NCBI GenBank assembly: GCA_016785955.1 | Contig: JAEUWH010000040.1 | Coordinates: forward strand, 1-62,453 | DNA length: 62,453 bases | From: Pseudobdellovibrionaceae bacterium | Lineage (GTDB): Bacteria; Bdellovibrionota; Bdellovibrionia; Bdellovibrionales; Bdellovibrionaceae | Direction: 5' to 3' | Part shown: positions 1-62,453 of the stretch, one piece after another | How positions within the stretch are numbered: position 1 is the first letter of the stretch | Layout of the letters: every line of letters begins with the position of its first letter | Translations under genes and position numbers: made by a program | The notes under the pieces: generated by a model | Databases searched by the model: none | What the model was told of the DNA's origin: nothing | The model's input: only the letters and a program-made list of their open reading frames with translations

Positions 1-51
1 TCCGGATTCCCAGAGGATATGTTTGACTTCTTCTTTTGACATCTTTTTCAT
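1..51 (-). CDS. N-terminal fragment of a gene running off the left edge
   Basis: An ATG at 51 on the minus strand opens a frame that stays open to the window edge (17 codons, beginning MKKMSKEEVKHILWESG). The composition looks coding, but no clear Shine-Dalgarno (SD) sequence lies in front. A second ATG at codon 4 is an alternative start. Too short to identify. Confidence 0.35.
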   Translation of the reverse strand, partial: MKKMSKEEVKHILWESG

Positions 52-266
52 ATGTCAATACTCGGATATTTGAGTGCAGCGTCAACTACTTAATTGCAGC
101 GTCCAGAGCTAAAACTATTTTTTATAGGAAAAATTTGGGGGCCCGGGCCGTGTGTAAAAAACTCATGTGCGTAGCTTTATTAGTCACTCCCCCACCCCTT
201 TGCTTACCATCAGCTTTGATTGGTTTGAATTGAACAAAAAATAAAAGGCATAGTTTTAGCTTACCC

Positions 267-298
267 CCTTTTAAGACATGTCGATCGTCTTTTAAAGG
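267..298 (+). promoter_or_regulatory. Imperfect hairpin covering the SD of the 310 gene
   Basis: CCTTTTAAGAC (267-277) is nearly complementary to GTCTTTTAAAGG (287-298), with one extra A. The right arm contains AAAGG, the best SD for the gene starting at 310, so the hairpin could mask the ribosome-binding site. Seen in sequence only; function is inference. Confidence 0.3.
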
Positions 299-309
299 AT
301 GGGTAGGTT

Positions 310-747
310 ATGGTAAAATTTTTGATTATTTCCCTCGTTTCAACAATTGCATTTGCATCAACCGAAGCCATCGATTCAGAATGCCGAATCCAAGCCAAAG
401 AAAAGGCAATAACAACCTATCAGTCTTGCGTAAAGGAAGCCCGTTCTCAAAAAATCGACGAAATCCGCAAAGACTATCAGACTAAACTTCAAGAACTTAA
501 ATCGTATTATGATACAGAGATGAAAAAAATGAGTTCCTCCGCAAAGCCCCTTGAGCGTACTGACGAGTCACCTGTAGCCGAAATTACTTTGAAGAAGAAA
601 GGTAAGGCCGCAAAAAACAGTGGCTTACCGGCAAAAAAGACGCAAGGGAAATCACTCCCCGTAAGAAATATTGAACCCGAAACAGTCACCGCCCCTCTAG
701 AAAGCAGTGACACGGAAATTGTGAATATTGAGGAAAACGCGATCTAA
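310..747 (+). CDS. Small secreted Lys/Glu-rich protein, function unknown
   Basis: This 145-residue protein has an N-terminal signal-peptide-like segment (residues 1-20, ending around AFASTEA). A charged helical part follows (about 25-75) with two cysteines (C25, C40) and likely coiled-coil character, then a low-complexity Lys/Pro/Thr tail. No family was recognised. The start at 310 follows AAAGGATGGG at 294-303. Its stop codon (745-747) directly touches the stop codon of the convergent YceI gene at 748, so there is no room for a terminator between them. A periplasmic or surface location is inferred from the signal peptide. Confidence 0.7.
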   Translation: MVKFLIISLVSTIAFASTEAIDSECRIQAKEKAITTYQSCVKEARSQKIDEIRKDYQTKLQELKSYYDTEMKKMSSSAKPLERTDESPVAEITLKKKGKAAKNSGLPAKKTQGKSLPVRNIEPETVTAPLESSDTEIVNIEENAI

Positions 748-1269
748 TTATTTCTTAGGCTTAACGACGGCCTTCGGCGCAGCCGCGGGACTGCGCTCGA
801 TGGGAACAACCACACGTAAATTAACAGTGTCCTTTACACCAATCCCTTTATAAGAAGCCTTGATATTAAAATCGGCTAAACTCAAATCAAACTTAGCCTC
901 AACTTCTTTATCGTTCAAAGCCTTATAAGTTCCTTTGATTTCTTTTTCCACCCCTCGAATTTTTATTTTGCCTACACCCTTACCGTCTTTTCCCTTACCC
1001 GTTACAAGTACAGCTTCCGGGTATTTGTCTACCTCTAGATATTTATTTTTCATATGATCATCACGCAAATCCATTTTTGAAGTCAGCGTTTTTAAATCCA
1101 CTACAATATTTTGAGCGACATACTCACCATTCTGAACCACAACTTTTCCCTTTACACCCTTAGCCGATGCCGTGAATGTTGGCCCCATTGTCACTTTAAA
1201 ATCCACATCCGCTGTCGGTTCTGCAAATACATATGAACTCACTACCAATAACACGATCAAAACTCTCAT
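748..1269 (-). CDS. YceI-family periplasmic protein
   Basis: From the ATG at 1269 the protein is 173 residues with a signal peptide (MRVLIVLLVVSSYVFA). The YceI beta-barrel pattern follows: VDFKVTMGPTFTASAKGVKG near the start, LRDDHMKNKYLEVDKYPEA in the middle, then KIKIRGVEKEIKGTY. YceI proteins are lipocalin-like periplasmic carriers of isoprenoid lipids. The start is chosen because AGGAG sits just upstream; a longer frame to 1350 lacks this and would bury the signal peptide. It is the last gene of the leftward greA run. The Ala/Pro/Lys tail (AAAPKAVVKPKK) is unusual for the family. Confidence 0.85.
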   Translation of the reverse strand: MRVLIVLLVVSSYVFAEPTADVDFKVTMGPTFTASAKGVKGKVVVQNGEYVAQNIVVDLKTLTSKMDLRDDHMKNKYLEVDKYPEAVLVTGKGKDGKGVGKIKIRGVEKEIKGTYKALNDKEVEAKFDLSLADFNIKASYKGIGVKDTVNLRVVVPIERSPAAAPKAVVKPKK

Positions 1270-1356
1270 AAGCGCTCCTGTTAATTTGAGTATAGCAAAT
1301 GATGAAATAATTAAGAAAGCCCTGAAAAAAATTGTTTGATAATGAAACATGAAATC

Positions 1357-2151
1357 TTATGTTAAGCTGTGGGGAAGTATCGTATCAGAAATAATACTAT
1401 CGACGCCCATGGCGACTAACGTTTTTGCTCTTTCTAAATCATTCACTGTCCACGCCGAAGTCAAAACATGAGAACTCTTCAATTTTGCTATTAACATCGG
1501 GTCGACCATTGAATGTCTAATATTTAGAACATGCGGCTCGATCAAAGGAGCCAGCCACATCCGCCTTAAATAATATAAATTCCATATTTCTGGTTCATCC
1601 GTCACAAGCAACGCCCGTGTCAGTCGAGCATCCAGAAATTTAATCTTTAAAAGAGACCAAGGATTAAAACTTGAGAGCAGGACCAAGTCTGCAGCTCCTG
1701 ACCGATTTATGAGTTCAACAACAGATTCCTCTAAACCAAAGTGAATAAAATTTTTTGATTTAATTTCGATATTCAAAAATTCTGGCCGCTCTTTGGTCGC
1801 TAAAACATCTTTTAATGCGGGAAAATTCGCCAATCGATTTAAATCTTCATACGACATTTCAGAAATTTTTACGTTTAATCGAAATCGATCACTCAACGTA
1901 AAATCATGAAACACCACCGGAATCTTATCTTTCGTAAATTGAACATCGATTTCGGCCATCTTATAGCCTTTTTCTTTCGCAACGGCGAGCGATTCAAAAG
2001 AGTTTTCAACAATTGCATCCTGATGATAACCTCGATGGGCTTGAATCTTCGGCAACAACCAATCATGATTCCAAGCAGAAAACTTGCCTAAACGGATTGG
2101 CCAGTCAGCCCAATCATTTTTTATCGATTTTGAAATTGTCTCGGGTCCCAT
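1357..2151 (-). CDS. Glycerophosphodiester phosphodiesterase family protein
   Basis: The protein is a GDPD-type TIM barrel. HRGYHQDAIVENSFES carries the catalytic His-Arg and Glu-Asn-(S/T) elements, AEIDVQFTKDKIPVVFHDF holds the metal-binding E-x-D and the second catalytic His, and INIEIKSK-like and WTVND motifs follow. Such enzymes hydrolyse glycerophosphodiesters to glycerol-3-phosphate and an alcohol. The start at 2151 is preceded by GGAAGG; longer in-frame starts would run deeper into the upstream gene. Even so it overlaps the 3' end of the AsmA-like gene by 38 bp, which suggests translational coupling. No signal peptide, so probably cytoplasmic. Confidence 0.88.
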   Translation of the reverse strand: MGPETISKSIKNDWADWPIRLGKFSAWNHDWLLPKIQAHRGYHQDAIVENSFESLAVAKEKGYKMAEIDVQFTKDKIPVVFHDFTLSDRFRLNVKISEMSYEDLNRLANFPALKDVLATKERPEFLNIEIKSKNFIHFGLEESVVELINRSGAADLVLLSSFNPWSLLKIKFLDARLTRALLVTDEPEIWNLYYLRRMWLAPLIEPHVLNIRHSMVDPMLIAKLKSSHVLTSAWTVNDLERAKTLVAMGVDSIISDTILPHSLT

Positions 2152-4018
2152 ACACCTTCCACTCTTGGTCTTTGGTCGCAATAAATCCATCCACACTGCT
2201 GTCTGTGTTTACCGCTACCCCCACACGAACCGAATTTTGAGAATCAAGCTTTATCAACATACCACTCGAATTTTGCGTGACCTTAATACGTGGTTTGGTG
2301 ATCAACGCCGGAAGCAAAACCCCCCACTTCTCTGTGCTCTTCTGCATAGCGTTCGTATTTTGCCACTGCTCGGCCTTCACATCAACGTCCTGATGCTTTT
2401 CCGTCCCACCCACTACAGAAAACCCCACATTCGATAATTCAAAATACTGATGCGCCAATGTTTTCATCTTTCCCGTCGCCTTGTAGTCTAACTTATTTTT
2501 GCGCCCGACCGCCTTGATCGCAAATTCATCAATCACCAAGGGACTTCCAGAACCCGTAATCAACTCTGCAACCGGTAAGGCCAAATGAATATCTTTTAGA
2601 GTCGAATCTATTTCATATGCTTTTAAATCGTCGGACCTAATCCGCAAATATCCACCAATTTTACCATAGCCATTTTGCATGTTTTGAGCTTCAAAAATTA
2701 CTTTGTTTTTTTTCCACTCACCGGATAACTTTCCAACATCAACCTTTTCAACTCTTCGCACCCCGCGCGCTGAGAAAATAACTCCAAAATCCCGCAGTCG
2801 CCCCTCCAGAGAAATATTGGACTCATTAACAACCCGCAATTGCCCATCAAAAAGACCAAGACGTTCAACTTGTTCGGGTACCTTCAACATTGAAAAAAGT
2901 TGCACAATATTAGAAAGATCAAGTCCCCTCATGCGAATCTCAAATGGTTCCGGTGCCTTTTTTACACCCTTGGCGAAAACAATTTGGCTTACAAAAAACT
3001 CCCCAAGATCACCATTGACAAGGACATCTTTTATTTCGGCTGCAGATGTTTTAATCTGATCCACAAACCCTTCCGCATAAATCTTTAGACTAATCCAATT
3101 TGATCTCAAATTTAAATCTTTAGGAAACTCGTGTGTAAAGCCCTTGAGCATCGAAAGAGATACATTTTTTAATTCAGTTTGCAGCTGGAATTTTTTGTCA
3201 TCAATTCGATTCACCAACTGGACTGAAAAAAACCCTTCCCTTAAAGACCCTAAAAGATTTGATTTAATAACCTTCTCTGGAAACTCGTTATACTCTATTT
3301 TTAAATTTGCTAATTTTTGACTTTCTCCAGACTTGATAAATGTACCCAAATCAATATTGCCATTCATAAACAAAATTTTGGGATGGGTAGAGCGATTTTC
3401 AACTGTGATGTCTCGTAAAAGAAAGTAATCAAATTTCTCGTCAGGATAATATATTTCTAATTTGTTAATGCGAACGCGTTCAATTTCATTACGCAGACTA
3501 TTACGCTCTACACGATCAACAATCGAGATTTGATTTTTTCGTTTCGCCTCGACCGCCAAACCAACCTCACTCGGTATACTGGGCGTCTGACATATCGGAG
3601 TTCGCTCGGTAACTTCTATCTTAAAATCCTGAATTTCAACTTCACTGACCAATTGCCCATCCATTATATACTTAATAATCGATAATGGAATTCTCACCCT
3701 GTTCGCAAATCCACCCGACTTCATATAACACCTGGACTCAGACGCTATTTTAACATCTTCGGCATAGAAACCAATGGCAGGCCTGATACCGTCTTTAAAA
3801 TACAGACCGACATTGCCATGCTGAATTCGCCAGTCCGCACCCACATTGGCAATCGCCTCCGTTAAACGCTCGCGAAACCATTTAGATTGAGCCGCTGTTC
3901 GCACCGACAAACCAACAACAAACGCAAAAAATAATCCTAAAAATAAAATAAAAAAACCTGGCTGTTCGGAAACCAGGTCACTTTCTTTAATAGGTCGGCG
4001 ATTTGATCTATACTCCAC
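2114..4018 (-). CDS. AsmA-like membrane-anchored protein
   Basis: A 634-residue protein with one N-terminal membrane segment (about residues 22-42, FFILFLGLFFAFVVGL) followed by a long beta-rich periplasmic region. The layout (inner-membrane anchor, then repeated amphipathic strands with IDGQL- and LSG-type stretches) resembles AsmA/TamB-type bridge proteins of diderm envelopes, which carry phospholipid or assist outer-membrane assembly. The start is GTG, only 17 nt after greA, with no convincing SD, so coupling to greA is likely. Family assignment rests on architecture rather than on a specific motif. Confidence 0.7.
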   Translation of the reverse strand: MEYRSNRRPIKESDLVSEQPGFFILFLGLFFAFVVGLSVRTAAQSKWFRERLTEAIANVGADWRIQHGNVGLYFKDGIRPAIGFYAEDVKIASESRCYMKSGGFANRVRIPLSIIKYIMDGQLVSEVEIQDFKIEVTERTPICQTPSIPSEVGLAVEAKRKNQISIVDRVERNSLRNEIERVRINKLEIYYPDEKFDYFLLRDITVENRSTHPKILFMNGNIDLGTFIKSGESQKLANLKIEYNEFPEKVIKSNLLGSLREGFFSVQLVNRIDDKKFQLQTELKNVSLSMLKGFTHEFPKDLNLRSNWISLKIYAEGFVDQIKTSAAEIKDVLVNGDLGEFFVSQIVFAKGVKKAPEPFEIRMRGLDLSNIVQLFSMLKVPEQVERLGLFDGQLRVVNESNISLEGRLRDFGVIFSARGVRRVEKVDVGKLSGEWKKNKVIFEAQNMQNGYGKIGGYLRIRSDDLKAYEIDSTLKDIHLALPVAELITGSGSPLVIDEFAIKAVGRKNKLDYKATGKMKTLAHQYFELSNVGFSVVGGTEKHQDVDVKAEQWQNTNAMQKSTEKWGVLLPALITKPRIKVTQNSSGMLIKLDSQNSVRVGVAVNTDSSVDGFIATKDQEWKVYGTRDNFKIDKK

Positions 4019-4035
4019 AGATGGGATTATAGAAA

Positions 4036-4530
4036 TTAGATAAACTTAAAATCAAGGACTTCAAATTCTTTATCTCCTTTTGGAGATTGAACCACAATCA
4101 CATCACCTTTAGATTTTCCGATCAATGCGCGAGCAATCGGTGACAAAATAGAGACTTTGCCTAATTTTACATCGGCTTCATCGATACCCACAATTTGGTA
4201 ATTAACAGTTTCCTCGGTGTCGACATCTGTTAATTCAACAGTCGCTCCAAATACGATTTTTTCAGATTTAATCGTTTTTGGATCAATCACCTCTGCCGTT
4301 GCAATCTTATTTTGAATATCTCCGATACGGCCCTCAATCAGCGACTGACGCTCTTTGGCGGCATCGTACTCGGCATTTTCTGATATATCACCATGAGATC
4401 TGGCTTCTTCTATAGCCTTAATAATACGAGGCCTTTCCTCAAAAGTAAGACGTTTTAACTCTTGATCAAGCATATTTTTTCCATGAACAGTCATGGGCAT
4501 TTTATCTGTTTTCAGTCGCGCGTCCGTCAT
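4036..4530 (-). CDS. greA: Transcription elongation factor GreA
   Basis: GreA rescues backtracked RNA polymerase by stimulating transcript cleavage. The N-terminal coiled-coil hairpin carries the acidic tip in the stretch SHGDISENAEYDAAKE, and the C-terminal globular domain includes LSPIARALIGKSKGDVIVV. The 164-residue length is normal. The start at 4530 is used because GAGG lies just upstream; an in-frame codon at 4548 does not have this. The gene heads the leftward greA / AsmA-like / GDPD / YceI run. A second GreA-fold protein (Rnk) lies at 45549. Confidence 0.95.
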   Translation of the reverse strand: MTDARLKTDKMPMTVHGKNMLDQELKRLTFEERPRIIKAIEEARSHGDISENAEYDAAKERQSLIEGRIGDIQNKIATAEVIDPKTIKSEKIVFGATVELTDVDTEETVNYQIVGIDEADVKLGKVSILSPIARALIGKSKGDVIVVQSPKGDKEFEVLDFKFI

Positions 4531-4748
4531 ATAATCCTCGTTTAACACTTTGCAAAATAAATCAATGAGTTAGAAATTTTGCTCACTAGGGCGATCTTTT
4601 TTAGCCGATTATTCGACTTCTAGCAATACAAAGGATTAGTTTATTGCAACTCTTTGCGTTATCAATCCCCTAAATCTCAAAGACTTATACTCTAAAAAAA
4701 GAGCGCTCAGCTGAATGCGCGTTGAATGACTAATACAGGTGAGGAATA

Positions 4749-5717
4749 TTGAAGCCAATAGTAGACCTAATCAAAAATGCAAATAAAATTGTTCTAACGA
4801 CACACAGAGATTGCGATGGCGACGGTTTAGGTTCTGAACTAGCTCTTTTTCATGCTTTGAAAAAACTAAACAAGGACGTTCAAATTGTCCATGTCGACAC
4901 CCTTCCCAAACGCTATGAAAATTTTTTAAATAAAGATCTCTTCTCATTATTTCGCCCGTCCATGTTTGAGACTCCTATCGATCTGTGCCTAGTTTTCGAC
5001 ACCAATGACGAACGACTCATTGAGCCGCTTTTTTCAGAGATTCAAAATCACTGCAAAAATATCATTTTTGTGGATCACCACCCCCTCCTGAAAACAGGAC
5101 CTCTGCCCACAAAAGCATTTATTGATACAACGGCCGCCAGCACCGGTGAAATTACATATAATATCATAAAACATTTAGATATCCCCATCGACACCACCAT
5201 CGCAGAGTCATTGTATTTAAGTATAGCCTTCGACACCCAACTCTTTCGCTATGTGCGCCGATCGATCATTTCTCATCAAATTGCTATTGAAATTTTACCA
5301 CTCATTCCCTCTCCTGAAGCTATTCATCGCAATCTGTTCGGCGGACAGACTCCAGAAAAAATTAGCTTTATCTCTAAAGCTTTAAGCAAAATTATGTATT
5401 TTCTTGATAACAAAATTGCGATTGTCCTGATTCACAGCAAAGAAATTTCAGATTTTGGACTCACTGCTGAAGACACCCGGGATGTTGTCGATAAAATTCT
5501 AGATATCGACTGCGTCCAAGTCGCTGTGCTATTTCGAGAGGACTCAAAAAATCGCTACAAAATTAGTTTTCGTAGCAAGTCATTTTTGGATGTACTGGAA
5601 ATTTCAGAACTTTTCGGGGGCGGAGGACATCACCATGCATCTGGTGCCATGATAGAAGGTGAATTTCTTAAAATACGCGATCAAATAATTGACTACTTTA
5701 AGAAAAAAATAGAATGA
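4749..5717 (+). CDS. DHH/DHHA1 phosphoesterase, NrnA-like oligoribonuclease
   Basis: Members degrade nanoRNA (2-5 nt) and/or pAp. The DHH domain shows THRDCDGDGLGS near residue 18 (the usual D-x-D site, with Cys where Pro is common), VFDTND near 82, and FVDHHP near 107. The DHHA1 domain ends in GGGGHHHASGAM near 290. The 322-residue length fits NrnA. The start is TTG at 4749, supported by AGGTGAGG upstream. It diverges from greA across about 220 bp. A short frame overlaps its stop codon (ATGA at 5714). Confidence 0.88.
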   Translation: MKPIVDLIKNANKIVLTTHRDCDGDGLGSELALFHALKKLNKDVQIVHVDTLPKRYENFLNKDLFSLFRPSMFETPIDLCLVFDTNDERLIEPLFSEIQNHCKNIIFVDHHPLLKTGPLPTKAFIDTTAASTGEITYNIIKHLDIPIDTTIAESLYLSIAFDTQLFRYVRRSIISHQIAIEILPLIPSPEAIHRNLFGGQTPEKISFISKALSKIMYFLDNKIAIVLIHSKEISDFGLTAEDTRDVVDKILDIDCVQVAVLFREDSKNRYKISFRSKSFLDVLEISELFGGGGHHHASGAMIEGEFLKIRDQIIDYFKKKIE

Positions 5718-5878
5718 ACAAGAAAAAGATGTTTCCCATTATCTGCCGAAAGATCATTGGTCCCATACTTGGACTACTTTCCACATCACAAAAAATTACC
5801 TCACATAAAAAAATAATCCCCAACCCAACGTCCAGATTGAAATGGTTTTTCCATTACTCAACCTTGGTCATTTGCTAG
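5714..5878 (+). CDS. Possible small basic protein overlapping the DHH gene stop
   Basis: An ATG overlaps the TGA of the upstream gene in an ATGA arrangement and opens a 54-codon frame with a Lys-rich N-terminus and a short hydrophobic stretch (IIGPILGLL). No homolog is recognised. Support is only the ATGA geometry and position, so it may be chance. Confidence 0.22.
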   Translation: MNKKKMFPIICRKIIGPILGLLSTSQKITSHKKIIPNPTSRLKWFFHYSTLVIC

Positions 5879-5889
5879 TATTTAGTTAA

Positions 5890-6819
5890 ATGACAAGAAA
5901 AGGAACTACGCTCTCGCCACAAAGAAATTGGGTTAATCGACTCCTCGTTTATTTTCTTATATCTTTGCTATCTTTATTCGCCGCCGATTTAGCAATTTTG
6001 AAAGTGCGTTTATTCTTTCTTCCCGAACGACCGCAACAAAGCACTAGTCGCATGGCCCCGCCCAATCCTATCAAAAGCCGCGATTTTTTTCAGCCCATTG
6101 TTTCACGAAATTTGTTTTCTTCAAAAGGGGAAATTCCTCCGGAAATTCTTCCCAAAGGCGTCGAGGCGAAACCTAAAGACAACGAACCCATACTCAGCAG
6201 CTTACCGTTGAATCTGGTCGGCACATTAGTGCATTCTCTGCCAGAGAAATCGATCGCGGCTATCGAAATAAAATCAAAAAATCAAATCAGCTCTTTCTCG
6301 ACAGGCAAGGACATCGAATCTTTGGCCAAAATCGAAAAAATCACACGCGGAAAAGTTATTATTCGTAACCTGAGCGCCGATCGGTTGGAGTATATTGAAA
6401 TGAAAGATGCAAACAAGGTCACGTTTGACGCAAAACCAAAAGTCGCCAACACCGCCGACGAAAAACCATCTATCATTCAAAAGTCAGGCGATAACAAATT
6501 TGAAATCAAGAAAAGTGATTTAGATGAAAAACTAAAAGATATTCAAAGTATCTTGTATCAAGCGCGCGCGGTCCCCGCACAGCGACCAGGCACCGGCGAA
6601 ACTTATGGGTTTCGCCTACTCGAAATCCAGGCAGACAGTATTTATACTCAACTTGGCCTTCAAGTAATGGACGTGATCACTTCGGTAAATGGCACACCCG
6701 TTACGTCCACTCAGCAAGCTTTAGAGATGTACCAAGCACTTAGAAATTCTTCACAAATTAAGTTGGGCGTCGAGCGCGGCGGGAAAAACGAAGAGCTATC
6801 GTACAACGTAAAACAGTAA
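5890..6819 (+). CDS. gspC: Type II secretion system inner-membrane protein GspC
   Basis: GspC links the inner-membrane platform to the secretin in type II secretion. The 309-residue protein has a short cytoplasmic N-terminus and one membrane segment (about residues 18-40). A homology region follows around 90-150 (LPLNLVGTLVHS...AAIEIKSKNQISSFSTGK). A C-terminal PDZ-like domain runs from about 235 (GFRLLEIQADSIYTQLGLQVMDVI...SVNGTPV). It is followed 30 bp later by gspD and then gspE, as expected for its partners. The proline-rich linker at about 45-60 is typical. Confidence 0.88.
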   Translation: MTRKGTTLSPQRNWVNRLLVYFLISLLSLFAADLAILKVRLFFLPERPQQSTSRMAPPNPIKSRDFFQPIVSRNLFSSKGEIPPEILPKGVEAKPKDNEPILSSLPLNLVGTLVHSLPEKSIAAIEIKSKNQISSFSTGKDIESLAKIEKITRGKVIIRNLSADRLEYIEMKDANKVTFDAKPKVANTADEKPSIIQKSGDNKFEIKKSDLDEKLKDIQSILYQARAVPAQRPGTGETYGFRLLEIQADSIYTQLGLQVMDVITSVNGTPVTSTQQALEMYQALRNSSQIKLGVERGGKNEELSYNVKQ

Positions 6820-6849
6820 ATAGAGTAAAATAGGACGAGGGAAAAACGA

Positions 6850-9165
6850 ATGAGAAAGATAAAAAAATCACTAGTTGTACTTAATGCGTTGGTTCTCACC
6901 GGCCTCCATGCTCAGTCGCAAGAGGAGTTCCCTCCACCACCACCAGATTTTGGTGATTTTGACACTCCGACGGCACCATCCCCGCCCTCCGCGACGGCCT
7001 TAGGTAGTTCGCCCAACTCAAATACCCCTGGCAGCAATACTACAGGAAAAAAAGGCACCAGCTTAACAAAAAATCAGAAACAAAAATTCTCGCAAGCTAA
7101 CGTTGAAGATATTAGTCCTGAAAATTTTCCCGAAACTATCGAGTCATTTGATTTTCCAAATGTTGAAATTACGGATGTCATCAAAGCCATTTCCGAACTC
7201 ACCGGCAAAAACTTTATTATTGACCCCGGCGTCCGCGGCAAAATCACGATCATTGCACCTAGCAAGATCACTGTCGCCGAGGCCTATAAAGCCTTCTTGT
7301 CCGCATTGGCTATCAATGGTTTCACGGTCGTCCCCTCTGGCAGTTTTTTGAAAGTTAAATCGGGTCGAAACGCTCAAAGAGATAATATTGAAACCTACTC
7401 TGGCACCTATTATCCCAACACCGATCAGATGATCACACGGATTATTCACTTAAAACATATTTCGGCAGAACAAGTGAATCGAGATCTCAGAATATTACCC
7501 TCAAAAGATGGCGAAATGAACGTGTACCAACAAACCAACTCGATCATTATCTCTGACTGGGGCGCAAACATTGATCGGGTCATGAAAATCATTAACCAGC
7601 TGGACGTTCCAGGCTTTGATGAACAACTCGAAGTGGTTCGTATACGTTATGCGAAAGCTAAAGACATCGCTGATCTAGTCGATAAAATCGTCAACAAAGG
7701 CCAACGCTCTACGGGCGGAGCGGCCGGTGTGACGGGTGGTTTTGGCGGTGGCGCCCCACGATTTTCCCGACCGGGGGGCTCGGCCAATCAACAAGGAAAT
7801 AGCTTTTTTATGGCTATCCCCGACGATCGAACGAATTCTCTTATTATTGTCGGCAATAAATCCGGCATCGTACGTGTTAAAAAACTGATCGGTCAGCTGG
7901 ACTTCCGACAAAGCGCGGAAGATGGCGGCGGCGTTTTCGTGTATTACGTCAAGCATGGAGAGGCAAAAAAAATCGCGCAAGTCTTACAAGGCGTGGCCAA
8001 AGATGCCGCACCAAAACCCGCAGCATCTGGCCAACCCGCTCCCTTCTTTCCTCCGCCGATGGGAATGGACAACTCCAGCGAAAAATCATCGGGAGCCGTT
8101 TTCGGCGGCGAAGTTAAAATCACCGCTGATGAATCCACAAACAGCTTAATCATCACGGCCGGTAAAGGCGACTACGACACCGTAATGAGTTTACTAAGTA
8201 AAATAGACATCGCTCGGGACCAAGTTTTCGTGGAAGCGATCATTATGGAAATGAGTGCCGGTGATGGTTTTGGATTTAAGCCCTCCTATTATAATTTCGT
8301 TTCTAAAAATGGTATCGCACGACAAAGTTTCTCGGGTGGTTTATCCGCCGAACAAGTGATTAATCCACTAGCTGGTGTTGGCACCGTATTAGGTTTTGGC
8401 TCGGGCGAAGAGGTAGAACTCCAAGTGGGATCAACCAAACAAAAAGTCCCCTCTTTAGTGGGTTTAATCAATCTACTAAAAAAGACAACCAAAGCAAATA
8501 TTCTGTCTCGCCCTCAAATCTTAGCAATGGACAACCAAGAAGCACTGATCCAAGTCGGCGACAAGGTCGTGACATCTGCAAACACGACGGCAAATCAAGG
8601 CGTAACAGTTACCTCACCAGTTTTTGAAGAGGCCTTAATCGAATTAAAACTAAAACCGTTCATTAATCCGACCTCAAAAGCGGTGCGTATGGAAATCGAT
8701 CAAAGCGTCAAGCAACCGTCCGCCGGTGCTTCAACGCCAAAAGCATTCCAAGACAATACCCAGCCATTGGCCACTCGTAAAATTAAAACATTCATCGTCG
8801 TTAATGATGGCGACACCGCCGTACTGGGCGGCTTGATCAAGGATCGAGAAACTGAAGAGATCGTTAAGGTTCCTTTACTTGGAGACCTACCCATTTTAGG
8901 CTGGTTATTCAAATCCAAAGAGACAAATAAAGAAAAAGTAAATATGTTGGTATTCTTAACCCCAAAAATCATCCGCACAGAAGGTGATTCTAAACAAATT
9001 ATATCCAAGCGTTTGGATCAACGCATCGACTTTATCAAAGCTCAAGGTGGCGTAGATCCATACGGTGGTGTTATTGACGAGATCCAGAAACGCACCTCTT
9101 TAGTACCAAAAACAAACGAACCGGTTGATGACAACCCTCCAGATTCAGAAAATGTGACGGAGTAA
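6850..9165 (+). CDS. gspD: Type II secretion outer-membrane secretin GspD
   Basis: The secretin forms the outer-membrane channel. After a signal peptide and a Pro/Ser-rich linker, the N0-N3 domains are visible (DVIKAISELTGKNFIIDP; repeated LDVPGFDEQLEVVRIRYAKAKDIADLV and QLDFRQSAEDGG units). The secretin core includes VEAIIMEMSAGDGFGF, NILSRPQILAMDNQEA and, near the C-terminus, VLGGLIKDRETEEIVKVPLL. The length of 771 is slightly above the usual 650-700 because of the linker and Gly-rich insert near 290-320. SD GAGG lies upstream of 6850. gspE follows after 1 bp. Confidence 0.95.
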   Translation: MRKIKKSLVVLNALVLTGLHAQSQEEFPPPPPDFGDFDTPTAPSPPSATALGSSPNSNTPGSNTTGKKGTSLTKNQKQKFSQANVEDISPENFPETIESFDFPNVEITDVIKAISELTGKNFIIDPGVRGKITIIAPSKITVAEAYKAFLSALAINGFTVVPSGSFLKVKSGRNAQRDNIETYSGTYYPNTDQMITRIIHLKHISAEQVNRDLRILPSKDGEMNVYQQTNSIIISDWGANIDRVMKIINQLDVPGFDEQLEVVRIRYAKAKDIADLVDKIVNKGQRSTGGAAGVTGGFGGGAPRFSRPGGSANQQGNSFFMAIPDDRTNSLIIVGNKSGIVRVKKLIGQLDFRQSAEDGGGVFVYYVKHGEAKKIAQVLQGVAKDAAPKPAASGQPAPFFPPPMGMDNSSEKSSGAVFGGEVKITADESTNSLIITAGKGDYDTVMSLLSKIDIARDQVFVEAIIMEMSAGDGFGFKPSYYNFVSKNGIARQSFSGGLSAEQVINPLAGVGTVLGFGSGEEVELQVGSTKQKVPSLVGLINLLKKTTKANILSRPQILAMDNQEALIQVGDKVVTSANTTANQGVTVTSPVFEEALIELKLKPFINPTSKAVRMEIDQSVKQPSAGASTPKAFQDNTQPLATRKIKTFIVVNDGDTAVLGGLIKDRETEEIVKVPLLGDLPILGWLFKSKETNKEKVNMLVFLTPKIIRTEGDSKQIISKRLDQRIDFIKAQGGVDPYGGVIDEIQKRTSLVPKTNEPVDDNPPDSENVTE

Positions 9166-9166
9166 T

Positions 9167-10855
9167 ATGTCTTCTGATGTGCAAAATTTATTACAAAAGT
9201 CGACTGGACTGTCCGCAGAACAACTGCGCACCCTTTGGAATAACTCTTCGATGATTCACAGTGAAAGCATCGGCGAAATTCTTTCAAAAAAAACCTTTCA
9301 AAATGCCGAAGAACTTGTTTCCGAGCTGTGTAAGGAACTAGGTGTCGATTTCATGAAAGACGTTCCTTACAATGATATCTCTGCAGATCTAGTTCGAGAA
9401 ATTCCCATTAACTATGCGAAACAAAACTCTATTCTCCCCTTTAAGGAAGAACCCGAGCATGTCACCGTCCTAGTTTCCAATCCATTGAATGTAAAAGCGT
9501 TGGACGACCTGCGGGTTTTATTCGGTAAACGCGTTAAACCGGTGGTTACTTTAAACGGCAAACTTATCGATGCGATCAATCGTGTATACGAAAAATCCAC
9601 CGCTAACCTTTCGGGATTAGACGAAATCGACGGCGAAGAGGTGGATCTAGAAGACGGCATTGTGGATTTATTGGAAGCTGGCGAAGACGATGCCCCAGTC
9701 ATTAAACTCGTAAATTCGCTACTGTTCCGTGCCGTCAAGGAAAAGGCCTCAGACATACACATTGAGCCCTATGAAAAAGACATGGTCGTACGTTTTCGTA
9801 TCGACGGTATTTTGTTCGATATTTTCAAACCACCCAAAAAATTACAAAATGCGATCTCCTCAAGGATCAAAGTTATGGCGAATTTGAATATCGCCGAGAA
9901 GCGCCTACCGCAAGATGGTCGCATTCCTCTTAAAGTCGGCGGCAAAGATATTGATATTCGTCTTTCTACCGTGCCCACGTCTCATGGCGAGCGGCTGGTG
10001 ATGCGTCTTCAAGATAGATCGAATGTTATTCTGGAATTAGAACAACTGGGTTTCTCAGAACAATCCCTTGTTAAAATTGATGACTTACTTGCAAGAACCT
10101 ACGGAATCATGCTCGTGACCGGGCCCACAGGTTCCGGTAAATCGACGACTCTCTATGCCTGCTTGTCTCGTTTAAATTCTACGGATGTTAATATCCTGAC
10201 CGTCGAAGACCCCGTCGAGCAAAGGATTCATGGCATTGGCCAGGTTCAAGTGAACGCCAAAATTGGCTTAACATTCGCCGCCGGCTTAAGATCATTTCTT
10301 CGTCAAGATCCCGATATTATAATGATCGGAGAGATTCGGGATCTTGAGACCAGTGAACTTGCCATCAACTCGTCACTGACGGGTCACTTGGTGTTATCAA
10401 CCCTACATACCAACGACGCGGCTGGTGCGTTTCCGCGTTTGATTGATATCGGTGCCGAGCCCTTCCTGATCGCCACCTCCATCTTGGGAGTTATTTCTCA
10501 ACGACTGGTGCGGGTCCTTTGCCCTCACTGCAAAGCCCCACACGATCCCTCTGACTTTGAATTAAACACGCTCGGAATCACTCGCCAGCAAGCCATGATG
10601 GGCCAAATATGCAAAGCCATGGGTTGCAACCAATGCAATCAAAAAGGCTACGTAGGTCGAACACTGATTCAAGAACTTTTACCCGTGACGGACGACATAC
10701 GATCGCTGATCATGCAAAAACGCGATGGCAACACCATTAAAAAACAAGCAGTGGCCAATGGCATGGTGACGTTTCGCGAGCATGGTATGCAAAAAGTTTT
10801 ATCCGGCATTACGACCATTGAAGAATTATTAAGTAATACACAATTGGATATTTAA
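9167..10855 (+). CDS. gspE: Type II secretion ATPase GspE
   Basis: GspE powers pseudopilus assembly. An N-terminal GspE/PilB domain covers about residues 1-150. The ATPase domain has Walker A GPTGSGKST near 319, an Asp box, Walker B (DPDIIMIGEIRD) and a His box (HLVLSTLHTNDAA). A tetracysteine zinc element follows: CPHC near 452 and CNQC near 486. At 562 residues it is of usual length. It starts 1 bp after gspD with GGAG inside the gspD end. No gspF or pseudopilin genes follow, so the remaining machine must be encoded elsewhere. Confidence 0.95.
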   Translation: MSSDVQNLLQKSTGLSAEQLRTLWNNSSMIHSESIGEILSKKTFQNAEELVSELCKELGVDFMKDVPYNDISADLVREIPINYAKQNSILPFKEEPEHVTVLVSNPLNVKALDDLRVLFGKRVKPVVTLNGKLIDAINRVYEKSTANLSGLDEIDGEEVDLEDGIVDLLEAGEDDAPVIKLVNSLLFRAVKEKASDIHIEPYEKDMVVRFRIDGILFDIFKPPKKLQNAISSRIKVMANLNIAEKRLPQDGRIPLKVGGKDIDIRLSTVPTSHGERLVMRLQDRSNVILELEQLGFSEQSLVKIDDLLARTYGIMLVTGPTGSGKSTTLYACLSRLNSTDVNILTVEDPVEQRIHGIGQVQVNAKIGLTFAAGLRSFLRQDPDIIMIGEIRDLETSELAINSSLTGHLVLSTLHTNDAAGAFPRLIDIGAEPFLIATSILGVISQRLVRVLCPHCKAPHDPSDFELNTLGITRQQAMMGQICKAMGCNQCNQKGYVGRTLIQELLPVTDDIRSLIMQKRDGNTIKKQAVANGMVTFREHGMQKVLSGITTIEELLSNTQLDI

Positions 10856-10857
10856 TT

Positions 10858-11364
10858 ATGAAAAAACGTCTCGTCATTTTCACTTCAATTTTTTTAATTG
10901 CTTGGCTAACCTCGTGTAAACCGGCCGACACCCAACAAACCGGCACGGTCTCGTCCGTGAACACCGATTCATTGGCCAAGATGTCAGGCAGTGCATGTCT
11001 AAACGATGAACAGCTTGTCGAGGTCGACTATGGCAGCGCCAACCCTGTCCATCAGACAATCACAACCTACAAAGCCTTTGGCTTTTTAAAAGGCACTGGT
11101 CTGTGTGCTTTAAGCGAAGACTATAATCGCGATGGACTAGGTCGCGATAAATTTTCACTCATTCTATACGATAATTGCCTACCCAATGGAAGCCTGTGGT
11201 TACTTAAAACGTTCAGCACTCAAAATAACAAACTATATGCCGATTTTTATGAGTTTGGCAGCGGCTCCGACAAAGTGACTCGATTAAAAGCAGATCATGA
11301 TGTTCGCCTGCGCGATCTTATGCGCACACTCGGAATGCGTTTTTACAAATGCGTTTCTATTTAG
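10858..11364 (+). CDS. Lipoprotein of unknown function
   Basis: A 168-residue protein with a lipoprotein signal (MKKRLVIFTSIFLIAWLTSC, lipid-accepting Cys at 20). A mature part with three or four further cysteines and no recognised domain follows. It begins 2 bp after the gspE stop, so it belongs to the gsp operon and could be a secretion accessory protein; that is inferred from position only. Its stop overlaps the stop of the convergent rel gene by 4 bp. Confidence 0.75.
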   Translation: MKKRLVIFTSIFLIAWLTSCKPADTQQTGTVSSVNTDSLAKMSGSACLNDEQLVEVDYGSANPVHQTITTYKAFGFLKGTGLCALSEDYNRDGLGRDKFSLILYDNCLPNGSLWLLKTFSTQNNKLYADFYEFGSGSDKVTRLKADHDVRLRDLMRTLGMRFYKCVSI

Positions 11365-13577
11365 TAAGAAACGCGTTCAACTGATAAAATACCTTTAATC
11401 TTTTGCATTTCAAAAATAGTTTGATTTAAATGCGACGAATCTTTCACCGAGATATCAAATAAACAAATGGCTTTCTTGTCTTTGGTCGTTCGAATATTGG
11501 CCGATTGGATATTAATTCCCAAAGCCGAAAATGACTCAGTCATCGTTTTCAACAAACCAGGAATATCCAAACACGTGATTTTCATCTTCACCACCCGTTC
11601 CATTCCATCGATGGCGTGTTTCACGTTCCAACTCACATCCACTTTACGCAGCTGATCCAACTCAAAAACTTTTTTACAATCACTGCGGTGAATAGCCACG
11701 CCTCGCCCCCGAGAAATAAAACCGATAATGGGGTCCCCAGGAATGGGCGAACAACATTTTGCAAAATGCACCAACATGTCATCCATACCCTCGACTGAAA
11801 TCAAAGATTTAGTACGCTTAAGCTTCTGTGATGCGCCTTTAAGGACCTTTTCCATAAAAGACGATTCTTCTTGCTTTGGCTCTAAATTTTGCGCTTTTGG
11901 AACCAACCGATCCACCAAATGACGTGGTTCTAATTTGCCATAGCCGACTTTAATATAAAGTTCATCCAGACCATGCACCCCACCGTCTTTCATAAACTTT
12001 TCAAAGTCCTCACCCTTAAGATAGCGAACCGCCGCTAGTCCAAATTTGCGAAATTCTTTTTCGATTAACTCTTTTCCCAACAACCAGCTTCGCTTACGCT
12101 GTTCCTCTTTTACAAACACGCGAATTTTTGATTGAGCTTTACTGGTAATACAAAACTTCAACCAGTCCTTCGAAGGCGTTTGCGTTTTTGAGGTGATGAT
12201 TTCGACCGTATCCCCGTTCTTCAACTTATGTTTAAGCGGCACCATTTTACCATTGATACGTGCCCCTGCGCACTGGTTACCTAGATCCGTATGAATCGCA
12301 TACGCAAAGTCAATAGGAGTTGCTCCATCGGGCAACTCCTTAACATCACCATTCGGAGTGAACACGTATATCTCGGTCTCAAACATTTCCGTTTTAACAG
12401 TATCTAAAAACTCTTCAGGATTTCGAACTGTTTGGTGCCATGCCACTAGGTCACGCATCCAATTAGATTGACCGACAGACTCGTCCGAAATTTTACCACG
12501 TTCTTTATACTTCCAATGGGCCGCGATCCCACGCTCGGCAATCAAATGCATTTCTTCGGTGCGAATTTGGATTTCAATGCGATCTCCACCGGGGCCCAGA
12601 ACGGTCGTGTGCAAGGAACGATAATTGTTTGTTTTAGGCATAGCGATGAAATCTTTGAATCGTCCAGGCACAGGTTTCCACAACGCATGAATGTGCCCCA
12701 GGACTTCGTAACACTCAGGAATAGACGCTACAATGATTCGAAATGCCAGCACATCATAAACTTGTTCATATTCTATACTACGTTGTTGCATTTTGCGATA
12801 GATGGACCACAAGTGCTTTGAGCGACCATAGACATGATATTTTACAGACGTTTTTTCTAAAGATTTTCCCACCAGCTTTTTGACGTCGTCAATAAAACGA
12901 TCCGTCTCGGCCTCTGTCTTTTTGATTTTTTGGCTGAGCTGATAGTACATATCGGGGCGATAATAACGAAAACACAAGTCTTCAAGTTCAATCTTAAGTT
13001 CGTTAATACCCATGCGCCCAGCCAATGGACAGTAGATCTCAAGAGTCTCGAGAGCAATACGTGCTTGCTTTTCATAAGGCATGTGATTCAACGTGCGCAT
13101 ATTATGCAAACGATCTGCAAGCTTGACCAGTACGACACGAATATCTTTTCCCATCGCCACGATCATTTTACGAACGTTTTCACCTTGCTTTTCAACCGAG
13201 TTCTTAAATTTCATCTGCGAAATTTTCGTAACCCCATCCACCAACGCCGCGACAGTCTCGCCAAATTCACGACGGATATCTTCGAGTGTAACAGATGTAT
13301 CTTCAACGGTGTCATGCAGAATACCCGTCATAATGGAATCAATATCTAAACGTAAATCAGCCAAAATACCGGCCACTGACAAGGGATGAAAAATATAGGG
13401 CTCACCGCTGCGACGAAACTGCCCTTCATGAGCTTTTTCTGAAAAGTAATAGGCTTTTTTGACAATTTGAACGTCGGCGTGCGGATGATAATTTGTAATT
13501 TTTTTACAAAGATCATCGATCGTTTTAATAGGAACATTTCTAGTCGCATCCTCTGCGACAAATGCGATTTCAGCCAT
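11361..13577 (-). CDS. Bifunctional (p)ppGpp synthetase/hydrolase (Rel/SpoT type)
   Basis: This stringent-response enzyme makes and degrades (p)ppGpp. The domains in order are: HD hydrolase (HEGQFRRSGEPYIFHPLSVA, then ILHDTVEDT with the intact HD pair and ED motif, about residues 50-110); synthetase (YGRSKHLWSIYRKMQ, then TTVLGPGGDRIEIQIRT); TGS (VFTPNGDVKELPDGATPIDF, about 400-460); a Cys-His region (HFAKCCSPIPGDPI); and a C-terminal ACT domain. Both active sites look complete. It is the last gene of the mutL-miaA-yicC-gmk-rpoZ run, and the rpoZ neighbourhood is classical for SpoT. Confidence 0.93.
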   Translation of the reverse strand: MAEIAFVAEDATRNVPIKTIDDLCKKITNYHPHADVQIVKKAYYFSEKAHEGQFRRSGEPYIFHPLSVAGILADLRLDIDSIMTGILHDTVEDTSVTLEDIRREFGETVAALVDGVTKISQMKFKNSVEKQGENVRKMIVAMGKDIRVVLVKLADRLHNMRTLNHMPYEKQARIALETLEIYCPLAGRMGINELKIELEDLCFRYYRPDMYYQLSQKIKKTEAETDRFIDDVKKLVGKSLEKTSVKYHVYGRSKHLWSIYRKMQQRSIEYEQVYDVLAFRIIVASIPECYEVLGHIHALWKPVPGRFKDFIAMPKTNNYRSLHTTVLGPGGDRIEIQIRTEEMHLIAERGIAAHWKYKERGKISDESVGQSNWMRDLVAWHQTVRNPEEFLDTVKTEMFETEIYVFTPNGDVKELPDGATPIDFAYAIHTDLGNQCAGARINGKMVPLKHKLKNGDTVEIITSKTQTPSKDWLKFCITSKAQSKIRVFVKEEQRKRSWLLGKELIEKEFRKFGLAAVRYLKGEDFEKFMKDGGVHGLDELYIKVGYGKLEPRHLVDRLVPKAQNLEPKQEESSFMEKVLKGASQKLKRTKSLISVEGMDDMLVHFAKCCSPIPGDPIIGFISRGRGVAIHRSDCKKVFELDQLRKVDVSWNVKHAIDGMERVVKMKITCLDIPGLLKTMTESFSALGINIQSANIRTTKDKKAICLFDISVKDSSHLNQTIFEMQKIKGILSVERVSY

Positions 13578-13658
13578 ATCTTTTATCTTCGGAAGAACTG
13601 ACTGTAACTGAACTTAAAGACGTGAATTTAAACAACCAACTCTTATGTTACTTGATTT

Positions 13659-13898
13659 TTAACGATTTAAATCGCCCTCGATATCTTTAATACACGTTGC
13701 GTTATCAAGGTGACTTTCGTAGCCCACATTACCAGCGGCTACCTCACGAAGAGACGCAACAATGTATTTATTGCTCTTTAAAGCAACAGTTGCCTCTGAA
13801 CCCTTCAATAGCTGCTTTGCTCGCTTAGAAACCATAAGGACTAAAGCAAATCGATTTGGAACCTTTTCTAAGCAATCTTCTACTGTTACACGAGCCAT
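13659..13898 (-). CDS. rpoZ: RNA polymerase omega subunit
   Basis: The omega subunit aids assembly of the beta-prime subunit and the ppGpp response. The 79-residue sequence has the family start [21 protein letters not shown] and the helix [11 protein letters not shown], with [16 protein letters not shown] corresponding to the usual K-P-x-V-x-A-L-x-E-I-x-x-G block. GGAGG sits just upstream of 13898. Its place between gmk and rel matches many proteobacterial genomes. Confidence 0.93.
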
Positions 13899-13927
13899 TC
13901 ATTTCCTCCGAAACGTTATATCTAACT

Positions 13928-14485
13928 TTAGGCAAGGAGTTTATCAACGATTTTTTTAAACTCCGCATACGATAACTCAAATTGATCGTTCACAATACGA
14001 TAGTCAAACCCCGGCGCCTCTTTCATTTCCTTTTTTGCCGTTTCCATTCGGATCTCTATATCAGCGGGAATTCTACCATCACGCTTTACAATTCGCGTTC
14101 TCAATTCCTCAATCGACGGTGGTAAAATAAAAATACTTCGACTTTGAGGGTATAGCTCTTTAAACGTCTTGGCGCCTTGGATATCAACATCCATAATCAC
14201 ACAACGTCCCTGCTTCCAAGCATCCTCAATCTGCACACGAGAGGTACCATACAAATGATTGTGTACGCGCGCAGACTCAACGAAAAAATTTTCAGATTTT
14301 TTTTGATTAAATTCATCCTCAGATACGAAAAAATAAGGAACCCCTTGGGATTCTCCTTTCCTCATCGCCCGTGTTGTATAGGTAATAGTGTCGAATAACA
14401 CCGGCGTTTCGGCACAGACTTTTTCAATGAAGCTACTTTTTCCCGCCCCGCTGGGTGCGGCTAGAATAATAAGATTTGTTTTCAT
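13928..14485 (-). CDS. gmk: Guanylate kinase
   Basis: It phosphorylates GMP to GDP. The P-loop is APSGAGKSSF (residues 9-18). The GMP-binding part reads TYTTRAMRKGESQGVPYFFVSEDEF, and the lid and base regions follow. The 185 residues are slightly short of E. coli Gmk (207) but complete. The ATG at 14485 overlaps the yicC stop as ATGA, so the genes are translationally coupled. Confidence 0.95.
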   Translation of the reverse strand: MKTNLIILAAPSGAGKSSFIEKVCAETPVLFDTITYTTRAMRKGESQGVPYFFVSEDEFNQKKSENFFVESARVHNHLYGTSRVQIEDAWKQGRCVIMDVDIQGAKTFKELYPQSRSIFILPPSIEELRTRIVKRDGRIPADIEIRMETAKKEMKEAPGFDYRIVNDQFELSYAEFKKIVDKLLA

Positions 14486-15360
14486 TCAATATTCTGCGCC
14501 TGTTCCTTAAGTTTTTCGATCAACGACTTAGACTCAACTACATATTGTGTGATTTTCGAGCTTTGAGACTTTGATCCTATAGTATTAATTTCTCTCAGTA
14601 ACTCCTGAGTGTAAAAATCTATTTTCTTTCCATTAGAACTTTTAGACAAAAGAAGGTTACGATAGTTACGAAGATGTTCTTCTAACCGTTGAATCTCCTC
14701 AGCAATATCTGTTTTCTCTGTCCAGAAAAAAAGCTCTTGCTGAAACTTAGCATCGTCAATTTCACCGGCCAAACCCTTATTTCTAATTTTTTCTTTCAAT
14801 CGCTGAGATACATCCTGATTATGCATCTCCTTTAACTTCTTAATCTCGTCCACCTGCCGACTCAATTGCATCAGCAGATTTAGAAATTCTTTTTTCAACG
14901 ACTGCCCCTCGCGAATCCTTTCACTGAGACATTTTTTCACTGACTCACTTAACAACGATATCAACTCACCACGTTCAGACTTAGAAATCTCAACATCTTC
15001 TCTGACACGCAAGATCGGCGCCGAGGTAATAATTTGGCTTAAATGAATTTCACTTTGCAGTTTTAGTTTTTTACTTAACGCCGTCAATTCCTTATGAATT
15101 TTTTCGGCCAAGTTGAAGTTGATTTCAACCCCTGTCGACTCGCTATGATTCTTTACTTTGCGACTACAAAAAACGTCCACAGTCCCACGAGCAAAATTTT
15201 CAGATAAAACCTTCCGCATGTCTGACTCAATAGTTACATACTCTTTAGGCATATGAAATCTAAGCTCTAAAAACCGTCCATTTACAGATTTAATATTGAT
15301 TTCAATTTGAAAATTCTTTAGTTCACGCTTGGCAGAGCCATAGCCAGTCATACTCTTCAT
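14482..15360 (-). CDS. YicC/YloC-family endoribonuclease
   Basis: The 292-residue sequence begins MKSMTGYGSAKRELKNFQIE and continues SVNGRFLE, the hallmark YicC N-terminus. The C-terminus (FYTQELLREINTIGSKSQ) matches the DUF1732 part. YicC proteins are endoribonucleases connected to RNA turnover and stationary-phase physiology. It sits between miaA (7 bp upstream) and gmk (4-bp overlap), a conserved gmk partnership. Confidence 0.93.
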   Translation of the reverse strand: MKSMTGYGSAKRELKNFQIEINIKSVNGRFLELRFHMPKEYVTIESDMRKVLSENFARGTVDVFCSRKVKNHSESTGVEINFNLAEKIHKELTALSKKLKLQSEIHLSQIITSAPILRVREDVEISKSERGELISLLSESVKKCLSERIREGQSLKKEFLNLLMQLSRQVDEIKKLKEMHNQDVSQRLKEKIRNKGLAGEIDDAKFQQELFFWTEKTDIAEEIQRLEEHLRNYRNLLLSKSSNGKKIDFYTQELLREINTIGSKSQSSKITQYVVESKSLIEKLKEQAQNIE

Positions 15361-15367
15361 ATATGAA

Positions 15368-16318
15368 TTATGGCTTTGAACCTATAAAACTGTCAACCAC
15401 ACTTGCAGCGTGATCGCTTCGATGCAGCCAGTGAATCTGCTTGTCTCGCTGGAACCAAGTTTTCTGTTTTTTAATCAATTTCATCGTATTTTGCGAAATT
15501 TCGTCAGCTAAACCAGACTCACTGACCTTTTCACCAGCCGCTATCCGTCGCACAAAAGCCACGGTCTCTTTGTACCCGACACTACTTAACGGATCCCAAT
15601 CTTGCATTCCACGCCCAAGCATACCCCTGACCTCTTCAACAAGTCCCGCCTGCAGCATTTTGAGAGTTCGCTTTGCCACTATATCAAGCAAAATATCCTT
15701 TTCTTCCCGAATACCAATTTTAAGCAATGCATAGGGAAACGGACGCTGAGCTTTGCTAAACTCGTATTGAATTTGCGTCATGCTCTTATTCTCCGAACGC
15801 ATCAATTGATAAGCGCGCTCAATACGGTACGAATCATTTCTAGAGATCTTCTTCGCATAACCAGGATCGTGACTCTGAATCCAGTCGAATAAATACTCAA
15901 AGCCTTTCTCCAACACTAATCGACCAGCCTCGGTCTTCACCTGATCTGAAATATGACGAACGGGATACATTCCTTTTTCAATCGCTTGAAAATAAAACCC
16001 TGTTCCACCGACAACAAACACGTTTCTTTCCGCAATGCTCTCGAGAAGGGAAAAGAATAGTCTTTCATATTGCCCCGCCGTAACTGTCTCTGGAAAATCA
16101 ATCAGATCGTATAAATAATGCGGCACCAAAGCCCGCTCTTCGGCGGACGGCTTATTGCTGCCAATGTTCACATGTGTATATATTTGCACACTATCACAAT
16201 TGACAACACACGCATCTGTCAGACGCCCCGCCTGTGTCATCGCCCACTGCGATTTCCCTGTCGCCGTAGCACCCTGAACAAATATGACTCTCTTTTCAGA
16301 ACTAGTTAATTCGGCCAA
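15368..16318 (-). CDS. miaA: tRNA dimethylallyltransferase MiaA
   Basis: It adds a dimethylallyl group to A37 of tRNAs reading U-starting codons; the Leu(CAA) tRNA in this window, with A36-A37, would be a substrate class. The P-loop is GATATGKSQ. The DSVQIYTHVNIGSNKPS segment and VGGTGFYFQAIEKGM follow, and the C-terminus has the usual KKQKTWFQRD. The start is not ATG. TTG at 16318 is preferred because purine-rich GAGAGAGA precedes it; TTG at 16330 is in frame but has no SD. Either way the start lies inside the mutL 3' end. Confidence 0.92.
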   Translation of the reverse strand: MAELTSSEKRVIFVQGATATGKSQWAMTQAGRLTDACVVNCDSVQIYTHVNIGSNKPSAEERALVPHYLYDLIDFPETVTAGQYERLFFSLLESIAERNVFVVGGTGFYFQAIEKGMYPVRHISDQVKTEAGRLVLEKGFEYLFDWIQSHDPGYAKKISRNDSYRIERAYQLMRSENKSMTQIQYEFSKAQRPFPYALLKIGIREEKDILLDIVAKRTLKMLQAGLVEEVRGMLGRGMQDWDPLSSVGYKETVAFVRRIAAGEKVSESGLADEISQNTMKLIKKQKTWFQRDKQIHWLHRSDHAASVVDSFIGSKP

Positions 16319-18134
16319 ATTCTCTCTCAAGATACTTAAATGAAAATTCTAAATTCACAGGACGACCATGAGGACAAAAACTGGAAAGAGGATACTCATC
16401 CATATCACGTAATAATTTTTCCATTTCTGAATGACTCAGACTTTGTCCGGCCCGAATAGCCGAATGACACGCCAACGTCGCAACAAAATCTTTAATCCTG
16501 TTCTCAAAAACATAGCTGGTCGAAACCGACTCCGCTTCATTAATAAACTGATGAAGTAATTTTAAAACTGCATTTTCTTTGATTTCTATCGGCATACCTA
16601 AAATACAAATAGCCGCCGGCCCCGTCTGCTCCCATTGAATTCCAATTTTATCTAGTTGTTCTTGATGACGAAGCAACACTTCTACCTGTTCAACTTCCAA
16701 GTCTAAAGAAATGGGAATCAACATTTTTTGGACAGCCACACTGCCCATTTTATATTGATTCAAAAGACGTTCGAACAACACCCGCTCATGAGCCGCATGC
16801 TGATCTACCAAAACCATTTTATCTGCCCCTTGGCAGATAATGTAAGTCAAATCAACTTGCCCTACAACTTGACACTGCTGCCAATAAGCCCCTGACACGG
16901 GCGTTGAAATACGCTCCGAACTCTCATCAGATAGCACCCCATCAGAAGAATCACGCTTCAAAATAAAACTATCGGTATTTACTCCAGTTTCAACCGAACG
17001 CCCGACAAATAATGGCGCCGATGGAAATACTTTTTTCTGAAACTGCGCTGAAAAAAGCTGAGGATCTTTAAACGTACTCTGCGTTAAAGACTCTAAATTA
17101 TGCTCTGAACGAAAATCCGACGACGGCGCTATGGACGGCGAAACAGTCGCCTCTTTCCATGGCCCCGAAGACAGAGCTCGCTCTATGGTACTATAAACAA
17201 GTCGGAAAATTTTTTGCGAATCAGTGAACTTCACCTGCGATTTTGCAGGATGAATATTGATATCCACAAAATCTTTTGGACATGAAACATTCAACACAAC
17301 ACGAGGGTACTCTCCATGCATAAGCAAATTCTTAAATGCTTCCATGATTGCACTCTGAATCATCTTATCCTGAACCCAACGCCCCTGGGCAAATATCCAA
17401 ATGGATTTACTGTTCTTTTCTACATCATAAGGACTCATGAACACAGCTTCAACTTTAAATCCATCCGCTTCTTTCTCGGCCACAAAAACACGTTCATCAC
17501 CAAACAGCCATTGTGTGCGCTCTTTAAGCGTTCGGGCTCCTGGTATTTGAAAGGCTAATTTTTGACTATCAAAAACTTTAAATTCAACGGTGTAGTTAAT
17601 CAATGCAAGCGCTTTAATCACCTGCTTAATCAAACTATGCTCATAACTGGATGACTTTAAAAATTTTATTCGCACCGGAGTATTTTCAAACAATTGAGAT
17701 ACTCGAATCAACGTACCCACAGGAAGCTGAGTCTTTGTTACATCCGATTTGTGGCCAAACTTAGAGTGGATTTTATGAGCTTCATCGACGCCCACTGGTC
17801 GCGAAATAAGCTCAAAATCAGAAACAGCAGAGATCGAGGCCAGCGCTTCACCACGAAACCCATAGCTCGAAAGATTCCAGATATCTTCGTATTCACTTAT
17901 TTTGGATGTACTATGACGATCTAGTGCCATTACCAATTGATCAGCCGAAATCCCCTGCCCATTATCCTGAACAACGATATCTCGACCACCATTTTCAAAA
18001 CGGACTTCAATTTTTGTTGCACCCGCATCGACCGAATTCTCGATGAGTTCTTTTACCAAGTGTGCCGGCCGCTCGACCACTTCGCCCGCAGCGATTTGAT
18101 CAATAACTTGTTTATTAAGATAACTGATAGACAT
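16302..18134 (-). CDS. mutL: DNA mismatch repair protein MutL
   Basis: MutL couples MutS recognition to strand processing. The GHKL ATPase shows ENSVDAGATKIEV (catalytic Glu and Asn), DNGQGI, and SYGFRGEALASISAV near residue 90. A middle transducer domain and a C-terminal dimerisation domain follow (QVDLTYIICQGADKMVLVDQHAAHERV). The latter lacks an obvious DQHAxxE(x)4E endonuclease motif: only DQHAAHERVLFE is seen, so nicking ability is uncertain. At 610 residues the length is normal. It is the first gene of the run ending with rel. Confidence 0.94.
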   Translation of the reverse strand: MSISYLNKQVIDQIAAGEVVERPAHLVKELIENSVDAGATKIEVRFENGGRDIVVQDNGQGISADQLVMALDRHSTSKISEYEDIWNLSSYGFRGEALASISAVSDFELISRPVGVDEAHKIHSKFGHKSDVTKTQLPVGTLIRVSQLFENTPVRIKFLKSSSYEHSLIKQVIKALALINYTVEFKVFDSQKLAFQIPGARTLKERTQWLFGDERVFVAEKEADGFKVEAVFMSPYDVEKNSKSIWIFAQGRWVQDKMIQSAIMEAFKNLLMHGEYPRVVLNVSCPKDFVDINIHPAKSQVKFTDSQKIFRLVYSTIERALSSGPWKEATVSPSIAPSSDFRSEHNLESLTQSTFKDPQLFSAQFQKKVFPSAPLFVGRSVETGVNTDSFILKRDSSDGVLSDESSERISTPVSGAYWQQCQVVGQVDLTYIICQGADKMVLVDQHAAHERVLFERLLNQYKMGSVAVQKMLIPISLDLEVEQVEVLLRHQEQLDKIGIQWEQTGPAAICILGMPIEIKENAVLKLLHQFINEAESVSTSYVFENRIKDFVATLACHSAIRAGQSLSHSEMEKLLRDMDEYPLSSFCPHGRPVNLEFSFKYLEREFGRIN

Positions 18135-18157
18135 AAGTTTTCATAGCAACGAAAATA

Positions 18158-19054
18158 CTAAAACTCAAACAATGTTGATAAATTCATACTCGCATACTGC
18201 TTGGACTCGATATAATATTTAATATCAGATCTAAACGAAATGATCCCTATGCGTAAACCAACGCCTAGCCGAAATAGAACGCCAAGAGTCATATCATCTA
18301 GGACATAAGACTGATTTCCAAACCCCGCAGCACTTTTCATACTCACTTCATAGTGCGAGTACCTCATCATAGGACCAAAACCATAGCTGGCCATGAAATT
18401 ATGAGACACAGGAACAATCGTATCAAACGTAAAATGAGTATTCAGCACCCCACCCGTTGCTGACACACGAGTGATATCTTCATAATACTTCGGCGCCCCC
18501 GAATGCATCATGATTGTGAAGTCCGTCGACATTTCACCAGAAAATATCGTGTTCATACCCACCACACGGTAGCCAATAAACCCCAGATTCGCTCCACGAG
18601 TCTTTGCCATCGTATCTTCGACGTAATTTTGAGCTTCGTATATCAACCCTTGAAATCGCGAAAAAACAATATTCTTAGTGCTTTCTTTTTTTTTAGACTT
18701 CTTCTCGTCTATCGTATCTTGATTGTCAAAACTCCCACTGTTTTTTTTCTTGTTCGCTGCCACTGGAATTGGGGCATTCAACAAACGCACTTCCGAAGAT
18801 GATATATAACCTATTTTACCCGCTCCAACCAAGATACGATGAAATCCAATACCAAACTGTTGCTTGGACACCTGCACGTCCGATCCTGGCTTTAAATTAG
18901 CAATCACGGGGGCATCAAAATCGGGGGCAGCATACACATATGGAAACTCACCAATAATTTGCACACCTATATTTTGAGCAGATGAGACCGGAGAATAAAG
19001 AAACACGAAAACACTGACAATCCACGAGAGCACTAAGACCATCGAATTTGCCAT
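18158..19054 (-). CDS. Secreted SH3-like protein with outer-membrane-type C-terminus
   Basis: A 298-residue protein with signal peptide (about 1-27, ending SSAQ) and a bacterial SH3-like domain at about 30-90 (VYAAPDFDAPVIANLKPGSDVQVSK). A Lys/Ser-rich linker follows, then a 150-residue region of alternating strands ending LSTLFEF, suggesting a small beta-barrel or periplasmic beta-sandwich. SH3b domains often bind peptidoglycan. It overlaps the end of the glycosyltransferase gene by 22 bp, so it is probably co-transcribed. A later ATG at 19042 is an alternative start. Confidence 0.65.
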   Translation of the reverse strand: MANSMVLVLSWIVSVFVFLYSPVSSAQNIGVQIIGEFPYVYAAPDFDAPVIANLKPGSDVQVSKQQFGIGFHRILVGAGKIGYISSSEVRLLNAPIPVAANKKKNSGSFDNQDTIDEKKSKKKESTKNIVFSRFQGLIYEAQNYVEDTMAKTRGANLGFIGYRVVGMNTIFSGEMSTDFTIMMHSGAPKYYEDITRVSATGGVLNTHFTFDTIVPVSHNFMASYGFGPMMRYSHYEVSMKSAAGFGNQSYVLDDMTLGVLFRLGVGLRIGIISFRSDIKYYIESKQYASMNLSTLFEF

Positions 19055-19734
19055 ACTTTGTAAAAAGCTTCGATCACAATTTTCATCGACATCTTACTTT
19101 TTCCAACACGACGATCCTCAAAAACGATAGGAACCTCTTTGACTTTGAAATTATGACGAGAGGCTTTGTATTTTAACTCGATCTGAAAACTGTATCCGTT
19201 CGAGGTCACTGAATCTAAATTGATTTTCTGCAAAACATCACGCCGCCAGGAATTAAACCCACCAGTCCAATCGTTGATAGGATATCCCAAAATAATTCTC
19301 GAGTACAAACTTCCTCCCCGAGAAATTACTTTTCGAAGAAGTCCCCAATTTACAGTTTCTCCGCCCTTGACATAGCGCGAGCCTATAACAAAATCAAACG
19401 CTCCCCAGCTTTGAACATGTTGAACTAAATCGATAGGCCGATGAGAAAAGTCAGCATCCATTTCAATCAAGTGAGTGTACTCACGCTCCAAACCCCACTT
19501 GAACCCAGCAATGTAAGCACGTCCCAATCCTTCTTTTTTTTGACGCGTCAACAAGTACACGTAATTTGGAAACAAACCCATTAGATCCTGAACAATTCTC
19601 CCTGTACCATCTGGCGAACTATCATCAACCACAAGGATATGAAGACCTAAATTTTGATCTAATACCGCACGAATAATCGCTTCAATATTTTCTTTTTCAT
19701 TGTAAGTCGGAATAATAACTAGACCTTTAGACAT
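19033..19734 (-). CDS. Polyprenyl-phosphate mannosyltransferase-like GT2
   Basis: The protein resembles dolichol/polyprenol-phosphate mannose synthase. It begins LVIIPTYNEKENIEAII, carries VVDDSSPDGTGRIV and a metal-binding EMDADFSHRP (D-x-D), then GSRYVKGGETVNWG and WTGGFNSWRR. It transfers a sugar from a nucleotide donor to a lipid phosphate carrier at the inner membrane. The start MSKGLVIIP at 19734 fits the family better than the longer MPIYYK start at 19761. It has no C-terminal membrane anchor, unlike some relatives. Confidence 0.88.
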   Translation of the reverse strand: MSKGLVIIPTYNEKENIEAIIRAVLDQNLGLHILVVDDSSPDGTGRIVQDLMGLFPNYVYLLTRQKKEGLGRAYIAGFKWGLEREYTHLIEMDADFSHRPIDLVQHVQSWGAFDFVIGSRYVKGGETVNWGLLRKVISRGGSLYSRIILGYPINDWTGGFNSWRRDVLQKINLDSVTSNGYSFQIELKYKASRHNFKVKEVPIVFEDRRVGKSKMSMKIVIEAFYKVWQIRWS

Positions 19735-19799
19735 AGGACCAATCTTATAATAAATCGGCATAGATTCAAGCCGTTATTAATAAGTTATAATGATAAAAA

Positions 19800-20177
19800 T
19801 TAGGTTTTCTTCAGTTCTTTTCTCTTCGGAAGATTCAGTGGAAAAAACAGCGACTTCACCGTATCCGCATTACGCAGTTCCATTTTTTGCTTAACCATTT
19901 GGCAAGCCAAAGCGGGATTACGACGATATATTACAGGATCAAATCCACACTCGTGACATATAAGCGCCATACGCCAGCGAAGCCTCAACATCAATTCAAT
20001 TGCAAAAAGATTTACAACAAAAATGACACAGGCCACAGGCTCTATTCTGAGACTGAAAATATAGTTAATAGCCAACGCCAAAATCGCGGCTACCAAAACA
20101 TTCACTATCCCTAAACGGCGGCGTTTAAAGTAGACCTTTGAAGACCGGCAAAAAGCACAAAACCCACTGTGACTCAT
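19800..20177 (-). CDS. Two-membrane-segment protein with CxxC pairs
   Basis: The protein reads MSHSGFCAFCRSS at its start, then two hydrophobic segments, then ICHECGFDPV, giving two CxxC pairs that could bind one zinc ion on the cytoplasmic face. No family is recognised. The start at 20177 is chosen over the frame beginning at 20201; TATAAT lies just before it, so a nearly leaderless transcript is possible. Confidence 0.6.
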   Translation of the reverse strand: MSHSGFCAFCRSSKVYFKRRRLGIVNVLVAAILALAINYIFSLRIEPVACVIFVVNLFAIELMLRLRWRMALICHECGFDPVIYRRNPALACQMVKQKMELRNADTVKSLFFPLNLPKRKELKKT

Positions 20178-20219
20178 AAATTTATTATAAACGATACACA
20201 TCAGCAGGAGGGAATTTTG

Positions 20220-20256
20220 AATAAAATCTAGACAAACCTTAGGTCTAGATTTTATT
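20220..20256. repeat. Perfect 14-bp inverted repeat between divergent genes
   Basis: AATAAAATCTAGAC (20220-20233) and its exact reverse complement (20243-20256) are separated by 9 bp. It lies between the leftward CxxC gene and the rightward gene at 20299. With only four G/C per arm it is a poor terminator; an operator is more plausible. Confidence 0.6.
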
Positions 20257-20298
20257 AAAGCATTTAATGCTCTATAATTTTAATTTAAACTATTATAA

Positions 20299-20949
20299 AT
20301 GATAAAGACATTTCTTACACTTCTCTCAATATTATTGTTTCTTTCTTTCTTACAACCTGCCGCTGCTCAAACATCTGAAACCGAAGAATATTCATATGAA
20401 GAACTTCTTGATAAAATCAAAACTAAACAGAAAAAATATATTAAGAGTACGGCCAGCACCCCTTGGGACCAAATTTACCTCTATCCATCGTTTGCCATCA
20501 TCCAGGCCTACACTAAAATTTCTGATGGCATTTCTCCCAATTTTTACCACAGCGGTTTGCAAATTTCTTTAGGCATGGATCTGTTTTCAGAACACTGGTT
20601 TTCCGAAACGGCATTCAGAAATTTTGGCGCCAGTAAGACAGAAACTAAAGAACTTTTTTTAAAAGAATTAGATTTTAAAATTGGTCATAAAAATTACCTC
20701 TCTGATCAAATAGAGTATCGCTTCTCTCTAGGCGTAAGCACACGAACAATCCGTCTTTCTGACGAAACGACTGGCTTTCATCAAGAATCAAAAAATCCAG
20801 CTTTGATCTCTTCCGTTGGTATACTTTCTACTCTGCCTAACTCTCCCATTTTACTTGGTCTTGAGTTTAACTATCGCAGCCTTCTGGTAGCGAATGAATT
20901 TGACAAAGGCTCCATGGGACTCAATTTTATTTTTATGGGATATTTTTAA
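20299..20949 (+). CDS. Secreted protein, probable small outer-membrane barrel
   Basis: 216 residues with a clear signal peptide (MIKTFLTLLSILLFLSFLQPAAAQ). A charged segment at 25-55 follows, then alternating beta-strands (LQISLGMDLFSEHWFSETAF; SVGILSTLPNSP) ending in aromatic residues (FMGYF), typical of an eight-strand-type barrel. No family was recognised. It is followed 8 bp later by a membrane protein gene, so the two may be co-transcribed. Confidence 0.65.
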   Translation: MIKTFLTLLSILLFLSFLQPAAAQTSETEEYSYEELLDKIKTKQKKYIKSTASTPWDQIYLYPSFAIIQAYTKISDGISPNFYHSGLQISLGMDLFSEHWFSETAFRNFGASKTETKELFLKELDFKIGHKNYLSDQIEYRFSLGVSTRTIRLSDETTGFHQESKNPALISSVGILSTLPNSPILLGLEFNYRSLLVANEFDKGSMGLNFIFMGYF

Positions 20950-20957
20950 GGGGCCAA

Positions 20958-21509
20958 ATGAGTTTTTTTAATAACCTCCAATACAAAACAAAAAAAAGCG
21001 TTGTATTTTTAATTTGGTTTTTCAAAAACCCCATTGAACACATCAAGAAACTACCCCGTTGGTCCCTCCGGAATATTCTCCTTGTTCATTTTATTTTCTC
21101 GGTAGTATCGGGCACCCTGGCGGGAATAATTAGTTTAAAAGTCTGGAATATTTTATTTGGCATCCTGGCCTTTCCATTTATTTCGATGACACTCACATTG
21201 GTCTTATCGACATTTATCTACTATTACTTTCAAGTTTTCGAAAAACGCACGGTGGACTATGTCCAACTTCTTTCATTGGTTGTTTTTGCAAATTTTCCAT
21301 TTTTTATTTTTCAGATCGCGTCCAACTACATCCCATTTATCAGCTTTATAGGGCTTCTCTTTACAGGAATGCTGTTAATTGTCGGGTTGACAGAAAGTTT
21401 TAAAATGACCAAACGACGCTCGGTCCGCCTTGTTGCCACTCTTTGGTTTTTAATTTTTTTAGTCTGGCTAACCAATAAATTAAGTGTCGCACGTATGGAT
21501 ACATTTTAA
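20958..21509 (+). CDS. Yip1-like integral membrane protein
   Basis: 183 residues with about five membrane segments (around 42-62, 66-90, 105-125, 130-150, 160-175) and few loops. The length and the pattern of a long amphipathic N-terminus followed by clustered helices resemble bacterial Yip1-domain proteins, but no diagnostic motif is present. It lies directly behind the putative outer-membrane protein gene. Confidence 0.6.
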   Translation: MSFFNNLQYKTKKSVVFLIWFFKNPIEHIKKLPRWSLRNILLVHFIFSVVSGTLAGIISLKVWNILFGILAFPFISMTLTLVLSTFIYYYFQVFEKRTVDYVQLLSLVVFANFPFFIFQIASNYIPFISFIGLLFTGMLLIVGLTESFKMTKRRSVRLVATLWFLIFLVWLTNKLSVARMDTF

Positions 21510-21551
21510 GCTATCCAACTCTGTCGGCGACCACTAAATTTTTTTCAATTT

Positions 21552-21992
21552 TCAGTTACGACCAGTAGATCCAAATCCACCATGACCTCGAGCTGTATCA
21601 GAAAGATCATTCACCAAATGTATTTCAGCTTGAATGATCGGACACACTACCAACTGAGCAATTCGCTCTTGATCTTGAATCTCCACGGGCTCGTTACTGA
21701 GGTTGATTAAAATAATTTTTACTTCCCCACGGTAATCAGCATCGATCGTTCCTGGCGTATTCAACAACGTCATCCCTTGCTTAATCGCCCAACCACTGCG
21801 TGGACGAGCTTGAATTTCAAAACCTTCAGGAATTTCAAAAGACAATCCCGTCGGGATCAACGCGCGCTCTAAGGGCCTCAATACTACTGGTTTGTCTAAT
21901 TGTGCCCTCACATCTAGCCCGCTTGATCCGCGGGATTGGTAGGCCGGTAAGTCACCTTTAAAGTTCACTAATGTCTTTACTTTTAATTTCAC
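21552..21992 (-). CDS. dut: Deoxyuridine triphosphatase
   Basis: Dut hydrolyses dUTP to dUMP, preventing uracil incorporation. All trimeric-dUTPase motifs are visible: SSGLDVRA (motif 1), ARPRSGWAIKQG (2), NTPGTIDADYRGEVKI (3), ERIAQLVVCP (4) and RGHGGFGSTG (5). At 146 residues it is complete. It starts at GTG with AAGGGGG upstream, 9 bp after the M16 peptidase gene. Confidence 0.96.
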   Translation of the reverse strand: MKLKVKTLVNFKGDLPAYQSRGSSGLDVRAQLDKPVVLRPLERALIPTGLSFEIPEGFEIQARPRSGWAIKQGMTLLNTPGTIDADYRGEVKIILINLSNEPVEIQDQERIAQLVVCPIIQAEIHLVNDLSDTARGHGGFGSTGRN

Positions 21993-22001
21993 GAATCCCC
22001 C

Positions 22002-23273
22002 TTACGATTTTACCCACCAAGAATTTCTTGACTCAACATTGGGCCCCACAAGAGCCCCGGACAATAAATCTATGTCCATATGATTATCTATATATTCACG
22101 AACTGAATCTACATTGATTTTTGAAATCATCTTCTGAATATCTTCGACGGTCTTTGGCTTTTTGAAAATTAACTCATTAATAGCGATACTGTTCATACGA
22201 TTCTCGACATCATCCGACCCGAGTAATATCGCTCCCTTAATTTGATTTTTAAAAAAATCAACCTCTTTACTGGTTAATCCTTTGGTCTTTAGTTTTTTCA
22301 ATTCCCTAATTGTGGTCGCCACCAACTCTTTTAATTTTTTACCATCACATGCGGCTTGAATCGTAATAAATCCAGCATCCGACATCGTATGCAGCTGACT
22401 CTGAATCGAATACGCTAAGCCTTTTGTTTCACGTACACTTTGAAACAATCGAGACGTCATGCCTCCACCCAAAACTGAGTTCACAATAAACGCTTCCATC
22501 CTCAATTCATCGCGGAACGAAGTTGCTGGCAACGCAAACAAAACATGAGTTTGTTCTGTGTCTTTATTTTTCGCAGTCCGAGACTTATGCCAAATCGGAC
22601 GTTCAGAACCTTTCCTCAAGGTAAAGTCTGTCACTTTGCGAGACTTCAAATTTTTATTCAAAAAATCAGCAATTTTGTCATGATTTAAGTTACCGGCACA
22701 ACTGATAACCAAATTCGAGCCCTGATAGTTTTCATGATAATATTTGTAAACATCAGCTTCTTTAAACCCATATACGGTCTTAATTGAACCTAAAATTGGG
22801 CGCCCCACATAATGTCCCGCATAGGCCGGCTCAAGCAAATAGTCATAGATAATATCGTCAGGCTGATCCTCGCTCATCGCGATTTCTTGAATGATAACAT
22901 TCTTTTCGTTCGCAAAGTCCTTTTTAGAAAATTTCATATTTGAAACTAGATCCATCAACACATCGACAGCTGTTTTCCAATCATCTTTCAAAACAAGACC
23001 ATGAAAACAAGTATGTTCTTTACTTGTGAATGCATTTAAATCACCACCTAACGCCTCGAGTGATTTTGCAATATCAAATGCTGATCTTTTTTTTGTACCT
23101 TTAAAAACAATGTGCTCTAAGAAATGGGTAATGCCTGACAACTTCTCGTCTTCATATCGAGACCCTACGTCCACCCAAAATCCAACAGAAAATGATTGCG
23201 CCGTCGGGTGGTGCTCGCTTACAAGCGTGGCACCACTGTCTAGTTTTGTTTTTTTATATTTAATAGATGGCAT
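22002..23273 (-). CDS. M16-family zinc peptidase
   Basis: An insulinase/mitochondrial-processing-peptidase-type metalloprotease. The inverted zinc motif HFLEH sits near residue 50 in GITHFLEHIVFKGTKKR, and the downstream Glu ligand is in the EKNVIIQEIAMSEDQ stretch. GGGMTSRLFQSVRETKGLAYS is the R/Y-containing C-domain motif. At 423 residues it is the single-unit bacterial type (YmxG-like). No signal peptide is visible. It lies between pnp and dut, a conserved neighbourhood for this peptidase. Confidence 0.93.
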   Translation of the reverse strand: MPSIKYKKTKLDSGATLVSEHHPTAQSFSVGFWVDVGSRYEDEKLSGITHFLEHIVFKGTKKRSAFDIAKSLEALGGDLNAFTSKEHTCFHGLVLKDDWKTAVDVLMDLVSNMKFSKKDFANEKNVIIQEIAMSEDQPDDIIYDYLLEPAYAGHYVGRPILGSIKTVYGFKEADVYKYYHENYQGSNLVISCAGNLNHDKIADFLNKNLKSRKVTDFTLRKGSERPIWHKSRTAKNKDTEQTHVLFALPATSFRDELRMEAFIVNSVLGGGMTSRLFQSVRETKGLAYSIQSQLHTMSDAGFITIQAACDGKKLKELVATTIRELKKLKTKGLTSKEVDFFKNQIKGAILLGSDDVENRMNSIAINELIFKKPKTVEDIQKMISKINVDSVREYIDNHMDIDLLSGALVGPNVESRNSWWVKS

Positions 23274-23290
23274 CTTTGCTTTTGCAATCT

Positions 23291-25384
23291 CTATTGCAAA
23301 AGAGCTTTACGCGACAACTTGATTCTTCCGGCGCGATCAACTTCTAAAACTTTAACGTCGATAGTCTCGCCTTCCTTAAGAACATCCGTCACCTGCTTGA
23401 CTCGTTCATTCGCAATTTCAGAAATATGCAATAAACCTTGCGTTCCCGAGAAAATTTCGACAAAAGCACCAAATTCCGCAATCTTAACTACACGACCTTT
23501 GTATGTTTTGCCTACTTCCGCTTCCGCACAGATATCATTGATCATTTGAATCGCTTTTTTAGTAGCTTCGGGATCACTAGACGCTACATGAATGGTTCCA
23601 TCATCTTCGATCTCAATCTTAACGCCAGTTGCTTCCGTGATACCACGAATAACTTTCCCACCGGCTCCGATAACTTCGCGAATTTTATCTGGTTTAATTT
23701 TAAGCGTCTCAATACGAGGAGCAAAATCAGAAATCTGGCCACGAGGTGCCTTGATGACCTTCTCCATCTCAGTCAAGATATGTAAACGCCCAACACGAGC
23801 CTGCTCAAGAGCTTGTTCCATAACCTCAAAAGAAACGGAATCAATCTTGATATCCATTTGTAAGGCCGTGATTCCAGTTGCTGTGCCTGCCACTTTGAAG
23901 TCCATATCACCTAGATGATCTTCATCACCTAGAATATCACTTAGAACCGCATATTTACTGCCTTCTTTGATTAAACCCATCGCAATACCAGCAACGTTAC
24001 CTTTGATCTGAACCCCAGCATCAAGAAGCGCTAACGTACCCGAACACACTGTCCCCATAGATGAAGAGCCATTGCTTTCCAGAACTTCACTCACCACGCG
24101 AATCGTATATGGAAACACAGTCTGGTCAGGAATAACTGGCTTCAATGCACGCTCAGCAAGATTTCCATGACCGATCTCTCGACGACCTTGACCACCAAAA
24201 CGACCGACTTCACCCACTGAATACGGAGGAAAGTTATAATGCAGCATAAATTTACGCTTAATAGTTCCATGTAAAGCATCAACCGATTGCTCATCATCCC
24301 CTGTACCCAAAGTGACTGTGCCAAGAACTTGCGTCTCGCCACGAGTAAATAACCCCGAACCATGGGCGCGAGGTAAAAATCCAACTTCATTAGCAATCGG
24401 GCGAACAGTTTTCGTATCACGACCATCTAAACGAATTTTATTATCTAAAATAAGAGCCCGAGACACTTTGTATTTCACATCTTCAACAATCGTATTTAAA
24501 TCTTTAGCACGTTCTGCTTTTAGATCTTTTTCAGTGATTACTTCGACATAGGCCGTATGAGCCTTGTCATAAGCCTCATCAACCGCCGCATAACGCTCCA
24601 TTTTTTCTTTCACTTGAAATGCTTTTTGAATTTCTGGAGTCAAGAACGACTCGACTTGAGCACGGAACGTTTCGTCAATTTTTTTAGCTTCAAATTTACG
24701 CTTCGCTTTTGAACCCGTTTTTTCACGAAGCTCATCCTGCGCATTCAGCAAAGGCTGCAAAGCCTCGTGAGCAAACTTAAGCGCACCTAAAACCGCCGCT
24801 TCGTTCACAAACTTAGTTTCACCTTCGACCATCAAGATACCATTGCGAGTTCCCGCAACGATGACGTCTAAATCTGATTTTTCCATCTGCTGCGGGGTTG
24901 GGTTCGCAATAAAGTGGCCGTCAATACGACCCACTTGAACCGCGGCCGTTGGACCACCAAATGGAATGTCCGAAATATGCAGTGCTGACGAAGCACCTAG
25001 AGATGCCAAAATTTCAATTGGAAATGATCCATCGGCGCTTAGCACCGTCGCCACGACTTGCGTCTCATTTCTATAGCCCTCAGGAAATGAAGGTCTTAAA
25101 GGTCTATCGATCAAGCGAGCAATTAAAACTTGTTCAGTACTTGGTTTGCTTTCGCGCTTAAAATATCCACCAGGTATTTTTCCAGTGGCGTAAAATTTTT
25201 CTTGGTATTCTACCGTTAATGGAAAAAAATCAACAGCGCTGGCCTCTTTTTTAGAAACCGCAGTTACCAGAACGATATTGTTTCCGCACGTTACTAGCGT
25301 CGATCCATCCGCCTGCTTGGCCATCCTTCCTGTTTCGATAGTAATTTGTTTACCACCCACGGAAGTCGTTACGGTCGTCTTCAT
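23291..25384 (-). CDS. pnp: Polyribonucleotide phosphorylase
   Basis: PNPase degrades RNA 3' to 5' by phosphorolysis and is a degradosome component. Two RNase PH-like domains are seen (LIARLIDRPLRPSFPEGY; the second with RAHGSGLFTRGETQ and VLESNGSSSMGTVCSG). A KH domain (IGAGGKVIRGITEATG) and a C-terminal S1 domain (YKGRVVKIAEFGAFVEIFSG) follow. The ATG at 25384 is preferred over TTG at 25387 because AGGAG lies 5 nt away. It follows rpsO, with hairpins between them. Confidence 0.96.
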   Translation of the reverse strand: MKTTVTTSVGGKQITIETGRMAKQADGSTLVTCGNNIVLVTAVSKKEASAVDFFPLTVEYQEKFYATGKIPGGYFKRESKPSTEQVLIARLIDRPLRPSFPEGYRNETQVVATVLSADGSFPIEILASLGASSALHISDIPFGGPTAAVQVGRIDGHFIANPTPQQMEKSDLDVIVAGTRNGILMVEGETKFVNEAAVLGALKFAHEALQPLLNAQDELREKTGSKAKRKFEAKKIDETFRAQVESFLTPEIQKAFQVKEKMERYAAVDEAYDKAHTAYVEVITEKDLKAERAKDLNTIVEDVKYKVSRALILDNKIRLDGRDTKTVRPIANEVGFLPRAHGSGLFTRGETQVLGTVTLGTGDDEQSVDALHGTIKRKFMLHYNFPPYSVGEVGRFGGQGRREIGHGNLAERALKPVIPDQTVFPYTIRVVSEVLESNGSSSMGTVCSGTLALLDAGVQIKGNVAGIAMGLIKEGSKYAVLSDILGDEDHLGDMDFKVAGTATGITALQMDIKIDSVSFEVMEQALEQARVGRLHILTEMEKVIKAPRGQISDFAPRIETLKIKPDKIREVIGAGGKVIRGITEATGVKIEIEDDGTIHVASSDPEATKKAIQMINDICAEAEVGKTYKGRVVKIAEFGAFVEIFSGTQGLLHISEIANERVKQVTDVLKEGETIDVKVLEVDRAGRIKLSRKALLQ

Positions 25385-25436
25385 CAAAACTCCTTTTTAT
25401 CTTTTTCTGAAATCACCTTAAGCGACTCCAATTAGA

Positions 25437-25504
25437 TCACCATGGGTGACCGGATTTGGCCACACTTAAACATGTGGCCGTTTGATCACCCAACAAAAGG
25501 GTGA
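25437..25504 (-). promoter_or_regulatory. Three hairpins between rpsO and pnp
   Basis: Three perfect stems follow one another: TCACC/GGTGA (25437-25449), GGCCACA/TGTGGCC (25458-25479) and TCACCC/GGGTGA (25486-25504). In the leftward transcript they lie between the rpsO stop and the pnp SD. In E. coli the equivalent leader is cut by RNase III and used for PNPase autocontrol, so a similar role is inferred here. No U-run follows any of them, so simple termination is less likely. Confidence 0.55.
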
Positions 25505-25519
25505 ACTAAAATACACGAA

Positions 25520-25789
25520 CTATTTTCTGATTTCTAAATCAACCAGGATTTGACTATATTTTTTTTCGTCAGTTCTTTTTAAGTAATCCAAAAGCTTACG
25601 ACGTTGATTAACCGCGGTTATAAGACCCATTTTAGAATGATTATCTTTTTTATGAGTCAAAAAGTGCTGAGTTAAATGAGTGATTTTTTCTGTTAACAAT
25701 GCGATTTGAATTTCGCTTGAACCAGTATCACCTTCGTGACGTTTAAATGCTTTTAAAATTTGTGCTTTTACTAGTTTATGGACTGCCAT
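25520..25789 (-). CDS. rpsO: 30S ribosomal protein S15
   Basis: S15 binds the central 16S domain early in 30S assembly. The 89-residue sequence shows FKRHEGDTGSSEIQIALLTEKI, LTQHFLTHKKDNHSKMGL and RRKLLDYLKRTDEKKY, the standard S15 pattern. GGAG precedes the ATG at 25789. pnp follows in the same direction. Confidence 0.97.
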   Translation of the reverse strand: MAVHKLVKAQILKAFKRHEGDTGSSEIQIALLTEKITHLTQHFLTHKKDNHSKMGLITAVNQRRKLLDYLKRTDEKKYSQILVDLEIRK

Positions 25790-25921
25790 TAAAGTCTCTC
25801 CTTCATTTGCGAATACACGTAAATAATAATTAGGTGATTCTTGGTTAGTATAGCCAATTGAGCGTCATGGCTGACAGAGCATTAGCTTTGTTGGAATGGA
25901 TAACTTGATTAGCTAGGTACG

Positions 25922-27085
25922 TCAATTAGAAAGCATTTTTGTGGAACAGAAATACTCGAGCTTAATAGTCCCGACGGGCAGACTGCCCTTTAGAATAATT
26001 TCATTTTTTTCAACTTTTTCAATTTCGATCTTATCTGGTCCATCCCAGTGGATGCTGACTCGGTATTGTTTTGCCGCCTCATCATAAACCGGCTCACAGT
26101 CTAATTTAACAGTTTTAACCAAATCTTTAATTTTTTCGCTTAAAAACAACAGCTGCTTGCCATAATCTTCAGCACAAACACTGCCCCTCACTCCATTTGT
26201 CTCTTTGGCCAGTTTTTCATAAGCTAAACCGTACGACTCATTCGCACTTTTATCCAAACAATCCGCATCACCTTCGTTCACTACGATCGCGTGGAATTGA
26301 AACTTTTTCATTGGCCAATTTGCTTTCAAATACTTGACCAACTCCTCGGGTTTATTACGCTTTTGAATGATTGGTAAGCCATTGCTACCTTCATAAGGTG
26401 TCTCATCGGCATCGGCGATAAAAACGACGTTCACGGAAGCATCAGGTCTCATAAAGGGCGAGGTCGCCACCTTCTCTCTCTCTAAGAATCGATAGGTTGC
26501 ATAGATTCCTTGCTCATAGGGAGAGCCTGACTCTTTTCGTTGGATGACTTGGGCAAATAGGGTCTCGGCATCTAGTTCGGGAATTTTAGAGTCAAGATAA
26601 CGACTGCTATTAGCAAACATTTGCAGCTTCCCGTCCGCATAGCTCAAGGCTGGATTGTCCACATCGGTTGTAATAACACCCACTCGCCAATCAATTGTTC
26701 TTAGATTTTTAATAAACAATGGAAAACGAGATGACATATTCTTCTGCTCATCAGCCATCGAATATGAATTATCGACCACAAACAAAACGTCGGCTTTATC
26801 TGTTTCGGATAGCGTGATTACTTTTTCCATTTTTTGATAGGCCGGCTCTGTCACCCCTGGATTTTCAGGTGTGACCACGGCAGGTGGACGAACACCACCA
26901 ATATCAGGAGCACCTGGATCCACAGGCACCGCCCCCGCATCTTGATTGTTGTTATCACCTGACGTAGGTAAACTAGAAGGCAGTTTACCAACACGAATCT
27001 CTCCCGGCTGACCGCAGTTGTTAAAAGCAATCATCACCAGCAACAAGCACATATTGATAAAAAGTAATGCGCGTTTTCGTCTCAC
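25922..27085 (-). CDS. Lipoprotein with von Willebrand factor A domain
   Basis: 387 residues. The N-terminus is a lipoprotein signal (MRRKRALLFINMCLLLVMIAFNNC; lipid Cys 24) followed by a Pro/Gly-rich linker. The VWA domain starts near residue 97 with VLFVVDNSYSM, an intact D-x-S-x-S metal site. TTDVD and VVFIADADETP supply further MIDAS-like acidic residues. Such proteins bind partners through a divalent ion at the cell surface. It is placed between truB and rpsO inside a translation gene block, which is not the usual order. Confidence 0.8.
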   Translation of the reverse strand: MRRKRALLFINMCLLLVMIAFNNCGQPGEIRVGKLPSSLPTSGDNNNQDAGAVPVDPGAPDIGGVRPPAVVTPENPGVTEPAYQKMEKVITLSETDKADVLFVVDNSYSMADEQKNMSSRFPLFIKNLRTIDWRVGVITTDVDNPALSYADGKLQMFANSSRYLDSKIPELDAETLFAQVIQRKESGSPYEQGIYATYRFLEREKVATSPFMRPDASVNVVFIADADETPYEGSNGLPIIQKRNKPEELVKYLKANWPMKKFQFHAIVVNEGDADCLDKSANESYGLAYEKLAKETNGVRGSVCAEDYGKQLLFLSEKIKDLVKTVKLDCEPVYDEAAKQYRVSIHWDGPDKIEIEKVEKNEIILKGSLPVGTIKLEYFCSTKMLSN

Positions 27086-27169
27086 ACTACTCTCTTCGGC
27101 CAGTTTTGGAAAACTTAATAGGTCCAGGTCTAAAGATAATGAATTATTTTATCGTTACCAAATGCCTTA

Positions 27170-27194
27170 AAACCCGCACTAGTGGCTCGGGTTT
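27170..27194 (-). terminator. Stem-loop at the truB stop codon
   Basis: AAACCCG (27170-27176) pairs with CGGGTTT (27188-27194). In the leftward transcript the stem contains the truB stop codon and ends in only four U, so it is a weak intrinsic terminator closing the rimP-truB run. Confidence 0.5.
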
Positions 27195-28114
27195 ACGAAA
27201 ATTCGTTTAACTTCAATAGTATCCGAAACCGACAGGATACCCCGCAGTTGGCGATTAAAAAAGCAAAATATTTCGCCAAAAAAACCTAAATCCCGTATGC
27301 GTTTTGACAGACTGTATGAAACTAAACCATTTTTCAGCTTTTCGGCCTCGGAAAACTCAAGCTCTAAGACCGAACGATCTTTGAGGGCCTGCCACGGACT
27401 CAAAAAAAATGATGAATTTTGATTTGTTGAAAAATCTTTCTTTTCCTTTAATTCACTCAATGTCACAGCGTCAGACACACGATAACCGCCAATAGCTATA
27501 CGCTCTAGCCCTGTCATCGTCGCTCCCACACCTAATCTCTTCCCCAATATATAAATCCACGAGCGAACGAACGAACCTTTGGAACAAGAAAACTCGACTG
27601 TCGCATTAGGAAATTTCATGTCCACAACTCTAATATCCCAAAACTTCATATCTTTTTCTGGACCTTCAAAGTTGTCCAATGTGTTATCTTTACGAGCAAT
27701 CTCGTACAACTTTTTACCATCGACTTTTTTAGCCGAATATAAAGGAATCGGTAGTTTTTGGACGCCCGACAAAGACTCGATTGCTTCCAACCACTCATTC
27801 TCGGCAACAAACATATCCGACGTCTTTAAAGTTTTTCCTGTTATGTCCCAAGTGTCAGTTTCGACACCTAACTTCATTTGCAGTCGATAGGTTTTGTCTG
27901 CCCCCATCAAATAATCGGACAACTTTACGGACTCTCCAACCAAGCAAACCAGCAACCCCTCGGCCAACGGATCTAATGTCCCAACATGTCCAACTTGTTT
28001 ATCTTTTAGGATACGACGTAATCCAAATACCACATCATGGGACGTAACACCCTTTTCCTTGCGAATTAAAAAAACACCATTCAATTTCTCATTTGCAATG
28101 AAGTTTTTTATCAT
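27179..28114 (-). CDS. truB: tRNA pseudouridine(55) synthase TruB
   Basis: TruB makes pseudouridine 55 in the T-loop of tRNAs. The sequence shows EKGVTSHDVVFGLRRIL, then the catalytic block GHVGTLDPLAEGLLVC with the nucleophilic Asp, KTYRLQMKLGVETDTWD and KGSFVRSWIYILGK. At 311 residues it is normal. It follows rbfA after 48 bp, as in most bacteria. Confidence 0.95.
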   Translation of the reverse strand: MIKNFIANEKLNGVFLIRKEKGVTSHDVVFGLRRILKDKQVGHVGTLDPLAEGLLVCLVGESVKLSDYLMGADKTYRLQMKLGVETDTWDITGKTLKTSDMFVAENEWLEAIESLSGVQKLPIPLYSAKKVDGKKLYEIARKDNTLDNFEGPEKDMKFWDIRVVDMKFPNATVEFSCSKGSFVRSWIYILGKRLGVGATMTGLERIAIGGYRVSDAVTLSELKEKKDFSTNQNSSFFLSPWQALKDRSVLELEFSEAEKLKNGLVSYSLSKRIRDLGFFGEIFCFFNRQLRGILSVSDTIEVKRIFVNPSH

Positions 28115-28162
28115 GGCGTAAAATGTCCCGGTGTATTTTTTTGACGTCTTTCTTAAGAGTAT

Positions 28163-28564
28163 CTAGTCATTATCACGTTTGTTTTGATTCGAAATTTCAC
28201 TTAATATTTGATCGACCTTACGAACCTTATCAACGGATTTATCATGAAAAAATCTAATTTTGGGAGTAAATCGCAACTTTAGCTCCTTAGCGATATGCTG
28301 CTGAACTTCACTCACGTGACTATTCAGCATATCTTCAGTTTCTTGAATTGCGTCCTCATCCACAACATCAACCCTCGATGCGCCTTTTGGCAGCACTGTA
28401 AAGTAGATTTTGCCAGATTTCAGATCTGCCGACACCACAACACGAGATAAAGTAACGAATACATCTAGCGGCTCAGAGAACCCACTAATCAAATACATAC
28501 CAACAACAGCTTGTATCTCTTTTTCGACTTTTTGAACTCGACGTCCGTCACCTACTTTTTTCAT
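28163..28564 (-). CDS. rbfA: Ribosome-binding factor A
   Basis: RbfA assists late 30S maturation. The 133-residue sequence shows RRVQKVEKEIQAVVGMYL, VVVSADLKSGKIYFTVLP and LRFTPKIRFFHDKSVD, matching the KH-type RbfA fold. It starts 6 bp after infB. Confidence 0.94.
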   Translation of the reverse strand: MKKVGDGRRVQKVEKEIQAVVGMYLISGFSEPLDVFVTLSRVVVSADLKSGKIYFTVLPKGASRVDVVDEDAIQETEDMLNSHVSEVQQHIAKELKLRFTPKIRFFHDKSVDKVRKVDQILSEISNQNKRDND

Positions 28565-28570
28565 GCACTA

Positions 28571-31423
28571 TTATGGATTCGTTTCTAGAGTAAGCTCTTT
28601 ACGAATTTCTTCTTTAATGAATGCCTCGATTTGATCGCCGACTTTGATATCATTATAGTTTTCAATACCAATCCCACATTCAAAGCCTTCAGCCACTTCT
28701 TTAGCATCGTCTTTGAAACGTTTCAAAGATGCAATTTTTCCTTCGTAAATAATTTTACCTTCACGAAGCAACCGAACCGAATTCGAACGTTGAATTTTAC
28801 CATCGATGATAAACGTACCTGCAATTGTTCCCACTTTGGGTACGCTGAATGTATTTCGTACCTCTGCACGTCCCATCACTTTTTCAACGATATCCGGAGT
28901 CAATAATCCCGACATAGCTTTCTTAATATCATCCATCAATTCATACACGATCGTGTAGGAGCGAATTTCAATACCAAGTTGCTTAGCCTTGTTCTGCGCG
29001 CCCATATCTGGACGTACGTTAAAACCAATAATGATCCCTTTAGACGTCTGCGCAAGAAGCACGTCAGACTCAGTGATTCCCCCTACAGCGGCATGCAAAA
29101 CTCGCGTTTTAACTTCTTTAGATACAAGTTTGCCTAGCATACCCTGAATCGCCTCTAAGGATCCATGCACATCTGTTTTCAAGATAATCGCTAACTCCTT
29201 GACGTCACCACGATTCACTTTCGCAAAAATATCTTCTAGTGATAATTTGCCTTTACGCGCATTTGCGGCCACAGCGGCTTGTTCCTTACGGATACCCGCT
29301 ACTTTTTCAACTTGTTCTTCTGATTGCAGAACATCAAAACGGTCACCCGCCATTGCCGTATCATCCAAACCTAAAACTTCGACAGGTAAACCTGGCCCCA
29401 TAGACTGCCTACGCTCGCCGCGATCCGTAGTTAAACTCTTTACACGACCTTTAACAACGCCAGCAACAATATGATCACCGACTTTCACAGTACCATCTTT
29501 AATCAACAACGTAGCGACCGAGCCTTTGCCTTTTTCTATTTTAGATTCGATTACAATTCCAGTCGCAGATCGTTTTGGATTGGCCTTTAAGTCTTGCATC
29601 TCTGCAACCAATGAGATTTGTTCTAGAAGCTCTTTGATACCTTCTTTTTTCAATGCCGAAACTGGACAAAAAATCGTCGTCCCGCCCCACTCTTCTGGAA
29701 CCAATTCAAATTCAGTTAACTGTTGCTTAATACGGTCAGGATTTGCACCCGGCTTATCCATTTTATTGATGGCAACGATAATAGGAACACCCGCAGATTT
29801 TGCATGGTTAATCGCTTCCGCAGTTTGAGGCATTAATCCATCATCAGCAGCGACTACAATAACCGCGACATCCGTTGCATTTGCACCGCGCGCACGCATG
29901 GCCGTAAATGCCTCATGGCCTGGGGTATCCAAAAATGTGATACTTTTGCCATCCTCTAGAGTTACATTATACGCACCAATATGCTGAGTGATACCACCCG
30001 CTTCACCTTGAGCCACGTTAGCTTTTCTAATTACATCCAATAATGAGGTTTTACCATGATCGACATGCCCCATGATGGTCACAACCGGAGGTCTAACAAT
30101 CGGCTCGGCTTTCAAATCACCAAAAGCATACTCACCCAACACATCTTCCGCCGAACGTTTTACGTTCTGAGCTTCCCATCCAAACTCGGTTACAATCAAT
30201 GCCAAAGTATCGAAATCAAGATCTGTATTAATATTAGCCTGAACACCACTTTGCATTAACGCCCGAATCAACTGAGGGGCTTTAATCCCCATTTGCACAC
30301 TTGCATCAGCAAGTTTCATCGAACCGTAAACATCTAAAATACGTTTTGAAGCCTTAGGTGTCGTTAATTGTGTCTTCATAGCTTCACGATCAAGTGTGCC
30401 TTTTTTCTTTTTCGGCTGAAAAACCATTTCCCGTTTTCTGAATTCAACCGCATTAAAATTATTTTGCTGTTCTTCCTGTTCTTTCTCTTTAGCCGTCGCA
30501 CCACCGGTGCCTTCAATACGCTTATTTTTCTTATCTAAATTTTTCTTACCTTTATTGGTATCATCGTAAATTTCTGTGGTTGGAATAACCGGAGCCGCTG
30601 TGAACCCAGCACGTAAGGTACGATTTTGAATTCCACCTGGTCGAGGAGGACGAGGTCCCTGCCCACCAGCACCTTGATTGCCTCCATCACGCTGATAACC
30701 TCCAGTACGTGGAGGTCCACCTTGAGGCGCTTGCACTCGAGATAAGTCCATGCGACCAATAATATTACGACGCGGCTGCGGCGTTGACGAAACTCCGCTT
30801 GATCCTACAGAAACTTCCTTTTTACGAGCCACACCGACTTGACTTTGCGGTGTTGGCGCCACTGGCGCCAACGGAGGCGTCGGCGGCAACACCGGAGCTT
30901 TTACTTCCACAACTGGTGTTGGCACAACCACTGCTTTTTCAACTTCAACTTCTTTTAACACGTCCACCACATCTTGAGTTCGTTGCTTAGCCGTAACCAC
31001 TTCAGGAAATATAGGCTTATTTTTAGGTTCTTCATGTTTGACTTCTACGACTGGAGGAACATCAACAGCAACGGCTTTCTTAATAATCCTCGCTCCACCT
31101 GGTTTTGCTGGAGGCAAAATTTCTTCATCTGTATCTTTTGATTTACGACGAACAATTTGTGACTTTCCAGCATCTTTCATGGAAGTATCTGCCTCAGGCG
31201 CTGATACTTTTTTTGCAATCTTACGAGCAGCGGTCTTTTTTGGTTTCTCAACCTCGATCTCACCGCCACCTTTAAGCTTGATTTTGATCTGTTCAAGAAC
31301 TTCAGGCTCTAGTTCTGCCATATGACTCTTAACAGGAATTTGCCACTCACGGATTTTATCCATCAGTGCCAGAGGAGTCATGCCTATTTCTTTTGCAAAT
31401 TCGAAAACCTTAGGATTCGTCAC
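28571..31423 (-). CDS. infB: Translation initiation factor IF-2
   Basis: IF-2 is a GTPase that places initiator tRNA on the 30S subunit. The N-terminal part has IF2_N-type helices ([17 protein letters not shown]) followed by a long Lys/Pro/Val- and Gly/Arg-rich linker (about 50-330). The G domain has G1 [10 protein letters not shown]3 DTPGHEAF and G4 NKMDKPGA. C-terminal domains II-IV end near LTLETNP. At 950 residues it is complete. It starts at GTG with AAGGA upstream. Confidence 0.97.
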
Positions 31424-31444
31424 AAGTAATTATTCCTTTTTTGG

Positions 31445-32830
31445 TTATTCTTCAGAGTTACCTTGAAGTTTTTGCAGCTCTTCTTTTAAGCGCTGATCAG
31501 CTTGTTCCTTAGCTGATGAGTTCGTTGTCGTCGCTTTCGCCACTTGCGGAGAAGTCGGAATTACCGTTCCTTCTGCCTTGTATTTTTCAATTAAATCTTT
31601 AGCAGACTGCACAAGCTTCGCTGCTTTATCTGGATCATCATAACCTGGAATACTCATTACATCTTCCACAGGAGCCTCAGAGATAATTTGGAACGAGCCA
31701 AAGCCAGATTGAAAAATATTTTGCGCCATTGTTTGCGTCATGCCAGGAATCAGCATTAAGTTGAAAATAGACTCCGCTGTACGAGACGCCGCAATTGACT
31801 CTGAAACAATATCAATTTTCCAACCAGTTAACTTAGCACCTAATCGTACGTTCACACCACGTTTACCGATAGCTAAGCTCAATTGAGAATCCGGCACAAC
31901 GATTTCAATTTCTTTATTTGATTCATCCAAAAACACGCGCGAAATTTCCGCCGGCGCCAATGAATTACATACGAAACGAGTAATATCTTCCGACCAAGGA
32001 ACGATATCGATTTTTTCACCACGCAACTCTTGAACGATATTTTGTACGCGGCTCCCCTTCATACCCACACACGCGCCCACAGGATCAACAGCCGGATCAT
32101 TACTGCGAACGGCTATCTTCGCACGAACACCTGGCTCACGAGCCGCTGATAAAATTTCTACGATGCCATCGTAGATTTCAGGAACTTCCATTTCAAATAA
32201 TTTAATTAGATATTCTTCGGATGCACGAGACATGATAATTTGAGGACCACGAGTTGTTTGACGAACTTCCATCAAAAAACCTTGTATACGATCTCCTGGT
32301 TTGTACTGCTCACCAGGAATTTGTTCCCGTAGCGGAATATGCGCCTCTGTTCGCCCCAAATCGATAACGATCGAGCCTTTTTCCACACGACGAGCAATGC
32401 CAGAAGCAATTTCACCTTTGCGCTGCTCAAATTCATTAAAGATAATGTCACGCTCAGCATCGCGTACTTTTTGTAGGATAATTTGCTTCGCAGCCTGAGC
32501 TGCAATGCGACCCAAATCAGACGAGTCCATTTTAATACCAATAGAATCATTTAGTTGAGCTTGAGGATCTAACTTGCGAGCCTCGTCCAACGGAATTTCG
32601 ACTTCGTCATCAATAAATTTGGCACGTTCTACAACTTCTTTGAATTCAAATAACTCAACCTCACCAGTTTCTTCATTGTAGGACGCTTCGATTTCGCGAT
32701 AAGTACCATACTTTTTACGAGCAGCCGTCAGAATCGCATCCTTAACCGCATCAATTACGATTTGCTTATCGATTCCTTTATCTTTACCAACCGCTTCGAT
32801 TACTTTGGATAGGTCAAAATTTTCTGCCAT
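31445..32830 (-). CDS. nusA: Transcription termination/antitermination factor NusA
   Basis: NusA modulates pausing, termination and antitermination. The N-terminal domain is followed by S1 (GSIVIDLGRTEAHIPLREQIPGE), two KH domains (VGACVGMKGSRVQNIVQELRGEKIDIV; LAIGKRGVNVRLGAKLTGWKIDI) and a C-terminal helix-hairpin-helix unit (LMLIPGMTQTMAQNIF). A Lys/Gln-rich tail ends the protein at 461 residues. It sits between rimP and infB in the standard order. Confidence 0.97.
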   Translation of the reverse strand: MAENFDLSKVIEAVGKDKGIDKQIVIDAVKDAILTAARKKYGTYREIEASYNEETGEVELFEFKEVVERAKFIDDEVEIPLDEARKLDPQAQLNDSIGIKMDSSDLGRIAAQAAKQIILQKVRDAERDIIFNEFEQRKGEIASGIARRVEKGSIVIDLGRTEAHIPLREQIPGEQYKPGDRIQGFLMEVRQTTRGPQIIMSRASEEYLIKLFEMEVPEIYDGIVEILSAAREPGVRAKIAVRSNDPAVDPVGACVGMKGSRVQNIVQELRGEKIDIVPWSEDITRFVCNSLAPAEISRVFLDESNKEIEIVVPDSQLSLAIGKRGVNVRLGAKLTGWKIDIVSESIAASRTAESIFNLMLIPGMTQTMAQNIFQSGFGSFQIISEAPVEDVMSIPGYDDPDKAAKLVQSAKDLIEKYKAEGTVIPTSPQVAKATTTNSSAKEQADQRLKEELQKLQGNSEE

Positions 32831-32881
32831 ATCGATCCTTCTCTCTTCGTTGTCATTACGACATCACACACATGATGCCAT

Positions 32882-33421
32882 CTATTGCTTTTTAGCCTTC
32901 TTTTCGTTTTTATCAAACTCAAATAAAACCCGTGCCTTTTCCACTGCGCTCATAGGCACCCGCACGTCGTTTCCCTCAAAATCAAAAATCAAAATGGAGT
33001 TTTCGACCTTGATCAACTCAGCCTCTAACGATTTCGCATTTTTAAGCTGATTCACAGTAACACCCAAAGCCTCAAATGATTTTTGAGTTCGGAGCTTTAC
33101 TTTCTTCCCGATCGCACCCTGAAAGTGCCAGTCTTTTTTTAGCACACGCTCAAGACCGGGCGTTGAAACCTCAAGCTGATAGTGCTCCCCTGGGACAATA
33201 TCACCAGCATCTAAGATTTCACTGAGGCCTCGAGAAATACTTTCGCAATCTTTGATGCCAGCCATAGGGTCTTTATCGATGTACACACGAAGAACACGGG
33301 ACGAGAATTCTAGGTCGTATAAGCGACACCCTTCTTTCTCCGCGATTTGACTAGCCAGTGATTCTACTTGAGCTAGCCAACTTGGCCTGTTGTCAGACCC
33401 TCCGTTTGTATTTTCAATCAT
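32882..33421 (-). CDS. rimP: Ribosome maturation factor RimP
   Basis: RimP acts in 30S maturation. It shows EGCRLYDLEFSSRVLRVYIDKD, DCESISRGLSEILDAGD and YQLEVSTPGLERVLKKDWHF, all family landmarks. ATG at 33421 is preferred to TTG at 33442 because GGGGA lies about 9 nt ahead of it. The last 15 residues are Lys-rich. A terminator-like hairpin stands immediately upstream of the gene. Confidence 0.93.
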   Translation of the reverse strand: MIENTNGGSDNRPSWLAQVESLASQIAEKEGCRLYDLEFSSRVLRVYIDKDPMAGIKDCESISRGLSEILDAGDIVPGEHYQLEVSTPGLERVLKKDWHFQGAIGKKVKLRTQKSFEALGVTVNQLKNAKSLEAELIKVENSILIFDFEGNDVRVPMSAVEKARVLFEFDKNEKKAKKQ

Positions 33422-33445
33422 TAAATATATCCCCAGAAACAAAAA

Positions 33446-33464
33446 TAGTGGGTTTGGCCCACTA
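33446..33464 (-). terminator. Terminator-like hairpin in the rimP leader (attenuator candidate)
   Basis: TAGTGGG (33446-33452) pairs perfectly with CCCACTA (33458-33464). In the leftward transcript it is followed by TTTTTGTTT, the form of an intrinsic terminator. It lies about 25 nt before the rimP ATG and just after a TATAAT box, so it either ends transcription from the acetyltransferase gene or attenuates the rimP-nusA-infB operon. Confidence 0.6.
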
Positions 33465-33488
33465 CACGACTAGAACTAACAAAAAAAT

Positions 33489-33494
33489 ATTATA
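33489..33494 (-). promoter_or_regulatory. Probable -10 box of the rimP operon
   Basis: TATAAT reads leftward at 33494-33489, about 70 nt before the rimP ATG, so transcription would begin near 33482 and cross the hairpin at 33464-33446. A clear -35 at 17 bp is not visible. Confidence 0.35.
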
Positions 33495-33640
33495 GAATCA
33501 AGCATTTATCTTTATAGATCAAGACCCGAGCAATCTCTCTAAGATCCCACTGAAATCATCCCGAAATTCCACTGAAATCCCCCAGATATGACGTCTACAG
33601 AACAGATATATTTCAAACAAGCCAAGAAATAGAAATCATG

Positions 33641-34078
33641 TCATCCGGAAATCACTAAACTATAGTTAACTGCGCTTTTTCCATCAGGATAGTATCTCGA
33701 TCGAAGACCCACTTTTTTAAAACCATGACGCTCGTATAACTGTATCGCGGATTGATTGTCCTCATGAACCTCCAACCACACCTCACTTGGATGACCACAT
33801 GAGTCAATAAGTCTCTGCAACACAACATCCCCAGCTCGATTCGAAGCCCAGCGGGAAAAGATCAGTAAAATTTCCAACACCGCCCCAATTTCTTTGTATA
33901 GAACAAATGACTGCAACTCGCCACCACCGAAACAAGCCAAGCTTTTCGAACTGAGAAGTTCATTTTGCACAGACTCCGGTGTCCAATAAACGCCAACCAA
34001 AGACTTCACTCGCGAGCGCATAACCAAATCAATGTCGGGCATATCAGACACAATTAACGAGCGAAACGTTGTAACCAC
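33641..34078 (-). CDS. GNAT-family acetyltransferase, RimI-like
   Basis: 145 residues with the GNAT pattern: the first strand and helices, then EILLIFSRWASNRAGDVVLQRLI (acetyl-CoA pyrophosphate region, without a textbook Q/R-x-x-G-x-G/A) and WLEVHEDNQSAIQLYERHGFKKVGLRSRYY, the classic motif B of N-alpha-acetyltransferases. It could acetylate a ribosomal protein, but the target is unknown. The start is GTG, overlapping the stop of the SurA-like gene by one base (TAGTG). Confidence 0.85.
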   Translation of the reverse strand: MVTTFRSLIVSDMPDIDLVMRSRVKSLVGVYWTPESVQNELLSSKSLACFGGGELQSFVLYKEIGAVLEILLIFSRWASNRAGDVVLQRLIDSCGHPSEVWLEVHEDNQSAIQLYERHGFKKVGLRSRYYPDGKSAVNYSLVISG

Positions 34079-34770
34079 TAGCTAGTCTCGTTGGTATAGT
34101 TTTTAACTTTGTATTTCTTTTTAATAATCTCGAACCAAGCTTTAAGTCTTTCTTCCAACTGCTGTTGACTTAAGAAGGTTTTGATATTTTCCTTAAACTG
34201 AACAAATGGCACTTGACCAAACTTCAATCGATTTTTATCAAAATATTCTTTTGCTTCTGAATCAGTGATAAACCCCTTCATAGAATCTGATTTTACGCGT
34301 ATAAATTTTTTGGCCACCAATTTTCGCTTAAGAAACTTTTCCAACTCCGGCGTCGACACTTGTAAATTCTTCCACTCTTTAGTGGGAACGACATTTTTCT
34401 GAATCTTCTCCATCATAGCCTTAAACTCGTCGTCCGTAACCTGATTAAACTCAAACACATTGGACTCGGCCTGAACAACAACTTCCAACAGAACCTGGCC
34501 AACTTCGACATTAAATCGAGTATCTTCCGAAGAAATCAAACTCAAATTTTTATCAGCCAACAACCCATGCTCGAGCATGTTTACGATTTGAACTTCTCTT
34601 GAGGTTATAACTTGATCAGCCGCTGTTCCCACAATTTTCGAAATCAAAACGGAATCGCTCGTCGTTGTTTTTTTTACTTGATTTCGCCTAAGCGTGATAG
34701 TCTTATCACTGACCTTTTCCGTCGCCCAAATTAGAGATCCACACACTAAAACTGCCACAATGATTTTCAT
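34078..34770 (-). CDS. SurA-like periplasmic chaperone domain protein
   Basis: A 230-residue protein with a signal peptide (MKIIVAVLVCGSLIWA) and a SurA/PpiC-type N-terminal chaperone region. VGTAADQVITSREVQI resembles the SurA start V-N-D-x-V-I-T-x-x-E, and helices and a C-terminal arm follow (FKENIKTFLSQQQLEERLKAWFE). No rotamase domain is present. It probably chaperones outer-membrane proteins; the barrel gene just upstream would be a natural client. No SD precedes the ATG, and the barrel gene's terminator ends only about 12 nt before it. Confidence 0.7.
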   Translation of the reverse strand: MKIIVAVLVCGSLIWATEKVSDKTITLRRNQVKKTTTSDSVLISKIVGTAADQVITSREVQIVNMLEHGLLADKNLSLISSEDTRFNVEVGQVLLEVVVQAESNVFEFNQVTDDEFKAMMEKIQKNVVPTKEWKNLQVSTPELEKFLKRKLVAKKFIRVKSDSMKGFITDSEAKEYFDKNRLKFGQVPFVQFKENIKTFLSQQQLEERLKAWFEIIKKKYKVKNYTNETS

Positions 34771-34786
34771 TATATTTAGAATAAAA

Positions 34787-34816
34787 AAAAAACACCCGTA
34801 TGAACAGGTGTTTTTT
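34787..34816 (-). terminator. Intrinsic terminator of the outer-membrane protein gene
   Basis: AAAACACC and GGTGTTTT arms enclose a loop of about ten bases. In the leftward transcript the stem is followed by a run of about ten U. It lies 30 bp after the barrel gene stop and just ahead of the SurA-like start, so expression of that gene needs read-through or another promoter. Confidence 0.85.
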
Positions 34817-34846
34817 CAAGAATCGATTAATCGCTTGCCAGGAGTA

Positions 34847-36019
34847 TTAAAATTGAACCTTAGCGCTGATACTTACCAAAGTAGAGTTTAATTGCTCTAA
34901 AGCCGTACCGTAGTATGGCTGATAAGCAAACGCTGATTGGTTACGGCGAGACGACAAGTTGAAGAAATATCGATAATCAATACCTACCGTAAACTTAGAA
35001 TTAAACACAACATCCGCACCCACGTTTACACCCAAATCAACGGCATGCGAGTTTGTCGACGTTTCATTGTTTGAATAATACGAACCATAATTGGCATTAG
35101 CCCATTGAAATGTGCGGTAGGTGTACTGCCCCAGACCACCAACAAATGGCTTAACCATACCCGAAAGCATGAAGTATTTCATCCCAATTGAACCAGAATA
35201 TTGATTTACATCCATATCAGGAGCCAAGAACCCATTATGGTACATTGGATTCATCGAGAAATTAGAAAACACGAACGTACCTTCCACAGCATAAGTGTCA
35301 TCGTATTTAGTGCCAAACGTAGCCCCTAATGAATAGTTTCCACGAACATTCGTTGAATCTGGGTAATCTGGAAACCCAACTAAAGCCGAAAAATATTTAG
35401 TCTCGACGGCTGTTGAGGGAACTTCGTCCTCTACCTTTAAAGCGGACTGAATTTCCTCACGAATCGCTTCGCGAGTTAACACATCTTTTTGCTCTGCTGG
35501 CGGCGGCGCCACCTGCTGAATAATGACCGGCGGCATGGCGGGTTGCGACGGTTGAACTGGCTCGACAACCTGTGATGACACCTGCCCCTTATTCATTTGA
35601 TCAAACTTATTTCCAAATAAAACATCGGCCCGACGTTTTTCATCGTCCAAGCGAGACTGCTCAAGCTTCTCGACAATTTTGGTTTCAGTTTGAGCCTCTT
35701 GATCCAATCGCGACTTTTTCATAACATCGGCCCGCGATTCCACCATCGGAGACGCTTCGACATAAGTCACCGGTTGCTTCTGGATTTGCTGCGTCTGCAC
35801 CTGAGTATTTGTATTCGCTACTGCATTTGCAGATGGCGTCGCCTGATTTAAAATATAAATCGGTTGCGTCGCAGCTTTGGGAGCACCCCTCGAAGCCGGC
35901 GCGCTGTTCGAATAAATTTGCTCAAGTTCAGAATCAACTTCTGACTCTAGTGCAGCCCCCTGTGTAAACCCAACCCCTGGAGTTAAAGAAAGGACCGCAA
36001 GGACGAAAAACAACTTCAT
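34847..36019 (-). CDS. Outer-membrane beta-barrel protein
   Basis: 390 residues with signal peptide (MKLFFVLAVLSLTPGVGFTQG). A periplasmic Gln/Pro/Val-rich part covers about 20-205 with coiled-coil character (KKSRLDQEAQTETKIVEKLEQSRLDDEKRRADVLF). The C-terminal barrel is about 180 residues with typical strands (YSLGATFGTKYDDTYAVEGTFVF; FTVGIDYRYFFN) and ends in Phe (SISAKVQF). The family is probably the OmpA/OMP_b-brl type of small barrels. CGAGGAG precedes the ATG. An intrinsic terminator follows. Confidence 0.88.
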   Translation of the reverse strand: MKLFFVLAVLSLTPGVGFTQGAALESEVDSELEQIYSNSAPASRGAPKAATQPIYILNQATPSANAVANTNTQVQTQQIQKQPVTYVEASPMVESRADVMKKSRLDQEAQTETKIVEKLEQSRLDDEKRRADVLFGNKFDQMNKGQVSSQVVEPVQPSQPAMPPVIIQQVAPPPAEQKDVLTREAIREEIQSALKVEDEVPSTAVETKYFSALVGFPDYPDSTNVRGNYSLGATFGTKYDDTYAVEGTFVFSNFSMNPMYHNGFLAPDMDVNQYSGSIGMKYFMLSGMVKPFVGGLGQYTYRTFQWANANYGSYYSNNETSTNSHAVDLGVNVGADVVFNSKFTVGIDYRYFFNLSSRRNQSAFAYQPYYGTALEQLNSTLVSISAKVQF

Positions 36020-36462
36020 AAATTCTCCTCGTGGTAAAATAATCCATTTTGCATATCAGCAATTCGAAGGCCAAAAACTGTCACGTTAGTATTCTTAACC
36101 TAAGTACTCGAATTAAAAAGCGATTGAGTTTGCTTGAAAAATGTTCATGAAATCAAAAACGCATAAAAAAGTGACTGTTTATGATACTGTTTATGAAAAT
36201 TTTTCTTGAACTGATAAAAAATCATAGTACATTGCAAAGCTTCTTCTGACTCTGTGATGAAAGAGCAAAACGCTAGATTCAAAACTAGTGATTTCACTCT
36301 GTTATTTTTTTATAAGCGCCCGAAGAAAGGGGCTTCTTTTTGAAGCCTTAGGTAGACAAAGTTGCTTTTTATGGGCAACCTAGTGGACCGCCTGCTCTTG
36401 ACTTATCTTTTTAAAAATAAAAAGCAGGTCAACAAAGAGCATTTTGAAAATTGAATATAAAT
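36020..36462. other. 443-bp intergenic region before the tRNA
   Basis: No coding frame. It holds the barrel-gene promoter region, the tandem repeat at 36174 and a possible rightward promoter TTGAAC/TACATT (36206-36211, 36228-36233). Two hairpins overlap at 36316-36347: GCCC...GGGC followed by CTTTTTG, and GGCTTC/GAAGCC. A small RNA from about 36240 to 36345 is conceivable but unproven. Confidence 0.35.
36174..36197. repeat. Tandem 12-bp repeat upstream of the barrel gene
   Basis: ACTGTTTATGAT (36174-36185) is followed at once by ACTGTTTATGAA (36186-36197), about 155 bp upstream of the barrel gene start. It may be a binding site, but no function is known. Confidence 0.5.
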
Positions 36463-36829
36463 GGCCCTGTGGTGGAATTGGTAGACGCGCTGGACTCAGA
36501 ACGTCAGTCGAAAAGACTGACACTAAATTGAGTGCCCTTGGAGAAATCCTTGGAGTAGAACCGCCCAAATTCGGTGAAGGCTTTATCTCATAGTGAGATT
36601 GCTAATGCCGAGCCAAGCCTTAGAGAGAAATCTCTTCGGAAGGTGTAGAGACTAGACGAGCGGAACCTAAAGTTAGAAATAACAACGGTTAAGGCATAGT
36701 CCAGACCACAAACTCTCGACATAGAATGTTTCTTAGAAGCAATCTATGCAAGAGCTAGTGAAAACTAGAGTGGTAAGAAAATCCAGTGCCCGCAAGGGCG
36801 TGGGAGTTCGATTCTCCCCGGGGCCACCA
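36463..36829 (+). tRNA. tRNA-Leu(CAA) interrupted by a group I intron
   Basis: Exon 1 is 36463-36497 and exon 2 is 36778-36829, giving an 87-nt mature tRNA. The acceptor stem GGCCCTG (36463-36469) pairs with CGGGGCC (36819-36825), with one G-U pair; discriminator A and an encoded CCA end the gene. The Leu-type D arm reads GTGGAATTGGTAGACGCG. Anticodon stem CTGGA pairs with TCCAG, and the joined loop C-T-C-A-A-A-A gives anticodon CAA. The long variable arm (GCCC-GCAA-GGGC, 36788-36799) fits tRNA-Leu, and the T arm is GGGAG-TTCGATT-CTCCC. The gene interruption falls after C34. A terminator follows at 36905. Confidence 0.93.
36498..36777 (+). ncRNA. Group I self-splicing intron in the anticodon loop
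   Basis: The 280-nt intron lies between anticodon positions 34 and 35, the site used by the cyanobacterial and plastid tRNA-Leu(UAA) intron. P1 is exon ACTC plus AG paired with TTGAGT (36528-36533), with a 7-bp GTCAGTC/GACTGAC extension hairpin at 36503-36521. Core elements are P (36567-36581), Q AATGCCGAGCCAAGCC (36604-36619), R GGTGTAGAGACTAGA (36642-36656) and S AAGGCATAGTCC (36691-36702). P7 pairs GACTA (36650-36654) with TAGTC (36697-36701). P9-type stems include CTAGT-GAAA-ACTAG (36755-36768), and the last base is G. No homing-endonuclease ORF is present. The Q/R/S sequences resemble subgroup IC3; that label is inferred. Confidence 0.92.
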
Positions 36830-36904
36830 TTTGTCAAGGGTCTCGAACGGGCGTCCGCTTGAAAATGTAAAAAATTTTTAGCCCCGATTAGATTCGACTT
36901 AATA

Positions 36905-36936
36905 GCCTCTGAGATTAAAACCTCAGGGGCTTTTTT
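36905..36936 (+). terminator. Intrinsic terminator downstream of tRNA-Leu
   Basis: GCCTCTGAG (36905-36913) pairs with CTCAGGGGC along nine positions (36922-36930, one G-U), followed by six T. It lies about 75 bp after the CCA end, in the correct orientation for the tRNA. Confidence 0.88.
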
Positions 36937-36968
36937 GTTTTTAGGGCCTAGCGTTCGGCCCTTTCCGC

Positions 36969-37128
36969 TATTGTTTTGATTTCGACTGACATCGCTAGAA
37001 AAAGACACAAAAAAAGAGGCGCTAGAGGAATGCTCCCCTAACGCCGATTTGTAGTGAGCTTCGCCCACGTGGAAATGAATTTCAAAACCATCTTTCATGA
37101 TTTCAATTTTATGCACGATCAATTTTAT
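36969..37128 (-). pseudogene. C-terminal remnant of a serine recombinase
   Basis: Reading leftward, the stretch KLIVHKIEIMKDGFEIHFHVG, followed by EAHYKSALGEHSS, resembles the end of large serine recombinases, which often insert beside tRNA genes. The frame is cut by a stop at 37155-37153, and nothing upstream looks like recombinase. The frame remains open leftward across the tRNA, but that part is antisense RNA gene sequence, so the true end is uncertain. Family assignment is by recollection of the C-terminal pattern only. Confidence 0.4.
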
Positions 37129-37341
37129 AATCATGAAATTGGGCACATTATACTAAATCAGCATCACGACCAAGAAGCTGACCATCTTATGAGCGAAGGG
37201 CGAAAAGGTAATAAAATATCAGAAGGTCAGTGCCAGACTGCGCGAAACTTTATTAACAGGCGCTTTAACCAAGAAGAAATAAAACAGGAAGTTTCCACAA
37301 AAATACCTGAAGCAACAGAAGTAGTTCCTAGGGCGAAGTGA
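37123..37341 (+). pseudogene. C-terminal remnant of a zinc metalloprotease
   Basis: Reading rightward, NHEIGHIILNQHHDQEADHL carries HExxH followed by a His-rich, Glu-containing stretch. LMSEGRKGNKISEGQCQTAR then looks like the end of a matrixin-type metalloprotease (H-E-x-G-H ... LM ... Q-x-x-x-A-R). Everything before the motif is missing: the frame left of about 37123 is the antisense of the recombinase remnant. The gene therefore has lost its N-terminal part and probably is not expressed as an enzyme. Confidence 0.4.
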
Positions 37342-37504
37342 TATTCTGAATCTCGTAAACCGTCACAATGCGAGTCAAGTTTCGTTTCTGAATGTAAAGT
37401 ATTGTACATTTGTCGATTTCGACGTTCAGTTTTCTTAATGAAACTTAGTTATGAGGAATTTCTGAAAGACGAGAGGAAATGCCGGTCTGCGACGAATCGA
37501 TTTT

Positions 37505-38395
37505 CTATCCAGCAATTGAACGGCGCAAACTTGGAATAAGTGACGAAGACATGGAATGCATCCTTTCAAATATTTTGCTTGGGCAACCATCGACCTCAAC
37601 TCGATAAACTTCAATACCTACTTGTTTTGCACGCTTCTCAGTCTCATCCGAGACACTCCTGTAGCCTATACTCATTTCGTCATTACAGTTTTGCGGAATC
37701 TGAGGAATAAGTGCGATCCCGGGCCCAATAAAAGAAATCATAAGGTCGGCATGTTTATTTGGGTGATGGGGCCATTGGTCTATTGGAACTCTTATCAAAT
37801 TTTTACATTTAAATTCTTTCTTATACAGTTTACGTTTATAGTCATTCCATCCTGCTGAATCACCTACAGCGCAATTGCCACCTCCATCATTCAAAACGTT
37901 TCCGCCTGCTCCTAAATTTTTATCCTCACCTTCGGCATTCTCATGGGTCGGTCTCGGTAACTCTCCAAACTCAGCATTCGTACATAGATTCATAATCGCT
38001 GTAAAATCGGTATTTGGCTCGTCAGCGTCTCTTCGTAGCGCCCATTTGCTGTTTGGTAAGCGGCGCCATTGCGTGCTTGTATCCCTGATCCACAAGTACT
38101 CTTTTTCAGAATTAAGAATAATAATTCGATCTTTATCCTCTGGAGAAAGTTTCGAAATTTCTTGAGCAATCCATCGCGGGTCGGTTCTTTTTGATGGTAT
38201 AACAAGAAGCTTGCCACTCGAGTGTACTCCTCGCAGTGCGGTTTGAATTTGCTCAATTGAACCTTCCGATCCCATGGCAAGACTTGGAAAGTCAGCTTCA
38301 TATGACGCCAGAGTATACTTAGGCGTAAATATCAAAAAAAAGAATAGCGCCGTGAAGATTTTTACGATTGAAAAATGAAAATTTTTAAACATCAT
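37505..38395 (-). CDS. Secreted protein of the agmatine/peptidyl-arginine deiminase fold
   Basis: 296 residues with a signal peptide (about 1-31). Motifs resemble the guanidino-group-modifying superfamily: YLWIRDTSTQW with R-D at 104-105, GAGGNVLNDGGG at 163-173, and HHPNKHADLMISFIGPG with H-x-D at 215-217. Family members use W-x-R-D, H-x-D and a late Cys to hydrolyse guanidino groups. The expected Gly-rich late Cys motif is not obvious; C275 (VDGCPS) is the only late candidate. An extracellular arginine- or agmatine-directed activity is inferred, and the remote match could be to a non-enzymatic relative. Confidence 0.5.
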   Translation of the reverse strand: MMFKNFHFSIVKIFTALFFFLIFTPKYTLASYEADFPSLAMGSEGSIEQIQTALRGVHSSGKLLVIPSKRTDPRWIAQEISKLSPEDKDRIIILNSEKEYLWIRDTSTQWRRLPNSKWALRRDADEPNTDFTAIMNLCTNAEFGELPRPTHENAEGEDKNLGAGGNVLNDGGGNCAVGDSAGWNDYKRKLYKKEFKCKNLIRVPIDQWPHHPNKHADLMISFIGPGIALIPQIPQNCNDEMSIGYRSVSDETEKRAKQVGIEVYRVEVDGCPSKIFERMHSMSSSLIPSLRRSIAG

Positions 38396-38618
38396 TCTTA
38401 GGATATAATGACCAGTTAAAAATTACTCGAGACTTACGTCTAATTATGAGCTTCTAGTGAGCTGGTCAAAACCCAATCTCTGATGACGTCATATTTAATT
38501 TCAGCCCTGAGCCTTATGGAGCCTGATGTTATCAGTATGTCAGGAGATCGATCTTTTCTGTCCAAACGTAAATGGCCCCCAAACCTTGCCAAATCGAATT
38601 AAATGGGACTTGAACAGA

Positions 38619-38637
38619 GGGCTCTTCAAAAGAGCCC
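38619..38637. repeat. 8-bp hairpin after the TetR gene
   Basis: GGGCTCTT (38619-38626) and AAGAGCCC (38630-38637) form a strong stem 25 bp beyond the TetR stop. Neither side has a U-run, so it could stabilise the mRNA end or act as a weak terminator. Confidence 0.4.
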
Positions 38638-38661
38638 ATGTGACCTGTTTTAATCATTTGG

Positions 38662-39267
38662 TTATTGAACGCCTTTGCTTCGCTCAGCCTGCATCATTGA
38701 CTGAAGCACCGTCCGAAACCGATTCTCCAGATGTCGCCCAATATTATGCTCATCTAGAAAAGTAAATTGAAAGATCGTACCCTGTAACAAAGCCTCCAGC
38801 ATCATGGCAAGATCCTCTGGGTTACCCATAATCTTCAACTCGTGGTTCGAGACCGATTCTTGAATAAGACCGAGAAAAATCTTGCGAGTTTCGGCAAAGT
38901 AAGCGGCTACCTTTTTCTTAGCTTTAGGGTCTCCTGCCTCTGTTCCAAGCCATCGAGCGTGTTCACCAAGCCTCTTTGAATCTACATTTTTTGCGATTAG
39001 GCGAAGGAATTCGAAAATCCCGTCGAGGCCATTGAGTTGAGCAATCTTTCTGGCGTTCATCTTCGAGAGATTTTCATCCCACTTTTGATTTCTGGCCAAA
39101 AACGCCAAACGCTTTTTTGTTTTGAATCTCTTGACGAGCGCTGCGGGTGAAAGGCCCGTCGCTTTTCCAACCTGCTCAAAAGTAAACGACTCAAAACCCT
39201 CGCGAGAAATGACATCAAAGGCAATTAGCAATACATCAGAATCACTGATTTTTTTAGGTCGCCCCAT
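38662..39267 (-). CDS. TetR-family transcriptional regulator
   Basis: 201 residues. The N-terminal helix-turn-helix reads VISREGFESFTFEQVGKATGLSPAALVKRFKTKKRLAFLA (about 17-56), typical of TetR repressors, which release DNA upon ligand binding in the C-terminal domain. It diverges from the dienelactone-hydrolase gene across about 58 bp that contains a palindrome inside a consensus promoter, so it probably represses both genes. Its codon use is less GC-rich than the hydrolase next door. Confidence 0.9.
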   Translation of the reverse strand: MGRPKKISDSDVLLIAFDVISREGFESFTFEQVGKATGLSPAALVKRFKTKKRLAFLARNQKWDENLSKMNARKIAQLNGLDGIFEFLRLIAKNVDSKRLGEHARWLGTEAGDPKAKKKVAAYFAETRKIFLGLIQESVSNHELKIMGNPEDLAMMLEALLQGTIFQFTFLDEHNIGRHLENRFRTVLQSMMQAERSKGVQ

Positions 39268-39272
39268 ACCAC

Positions 39273-39301
39273 TTGATAGTAAATGGTAATTTACTTATAA
39301 T
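39273..39301 (+). promoter_or_regulatory. Sigma-70-type promoter with an operator in its spacer
   Basis: TTGATA (39273-39278) and TATAAT (39296-39301) are separated by exactly 17 bp. The palindrome AGTAAAT-GGTA-ATTTACT (39278-39284, 39289-39295) fills the spacer. The layout is that of a TetR operator: repressor binding would block RNA polymerase. SD AGGAG is at 39315-39319. Confidence 0.85.
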
Positions 39302-39325
39302 CAAGTCACAAGTCAGGAGTTGAGT

Positions 39326-40060
39326 ATGAGCATAACCACGCGAGAAATTATTTACGATATTGACGGCCTGAGCATGAGAGCTCACCTAGCGCAGCCCAAC
39401 AGTGCGGGACCTTGGCCAGCGGTCCTTATAGGACATGATGGGATTGGCCTAGACGAATACCAACGGCATCGCGCTGAAGATCTGGCGGCACACGGCTATC
39501 TAGCGTTGGCGATGGATTACCATGGTGGCCAGCTATACTTCGGCAGGCCGAACGAGATGCTAGCCCGAATCATGCCGTTATTGGCTGACGATCAGCGAAT
39601 GCAGGCTATCGGTAACGCCGCCCTTGATGCTCTGCTCGCCGTGCCAGGTATTGATCCCAATCGGCTCGCTGCCCTCGGCTATGGCGCTGGTGGTCGTATA
39701 GTGCTCGAACTTACCAGGACCGGCGTGCCATTTAAATCTATTGCGGTCGTTCATCCCGCCTTGCCAGATGCTAAAGCTGATGACTGGACTGAGTTGACCA
39801 GCACTTTCCTTCTTTGCACCGGCTCCGAAGACCCCTTATGCTCTCCCGAACAGCTTATGAAGTTTGGTCACGCGCTCCAGGGTGCTGGGATCGACTGGCG
39901 CATGAATGTTTACGGTGGAGCCAAACATGCTTTCTGGGCGCGTCCGGCTAATGGAGGGGTCGCGCATACCGGACCTACTGTGCCTGGCGTCGGCTATCAC
40001 CCGAAACATGCAGAACGCGCATGGCAGGCTGTGCTCGATCTGTTCCGCGAAACTATCTGA
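39326..40060 (+). CDS. Dienelactone-hydrolase-family protein lacking the usual nucleophile
   Basis: An alpha/beta hydrolase of the dienelactone hydrolase type: PAVLIGHDGIGLDE, LAMDYHGG, LGYGAGGR, GSEDPLCSPEQ with the acid Asp, and YGGAKHAFW with the catalytic His. At the nucleophile elbow, where GYCxGG is expected, residue 120 is Gly (GGC, 39683-39685), so the normal Cys is absent. The start at 39326 has AGGAG 6 nt upstream. Three sampled 60-base lines give 52-60% GC against clearly lower flanks, pointing to horizontal transfer. It is controlled by the divergent TetR. Confidence 0.85.
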   Translation: MSITTREIIYDIDGLSMRAHLAQPNSAGPWPAVLIGHDGIGLDEYQRHRAEDLAAHGYLALAMDYHGGQLYFGRPNEMLARIMPLLADDQRMQAIGNAALDALLAVPGIDPNRLAALGYGAGGRIVLELTRTGVPFKSIAVVHPALPDAKADDWTELTSTFLLCTGSEDPLCSPEQLMKFGHALQGAGIDWRMNVYGGAKHAFWARPANGGVAHTGPTVPGVGYHPKHAERAWQAVLDLFRETI

Positions 40061-40104
40061 ACCTTGCACCGCAGCCACTACTCAAAAAATGGTCTGTCGT
40101 TTTT

Positions 40105-40128
40105 AAACGCTCGTTCATTCGAGCGTTT
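40105..40128 (+). terminator. Intrinsic terminator after the hydrolase gene
   Basis: AAACGCTCG (40105-40113) pairs perfectly with CGAGCGTTT (40120-40128) over a 6-base loop, followed by CTATTTTT. It closes the hydrolase transcript 45 bp after its stop. Confidence 0.85.
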
Positions 40129-40159
40129 CTATTTTTAAAGTATTGAGCAAGGTTTGACC

Positions 40160-40375
40160 CTAACGCCCACGAATGACCCCTGATGAAATTGGAACACCAA
40201 TATCAAACGGCCGTTTTTTTATTGCACGGAGCCTTTCTTTGATAGCTGTCGGGCTCGCCGCAAAATAATCCGCCAATCTTTCAATTTTCCAGTGCTCGAT
40301 CCAACGAAGTCTTGCCAGTTCCTTTAGATCGAGATATTCACGTTCCCAAGAGAGCTTGTAAGCTATTGAAACCAC
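40160..40375 (-). CDS. Small helix-turn-helix protein of a recombinase-associated type
   Basis: From GTG at 40375 the protein has 71 residues. The core YKLSWEREYLDLKELARLRW and IERLADYFAASPTAIKERL form a predicted helix-turn-helix of the kind found beside serine recombinases in mobile elements. The reading frame remains open upstream for about 30 codons (GGGCAKLQELSGP...), so a longer or truncated parent is possible. Its presence supports a mobile origin for this region. The function is inferred. Confidence 0.45.
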   Translation of the reverse strand: MVSIAYKLSWEREYLDLKELARLRWIEHWKIERLADYFAASPTAIKERLRAIKKRPFDIGVPISSGVIRGR

Positions 40376-40476
40376 AGGCCCGCTTAGTTCTTGTAGCTTG
40401 GCGCAGCCTCCACCATTTAAAACTTCTAAACAATTACTTTTTAAATCTTTGTATTCACCTAAATTTTACACTGAAC

Positions 40477-40500
40477 ATAAACGATGGTGGCATCGTTTAT
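40477..40500. repeat. Perfect 10-bp inverted repeat
   Basis: ATAAACGATG (40477-40486) and CATCGTTTAT (40491-40500) are exact inverted copies separated by GTGG. It lies upstream of the HTH gene; an operator or recombination site is possible, and there is no U-run for a terminator. Confidence 0.55.
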
Positions 40501-40558
40501 CAATCATTCGTCTCGTTCAGAAATTTAATGGCTCCAATATTTTGAGGCCGTTTTTTTA

Positions 40559-40792
40559 TCATCGATAGCCATGTGAATTTTGACTGTTTTTTGGGTACAA
40601 AAATTTTCTGAATAAAATATCGCTATCAGAATTTAGACTGCGTAATTTAAATTCGTTTTTTGACCTATCCGATCTGACATTTGAATATAACTGTTCAGGA
40701 GAGGATGAGTCGATTATTTCATCTTTGAATTCTGCTAAAGGACCTAAAAGATAGTTATAAACGATTTCTTGCACAAAACTTCTATTCGCCAA
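40559..40792 (-). CDS. Hypothetical protein downstream of the AraC gene
   Basis: 77 codons from TTG at 40792 (NRSFVQEIVYNYLLGPLAEF...). Amino acid composition is protein-like, but no SD or family is recognisable. It lies 14 bp after the AraC stop, so it may be a remnant or a small partner. A rightward terminator-like hairpin (GGCTCCAA/TTGAGGCC followed by G and seven T) ends at its 3' boundary. Confidence 0.3.
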   Translation of the reverse strand: MANRSFVQEIVYNYLLGPLAEFKDEIIDSSSPEQLYSNVRSDRSKNEFKLRSLNSDSDILFRKFLYPKNSQNSHGYR

Positions 40793-40806
40793 CGATATTT
40801 ATGAAT

Positions 40807-41565
40807 TTATAGTTTACTCGGATGAAATTTAAATTTTGATGGCGTTGATTTTGTAATACTTTTGAATTGCTTATTGAATCGACTTAGATCGTTAAATCCC
40901 GCATCTAGAGCCAAATCAATAACGCTGCCCTCTTTAATCAAAAGATCAAACATTGACTGAAAAATGCGGATTTTGGATCGATACTTGACGGGAGAAATAC
41001 TAAATTCATTTTTAAAAATTTTTGTCAACTGAGAGTCTGAAAGATTAAATTTTTTGGCTATATCGGAAATCTCGATTTCCAATTGAAAGTGAGCATCAAT
41101 GTAGTTTTTAATTGCCAAGGCCAAGGACATCTCTTTCTTTTCCGAGAAAACCTTAATTTCTTGTGCCGTCTTCAGCCAATTAGAAATATCAGTGATCGAA
41201 GTCACATTTAACAAATGACCCGAAAACAAAGTCGCACTCTCTATTTGCGGCGCAAAATCAATCTCCGAAATATACGCATGCCAAACTAAGTGGGATGAAA
41301 AAATCTCCCATTTAATCAAGCTCCGCTTTGGAATAAAGATCGACACAGGCCCCTCTGGGCGAAAGTTCTGTGAATTTGCAGTTATGCTCAGGTCATTTTG
41401 TCTAATTTGAGCATGAGCATATATATTAAAATTTCCAAAAGTATCCACAACTTGAAATGGCGGCGAGTATTCATGCTTTCTTTTTAAGTACAATAGATCT
41501 TTAGAGAGTTTTCTTACTGAACTTTGGTAGGTATCGGTGACGATATTAATTTTTTCTGAGTTCAT
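40807..41565 (-). CDS. AraC-family transcriptional regulator
   Basis: The C-terminal domain has two helix-turn-helix units: IEISDIAKKFNLSDSQLTKIFKNEF and VIDLALDAGFNDLSRFNKQFKSITKSTPSKFK, the AraC signature. The N-terminal half lacks a recognised ligand-binding fold. The start at 41565 is chosen because TGGAA lies about 10 nt ahead and it leaves space for promoters; the frame is open to 41631, which would come within 8 bp of the divergent methyltransferase. Regulation of that neighbour is likely. Confidence 0.85.
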   Translation of the reverse strand: MNSEKINIVTDTYQSSVRKLSKDLLYLKRKHEYSPPFQVVDTFGNFNIYAHAQIRQNDLSITANSQNFRPEGPVSIFIPKRSLIKWEIFSSHLVWHAYISEIDFAPQIESATLFSGHLLNVTSITDISNWLKTAQEIKVFSEKKEMSLALAIKNYIDAHFQLEIEISDIAKKFNLSDSQLTKIFKNEFSISPVKYRSKIRIFQSMFDLLIKEGSVIDLALDAGFNDLSRFNKQFKSITKSTPSKFKFHPSKL

Positions 41566-41639
41566 TTTTGTTTCCATTGGAAAAAAACGCCAAGACCAAA
41601 TCATCGTACTGTTTACAATTAGTTTAAGCAAAGGATTTT

Positions 41640-42485
41640 ATGAATCACATTATGCCAATTCTAAGAGAGATGTTATCCAAAGTTGAACTCAAACGCGTCC
41701 CTGAGCAGATGGTCATGGACTCTGAAGATCAAACTCAAGATTTTTATAACTATGGATTAGGAGACACGACCCTACGAGCATCTTATCTTTTTCAAGCAAA
41801 GTGGGCTTCAAAAACATTTGCCAATTGCAAACGCGTTTTAGATTTAGGAACAGGACCAGCCAATCAAATTTCGATTTTAGCCCAGATGAATCCTAATATC
41901 GAGTTCGTGGGCGTGGACTTATCCGACAAAATGTTAGCACTAGCAAAAACAAACTGCGATCGGTTGGGAATAAAAAACATTTCCTTTGTTCAAGACGATA
42001 TGACTCAACTCTCTTGCTTAAAAGATGGCGAATTTGACGGCGTTTTTAGCAGCGTCGCTCTTCATCACCTACCTCAAGCATCGGACCTGGAAAGTGCATT
42101 CAAGAACGCCCGGCGCGTATTGAAGCCAGACTATGCCGCCTATATAACCGACTTTCTGTTGGTAAAGAATGATGCCAGTATTAACTATTTGCTTTCGCTT
42201 AATGAAGGTCAGCCGAAAATTTTCAAAGATGACTATGAAGCCTCCTTACGTGCGGCTTTCCCTAAAGAAAACTTCCTAAGTGCCTCTGGCAAGTATCTAG
42301 AGCACACCCAGTTTTTTTCTAGCTTTGGAGCACGCTTTCTGATGGTGCTAAAAACAAAGTCCTATGATTTGAACCCCGCCGCCGAAGATTTCTTAGAAGA
42401 TGAGCTTAGGAAATTGTCAAAAAAGAATAGAGGCATATACAACAGCATTTCCATACTTCTCGCTTTAGATGGAATGATTGGATAG
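41640..42485 (+). CDS. Class I SAM-dependent methyltransferase
   Basis: 281 residues. The SAM-binding motif I is VLDLGTGPANQISILA near residue 75, followed by FVGVDLSDKMLALAK (acidic D after strand 2), FVQDDMTQLSC and VFSSVALHHLPQ (motif IV region, ubiquinone/menaquinone-methyltransferase type). Target unknown. AAAGGA precedes the ATG. It diverges from the AraC gene. Confidence 0.85.
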   Translation: MNHIMPILREMLSKVELKRVPEQMVMDSEDQTQDFYNYGLGDTTLRASYLFQAKWASKTFANCKRVLDLGTGPANQISILAQMNPNIEFVGVDLSDKMLALAKTNCDRLGIKNISFVQDDMTQLSCLKDGEFDGVFSSVALHHLPQASDLESAFKNARRVLKPDYAAYITDFLLVKNDASINYLLSLNEGQPKIFKDDYEASLRAAFPKENFLSASGKYLEHTQFFSSFGARFLMVLKTKSYDLNPAAEDFLEDELRKLSKKNRGIYNSISILLALDGMIG

Positions 42486-42661
42486 TCCATGACGTTGCTC
42501 AAACTCAAACTCGTTAAAAATCCAGTTTATTGAAACTGCCGATCATGCATGTCAAAATTCCTCAGCGCCAACACCTTCTGAAAACAATAAAACAGAGAAC
42601 TACACTAAAGCCCAGTGTTCACCCCCCACTGTTCTGCCGAGACAAAATAATCGGAGAAAAT

Positions 42662-43381
42662 ATGAAAAATTTCCTAACCAGCTATTCAGTGTTAATCATA
42701 AGCGTGGTTTTAAACGCTCCAACCTATGTTTTTGGCAATGATCTTTGCGACACCTCGCACTTATTCACACCAAAATGGAATGCAGCAAGCAAGACATGCA
42801 TGCTCAGCATGGACATAGCATTTCCTAATAAACAATCCGATAAACAGTATGATATATTTTTCGATTTTGGCAAAAAAAACATATTTATTGGCAGAAAGCA
42901 AACCTCCCCGTTGTCAAAATCAGTAAATACAGACTCACAAGAGTATTCATCTTTTTCTAGTTACGATTTTATCACCTTCACAAAAGGTCATCCGAGATCA
43001 AACATTGCTGACAACTACATTTACAAATGGGACCCTTCATCTAAAGTATTCGTAAAAAAACACCTTGATACCCTACTCCATACCTATTTGAATATCTTTC
43101 CTGCAGGCTCAACCTCACTCACACAAGAAATTCCACAAGCGTCATCAAAAAACGACATGGTATCTATCTCCGAAGAAAGCAATACCTGTAGTAAACGAAC
43201 CAAAAAATACTTCGCCGTCAAAGTGAATGGAAAAACTCAGCATCTAATAGATCCAGACTATAAGTACTCCAGCGATCTATCTCAGATCACTGAAGAAAAA
43301 AAATGCAACTCAATGAGCGAAAGCCAAACGCCTGAAACGACATCGACACCCTCGGAGACACAGCAAAACCCGCTGCGCTAG
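42662..43381 (+). CDS. Secreted protein of unknown function
   Basis: From ATG 42662 (GGAG upstream) the protein has 239 residues. It has a signal peptide (MKNFLTSYSVLIISVVLNAPTYVFG), a mature part with four or five cysteines (CDTSH...KTCMLSM...NTCSKRT...EKKCNS) and a Ser/Thr/Pro-rich C-terminus. No family was recognised. A frame start at 42530 exists but lacks SD and would hide the signal peptide. It converges with the LysR gene. Confidence 0.65.
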   Translation: MKNFLTSYSVLIISVVLNAPTYVFGNDLCDTSHLFTPKWNAASKTCMLSMDIAFPNKQSDKQYDIFFDFGKKNIFIGRKQTSPLSKSVNTDSQEYSSFSSYDFITFTKGHPRSNIADNYIYKWDPSSKVFVKKHLDTLLHTYLNIFPAGSTSLTQEIPQASSKNDMVSISEESNTCSKRTKKYFAVKVNGKTQHLIDPDYKYSSDLSQITEEKKCNSMSESQTPETTSTPSETQQNPLR

Positions 43382-43455
43382 ACTTTTACCCAGAGAAGCA
43401 CATTCCCGTGCTTCAAAACTCGGGCTGCTCATTAAGCCACACTCTATCCACACAC

Positions 43456-44370
43456 CTAATCAGAAAAATCTTGGAAATGTTTTTTTATCTCGTTTAAAAA
43501 TATTTCTGTTTTTTTAGGAATCCATTTTCTATTCGAATACAGCGCATAGAAAGAAGCTTTAGGTGCCAGTCGTTTTGCATCCAGCAAGACCAATTTGCGA
43601 TCAAATAGCTCCTTACGAATTAACCACGTGGGTAAAACAGCTACCCCAAGCCCAGCAAGACAGGCCTCTTTACACGCCAACATATCGTTTAAAACTAAAC
43701 GCGTATTAGTTAAAACCTTTTTTAACTGCTCATCATCAACTTTATAAAGCTGCCCCACACTTTGGGGACCAATCAAAGATTGCTTAAAGTCCGGAGAAAA
43801 CCGAATAAAATCGTATGCGGCCAACGGCACACGGTTCTTACGGCACTTTTTTAAATACTCAACAGACACGTACATTGATAAATTGGTTTCAAAAATTTTT
43901 TTAACGATATAGCTAGAGTCAGTAAAACGCTCTACAGCAGGACGAATCACCAAATCAATACCTTGATCATTCGGATCGACTTCTTGATGAGTCAAAAATA
44001 TTTCCAAAGAGATATCAGGGTAATTTGACGTGAAAATTTTTAGAAAATTCTTGATACAATACAAACCAAAATCAAGAGGCATCGAAACCTTCAACGTCCC
44101 TCTTGGCGTCAGAGTTTTATCGATTATTTTTTCTTCGGCTTGATACAAATTGCGTAATGTTTCTTGGCAATGCCGATGATAAGCGATTCCGGCTTCAGTC
44201 AGACTGATTTTACGAGTGGTGCGATTAATCAAACGAATCCCCAATCGTCTTTCCAAGTTCGCTATTTTAGCACTAATAGTAGATTTCTTTAACCCCAAAC
44301 TCAGAGCCGCAGCCGTAAAACTTTTCAACGCGCTGACTCGCTCAAAAACAAGAATTTCATTCAAATCCAT
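43456..44370 (-). CDS. LysR-family transcriptional regulator
   Basis: 305 residues. The N-terminal winged helix-turn-helix is ILVFERVSALKSFTAAALSLGLKKSTISAKIANLERRLGIRLINRTTRKISLTEAG, in short the standard LysR HTH at about 8-60; the C-terminal co-inducer domain follows. The ATG at 44370 is preferred over GTG at 44379 because GGAG (44384-44381) is 8-10 nt from it. It diverges from a secreted-protein gene over a region holding a long palindrome, its probable operator. Confidence 0.92.
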   Translation of the reverse strand: MDLNEILVFERVSALKSFTAAALSLGLKKSTISAKIANLERRLGIRLINRTTRKISLTEAGIAYHRHCQETLRNLYQAEEKIIDKTLTPRGTLKVSMPLDFGLYCIKNFLKIFTSNYPDISLEIFLTHQEVDPNDQGIDLVIRPAVERFTDSSYIVKKIFETNLSMYVSVEYLKKCRKNRVPLAAYDFIRFSPDFKQSLIGPQSVGQLYKVDDEQLKKVLTNTRLVLNDMLACKEACLAGLGVAVLPTWLIRKELFDRKLVLLDAKRLAPKASFYALYSNRKWIPKKTEIFLNEIKKHFQDFSD

Positions 44371-44410
44371 TTTTTTCACTCCGCAAAAGTTTCGATATCT
44401 ATCTAACTCG

Positions 44411-44438
44411 ATTGTACTCTACTATAATAGAGTACAAT
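44411..44438. promoter_or_regulatory. 11-bp palindrome, probable LysR operator
   Basis: ATTGTACTCTA (44411-44421) and TAGAGTACAAT (44428-44438) are exact inverted copies separated by six bases. It is about 40 bp upstream of the LysR start and 115 bp upstream of the divergent gene, the usual place for a LysR site that acts on both. Confidence 0.7.
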
Positions 44439-44553
44439 TGCGAATATATTGTTCGTTTATATGGACAATGCAAATTTGACTTACATCCAGTTCGTCTATA
44501 AATTTGACGAATCGCGATGAAGTAACAATTATTCTAAACTAAAGGAGAATAGA

Positions 44554-44871
44554 ATGAAAAATTTATGTACAGTAGTAATCTTAGGAATACTATCTATGTC
44601 TCATCTAGCACTCGCTTCTGAGAGATCCAGCTGTGTTGTTCAAGTATTGAAAAACGATACCCATGGTCAAACCGCAAACTTTATATTTGTCTGCGATGGT
44701 GAGGTCATCACCTCCCATACGACCGCTTCACAAAATAAGCTCTCTGCCCAAGAAGTGAAAGATTTAAATGCCGGTTACTTAACGACGGTAAAAAGTCTTG
44801 TTGCCGGTGAGTCTCAATGTCAAGAATTTGATAGCGAGCTATTTTGGGTCGCTCTTTGCTCTAAACAATAA
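44554..44871 (+). CDS. Small secreted cysteine-containing protein
   Basis: 105 residues with a signal peptide (MKNLCTVVILGILSMSHLALA) and a short mature domain with four cysteines (CVVQV, FVCDG, SQCQE, ALCSK), possibly two disulfides. No family. AAAGGAG lies ahead of the ATG. Probably controlled by the divergent LysR regulator. Confidence 0.75.
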   Translation: MKNLCTVVILGILSMSHLALASERSSCVVQVLKNDTHGQTANFIFVCDGEVITSHTTASQNKLSAQEVKDLNAGYLTTVKSLVAGESQCQEFDSELFWVALCSKQ

Positions 44872-45148
44872 TTTATTTTAAAGGCTGGTGCCCAAGTGTC
44901 CACCCCAATGTTCTTCATTTCCCGGGAATAAAACACTTAGACACCGGTCCTATAAAATTTGACTCAGTTATCACACTTACTTGTGGCTTTTATTGTTCAC
45001 CGCCTGCTCCCTACATTCCACGGAATCAACGAAATCGCGAAAATTATTTTGCTTCAGGACGAAATACATCCTCACGGCAAGCATTAACCACAGCTCCATT
45101 GACTCATATCCATATTGACTCGTACCCATTTAGTGCTAGCGTTTAAAC

Positions 45149-45541
45149 ATGAAGACGATTTTTTTAATCTTGTGTACTACCCTATTATACGGCTGCACGC
45201 AGACCTTCGACACCCCTCTTCCTGACAAAAGAAAATATGAAACCGATGGCGCGCTTATGGTCAACGTCTGCAAAAAATTCTCTGAAGAACCCGATGCTAA
45301 AAAATTACATAAAGCAGCGGTGGCTGTACAAGCCGCCCGCGTGATTTCGTGCTCTAACTACAATAATGAATGTGACATTTATGGCCGCTGCCTCAGCGAA
45401 GTCATCAACGCTTCTAAAGACGGCGATGTTTCCAGCTCAGAACGCGCCGCCATGAAAAAAACCGCCATGGATCTGAAAGTAGCCGTAGATGAAGGGAATT
45501 CAAAAATAGAAACTGAATTAAATAAACGATCCTCTCAATAA
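45149..45541 (+). CDS. Lipoprotein of unknown function
   Basis: 130 residues. Lipobox LLYGC gives lipidation at Cys16. The mature part is helical, with four further cysteines (VCKKF, ISCSN, ECDIYGRC) and an acidic/Ala-rich C-terminus. No SD is clear. The convergent rnk gene ends 7 bp away. Confidence 0.7.
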   Translation: MKTIFLILCTTLLYGCTQTFDTPLPDKRKYETDGALMVNVCKKFSEEPDAKKLHKAAVAVQAARVISCSNYNNECDIYGRCLSEVINASKDGDVSSSERAAMKKTAMDLKVAVDEGNSKIETELNKRSSQ

Positions 45542-45548
45542 ATAAACT

Positions 45549-45944
45549 TCATAACTTGACGCCATTTCCAGCATGTACTACGCCCGTGACCTGAATGCGT
45601 TTTACTTTTTTATCGTTCAAAGGCCAATCGATTGTCTGCCCCACACGTAAGCCTATCAGTGCGGCCCCCACTGGAGCCAATATAGAAATCTTATGAGCAT
45701 TCACGTCGGCGTCGTGTGGATAAACCAATGTTACCACCTGTTCTTTCTTAGTATCCAAATCTATAAAAGTAATTTGCGAGTTCATCGCAATTATATCAGG
45801 CAACAGCTGCGCCGGTGGCACAATCTGGGCTCGCTCTAGCTCTTCCTCTAGCAACGTTGCTATTTCGAACTTTGCTATGGAAAGCAGCGCCGTTATTTTT
45901 TGAAAGTCATCTTGAGAAATGACTAGTGATGGAGACGTCTCCAT
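45549..45944 (-). CDS. rnk: Rnk-type GreA/GreB-fold regulator
   Basis: 131 residues: a short N-terminal coiled coil (TALLSIAKFEIATLLEEELERA) and a C-terminal domain (FIDLDTKKEQVVTLVYPHDAD...KISILAPVGAALIGLRVGQTIDW). The latter is shared with GreA, while the shortened coiled coil is characteristic of Rnk, the regulator of nucleoside diphosphate kinase. Rnk binds RNA polymerase without supporting cleavage. It lies upstream of, and diverges from, nrfH. Confidence 0.87.
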   Translation of the reverse strand: METSPSLVISQDDFQKITALLSIAKFEIATLLEEELERAQIVPPAQLLPDIIAMNSQITFIDLDTKKEQVVTLVYPHDADVNAHKISILAPVGAALIGLRVGQTIDWPLNDKKVKRIQVTGVVHAGNGVKL

Positions 45945-46150
45945 ATATCCTCCTTAAACTGTTAACGAAATAAATGAACTACTGAATAGTACGGCCGTAG
46001 AGATTTCCTCCACGGCATGCAGAAATAAACTTTAAAACCATACCTTTAAAAATAGGGCATGTGACCTTAGACATAGTCTTACTCTAACAGTAGTTGTGGT
46101 TTTTTGCAATCCTTGGGTTCGATTTTTTGAATATTGTACCAGCCATACAC

Positions 46151-46163
46151 ATGTATAGTTTTT
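46151..46163 (+). promoter_or_regulatory. Shared 13-mer upstream of nrfH
   Basis: ATGTATAGTTTTT occurs here, 84 bp ahead of nrfH, and again at 48180-48192, 30 bp ahead of the gene at 48222. It may be a common regulator site or promoter part. Confidence 0.4.
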
Positions 46164-46188
46164 TTCAGGACCAGCGCTCGCCGTAATA

Positions 46189-46218
46189 TTGACTTGATCA
46201 ACGTAAGTGTTGTCTATT
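46189..46218 (+). promoter_or_regulatory. Possible nrfHA promoter
   Basis: TTGACT (46189-46194) and TCTATT (46213-46218) are 18 bp apart. TTGATCAA (46194-46201) overlaps the -35 edge. The two halves recall an FNR/CRP half-site but without the usual 4-bp spacer. Confidence 0.4.
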
Positions 46219-46246
46219 GTAAATTGGCCTTAGGAGTTTATTAGAC

Positions 46247-46717
46247 GTGTTCAAAATGAAAATGAGATCGATAAATTATTTTTTAGTTCTACTGGGAATT
46301 TCCATTGGAATCCCCCTGGGTACCGGAGTTGGCACCTTTTTCTATGCCGACGGGCTGTCCTATTTATCTAATAACCCACGTGCCTGCATGAATTGCCATG
46401 TTATGAAATCGCAATTTGATTCTTGGCAGGCTTCTTCACACCACACTGTGGCCAAATGCAATGATTGTCATACTCAAGGAAATACACTGACCAAGTATTC
46501 GCAAAAAGCCGTGAACGGATTTCTGCATTCATTTGCATTCACAACCGGCTACTACCATGATCCAATTTTCATCAAAGGCTTCAATCAAAAAACCGCTCAG
46601 CGATCCTGCTTGGGATGCCATGCGCAAATGGTCGAGGCGAGTCATTTTAATATAGAAACATTTAAACAAAAAAGTTGCACCGACTGTCATCGCGAAGTCG
46701 GGCACAGAAAGTGGTAA
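46247..46717 (+). CDS. nrfH: Cytochrome c nitrite reductase small subunit NrfH
   Basis: NrfH is the membrane quinol dehydrogenase that feeds NrfA. One N-terminal membrane segment (about 11-32) is followed by four CxxCH heme sites: CMNCH (47-51), CNDCH (71-75), CLGCH (121-125) and CTDCH (144-148). Met53 after the first site fits the usual Met ligand. Length 156 is normal. The GTG at 46247 is 10 nt after AGGAG; ATG at 46256 is an alternative. nrfA follows after 4 bp. Confidence 0.95.
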   Translation: MFKMKMRSINYFLVLLGISIGIPLGTGVGTFFYADGLSYLSNNPRACMNCHVMKSQFDSWQASSHHTVAKCNDCHTQGNTLTKYSQKAVNGFLHSFAFTTGYYHDPIFIKGFNQKTAQRSCLGCHAQMVEASHFNIETFKQKSCTDCHREVGHRKW

Positions 46718-46721
46718 AAAT

Positions 46722-48095
46722 ATGTTATCTTTAGTTAAAAGAAAGTTTTTAATTCTTATTACTCTGGGCTCGGCATTGCTCAGTGGTCTGATTGTTTACA
46801 TTTTGACGGATATCGCCGCAAAAAAACAAGAAGCAAAAAGTATGTATGGACATTTTGTCGAAATCACCGATGAAACCGATGATCCCGCTCAGTGGGGATT
46901 AAATTTTCCACTGCAATACGAAGGCTATTTAAAAACAGTCGATCAAACCCGCACAAAATACGGCGGCAGTGAAGCTGTTCCGCGCATGCCCACTCAAGGT
47001 GATCCGCGCTCTCATGTCGCCCAATCTCGACTCGAAGAGGATCCTCGATTGAAAACTCTGTGGGCCGGCTATGCTTTTGCCGTCGATTTTCGCGAAGAAC
47101 GTGGCCATGCTTTTATGCTGACCGACCAGATGTACACGGATCGCCAACACGTGGCTAAGCAACCCGGCACGTGCTTAAATTGTCACGCTTCGACGTACGT
47201 GGCGATGAAAAAACTGGGAGACGGAGATATCTTTAAAGGATTTTCCGCCATGAACCACATGTCGTACTTTGATGCCGCCAAACACGTGAGCCACCCTGTT
47301 TCGTGTATCGATTGCCACACCCCAAAGACAATGGAATTAAGAGTGACTAGACCCGCGTTTATCGAAGGCATCAAAGCCTATAAAGCATCTCAAGGAATTA
47401 AAGAATATGACATACAAAAAATGGCGAGCCATCAAGAAATGCGTACGTATGTATGCGCTCAATGCCATGTCGAGTATTATTTTAAAGGCCCCGAGAAACG
47501 TCTGACTTTCCCTTGGGCCAATGGTATAAAAGCAGATCAAATTTTTTCGTATTACCAAAACGACGGACACAAAGACTGGGTTCATGCGATTTCAGGCGCC
47601 CCTGTATTAAAAGCTCAGCATCCTGAATTCGAAATGTACTCACAAGGTATTCACGCCCGCAGTGGGGTCAGCTGCACCGACTGTCACATGCCCTATGAAA
47701 AAGTTGGCGCTGCAAAAATTACGAATCATCATGTTCAAAGCCCCGTACTGAATCTGTCAAAAGCTTGCCAGACATGTCATCGCTGGCCTGAATCCGAGCT
47801 GCGTCTACGTATCGAGCAAATACAAGATCGCACATTTGAAATGAGAGGCGTCGCCATGGATGCCTTAACCCAATTTATCCAAGAACTGGGAGCAAACAAA
47901 GATAAAATAAAAGATAAGAAGACTCTGGACTCGATATATACTCATCAACGTCAAGCCCAGTTTTATCTGGATTTTATTGAAGCCGAAAACTCGATGGGTT
48001 TCCATGCTCCAGGAGAATCGTTAAGAATTTTGGGACTTTCGATGGATAGTATTTTAAAAGGCCAAAAAGAATTAAACAAAGCCGTTAAATATTAA
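46722..48095 (+). CDS. nrfA: Pentaheme nitrite reductase NrfA, CxxCH heme 1 type
   Basis: NrfA reduces nitrite to ammonia with six electrons in the periplasm. Five heme sites are seen: CLNCH (151-155), CIDCH (195-199), CAQCH (245-249), CTDCH (318-322) and CQTCH (349-353). The first aligns with the catalytic heme 1, usually CxxCK; here His replaces Lys (CAC at 47184-47186). CHVEYYF, KAQHPEFE and SQGIHARSGVSCTDCHMPY are the expected neighbours. The N-terminus has an uncleaved-looking membrane segment. It forms an operon with nrfH. Confidence 0.95.
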   Translation: MLSLVKRKFLILITLGSALLSGLIVYILTDIAAKKQEAKSMYGHFVEITDETDDPAQWGLNFPLQYEGYLKTVDQTRTKYGGSEAVPRMPTQGDPRSHVAQSRLEEDPRLKTLWAGYAFAVDFREERGHAFMLTDQMYTDRQHVAKQPGTCLNCHASTYVAMKKLGDGDIFKGFSAMNHMSYFDAAKHVSHPVSCIDCHTPKTMELRVTRPAFIEGIKAYKASQGIKEYDIQKMASHQEMRTYVCAQCHVEYYFKGPEKRLTFPWANGIKADQIFSYYQNDGHKDWVHAISGAPVLKAQHPEFEMYSQGIHARSGVSCTDCHMPYEKVGAAKITNHHVQSPVLNLSKACQTCHRWPESELRLRIEQIQDRTFEMRGVAMDALTQFIQELGANKDKIKDKKTLDSIYTHQRQAQFYLDFIEAENSMGFHAPGESLRILGLSMDSILKGQKELNKAVKY

Positions 48096-48179
48096 GCCGC
48101 ATTCGACAAAATATAAAACCTAATGATGTGGTCATGGCAAACCATATCTATAGAAATATTTTTAGGTCCTATAAAAAAA

Positions 48180-48192
48180 ATGTATAGTTTTT
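48180..48192 (+). promoter_or_regulatory. Second copy of the 13-mer
   Basis: ATGTATAGTTTTT repeats the sequence at 46151, here 30 bp before the gene at 48222, suggesting the two transcription units share control. Confidence 0.4.
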
Positions 48193-48221
48193 GGCCGTAT
48201 CATTGCTGAGTATAAACACTA

Positions 48222-49187
48222 ATGAGATATTTCCCGCTCAGCTTAGTTTTATGCCCGATGCTGCTTGTCTTACTGTCAAACTTTAAGACAATGGCCCATT
48301 TTAGCCAAGCGCCTCAAAATGTTTATGAGTTTGAACTGTCAATGGCTGAACACAGTATAGGCACAGGAATCACTATGCGGTATTTAGCCGCTGAAATTCA
48401 ACGCTCTCATCAGTCTTATTATTTTCCAGCACTGATGGAACATACAGAATTAATCTACGAGCGCTCGACCCAGCATGACTTATCCAAGTTCACACACACT
48501 CCCGAATTTGTAGCCACCTACTACCCAAAAGATTTTCCCGTTCAATTAAGCCTACCGGTTCTTAAATCGTACGGACACGACATACGAGACGTCCACACGA
48601 AATTAACGCCGGAAGAAATCGCCGACGCAAAGAACTCTTTCAAACAACTGAATACCATCGATGATCGCTTGCTCTATGAACTTGTGGACGCCTACGGAAA
48701 AAGAAAAAACTTATCCGCCGAAGTCGTCCAGCAACTTAAAATAGAACTCTATCAGTTTGAACATATGAGCGACTTACTTAATCGAAAAATGTTCGAAAAT
48801 ATTTCTCGTTTTAGAAAAAATTTAGGCAAAGATAGGTCAACCAAAGAAGTTTTCGAGTTTGGTCGACCTTTTAAACTAGATAGTTCCGATTCGGTTCACT
48901 GGGACTCGGGGAACCACACTCGCACTCTTGCGCTGACCTACATTCATTCTCATATACTTTTTAATCTCGTAGCCAATATTAACCCTTGGCTTGTCATTCA
49001 AACCTACCAAAAACACATTCAAGACTCGCCATTTATTCAAACACCACATGACAAAACCCTACTTAACCAAGCCATTAACAATTATATCCAAACACGCACA
49101 GAAACAAAACCTGCCGAAACAAAATTGATCCACAGAAAAAAAGCATCACCCCCAGCCTCATTATGCCGTATATTCTATGGCGGATAA
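48222..49187 (+). CDS. Hypothetical secreted or membrane-anchored protein
   Basis: 321 residues. The N-terminus has a hydrophobic segment (about 5-25). A helical domain follows with TQHDLSKFTHTPEF near residue 86, reminiscent of H-D-x-S-K sites in HD-like small domains. The C-terminus is Lys/Thr-rich. The function is unknown. It follows nrfA by 126 bp and shares a promoter-region 13-mer with nrfH, so a nitrite-related role is possible but unproven. It ends 2 bp before the convergent hydrolase. Confidence 0.6.
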   Translation: MRYFPLSLVLCPMLLVLLSNFKTMAHFSQAPQNVYEFELSMAEHSIGTGITMRYLAAEIQRSHQSYYFPALMEHTELIYERSTQHDLSKFTHTPEFVATYYPKDFPVQLSLPVLKSYGHDIRDVHTKLTPEEIADAKNSFKQLNTIDDRLLYELVDAYGKRKNLSAEVVQQLKIELYQFEHMSDLLNRKMFENISRFRKNLGKDRSTKEVFEFGRPFKLDSSDSVHWDSGNHTRTLALTYIHSHILFNLVANINPWLVIQTYQKHIQDSPFIQTPHDKTLLNQAINNYIQTRTETKPAETKLIHRKKASPPASLCRIFYGG

Positions 49188-49189
49188 AA

Positions 49190-49996
49190 TTACTTCAGCA
49201 CGGTGTCCGTTAAAAAACGCCCCAGCACAAGCTCTACTTGCTTCCAGTGTTTAGAGAAATAATGTCCACAATCACCGAAAATATTAATATGTATAGGACG
49301 TTTCTCGCTGATTAAAACCAGATCAACAATGGTCGAGCGCAAGTCAATAACATTGTCCCGTCCACCTAAAATAGCTAACACAGGAAGCTTGAGCCTACGT
49401 AAGGACTGAAGAGCATTATCCCCCCGATAAGAAAACCAAGTCGCATATGAAAATCCATTCCACTTTTCTGTCGAGTGTGGATGCGCATAGATTTCCTGAA
49501 TTTTCTTCAAATATGTTTTCTTCTCTTTGTAGCTTGCGGTATTGTATTCTTCTTTTAACCAACCGCGCGTTCCTCCACCAATCATACTGATAGTCTTCAC
49601 CCGACTATCTTTTTCGGCCACTTGCGGAGCCAAATACGCCCCCTCTGAATATCCCACAAGATGAATCTCATGATTTTTTGGAATAATAATCTTCATCGCC
49701 TCGAGCGCATCATCAATCCGCCGACGCCTCCTAAATGACTTTTCAAATACACTCGAATGTGTTCCTTTCGGACTTAATCCTGGTTTATTAACAATCAAGA
49801 AATGAAAACTTCTGGCGACTTTCCTACCAACCAAACTTTCCAACTCTTTGCGATCAGCCTTCCGGAAGGCCGATCCTGATTCTGTTAAAAATACGATCCA
49901 ACGTTTTGTTCTAGATTTCGCTTTAGAAAAACTAGCAATCAACGAACGGTTCTGCTTAAGGACGATTTCAATATGCTGCGAGGATATGGTTTGCAT
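49190..49996 (-). CDS. Alpha/beta hydrolase
   Basis: 268 residues. The nucleophile elbow is HLVGYSEGAYLAPQ (G-x-S-x-G), the acid is probably Asp in ILGGRDNVIDLRS, and the His is in FGDCGHYF. A serine hydrolase of unknown substrate. No signal peptide. The ATG is at 49996, with no obvious SD. The three catalytic residues are intact. Confidence 0.82.
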   Translation of the reverse strand: MQTISSQHIEIVLKQNRSLIASFSKAKSRTKRWIVFLTESGSAFRKADRKELESLVGRKVARSFHFLIVNKPGLSPKGTHSSVFEKSFRRRRRIDDALEAMKIIIPKNHEIHLVGYSEGAYLAPQVAEKDSRVKTISMIGGGTRGWLKEEYNTASYKEKKTYLKKIQEIYAHPHSTEKWNGFSYATWFSYRGDNALQSLRRLKLPVLAILGGRDNVIDLRSTIVDLVLISEKRPIHINIFGDCGHYFSKHWKQVELVLGRFLTDTVLK

Positions 49997-50411
49997 TCAC
50001 TTTAGGGTATCGTCACACATTTTTAAAATCAACCGTTAAGGACCAGTCAACGACAGCAAAAAAACACCACTCTGAAACCCATCAACACTTGAAGAAATGA
50101 AAGAGCAAACCCAAATACACACTCAAAAACCACTCGTCGATTTCCCTAAGGCTGCGACCTCGTCGTATTCGGTATGATCTGGCGGTACGGTCATTGTCAC
50201 ATATCAACAGGGAGACGCTATGCGGGCCCATCCCCTGGTGGTTTGGTGGTTCAAGCTCCCTTAAAATAGCCAGTGACAACCTCAATGGAACCGTTGCATA
50301 TTAAGTTTTGTCCTCACCAACTGTTCTTACCAAATGTCATTACCTGTCACTGCCAATGCCATTACCAAACAGTCTCGGGAGATGTCGACATTTTTCAAAC
50401 ATGAGGGACTT
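49997..50411. other. 415-bp intergenic region before the truncated hemoglobin gene
   Basis: No convincing protein gene. It contains a tiny frame with SD (50220-50264) and a few weak promoter-like boxes. A leftward 67-codon frame (50285-50082) exists but has no supporting signal. Confidence 0.4.
50220..50264 (+). CDS. Possible 14-residue leader peptide
   Basis: GGAG with a 5-nt gap precedes ATG and the frame MRAHPLVVWWFKLP. Adjacent Trp codons and position upstream of the hemoglobin gene recall leader peptides, but no terminator pair was found. Confidence 0.2.
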   Translation: MRAHPLVVWWFKLP

Positions 50412-50846
50412 ATGCAGAATGAAAATAGACCTGATCCAAAAGACACAGTCTACGTCAACGGAGTGTCTTTTTCCAATCATGACCTGTATATCGTCGTCGA
50501 GGATTTCTACACTCGTATCCAACAGGACCCAATACTGCACGTACCCTTCCTGTCCGTAGTTGACTGGCCCGAGCATATCCAAAAAATCACTCACTTCTGG
50601 TGGATCCGATTTGGTGGGCCCGCCTATATGTTCAGTGAATACAACCCGGTGGCAAAACATTTTTTTGCCGGTTTTAATCCCGAACTTCTTCAACGATGGC
50701 TATCACTTTTTCATGCCACCCTAGAAACACATCTCTCGCAAAAGCAAGCTTCACTCTGGAAAAACATATCCACCAGAATGGGCGATGCCTTAACGATAAA
50801 AAATGAACTCTTCAAACAAACCTATGAGACCGATTCAAAAAAATAA
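50412..50846 (+). CDS. Group III truncated hemoglobin
   Basis: A 144-residue globin with the short 2-on-2 fold. It shows VVEDFYTRIQQDPILHVPFL, DWPEHIQKITHFWWIRFGG and EYNPVAKHFFAGFNPELLQRWLSLFHATLE. The His in VAKH aligns with the proximal heme ligand of group III members (NPMxAH pattern). Such proteins bind O2/NO and protect from nitrosative stress. The start at 50412 follows GAGGG; ATG at 50334 is in frame but adds an atypical N-terminus. Proximity to nrfHA suits NO or nitrite chemistry. Confidence 0.85.
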   Translation: MQNENRPDPKDTVYVNGVSFSNHDLYIVVEDFYTRIQQDPILHVPFLSVVDWPEHIQKITHFWWIRFGGPAYMFSEYNPVAKHFFAGFNPELLQRWLSLFHATLETHLSQKQASLWKNISTRMGDALTIKNELFKQTYETDSKK

Positions 50847-50847
50847 T

Positions 50848-50877
50848 AACCTTGTTTTGTTATTGCCAAGGCTTTTT
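50848..50877 (+). terminator. Terminator-like hairpin after the hemoglobin gene
   Basis: CCTTG (50850-50854) and CAAGG (50867-50871) flank a 12-base loop, followed by CTTTTTCT. The stem is short. It overlaps the 3' end of the convergent gene at 50860. Confidence 0.4.
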
Positions 50878-51465
50878 CTCTAAGCACTCATTTAGCCTGG
50901 CCGCAAGCTCGACAGTTTTTGGGGTTGATATTTTATTAAGCAAGTAATTAGTGGCAACAATTCTCGCTTTTCCTTTTAGAACATCGTATTTTGAAATACC
51001 CAAAGCACCGCTTTCAAGTAAAGCAAAGTCTAATTTAATTTGTTTAAACCCAAGCACCGGCGGAGTATCTTTAGATAAAAATGGAACGATGACTGTCGCA
51101 ACAAATGCCTTACCATCTGCGGTCGACTCAAACTTCATTTCACGAGGTGGCGATTTCACACACAACCCCTGCGCACCTTTCTCAATCAACGCATCGATCG
51201 TCTTATTTATTGACGACAAATAATAGACTTTTCCATCCAAAACTTGAAACGCCATAAACGCGTCATTAACAAACGGATGTTTCCATCCACTTCCATCGCC
51301 AAGAAAATATCCCGATCGTCCCGTCCACTGCGTCTTGTCCAGCTTAGCAATCAATTCCTGCACCCGCGAATCTTTGGATGAAGGCAAATTAGTCACCGTT
51401 TCCTGCGCCAAAGAAACACGCGAGATCAATACAAAAAATAAAACTGTCGAGAATAAAATTTTCAT
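50860..51465 (-). CDS. Secreted protein of unknown function
   Basis: 201 residues with a signal peptide (MKILFSTVLFFVLISRVSLAQ) and a mature mixed alpha/beta domain containing two cysteines (GLCVKS and NECLE) that might form a disulfide. No family recognised. The start at 51465 is chosen since AAAGG lies 12 nt away; an ATG at 51474 sits against the SD. Likely periplasmic. Confidence 0.65.
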   Translation of the reverse strand: MKILFSTVLFFVLISRVSLAQETVTNLPSSKDSRVQELIAKLDKTQWTGRSGYFLGDGSGWKHPFVNDAFMAFQVLDGKVYYLSSINKTIDALIEKGAQGLCVKSPPREMKFESTADGKAFVATVIVPFLSKDTPPVLGFKQIKLDFALLESGALGISKYDVLKGKARIVATNYLLNKISTPKTVELAARLNECLEKKPWQ

Positions 51466-51752
51466 AACAATCATCCTTTTGTGCCTTCAGCGAATACCCG
51501 CTTTGGCTGTAAATCATTTAAACAGTAAGCCCAAAAATGAAATAAAATGCAAAAAAACACTTTAACCAATAAGAACCGACGAACCTAGAGACAACACGTT
51601 TCATTCTCATTTTTTGATTTAATTGTCAGAAAGTATCTTTACAAGTGCTATGCCACGCCCACAGATGATTTTTCCAATAGTGGCGGCATACATAAAAGCA
51701 ACCCGTTATAAAAGTTGCCAACTACAAAATGGACTCATTAGACTTGAATTTA

Positions 51753-53117
51753 CTACCAGTCGTTCTGTTTAGCTTTAAATGGCGGCAATTTGTGCTGTGG
51801 CACAGGCTTAGAAAATGCCTTCGCCCCGTCACTCCCAGACTGCTGCTTAGAACCCGGTTTTTTAAAGCGTGACTTAAACCGACGTTGATTATCACGCGAT
51901 TCGATCGCGGATTTAGCTTTACCTTTAGAAATCACTCGTGCGTGCTCAACCGAATCCGAATGAAATTTATGCTCTTTATTGCGTTCGATTTCCATCGCAA
52001 TTAGCTTTTCAATATCTTTCAAATACGATTTCTCTTCCGCATCACACAACGAAATTGCGACCCCAGAATGTCCCGCACGAGCCGTTCTCCCAATGCGATG
52101 GACATAACTTTCTGGATCATTTGGCAATTCATAATTAATAACATGGGAAATTTGATCAATATCAACTCCACGCGCCACAATATCGGTCGCCACAAGAACT
52201 CGGTTCTTGCCAGTTCTTAAATTGTCCAAAGCTTGCTGCCGAGCATTTTGAGATTTATTCCCGTGAATAGCTTGCGACATGATTTTATTTTTCAACAGTG
52301 TCTCAACTAAACGATTTGCACCATGCTTGGTGCGCGTAAAAACAATCACTTTATTAAGCTCACTATTACGAAACAATTCAATAAGTAGTTCTTTTTTTCG
52401 TGCTTTATCAACAAACATTACTGACTGTTTGATTTTATCAACCGTCGATGCCACAGGCGTCACCTTAACGTGTACAGGCTGACTCAGCAACGAATCCGCT
52501 AACCCTTGGATTTCTTTTGGCATGGTCGCCGAGAAAAACAAGCTTTGTCGTTTTGCCGGCAATAGCTGAACAATACGGCGCACATCGGGCAAAAACCCCA
52601 TATCCAACATTCGATCGGCCTCATCCAGCACAAATATTTCAAGACCATCCAAAAAAATATGTTTCTGCTGAATTAAATCCAACAATCGTCCCGGAGTAGC
52701 AATCAAAACATCAACACCCTGAGCAACACTACGCACCTGAGACTCTTGGCCTACACCACCGAATATAACAGATGCCTTAAATTGAGTGAATTTACCATAA
52801 GTCAAAAAACTCTCATAGATTTGCACAGCCAATTCGCGCGTTGGACTGACCACTAGGACCCGTGTACGTTTAGGCAAAAGCCGCACTGGCTTTTTAATGA
52901 TATGATTTAAAATCGGCAAAGCAAAAGCGGCTGTCTTTCCCGTACCCGTCTGGGCAGCACCTAAAATATCACGTCCTTCAAGCACCTTAGGAATCGACTG
53001 CGCCTGAATCGGCGTCGGCTTGGTATAACCTGTTTTTTCGATAGCCTTTAATAAATGAGGGTCCAAGTTTAATTCTGCAAATTTAAGTTCTGGTAGAGAT
53101 GATGTATGTGTATTCAT
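51753..53117 (-). CDS. DEAD-box RNA helicase, RhlE type
   Basis: All helicase motifs are visible: Q motif (FAELNLDPHLLKAIEKTGYTKPTPIQ), I AQTGTGKTA, Ia PTRELAVQ, II DEAD (VLDEADRMLDMGF), III SAT (FFSATMP), IV-VI (VIVFTRTKHGA, ATDIVARGVDID, HRIGRTARAG). The C-terminal tail is Lys/Arg-rich, as in RhlE proteins that act in ribosome assembly and mRNA decay. The ATG at 53117 (MNTHTSSLP) is preferred to 53138. 454 residues. Confidence 0.93.
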   Translation of the reverse strand: MNTHTSSLPELKFAELNLDPHLLKAIEKTGYTKPTPIQAQSIPKVLEGRDILGAAQTGTGKTAAFALPILNHIIKKPVRLLPKRTRVLVVSPTRELAVQIYESFLTYGKFTQFKASVIFGGVGQESQVRSVAQGVDVLIATPGRLLDLIQQKHIFLDGLEIFVLDEADRMLDMGFLPDVRRIVQLLPAKRQSLFFSATMPKEIQGLADSLLSQPVHVKVTPVASTVDKIKQSVMFVDKARKKELLIELFRNSELNKVIVFTRTKHGANRLVETLLKNKIMSQAIHGNKSQNARQQALDNLRTGKNRVLVATDIVARGVDIDQISHVINYELPNDPESYVHRIGRTARAGHSGVAISLCDAEEKSYLKDIEKLIAMEIERNKEHKFHSDSVEHARVISKGKAKSAIESRDNQRRFKSRFKKPGSKQQSGSDGAKAFSKPVPQHKLPPFKAKQNDW

Positions 53118-53224
53118 GAGTGAGTGACTATATACCACGACCTTGGTTACCTAAACAACCAACTTTGAAGATGAAAAGATTATAGTGACGATTTTAAGTT
53201 CGCCACGCACACAATTTGATTTCT

Positions 53225-54217
53225 TTAAACCCTTAATCGTACACGAAACTCTGTGGGGTTACGGATCACTTTGATTTCTTCAAACAATGCCTTAGCGTCC
53301 TTAGATCGCAAAGAAAGACCTTTTAACCATTGCTTGGTCCGAGCCGTGGCAAAATAGCCATTGATATAATCAGCGGAACGATCAAAAAACGTTTGAATCA
53401 CTTCCGTCGAAACATGCCATTCATTTTGAATCTCAACCGCCAATGACTCTGACGACCATTTGTCGGCCTTGCGTTCTTCCGCTAAATGACTACGAATTTT
53501 ATTAAATAAAAATGGATCACTCATAACACCCCGACCAATCATAAATCGGTTACAATCCGTTTCCTGACGACAGCGAATAAAATCTGTCACTGAAAAAATA
53601 TCACCATTCGCAATAACGGGAATCGACTTCACATGCTCTTTAATCTTCGGAATCCATTGCCAATGTGCCGGCGGTTTATATCCATCCAATTTCGTACGGC
53701 AATGCACTGTCAAATGATTTGCCCCCGCCTCTTCAATGGCCTTTGCATTTTCCAAACACACCGAAGGATCATCAAAGCCTAAACGTATTTTTGCACTGAC
53801 AGGAATATGGTTTGAAACTGCTTGTCGCACGGTCTTTACAATTGTGTGAATACGGTCGCATGATTTTAACAATGTCGCCCCACCATCATGACGATTCACC
53901 GTTTTTGCTGGACAACCAAAGTTCAAATCAATCCCCAGCGCACCCATTTGGACCGCACGGATGGCATTGATCGCCAATGGCTCGGCCTGACCACCCAAAA
54001 GTTGGACAAACACAGGTGTTCCCGAACGCGTCCGCGAGCCCGTCAAAAGCTCGGGGCAGTATCTTAAAAAGACCGCATTCGGATGCAGCCGATCGGTCAC
54101 CCGCAAGAATTCAGTTGTACAGAAATCAATACCACCTTGACTGGTTAAAAGATCACGTAAAACAAAATCCGTAACACCTTCCATGGGGGCTAGATATAAA
54201 AGAGTGGGGTTCTTCAT
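53225..54217 (-). CDS. tRNA-dihydrouridine synthase, DusC-like
   Basis: Dus enzymes reduce specific uridines in tRNA with FMN and NADPH. The sequence has LAPMEGVTDFVLRDLL, VQLLGG, DLNFGCPAKTVNRHDGGATLLK with the catalytic Cys, and VIANGDI and MIGRG for FMN binding. It resembles DusC (CTTEFLRVTDRL; RYCPELLTGSRT; LTVHCRTKLDGY) more than DusA or DusB. 330 residues. The C-terminal region KQWLKGL matches the family. Confidence 0.92.
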   Translation of the reverse strand: MKNPTLLYLAPMEGVTDFVLRDLLTSQGGIDFCTTEFLRVTDRLHPNAVFLRYCPELLTGSRTRSGTPVFVQLLGGQAEPLAINAIRAVQMGALGIDLNFGCPAKTVNRHDGGATLLKSCDRIHTIVKTVRQAVSNHIPVSAKIRLGFDDPSVCLENAKAIEEAGANHLTVHCRTKLDGYKPPAHWQWIPKIKEHVKSIPVIANGDIFSVTDFIRCRQETDCNRFMIGRGVMSDPFLFNKIRSHLAEERKADKWSSESLAVEIQNEWHVSTEVIQTFFDRSADYINGYFATARTKQWLKGLSLRSKDAKALFEEIKVIRNPTEFRVRLRV

Positions 54218-54288
54218 AGTGTGAAGTATTTATCATCTCACCACCTAAATTACTACACGTTAATTTGATTTTAATATAGTATGCATGT

Positions 54289-54900
54289 ATGCATTTTGAA
54301 ACCAGATCCACCTTGATGTTAGAACTAGGATTTAACCCTAAATATATTGAAACCCTAAAGTCCTATGTTGATTTATTATGGAAAGCCAACGAAGAACTCA
54401 ATTTGATTAGCCGTAAAATGAGCTACGAAGAATTGATCGACAATCACGTCATCGATGCCCTGATCGCACTCCCCTATTTTCCAAAAAATGTAAAACAGGT
54501 CGCTGATTTTGGCTCGGGTGGAGGAATCCCTGGAGTCATCTTTGCGCTAAATTTTCAAGATATTCAATTCACATTGTACGAAAAAAGTATCAAAAAAAGA
54601 GAATTCCTCGCTCGGTGCCAAACCCTTTCCCCCAATATCCAGTTACAAGGCGAAATCCCCAAAGATCTGGCAGGAATTGATTTAGTCACCGCCCGAGCCT
54701 TTAAACCCCTTGATGTTATTTTGGATATCAGTCGAGACTATCAAAAAAACAGTGGTCGTTATTTTTTGCTTAAAGGCCGACGAGAAAAAATCGATGAAGA
54801 AATTCAGCTGAGCCTTAAAAAATTTAAAGATATAAAACCTAAAATCATCGAGCTTAAATCTCCGATTTTGGAGGTAGAACGTCATCTGGTGATTCTATAG
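54289..54900 (+). CDS. rsmG: 16S rRNA (guanine-N7) methyltransferase RsmG
   Basis: RsmG (GidB) methylates G527 of 16S rRNA. It has the N-terminal LLWKANEELNLISRKMSYEELIDNHVIDAL, the SAM site VADFGSGGGIPGVIFAL and LYEKSIKKREFL, then VTARAFKPL. 203 residues. The start is unclear: the ATG at 54289 has no SD, and TATAGT lies just upstream, so a leaderless transcript is possible; ATG at 54316 is an alternative. Its 3' end overlaps the convergent rhomboid gene by 47 bp. Confidence 0.9.
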   Translation: MHFETRSTLMLELGFNPKYIETLKSYVDLLWKANEELNLISRKMSYEELIDNHVIDALIALPYFPKNVKQVADFGSGGGIPGVIFALNFQDIQFTLYEKSIKKREFLARCQTLSPNIQLQGEIPKDLAGIDLVTARAFKPLDVILDISRDYQKNSGRYFLLKGRREKIDEEIQLSLKKFKDIKPKIIELKSPILEVERHLVIL

Positions 54901-55564
54901 GTAAAACATCGAGCTCACCTTCATAAAGGTACTCTTTGACTTCGGCTGCTAAAAAAGTTTTCCGATACAGGACGTAAATCAAACCTCCTGAAATCACGCC
55001 CAATACATAGCCCACAAAATGGCTCAAATAGCTGATCTCGGCTTTATAGGTTTCCGGAATAAAAAGTACCACCGTAAAAAACAACCCCAAGGCTATTCGT
55101 TGACGAACACTCTTGCGGCGATCAATCAGCATGAACAGCACAATCCACAATGACCCCATCCAGTACACAACGCCCGAAATTCCGATTAAACCAGTACTCA
55201 CAGGCATCGTTTTCAAAACGACATAGTTAATCACGCCGCCCACAAACAAACCGAGCATGGGAAATACCCAGACACCAAAATAGCTGGTGATAACAAACGA
55301 AAGCGGTAATAACAGAACCAGATTCCCCAACAAGTGCGCAAAGTCCGCATGTGCAAATAACGTGGTCCACAAGCGCCAATATTGAGCCTCTTGAAATACA
55401 AGATGCCCACTGGCACTGATCGTTTTTTGAAAGGGTTCGTTTCCATGAATGTATAAATAACCCACTAAGGATAGCAAAATCCCCAATACAAATGTTGAAA
55501 AATAGGCACTATCTCGTGTTGGTTTAGTAAACCAATTTTCTGTAATGACGATGCGTGGATTCAT
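54854..55564 (-). CDS. Rhomboid-family intramembrane serine protease
   Basis: 236 residues with about six membrane segments. The landmarks are YWRLWTTLFAHADFAHLLGN (W-R and H-x-x-x-H-x-x-x-N), the catalytic Ser130 in GISG, and the catalytic His182 in LSHFVGYVLG. It cleaves membrane helices of unknown substrates. The C-terminal tail is acidic. It overlaps rsmG tail-to-tail by 47 bp. Confidence 0.9.
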   Translation of the reverse strand: MNPRIVITENWFTKPTRDSAYFSTFVLGILLSLVGYLYIHGNEPFQKTISASGHLVFQEAQYWRLWTTLFAHADFAHLLGNLVLLLPLSFVITSYFGVWVFPMLGLFVGGVINYVVLKTMPVSTGLIGISGVVYWMGSLWIVLFMLIDRRKSVRQRIALGLFFTVVLFIPETYKAEISYLSHFVGYVLGVISGGLIYVLYRKTFLAAEVKEYLYEGELDVLPIESPDDVLPPKSEI

Positions 55565-55573
55565 AACGTTAGT

Positions 55574-55849
55574 ATGGGCGTTCTGATGAACCTGTCCAGA
55601 AATTTATTTTTTACGGTATTTTTTATTGCATCTAAATTGTATCTAAATTCTTTTGGCAGCAGGGAAATTGCCCACACCATCAGTGTGGCAAAAACTGAAA
55701 ATATCCACCAGACACAAACCTCGACTTGCCACCATGGAATGGCATTTCAGATTACCCAACGAAATCGCAAAAACGCACTAAAAGGCTCAGCTCGCGGCAA
55801 AGTGCTGGCCACCATTATTGATAAATTACACAAAACGTGTCGTCCGTAA
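55574..55849 (+). CDS. Small hypothetical protein next to the rhomboid gene
   Basis: Up to 91 codons, with a hydrophobic N-terminal segment if started at the internal ATG (MNLSRNLFFTVFFIAS) and a basic C-terminus with two cysteines. No family or SD is recognised. It begins 9 bp from the divergent rhomboid start. Confidence 0.35.
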   Translation: MGVLMNLSRNLFFTVFFIASKLYLNSFGSREIAHTISVAKTENIHQTQTSTCHHGMAFQITQRNRKNALKGSARGKVLATIIDKLHKTCRP

Positions 55850-56025
55850 TTTTTTACTCAAAAAGTAAAATATTTTTTTCTTGTATATACACAGAACTCA
55901 CCGTGTCTTTTTTTGATTTCTCTTCAATATTAATAACATTTTCAATGTTTCCCGCACTAACATTAAAGATTAAATCTTTTCTTTACCAAACACTGTCTTT
56001 ACCAAACACCCAAGGAAGGTTGTTT

Positions 56026-57459
56026 ATGAAAAATTTGGCAAAACTGCTTTGTAGTTTATCATTCATTTTATTCTTAGTCCGCTGTACACCTCGGCAAAAT
56101 AATCCAACAACATGGATTAACCCTCAAAACACAAAAACTCGTGGTATTGAAACCTGCCCTCTCGCCGCCAAGATTGTAACCAAATCTGAATCAATACCAG
56201 CCACCCGTTTCTTGCCCATGGCTCTTGATCCAACCTATGAAAGTTATATCGTAAAATTCAAAGAGGCCCATTCAATATCATCCAGCGGAAACACTGTGCA
56301 TGAGTATGCCATCGGCATGATGCAACTAAAGTCCATTTCGGGATCTCTGTATAACATGCGTATCTCTGGCTCTACAGTGGATAAATCAAAAGTTCTCACT
56401 CAATTGGCCCAACAACCTGACATCGAATACATAGAACCTGATTACCCTATCGAAGCGATACCACAAACATCTGCCCTGGATGTCCCGGACGATCCCTATT
56501 TTGCTAAACAATGGTTTCACCAAACTCTAAACTCGCTCTCGGCATGGTCGATCACCGAAGGATCGTCAGATGTTTTGGTGGCCATCGTAGATACCGGAAT
56601 TGACTACACACACCCCGATTTGGTTAATAACATTTGGACAAATCCAAATGAAATCGTCAATGGACAGGACGATGATGACAACGGATGGATTGATGACATT
56701 CATGGATGGAACTTTGTCGCCAACAACAATGACCCACGCACCACCACCCGATCACCACATGGCTCACACGTTGCTGGTCTTATCGGCGCCAGTGGAAACA
56801 ATCATATTGGCGTGGTCGGTGTCGCCCCAAAAGTCAAAATGATCGCACTCAAATTCATGGATGACTCGGGCGCCGGCGTCACCTCAAATGCCGTCAAAGC
56901 CATTGACTATGCCATTCAGAAAAAAGTTTTCTTAATCAACAACAGCTGGGGATCTAATCGATACTCCCGCTCGTTGTCCGATGCTATTACGCGTGCCGCG
57001 AACGCTGGAATTTTATTTATGGCCGCCGCAGGCAATGGCGACAAAGGAATCGGCTATGATCTGAAAAACAAAGCCTGGTATCCCGCTTCATACCCTCAAT
57101 GGAATGTTTTCAGCGTCGCCGCCACCGATTCCAGAGATCAGCTTGCGCCGTTTTCTAATTACGCAAAAACAAAGGTTGATGTGGCCGCTCCTGGCTATTC
57201 TATATATTCGACAGTCTCTGACGAGAATTACCAAATGATGAGCGGAACATCGATGGCAACACCTATTGTTTCAGGAATGGCCGTGCTCTTGAAAGCGACA
57301 AATCCACATTTGAATAGCGGGCAAATTCTTGATATCCTTCGCCAGTCAACAGACAAGTTGCCACACTTAAAAGATAAGATTATATCCGGCGGACGTGTAA
57401 ATGCATACGAGGCCGTTTTGCTTGCACAGGCTAGCCGTAACTGCGAAGATCGCGAGTGA
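56026..57459 (+). CDS. Subtilisin-family (S8) serine protease lipoprotein
   Basis: From the ATG at 56026 (AAGGAAGG upstream) the protein has 477 residues. A lipoprotein signal ends with Cys20 (FLVRC). An I9-like propeptide covers about 70-145 (YIVKFKEAH...PDIEYIEPDYPIEA). The catalytic domain has Asp189 (VAIVDTGIDYTHPDL), His245 (HGSHVAG) and Ser409 (MSGTSMATP), and the oxyanion Asn is in NNSWGS. An exported protease held at the membrane or cell surface. A much longer in-frame extension upstream to 55837 is non-coding in style. Confidence 0.93.
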   Translation: MKNLAKLLCSLSFILFLVRCTPRQNNPTTWINPQNTKTRGIETCPLAAKIVTKSESIPATRFLPMALDPTYESYIVKFKEAHSISSSGNTVHEYAIGMMQLKSISGSLYNMRISGSTVDKSKVLTQLAQQPDIEYIEPDYPIEAIPQTSALDVPDDPYFAKQWFHQTLNSLSAWSITEGSSDVLVAIVDTGIDYTHPDLVNNIWTNPNEIVNGQDDDDNGWIDDIHGWNFVANNNDPRTTTRSPHGSHVAGLIGASGNNHIGVVGVAPKVKMIALKFMDDSGAGVTSNAVKAIDYAIQKKVFLINNSWGSNRYSRSLSDAITRAANAGILFMAAAGNGDKGIGYDLKNKAWYPASYPQWNVFSVAATDSRDQLAPFSNYAKTKVDVAAPGYSIYSTVSDENYQMMSGTSMATPIVSGMAVLLKATNPHLNSGQILDILRQSTDKLPHLKDKIISGGRVNAYEAVLLAQASRNCEDRE

Positions 57460-57521
57460 ACCACTAAAGTGATCCAATAATAAAGCGATCTTTATTATCT
57501 ACCCCAAGGTCTTTGCATACT

Positions 57522-57725
57522 TTATGAGTTACATATTTTAATTTCATCAGCAAGAGATCGCAATATTAGATCTTGGATTGTGGTCACCGCAATCGGTTTT
57601 TCCGCATCCACCTCCGGAGCTGTTTTCAATGCCGAAGCCACCAGGTCCAAATAATCTTTTTCAATCACGTAAGATTCTGGCAGATCAGCAGGAGTTCTCC
57701 CCCAACGAAAACATTTCTGTCGTTC
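57522..57725 (-). pseudogene. Open in-frame extension beyond the TGA of the 57726 gene
   Basis: After the TGA at 57728-57726 the same frame continues for 67 protein-like codons (ERQKCFRWGRTPADLPES ... LILRSLADEIKICNS) and ends with TAA at 57524-57522. Composition is coding-like, so it may be the rest of a gene split by a nonsense mutation, a read-through extension, or a separate gene with an unseen start. Confidence 0.4.
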
Positions 57726-58223
57726 TCAAATTATACTCTCGCTTTTTTTCTTACAGAGAGGATCAAAGCTTCTCACTTTTTTTTCAATCTTTACATCTGT
57801 TTCCGAAACAATTTGGATTAAAATCTCGTCAGGTTGATAACGCTTAAAAAGTGCGTCTCTTTGATAGTTCGGAACTTTGTCTCCAAAGTCTTGAGATAAT
57901 TTGAACTTCAAATATCTATCCGAGGATTCCAAAATGTTAAACGTTAACGATTTCCCAGAAGCCGTTCTTAACTTTAAGGTCTTACAATCCGTTTGCTCCG
58001 CCCTTGAAAAAGACAAGAGTTCCTGGGTCGATGCAGATCGACAGTAAAAGCAAGAATACGCAGTGATTTCCGAGAGTGAGATCTCGGCCGCTGGGCGATC
58101 ATATAAGCGCCTTTGATTTTTTTGAGTATCAGACACAACCTCCGGAGGTGGTGCGGATGAAACAGCAAAACGTTCGCAAGATATCAAAGTCCCTATTAAT
58201 GCTAAACATAAAACTCGTTTCAC
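57726..58223 (-). CDS. Lipoprotein, possibly truncated by TGA
   Basis: 165 residues from GTG at 58223 (GGGAG upstream). Lipobox LISC gives lipidation at Cys16. The mature domain contains a CFYC pair (SCFYCRS), ends in a charged stretch (DVKIEKKVRSFDPLCKKKSESII), and resembles no known family. The frame carries on after the stop for 67 codons, so the annotated C-terminus is uncertain. Confidence 0.7.
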   Translation of the reverse strand: MKRVLCLALIGTLISCERFAVSSAPPPEVVSDTQKNQRRLYDRPAAEISLSEITAYSCFYCRSASTQELLSFSRAEQTDCKTLKLRTASGKSLTFNILESSDRYLKFKLSQDFGDKVPNYQRDALFKRYQPDEILIQIVSETDVKIEKKVRSFDPLCKKKSESII

Positions 58224-58268
58224 GCAACTCTCCCGTCTTCGTTCAATTCTATGCGCTAATAAATGGAA

Positions 58269-58282
58269 GGGACCGCCGTCCC
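58269..58282 (-). terminator. Possible weak terminator of the 58307 gene
   Basis: GGGAC (58269-58273) and GTCCC (58278-58282) form a short GC-rich stem, followed leftward by TTCCATTTATT. Confidence 0.3.
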
Positions 58283-58306
58283 CCCAAGAATAATAAGGAT
58301 TAAATA

Positions 58307-59065
58307 TTATTTTTGCTTTTGTTCTTGAACAGGAACGTTCCGTTCTGTGCCCACCTCCGACGAAGAGGGGCTATTAAGGACAGGCTCTTGAGCTTGCTCT
58401 TTTTGCGACTCTTGTTTTACCGGCACTGGCTGTAAAACTAAACGTGCAACAATTGACACGCACTCTTTCTGCTCTTCGTTTACAGGCATCTCTTTACTCG
58501 CCTGAGTTTGCTCGTGAGCTTTTGTTTGCACTTGAGTTTGCTCCGGAGTTTGCGCTTGCTCATGCTCCGACTCTGGCACTTGTGGGATTTCTGATTGCAC
58601 GGCTTCGCAAGATGACATTACAAACTCTAGACTTTCCACAATTGAATTTTGACTTTGCTCGGGCACCGACGATTCAAAAGTAATTAGGTCTGCAGCAAAT
58701 CCCGGGTGAGTTCTATTTTTAACGACCAATGCATTGCCCGCCTCGTTGTACGCCAAGGTCATCACAATCACATCACGCGAATAAAGATCCAGTGTCCGCG
58801 CATCCGTTTCGACAACTCGATCAATACTTGCTAGAAAGCCAATGCGATCGGCCAACTGAGGATACGTGGCAATGATATCTTCCCAAGCCATCGAATCATG
58901 ACTGGCTGGCAATTGCCCAACCCCTGATTCGTGAGCAATTACACTTGACGTGATTACCCCCGCACCCGAGGGCGCAATCATTGCCTGAGACTCGGTCGCT
59001 GCTTCACCCGCGAGCCCAACAGAAATCACACCGAAAACGGCGATACATTTTAAAAAATTCTTCAT
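58307..59065 (-). CDS. Secreted protein with a Gln/Glu-rich C-terminus
   Basis: 252 residues with a signal peptide (MKNFLKCIAVFGVISVGLAG). The globular part covers about 50-155 (WEDIIATYPQLADRIGFLASID), followed by a low-complexity Gln/Glu/Thr/Pro region (EQAQTPEQTQVQTKAHEQTQ) to the end. No family. The low-complexity tail suggests a flexible surface or periplasmic linker. AAGGAG precedes the ATG. Confidence 0.72.
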   Translation of the reverse strand: MKNFLKCIAVFGVISVGLAGEAATESQAMIAPSGAGVITSSVIAHESGVGQLPASHDSMAWEDIIATYPQLADRIGFLASIDRVVETDARTLDLYSRDVIVMTLAYNEAGNALVVKNRTHPGFAADLITFESSVPEQSQNSIVESLEFVMSSCEAVQSEIPQVPESEHEQAQTPEQTQVQTKAHEQTQASKEMPVNEEQKECVSIVARLVLQPVPVKQESQKEQAQEPVLNSPSSSEVGTERNVPVQEQKQK

Positions 59066-59294
59066 AACCTTTTTTCTCCTTGGTTGTTTTTACCTTCATC
59101 GCTTCGAGCGAACGCACAGAACGTGCATAAAGCAATTGTAATGCCGCTTGAAAAATAGACCTTAGGACATACACGTCGGACTTTTTTGGTCTGGTTTCTT
59201 TTCTAACAAAAAAATTTTCGGGGCAAAATTACTCGTTCCCTTTTTTGCCTAACTATGCAAAAATCTTCTTACACATTTCTATTGGGAGGATTTC

Positions 59295-61508
59295 ATTTTA
59301 CACTTACCCACTCTTGTTGAAGATCTCGGAATAATTTTAGCAGTTGCAGGTATTGTAACTTTGGTATTTAAAAAAATTGGTCAACCCGTTGTATTAGGCT
59401 ATCTCCTTGCTGGATTTCTTGTCGGCCCAGAAGTCAGTTTCTTTCCAACTGTACAAGAAAATGAAGAGATTAAAATTTGGGCAGAAATTGGTGTCATTGT
59501 TCTTTTGTTTGGATTAGGTTTAGAATTTAGCTTTAAAAAATTGGCCTCGGTCGGTCGTGGCGCATCGATAACAGCCATCACGGAAGTTTTATTCATGTTA
59601 GGACTTGGTTATATTCTTGGCCAAGGCTTTGGTTGGAATACCATGGATAGTATTTTTCTTGGTGGAATTTTGGCGATTTCATCCACGACCATTATTATTC
59701 GCGCCTTTGACGAACTCGGCTTTCGTCAACGACGCTTTGTAACTTTGGTGTTCGGCGTTCTTATTGTTGAAGATCTCGTGGCGATTTTGATTTTAGTTCT
59801 TCTTTCTACAATCGCGGTGTCAAATACATTTGAAGGAACACAGCTGCTTACCTCTGCGGCGAAACTGGCTTTCTTCCTGACCCTGTGGTTTTTGGGCGGG
59901 ATTTTTATTGTTCCTTGGTTTTTAAGAAAAACACGTTCACTGATGAACGAAGAAACCTCTCTTATTGTCTCTCTAGCCATGTGTTTACTGATGGTTTTAC
60001 TTGCCACAAAATCTGGATTTTCTCCTGCACTGGGCGCATTTATCATGGGATCAATTTTAGCCGAAACGCCAGATGGCGCCCGTATCGAGCACACTTTAAA
60101 ATCTGTTAAAGACTTGTTTGCGGCCATTTTCTTTGTGTCCGTCGGTATGTTAATTGATCTGCAGGCACTTAAAGAACATTGGTTTGCCGTGACCATCATT
60201 AGCATCGCTACGGTGGCCGGAAAATTATTTAGTACAACTATGGGTGCGTTGCTTTCTGGCCAAAGCCTGCGCGTTTCTTTACAAACAGGTTTAAGTCTTT
60301 CGCAAATTGGCGAGTTTTCATTCATCATTGCCACATTGGGATTAACTTTAAAAGTCACTTCAGATTTTTTATACCCACTCGCCGTGGCTGTTTCCGCAAT
60401 TACCACTCTAACAACCCCCTACCTGATCCGCTCTAGCGATGATGTCTATGCTTGGTTTGAACGCAAGCTTCCCGCAGAATGGCTCAGTCGTTTGCGTAGC
60501 AATTCAGGACTAGAAGGCCCAAGCACCAAAAGCTCCACAAGCGTCAGTGACCTACCACGAGTGTTTTTAAATTCTATTATTGTCATCGCAATCGCATTGG
60601 CCTGCTCGAAGTGGCTTCTTCCCTTTCTGACTCGTGAACTCAATAGCGAGATCTTCCCGACATTACTATCCATCATGGCCGCCGTATTCCTTTCTCTTCC
60701 CTCTTTATGGGCCATATTCTCGCGCTCGAAAACAATGGATGGCATGCTTTTACGTGTAGAAGACGTAAAACAAATGTCGTATCAATCCGTATTGAGACTT
60801 TTCGGCCGCGCCCTACTTGCCATCTTCCTGCTTGGCTTTATATTAATCCAATTCACCTCCGCGTTTTTCACCTTTATATTGGCCGGTGGCCTTTCGGTTC
60901 TGGTCGCGGTATTAGGTTTTAAAAATTTTTCGAAAACGTATGGTTGGTTCGAATCCCAATTCTTAGAACATTTAAACGAAAAAGATAAAGAACGCGTAAA
61001 AAATGATAAAGAATATCCCATACTCGCACCTTGGGACGCGCATTTGGCTACGCTGGATGTTCATCCCAATTCATCGATCGTAGGGCGCAAACTGGCCGAT
61101 ATTGGAATTCGCGAATCTTATGGCGTGACCGTCGCCATGATCGAACGTGGTAGTCAAAAAATTTTAGCTCCAAGACGTGATGACATCCTGATGGCATTTG
61201 ATCGCATCTCGGTTATCGGCAATGATGAGCAAGTCTCAAAATTTAAAGACGTAACGTCCGCAGATACATCCGCTCATGCCGATGTGTCACTGGCCAACTA
61301 CGGCCTAAAAAGTGTATACATGACTGGGCAAAATCGATTTATCGGCAAAAGTATTCGCGAAAGTGGGATTCGTGAAACAACAGATGGCCTGGTCGTAGGA
61401 CTAGAGCGTGCGGGGCGACGTATTTTAAATCCCGATGCCGCCGAGCCTATTCAAGACGGCGATTTACTTTGGATCATGGGTAATACCGAAAAAATTAAGT
61501 TAATCTAG
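59295..61508 (+). CDS. CPA2 monovalent cation/proton antiporter with two TrkA-C domains
   Basis: Na+/H+ or K+/H+ antiporter. The membrane domain covers about 20-400 (FKKIGQPVVLGYLLAGFLVGP; ILAISSTTIIIRAFDELG; VLIVEDLVAILILVLLS; QIGEFSFIIATLG), a second hydrophobic block follows around 430-545, and two TrkA-C units sit near 585-645 and 665-735. No RCK_N nucleotide-binding domain is present. The start is inferred as ATT at 59295: GGGAGG lies 5 nt upstream and the N-terminus (LHLPTLVEDLGIILAVAGIVTLVF) completes the first membrane segment. The next usual start, TTG at 59361, would remove most of that segment. Confidence 0.82.
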   Translation: MLHLPTLVEDLGIILAVAGIVTLVFKKIGQPVVLGYLLAGFLVGPEVSFFPTVQENEEIKIWAEIGVIVLLFGLGLEFSFKKLASVGRGASITAITEVLFMLGLGYILGQGFGWNTMDSIFLGGILAISSTTIIIRAFDELGFRQRRFVTLVFGVLIVEDLVAILILVLLSTIAVSNTFEGTQLLTSAAKLAFFLTLWFLGGIFIVPWFLRKTRSLMNEETSLIVSLAMCLLMVLLATKSGFSPALGAFIMGSILAETPDGARIEHTLKSVKDLFAAIFFVSVGMLIDLQALKEHWFAVTIISIATVAGKLFSTTMGALLSGQSLRVSLQTGLSLSQIGEFSFIIATLGLTLKVTSDFLYPLAVAVSAITTLTTPYLIRSSDDVYAWFERKLPAEWLSRLRSNSGLEGPSTKSSTSVSDLPRVFLNSIIVIAIALACSKWLLPFLTRELNSEIFPTLLSIMAAVFLSLPSLWAIFSRSKTMDGMLLRVEDVKQMSYQSVLRLFGRALLAIFLLGFILIQFTSAFFTFILAGGLSVLVAVLGFKNFSKTYGWFESQFLEHLNEKDKERVKNDKEYPILAPWDAHLATLDVHPNSSIVGRKLADIGIRESYGVTVAMIERGSQKILAPRRDDILMAFDRISVIGNDEQVSKFKDVTSADTSAHADVSLANYGLKSVYMTGQNRFIGKSIRESGIRETTDGLVVGLERAGRRILNPDAAEPIQDGDLLWIMGNTEKIKLI

Positions 61509-61535
61509 TGACTCCACTGAAAAGTGTTTGATACC

Positions 61536-62282
61536 ATGCCATTCACTATGAAAGCATTTTGGTGGTACAAAGAAGGTTCCATCGCCGGTATGGCGAGACC
61601 GGGATTCAACTCCGCTCGATGGTTTGATTTAAATTTTGATGAAGCCGTTCTACTTGGCTGGATAGGGCAATACTCTGACGGCGAACTTAAACTGTCGACA
61701 TTCAGACAGCATCTAGAAACCTACGTTCCACGGATTTATAAGTTTCACAATCATAACGACGTGACCAGCAAACAAGCCCTGACCATCTTTGATTCTTCAG
61801 CCGGCATCAAAAATGTTATCGAACGACTCCAAAAACGTATATGGATTCTAAAATCCTTTGACGTCACCAACGAGTCTATTCATATCGAACTTGACACATC
61901 CATTCTAGAAAAAGAAATTCAGCATTTAAAAACACATAATATTCAACATGTGGTTACACTAACTGAACATCACCACCAAAAAAATATTTTAGATAATTAT
62001 TTTTCTACCTACCATATTAGCATCGCTGATCTCGGTACACCTAAGCGCGAACAAGTCGTCCAACTATCTGAAATTTTGAAGTCGATATTACCTAAAAATG
62101 AAAAACTGGCAGTTCATTGCTTAGCCGGTATCGGTCGAACATCCACGATGCTCATTGGCGCACACATTTTACTGGGCGAATCGTTTAAAGATTTAGAAAC
62201 CTATATTGCCAAACAAAACCCCTCATTTGCATTGGTCGAAGCGCAAGCCGAATTCCTAAAAACACTAAAACCTGTTCGTTAG
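61536..62282 (+). CDS. Protein-tyrosine/dual-specificity-type phosphatase
   Basis: 248 residues. The C-terminal P-loop is HCLAGIGRTST (C-x5-R, with the catalytic Cys), and the general-acid region is probably DLGTP upstream. The N-terminal part (MKAFWWYKEGSIAGMARPGF) resembles small cytosolic DSP-type phosphatases found in several bacteria. Possible starts are GTG 61524, ATG 61536 and ATG 61548; none has a strong SD. It follows the antiporter by about 27 bp. Confidence 0.82.
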   Translation: MPFTMKAFWWYKEGSIAGMARPGFNSARWFDLNFDEAVLLGWIGQYSDGELKLSTFRQHLETYVPRIYKFHNHNDVTSKQALTIFDSSAGIKNVIERLQKRIWILKSFDVTNESIHIELDTSILEKEIQHLKTHNIQHVVTLTEHHHQKNILDNYFSTYHISIADLGTPKREQVVQLSEILKSILPKNEKLAVHCLAGIGRTSTMLIGAHILLGESFKDLETYIAKQNPSFALVEAQAEFLKTLKPVR

Positions 62283-62341
62283 AAACTGCCGAAGTTGACT
62301 GTGTACTTTATCCACTGCTGACCGGTTAAATTTGATTACAA

Positions 62342-62453
62342 TCACCTGTCCAAAGCCTTTTCGGAATTGAGTCTCCAGCGACAGCCGGACGGTGGGTCTT
62401 TACCAGCAAGACTTTTAGCTATGTACATCGATCTGATCTGTCGAAGTAGCTGC
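62342..62453 (-). CDS. C-terminal fragment of a gene entering from the right edge
   Basis: A leftward frame open from the window edge to TGA at 62344-62342. It encodes about 36 residues (ending KALDR). The short composition looks coding, but no family can be named. Confidence 0.35.
   Translation of the reverse strand, partial: QLLRQIRSMYIAKSLAGKDPPSGCRWRLNSEKALDR

Follow-up and report, generated by a model that had tools for sequence, protein, structure and literature searches.

A group I intron in a Bdellovibrionota tRNA-Leu(CAA) gene and its probable link to integrative islands aimed at the anticodon loop

Both group I introns in tRNA genes of bacteria and integrases directed at anticodon loops have been described before (PMC4033280; PMC8450103; PMC4383910). 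Self-splicing group I introns interrupt the anticodon loops of proteobacterial tRNA-Ile(CAU) and tRNA-Arg(CCU) genes and of cyanobacterial tRNA-fMet genes (PMC4033280; PMC8450103), and tRNA-targeted islands of the Islander type carry a tyrosine integrase, have their attachment core in the anticodon loop and are marked at their end by a displaced tRNA fragment (PMC4383910). The closest described counterpart of the intron reported here is the group I intron of cyanobacterial and plastid tRNA-Leu(UAA), which likewise occupies the 34/35 site of a leucine tRNA, uses the guide GAG, has a P/Q/R/S core and is small and without an open reading frame (ORF). The present introns differ from it in their CAA host, in a C-G instead of a U-G pair at the 5' splice site and in their link to integrase islands. 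The tRNA-Ile(CAU), tRNA-Arg(CCU) and tRNA-fMet introns occupy other loop positions than 34/35 of tRNA-Leu(CAA), and the present intron lies in another tRNA.

Whereas the usual fragment of an Islander-type island restores the target, both resident halves are orphaned in the islands described below and a complete intron-bearing gene is supplied. In contrast to IStrons, which combine a group I intron with an insertion sequence, the mobile enzyme here is an integrase whose gene lies apart from the intron on the island, and the tRNA gene that harbours the intron is cargo. Islands that leave both resident halves orphaned and bring an intron-bearing replacement gene appear to be new, as does the Leu(CAA) site. 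A literature search found neither a published Leu(CAA) group I intron nor an intron-bearing replacement tRNA on islands, which is weak evidence because subscription papers were mostly outside its coverage.

The interrupted tRNA-Leu(CAA) gene and its intron

We analysed a stretch of 62,453 nucleotides from a Pseudobdellovibrionaceae bacterium (contig JAEUWH010000040.1), referred to here as the window; all coordinates given for it are on the forward strand. When introns were permitted, ARAGORN identified positions 36463–36829 as a tRNA-Leu with the anticodon CAA and a 280-nt intron, while its default setting without introns reported no tRNA anywhere in the window. The 5' exon (tRNA positions 1–34; 36463–36497) ends with C32, U33 and C34 (CTC in the DNA) and is 95% identical to the intronless gene of G062, a genome of the same genus. 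The 3' exon (36778–36829) starts with AAAATCC and encodes the CCA end, and the intron between them (36498–36777) has A as its first and G as its last base. Its removal yields CTGGA-CTCAAAA-TCCAG, i.e. a correct 7-base loop that reads CUCAAAA in the joined RNA, which bears out the original prediction that the tRNA is complete only when 280 nt behind C34 are taken out. The junction is exact because the G062 locus has exactly no 280 nt: its 3' exon and downstream flank are 96.6% identical to the window over 355 bp, with the 5' exon adjoining. A terminator-like hairpin with a T run, recognized from the sequence, follows the gene at 36904–36931, and no sigma-70-type promoter match was found upstream of the tRNA.

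The search with Rfam family RF00028 matched positions 36514–36712 and covered the entire model (44.6 bits, E=4.5e-10). As this score is below the Rfam gathering score of 50, the intron is missed by a standard Rfam run. We rejected the absence of an intron or tRNA as an explanation of the blank results from ARAGORN without introns and from Rfam at the gathering threshold, both of which are threshold effects. No endonuclease ORF was found in an ORF check of the 280-nt intron.

The predicted structure was assessed in an alignment of 27 introns (that of the window, 12 others of the phylum and 14 from proteobacteria) with P1 to P9 imposed. In P1 (36494–36533), exon ACUC and A36498 pair with the guide UGAGU (36529–36533), which places a C34-G pair at the 5' splice site and is supported by guide counts, alignment and covariation. 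Alignment and covariation also support an extra hairpin within the P1 loop (36503–36521) as well as P9.0 (36706–36709/36770–36773) and the P9 hairpins beside the 3' splice site. The catalytic core comprises P3 (36561–36566/36658–36663), P4 (36570–36574/36608–36612) and P7 (36650–36654/36697–36701) and rests on covariation. The 44 core pairs were standard-paired in 96.3% of cases, and 22 of them had changes on both sides, compared to 24–40% paired and 4–8 double-change pairs when partners were slid by 1–3 columns. In 500 shuffles, the paired cells, the double changes and the covariation score always stayed below the observed values, and a chance origin of the core was rejected on this ground. 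In P7, C-G and U-A pairs are replaced by G-C and C-G in 13 sequences. Together with the full-length RF00028 match and the terminal G, these data confirm that the window tRNA-Leu(CAA) is split behind C34 by a group I intron of 280 nt with the core elements and P7 that had been read from the sequence; the proposed identity of its site with that of the cyanobacterial and plastid intron, in a CAA host, holds as well, since site and guide are shared and the anticodon is called as CAA.

A U-G pair at the 5' splice site is near-universal in group I introns, with exceptions; because such exceptions are known, its absence from the window, where C34-G is found instead, was not counted as excluding group I membership. 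By direct count of the guide motif, TGAG was present in 82/82 distinct CAA 34/35 introns among the matches listed, so that G stands opposite C34 in each of them, and the same guide was found in 17 of the 18 UAA introns listed at 34/35, where it gives U-G. Another 11 introns among these matches occupy the site 33/34, shifted upstream by one base; they were found in CAA genes of alphaproteobacteria, in some UAA genes and on phage contigs. GGGTC is present in these introns, and U33-G is retained. C34 is forced by the host anticodon, so one intron lineage would appear to tolerate C-G and another to have shifted one base earlier. A C-G pair at this site was reportedly described by Hur and Waring in 1995 for fungal mitochondrial group I introns and is said to be rare in nature and able to slow splicing; those introns share the pair but reside in fungal mitochondrial genes, whereas here it marks a whole bacterial tRNA family. 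The C-G pair could weaken splicing, which is itself inferred in the absence of RNA data.

DNA and pattern searches of the own genome detected only this one Leu(CAA) gene, and according to ARAGORN the genes for Leu(UAA), Leu(UAG) and Leu(GAG) in that genome are intronless. An alternative explanation is that the insert is a dead relic, with an unspliced precursor and a tRNA pseudogene, given that C-G replaces U-G at the splice site and that the tRNA-Leu(UAA) present could read UUG by wobble. We regard this as very improbable because neither exon is damaged, the conserved core shows compensatory changes, the C-G pair persists throughout the CAA introns listed and no other gene for this tRNA was detected.

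Distribution and relationships of Leu(CAA) introns

The window alone could not reveal that the CAA site is common in beta- and gammaproteobacteria, that the splice-site pair is C-G or that the locus bears an integrative-element scar. A pattern scan of one genome per species (84,980 species) returned at least 117 stretches, mostly Leu(CAA) introns. The 34/35 intron was present in at least 74 other distinct Leu(CAA) loci outside the phylum, mostly beta- and gammaproteobacterial, in addition to 8 in Bdellovibrionota; carriers among the matches listed include Burkholderia, Bordetella, Acidovorax, Variovorax, Cupriavidus, Rhodanobacter, Steroidobacteraceae and others. Within the class surveyed, 8/144 genomes had the CAA intron, and intronless genes were present in many others, same-genus genomes included. 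The 34/35 site of Leu(CAA) is thus a recurrent group I site and not unique to the window. The original prediction had not known this host tRNA as a standard bacterial group I site.

In the intron tree, whose deeper forks are uncertain, the CAA introns of Bdellovibrionota formed one clade (support 99/93) and those of beta- and gammaproteobacteria another (100/100), both apart from the UAA introns. As the Bdellovibrionota clade mixes host families, it hints that CAA introns may have moved between hosts inside the phylum. Two genomes (G031 and G113) each carry UAA and CAA introns.

Several further arrangements were observed. A related group I intron in G062 (L064, about 1076–1330) is joined to a tRNA-Leu 3' half with loop AG at 35–36 (CAG/UAG isoacceptor), and its 5' exon appears decayed. 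A Burkholderiales MAG (L125) carries introns in neighbouring Leu(UAA) and Leu(CAA) genes, which are separated by about 0.6 kb on the same strand, and tRNA-Leu(UAA) genes with group I introns occur on many virus contigs (L207–L239), some inside tRNA arrays. Genome G060 (contigs C57, C16 and C116) has an intact intronless Leu(CAA) gene at the resident locus, an intron-bearing copy elsewhere and a third copy with a broken acceptor stem, which is either a mixed MAG or a recent island copy.

Integrase islands carrying the intron-bearing tRNA

In beta- and gammaproteobacteria, the intron-bearing tRNA is often carried as cargo by integrase-bearing islands of 25–84 kb that split a resident intronless tRNA-Leu(CAA) in the anticodon loop. 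The crossover core is CTCAAAA; of the two orphans, the 5' half is left upstream of the replacement gene and the 3' half next to the integrase. At least 22 loci have an isolated 5' half of an intronless tRNA-Leu (half-1), ending right after CTCAAAA, at 192–258 nt upstream of the intron gene; half-1 was not seen at about 50 of the 74 beta- and gammaproteobacterial intron loci among the matches listed. In 7 genomes, the contig of the intron gene also holds an orphan 3' half, 25–84 kb downstream and in the same orientation; these orphans start with AAAATCC and are preceded by non-tRNA sequence ending in TCTC or CTC. Their distance was 25.0 kb in Bordetella genomosp. 7, 49.1 kb in Caballeronia, 77.0 kb in Pusillimonas, 72.9 kb in Allopusillimonas and 66.4 kb in Variovorax sp. 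UMC13 and Bordetella ansorpii. Conserved regulatory RNA had been considered as an identity of the upstream half-tRNAs and was dropped after the orphan 3' halves and integrases turned up; no Rfam family matched the spacers between half-1 and the intron gene at the beta- and gammaproteobacterial loci.

In 12 genomes, a homologous tyrosine integrase is encoded no more than about 0.2 kb from the orphan 3' half. Those next to the orphans whose distances are given above have an arm-binding domain; members of this family likewise adjoin the orphan in Burkholderia, Bordetella petrii, Comamonas badia, Acidovorax soli and Polaromonas, and one Comamonadaceae genome has a partial copy where a contig ends. 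Paralogous integrases (60–62%) in the same genomes had no tRNA or Leu half within about 0.6–0.9 kb. Half-1 and the orphan 3' half rejoined to a complete tRNA-Leu(CAA) in each of the five cases tried, and in Caballeronia and Acidovorax the acceptor stems of the two halves match each other and differ from that of the island gene. In Rhodanobacter, the position of the integrase predicted an orphan that the pattern had overlooked; it was present there, completes the genome's own distinct half-1 and delimits an 84-kb island. A tyrosine integrase at one end and a split resident tRNA at both ends are therefore directly observed in the proteobacterial relatives.

The islands of Variovorax and B. ansorpii both measure 66,372 bp between landmarks and were 99.8–100% identical in three sampled stretches (about 7.9 kb), with the identity starting at half-1 and stopping in the orphan 3' half while the flanks differ. 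Such near-identity implies recent movement of the intron-bearing tRNA between two families, and at the level of the DNA compared, inter-family transfer on islands in beta- and gammaproteobacteria is demonstrated. Separately, the island of Bordetella genomosp. 7 encodes DndE and neighbours resembling DndC and DndD. On a gammaproteobacterial contig (G382, C69; L296, L306 and L312), a single intron-bearing Leu(CAA) gene is followed downstream by one orphan 3' half at 11 kb and another at 20 kb, a layout that looks as if elements had integrated in tandem at the leftover core.

The scar at the window locus and its proposed history

At the window locus, a resident upstream flank (36134–36247) is followed by a decayed tRNA-Leu 5' half of 37 nt (36248–36284) ending at a crossover core TTCAAAA (36278–36284), a 178-nt spacer (36285–36462), the intron-bearing tRNA and a resident downstream flank (36830–37132) that is 96.6% identical to G062. 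The upstream flank is homologous to the one that directly adjoins the intronless tRNA in G060, G061 and G062: alignments of flank and half scored 75, 76 and 62, compared to maxima of 36, 42 and 41 in 500 dinucleotide shuffles per comparison, and at most 36 elsewhere in the window. Chance likeness was rejected because the scores exceed all shuffles, and the comparison shows, as far as alignment can, that the resident upstream flank is displaced. The decayed half alone was not significant (score 24, shuffle maximum 26), so the case for a scar rests on its collinearity with the flank. The spacer is read as a remnant of the island's left end by position only, in comparison to the 192–258 nt spacers above.

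Clear half-1 copies precede the introns of three other Bdellovibrionota genomes (G118, CAA; G108 and G113, UAA), and half-1 was found in only 4/13 intron loci of the phylum and at none of the others. Among Bdellovibrionota, we found no Leu(CAA) island in intact form, and G118 had no orphan 3' half. The own genome yielded no orphan Leu(CAA) 3' half, and no island body is present at the window, where the resident downstream flank directly follows the tRNA. That the scar is of the same kind as those of the beta- and gammaproteobacterial islands is inferred by analogy. Elsewhere in the own genome (L273, contig C71), an orphan tRNA-Leu(UAA) 3' half (554–595, minus strand), identical to the 3' half of the intact intronless Leu(UAA) gene, lies near a tyrosine integrase (677–1756, minus strand) and a small helix-turn-helix protein, which may represent a further element with a leucine anticodon loop as its target. 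In G067 (L054, minus strand, 449 and 669), two isolated Leu 5' halves were also seen about 0.8–1 kb upstream of an intronless Leu(CAA) gene.

Instead of arriving on an island, the intron could have reached the resident tRNA-Leu(CAA) directly, through reverse splicing or through gene conversion with a Leu(UAA) or Leu(CAA) gene as donor; the upstream half would then be due to chance or to a partial duplication of its own. This is in line with the intron-free copies that the genus has at this locus, the co-occurrence of UAA and CAA introns in G031 and G113 and the lack of half-1 at other Bdellovibrionota CAA loci. Against it, the upstream flank lies 215 nt away from its resident position and terminates in a half that is collinear up to the crossover core, as in proven islands; within the phylum, the CAA introns group in a single clade separate from the UAA introns, and the intron has no endonuclease ORF. 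We therefore consider direct entry unlikely. Arrival on an island, of an intron now found in the genome's only detected tRNA-Leu(CAA), is as a whole the best explanation and one we hold to be probable, although the separate clades of the Bdellovibrionota and the beta- and gammaproteobacterial CAA introns and the lack of half-1 at most intron loci of both groups speak against it.

By homology, the precursor would fold with exon ACUC and UGAGU forming P1, and guanosine would attack after C34, followed by exon joining to CUCAAAA; these steps are inferred without RNA data. The split gene was most likely delivered as the replacement gene of an integrative island. The tyrosine integrase of that island, whose specificity is inferred, would recombine at CTCAAAA, the anticodon loop of the resident intronless tRNA-Leu(CAA), and cut that gene into two orphan halves. 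As the island would bring a whole tRNA-Leu(CAA) with its loop broken by the intron, the cell would keep the tRNA while the contiguous target is gone from the replacement. In the window lineage, the island body would later have been lost, with recombination of one 3' half with the other as the probable mechanism; the decayed 5' half, the 178-nt spacer and the intron-bearing gene would have stayed behind. The simplest history that we can infer for the window has three steps: an island integrates in the anticodon loop, its intron-bearing gene takes over, and the island body disappears.

Whether the intron serves the island is less certain. It is possible, if rather doubtful, that the islands are real and the intron is a mere passenger in a tRNA captured by an ancestral island, of no use to the integrase. 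Introns lacking any half-1 are common, and the position is that of the cyanobacterial Leu(UAA) intron, for which no island link is known. However, the intron lies exactly within the 7-nt crossover core; half-1 occurs beside intron-bearing genes and not beside the examined intronless CAA genes of the phylum, except for the two TTC halves near the G067 gene, and islands of Leu(UAA) layout in G108 and G113 carry introns too. We consider it possible, at slightly less than even odds, that islands use the group I intron as a target mask, by which the replacement tRNA would be hidden from the island's own integrase and restored only in RNA. Introns would thereby spread between bacterial families without homing endonucleases, and the window gene would have arisen in this way; the masking remains an inference that we do not regard as settled.

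How small ORF-less group I introns spread among bacterial tRNA genes is a long-standing question, and one route is now visible in sequence, as illustrated by the 66-kb island that two families have in common in near-identical form in the DNA sampled. That integrases cut in anticodon loops is a possible reason for introns being there, and intron-broken loops account for tRNA finders missing such genes. The 82 natural introns with a C-G splice-site pair among the matches listed could be used to test why U-G is otherwise kept.
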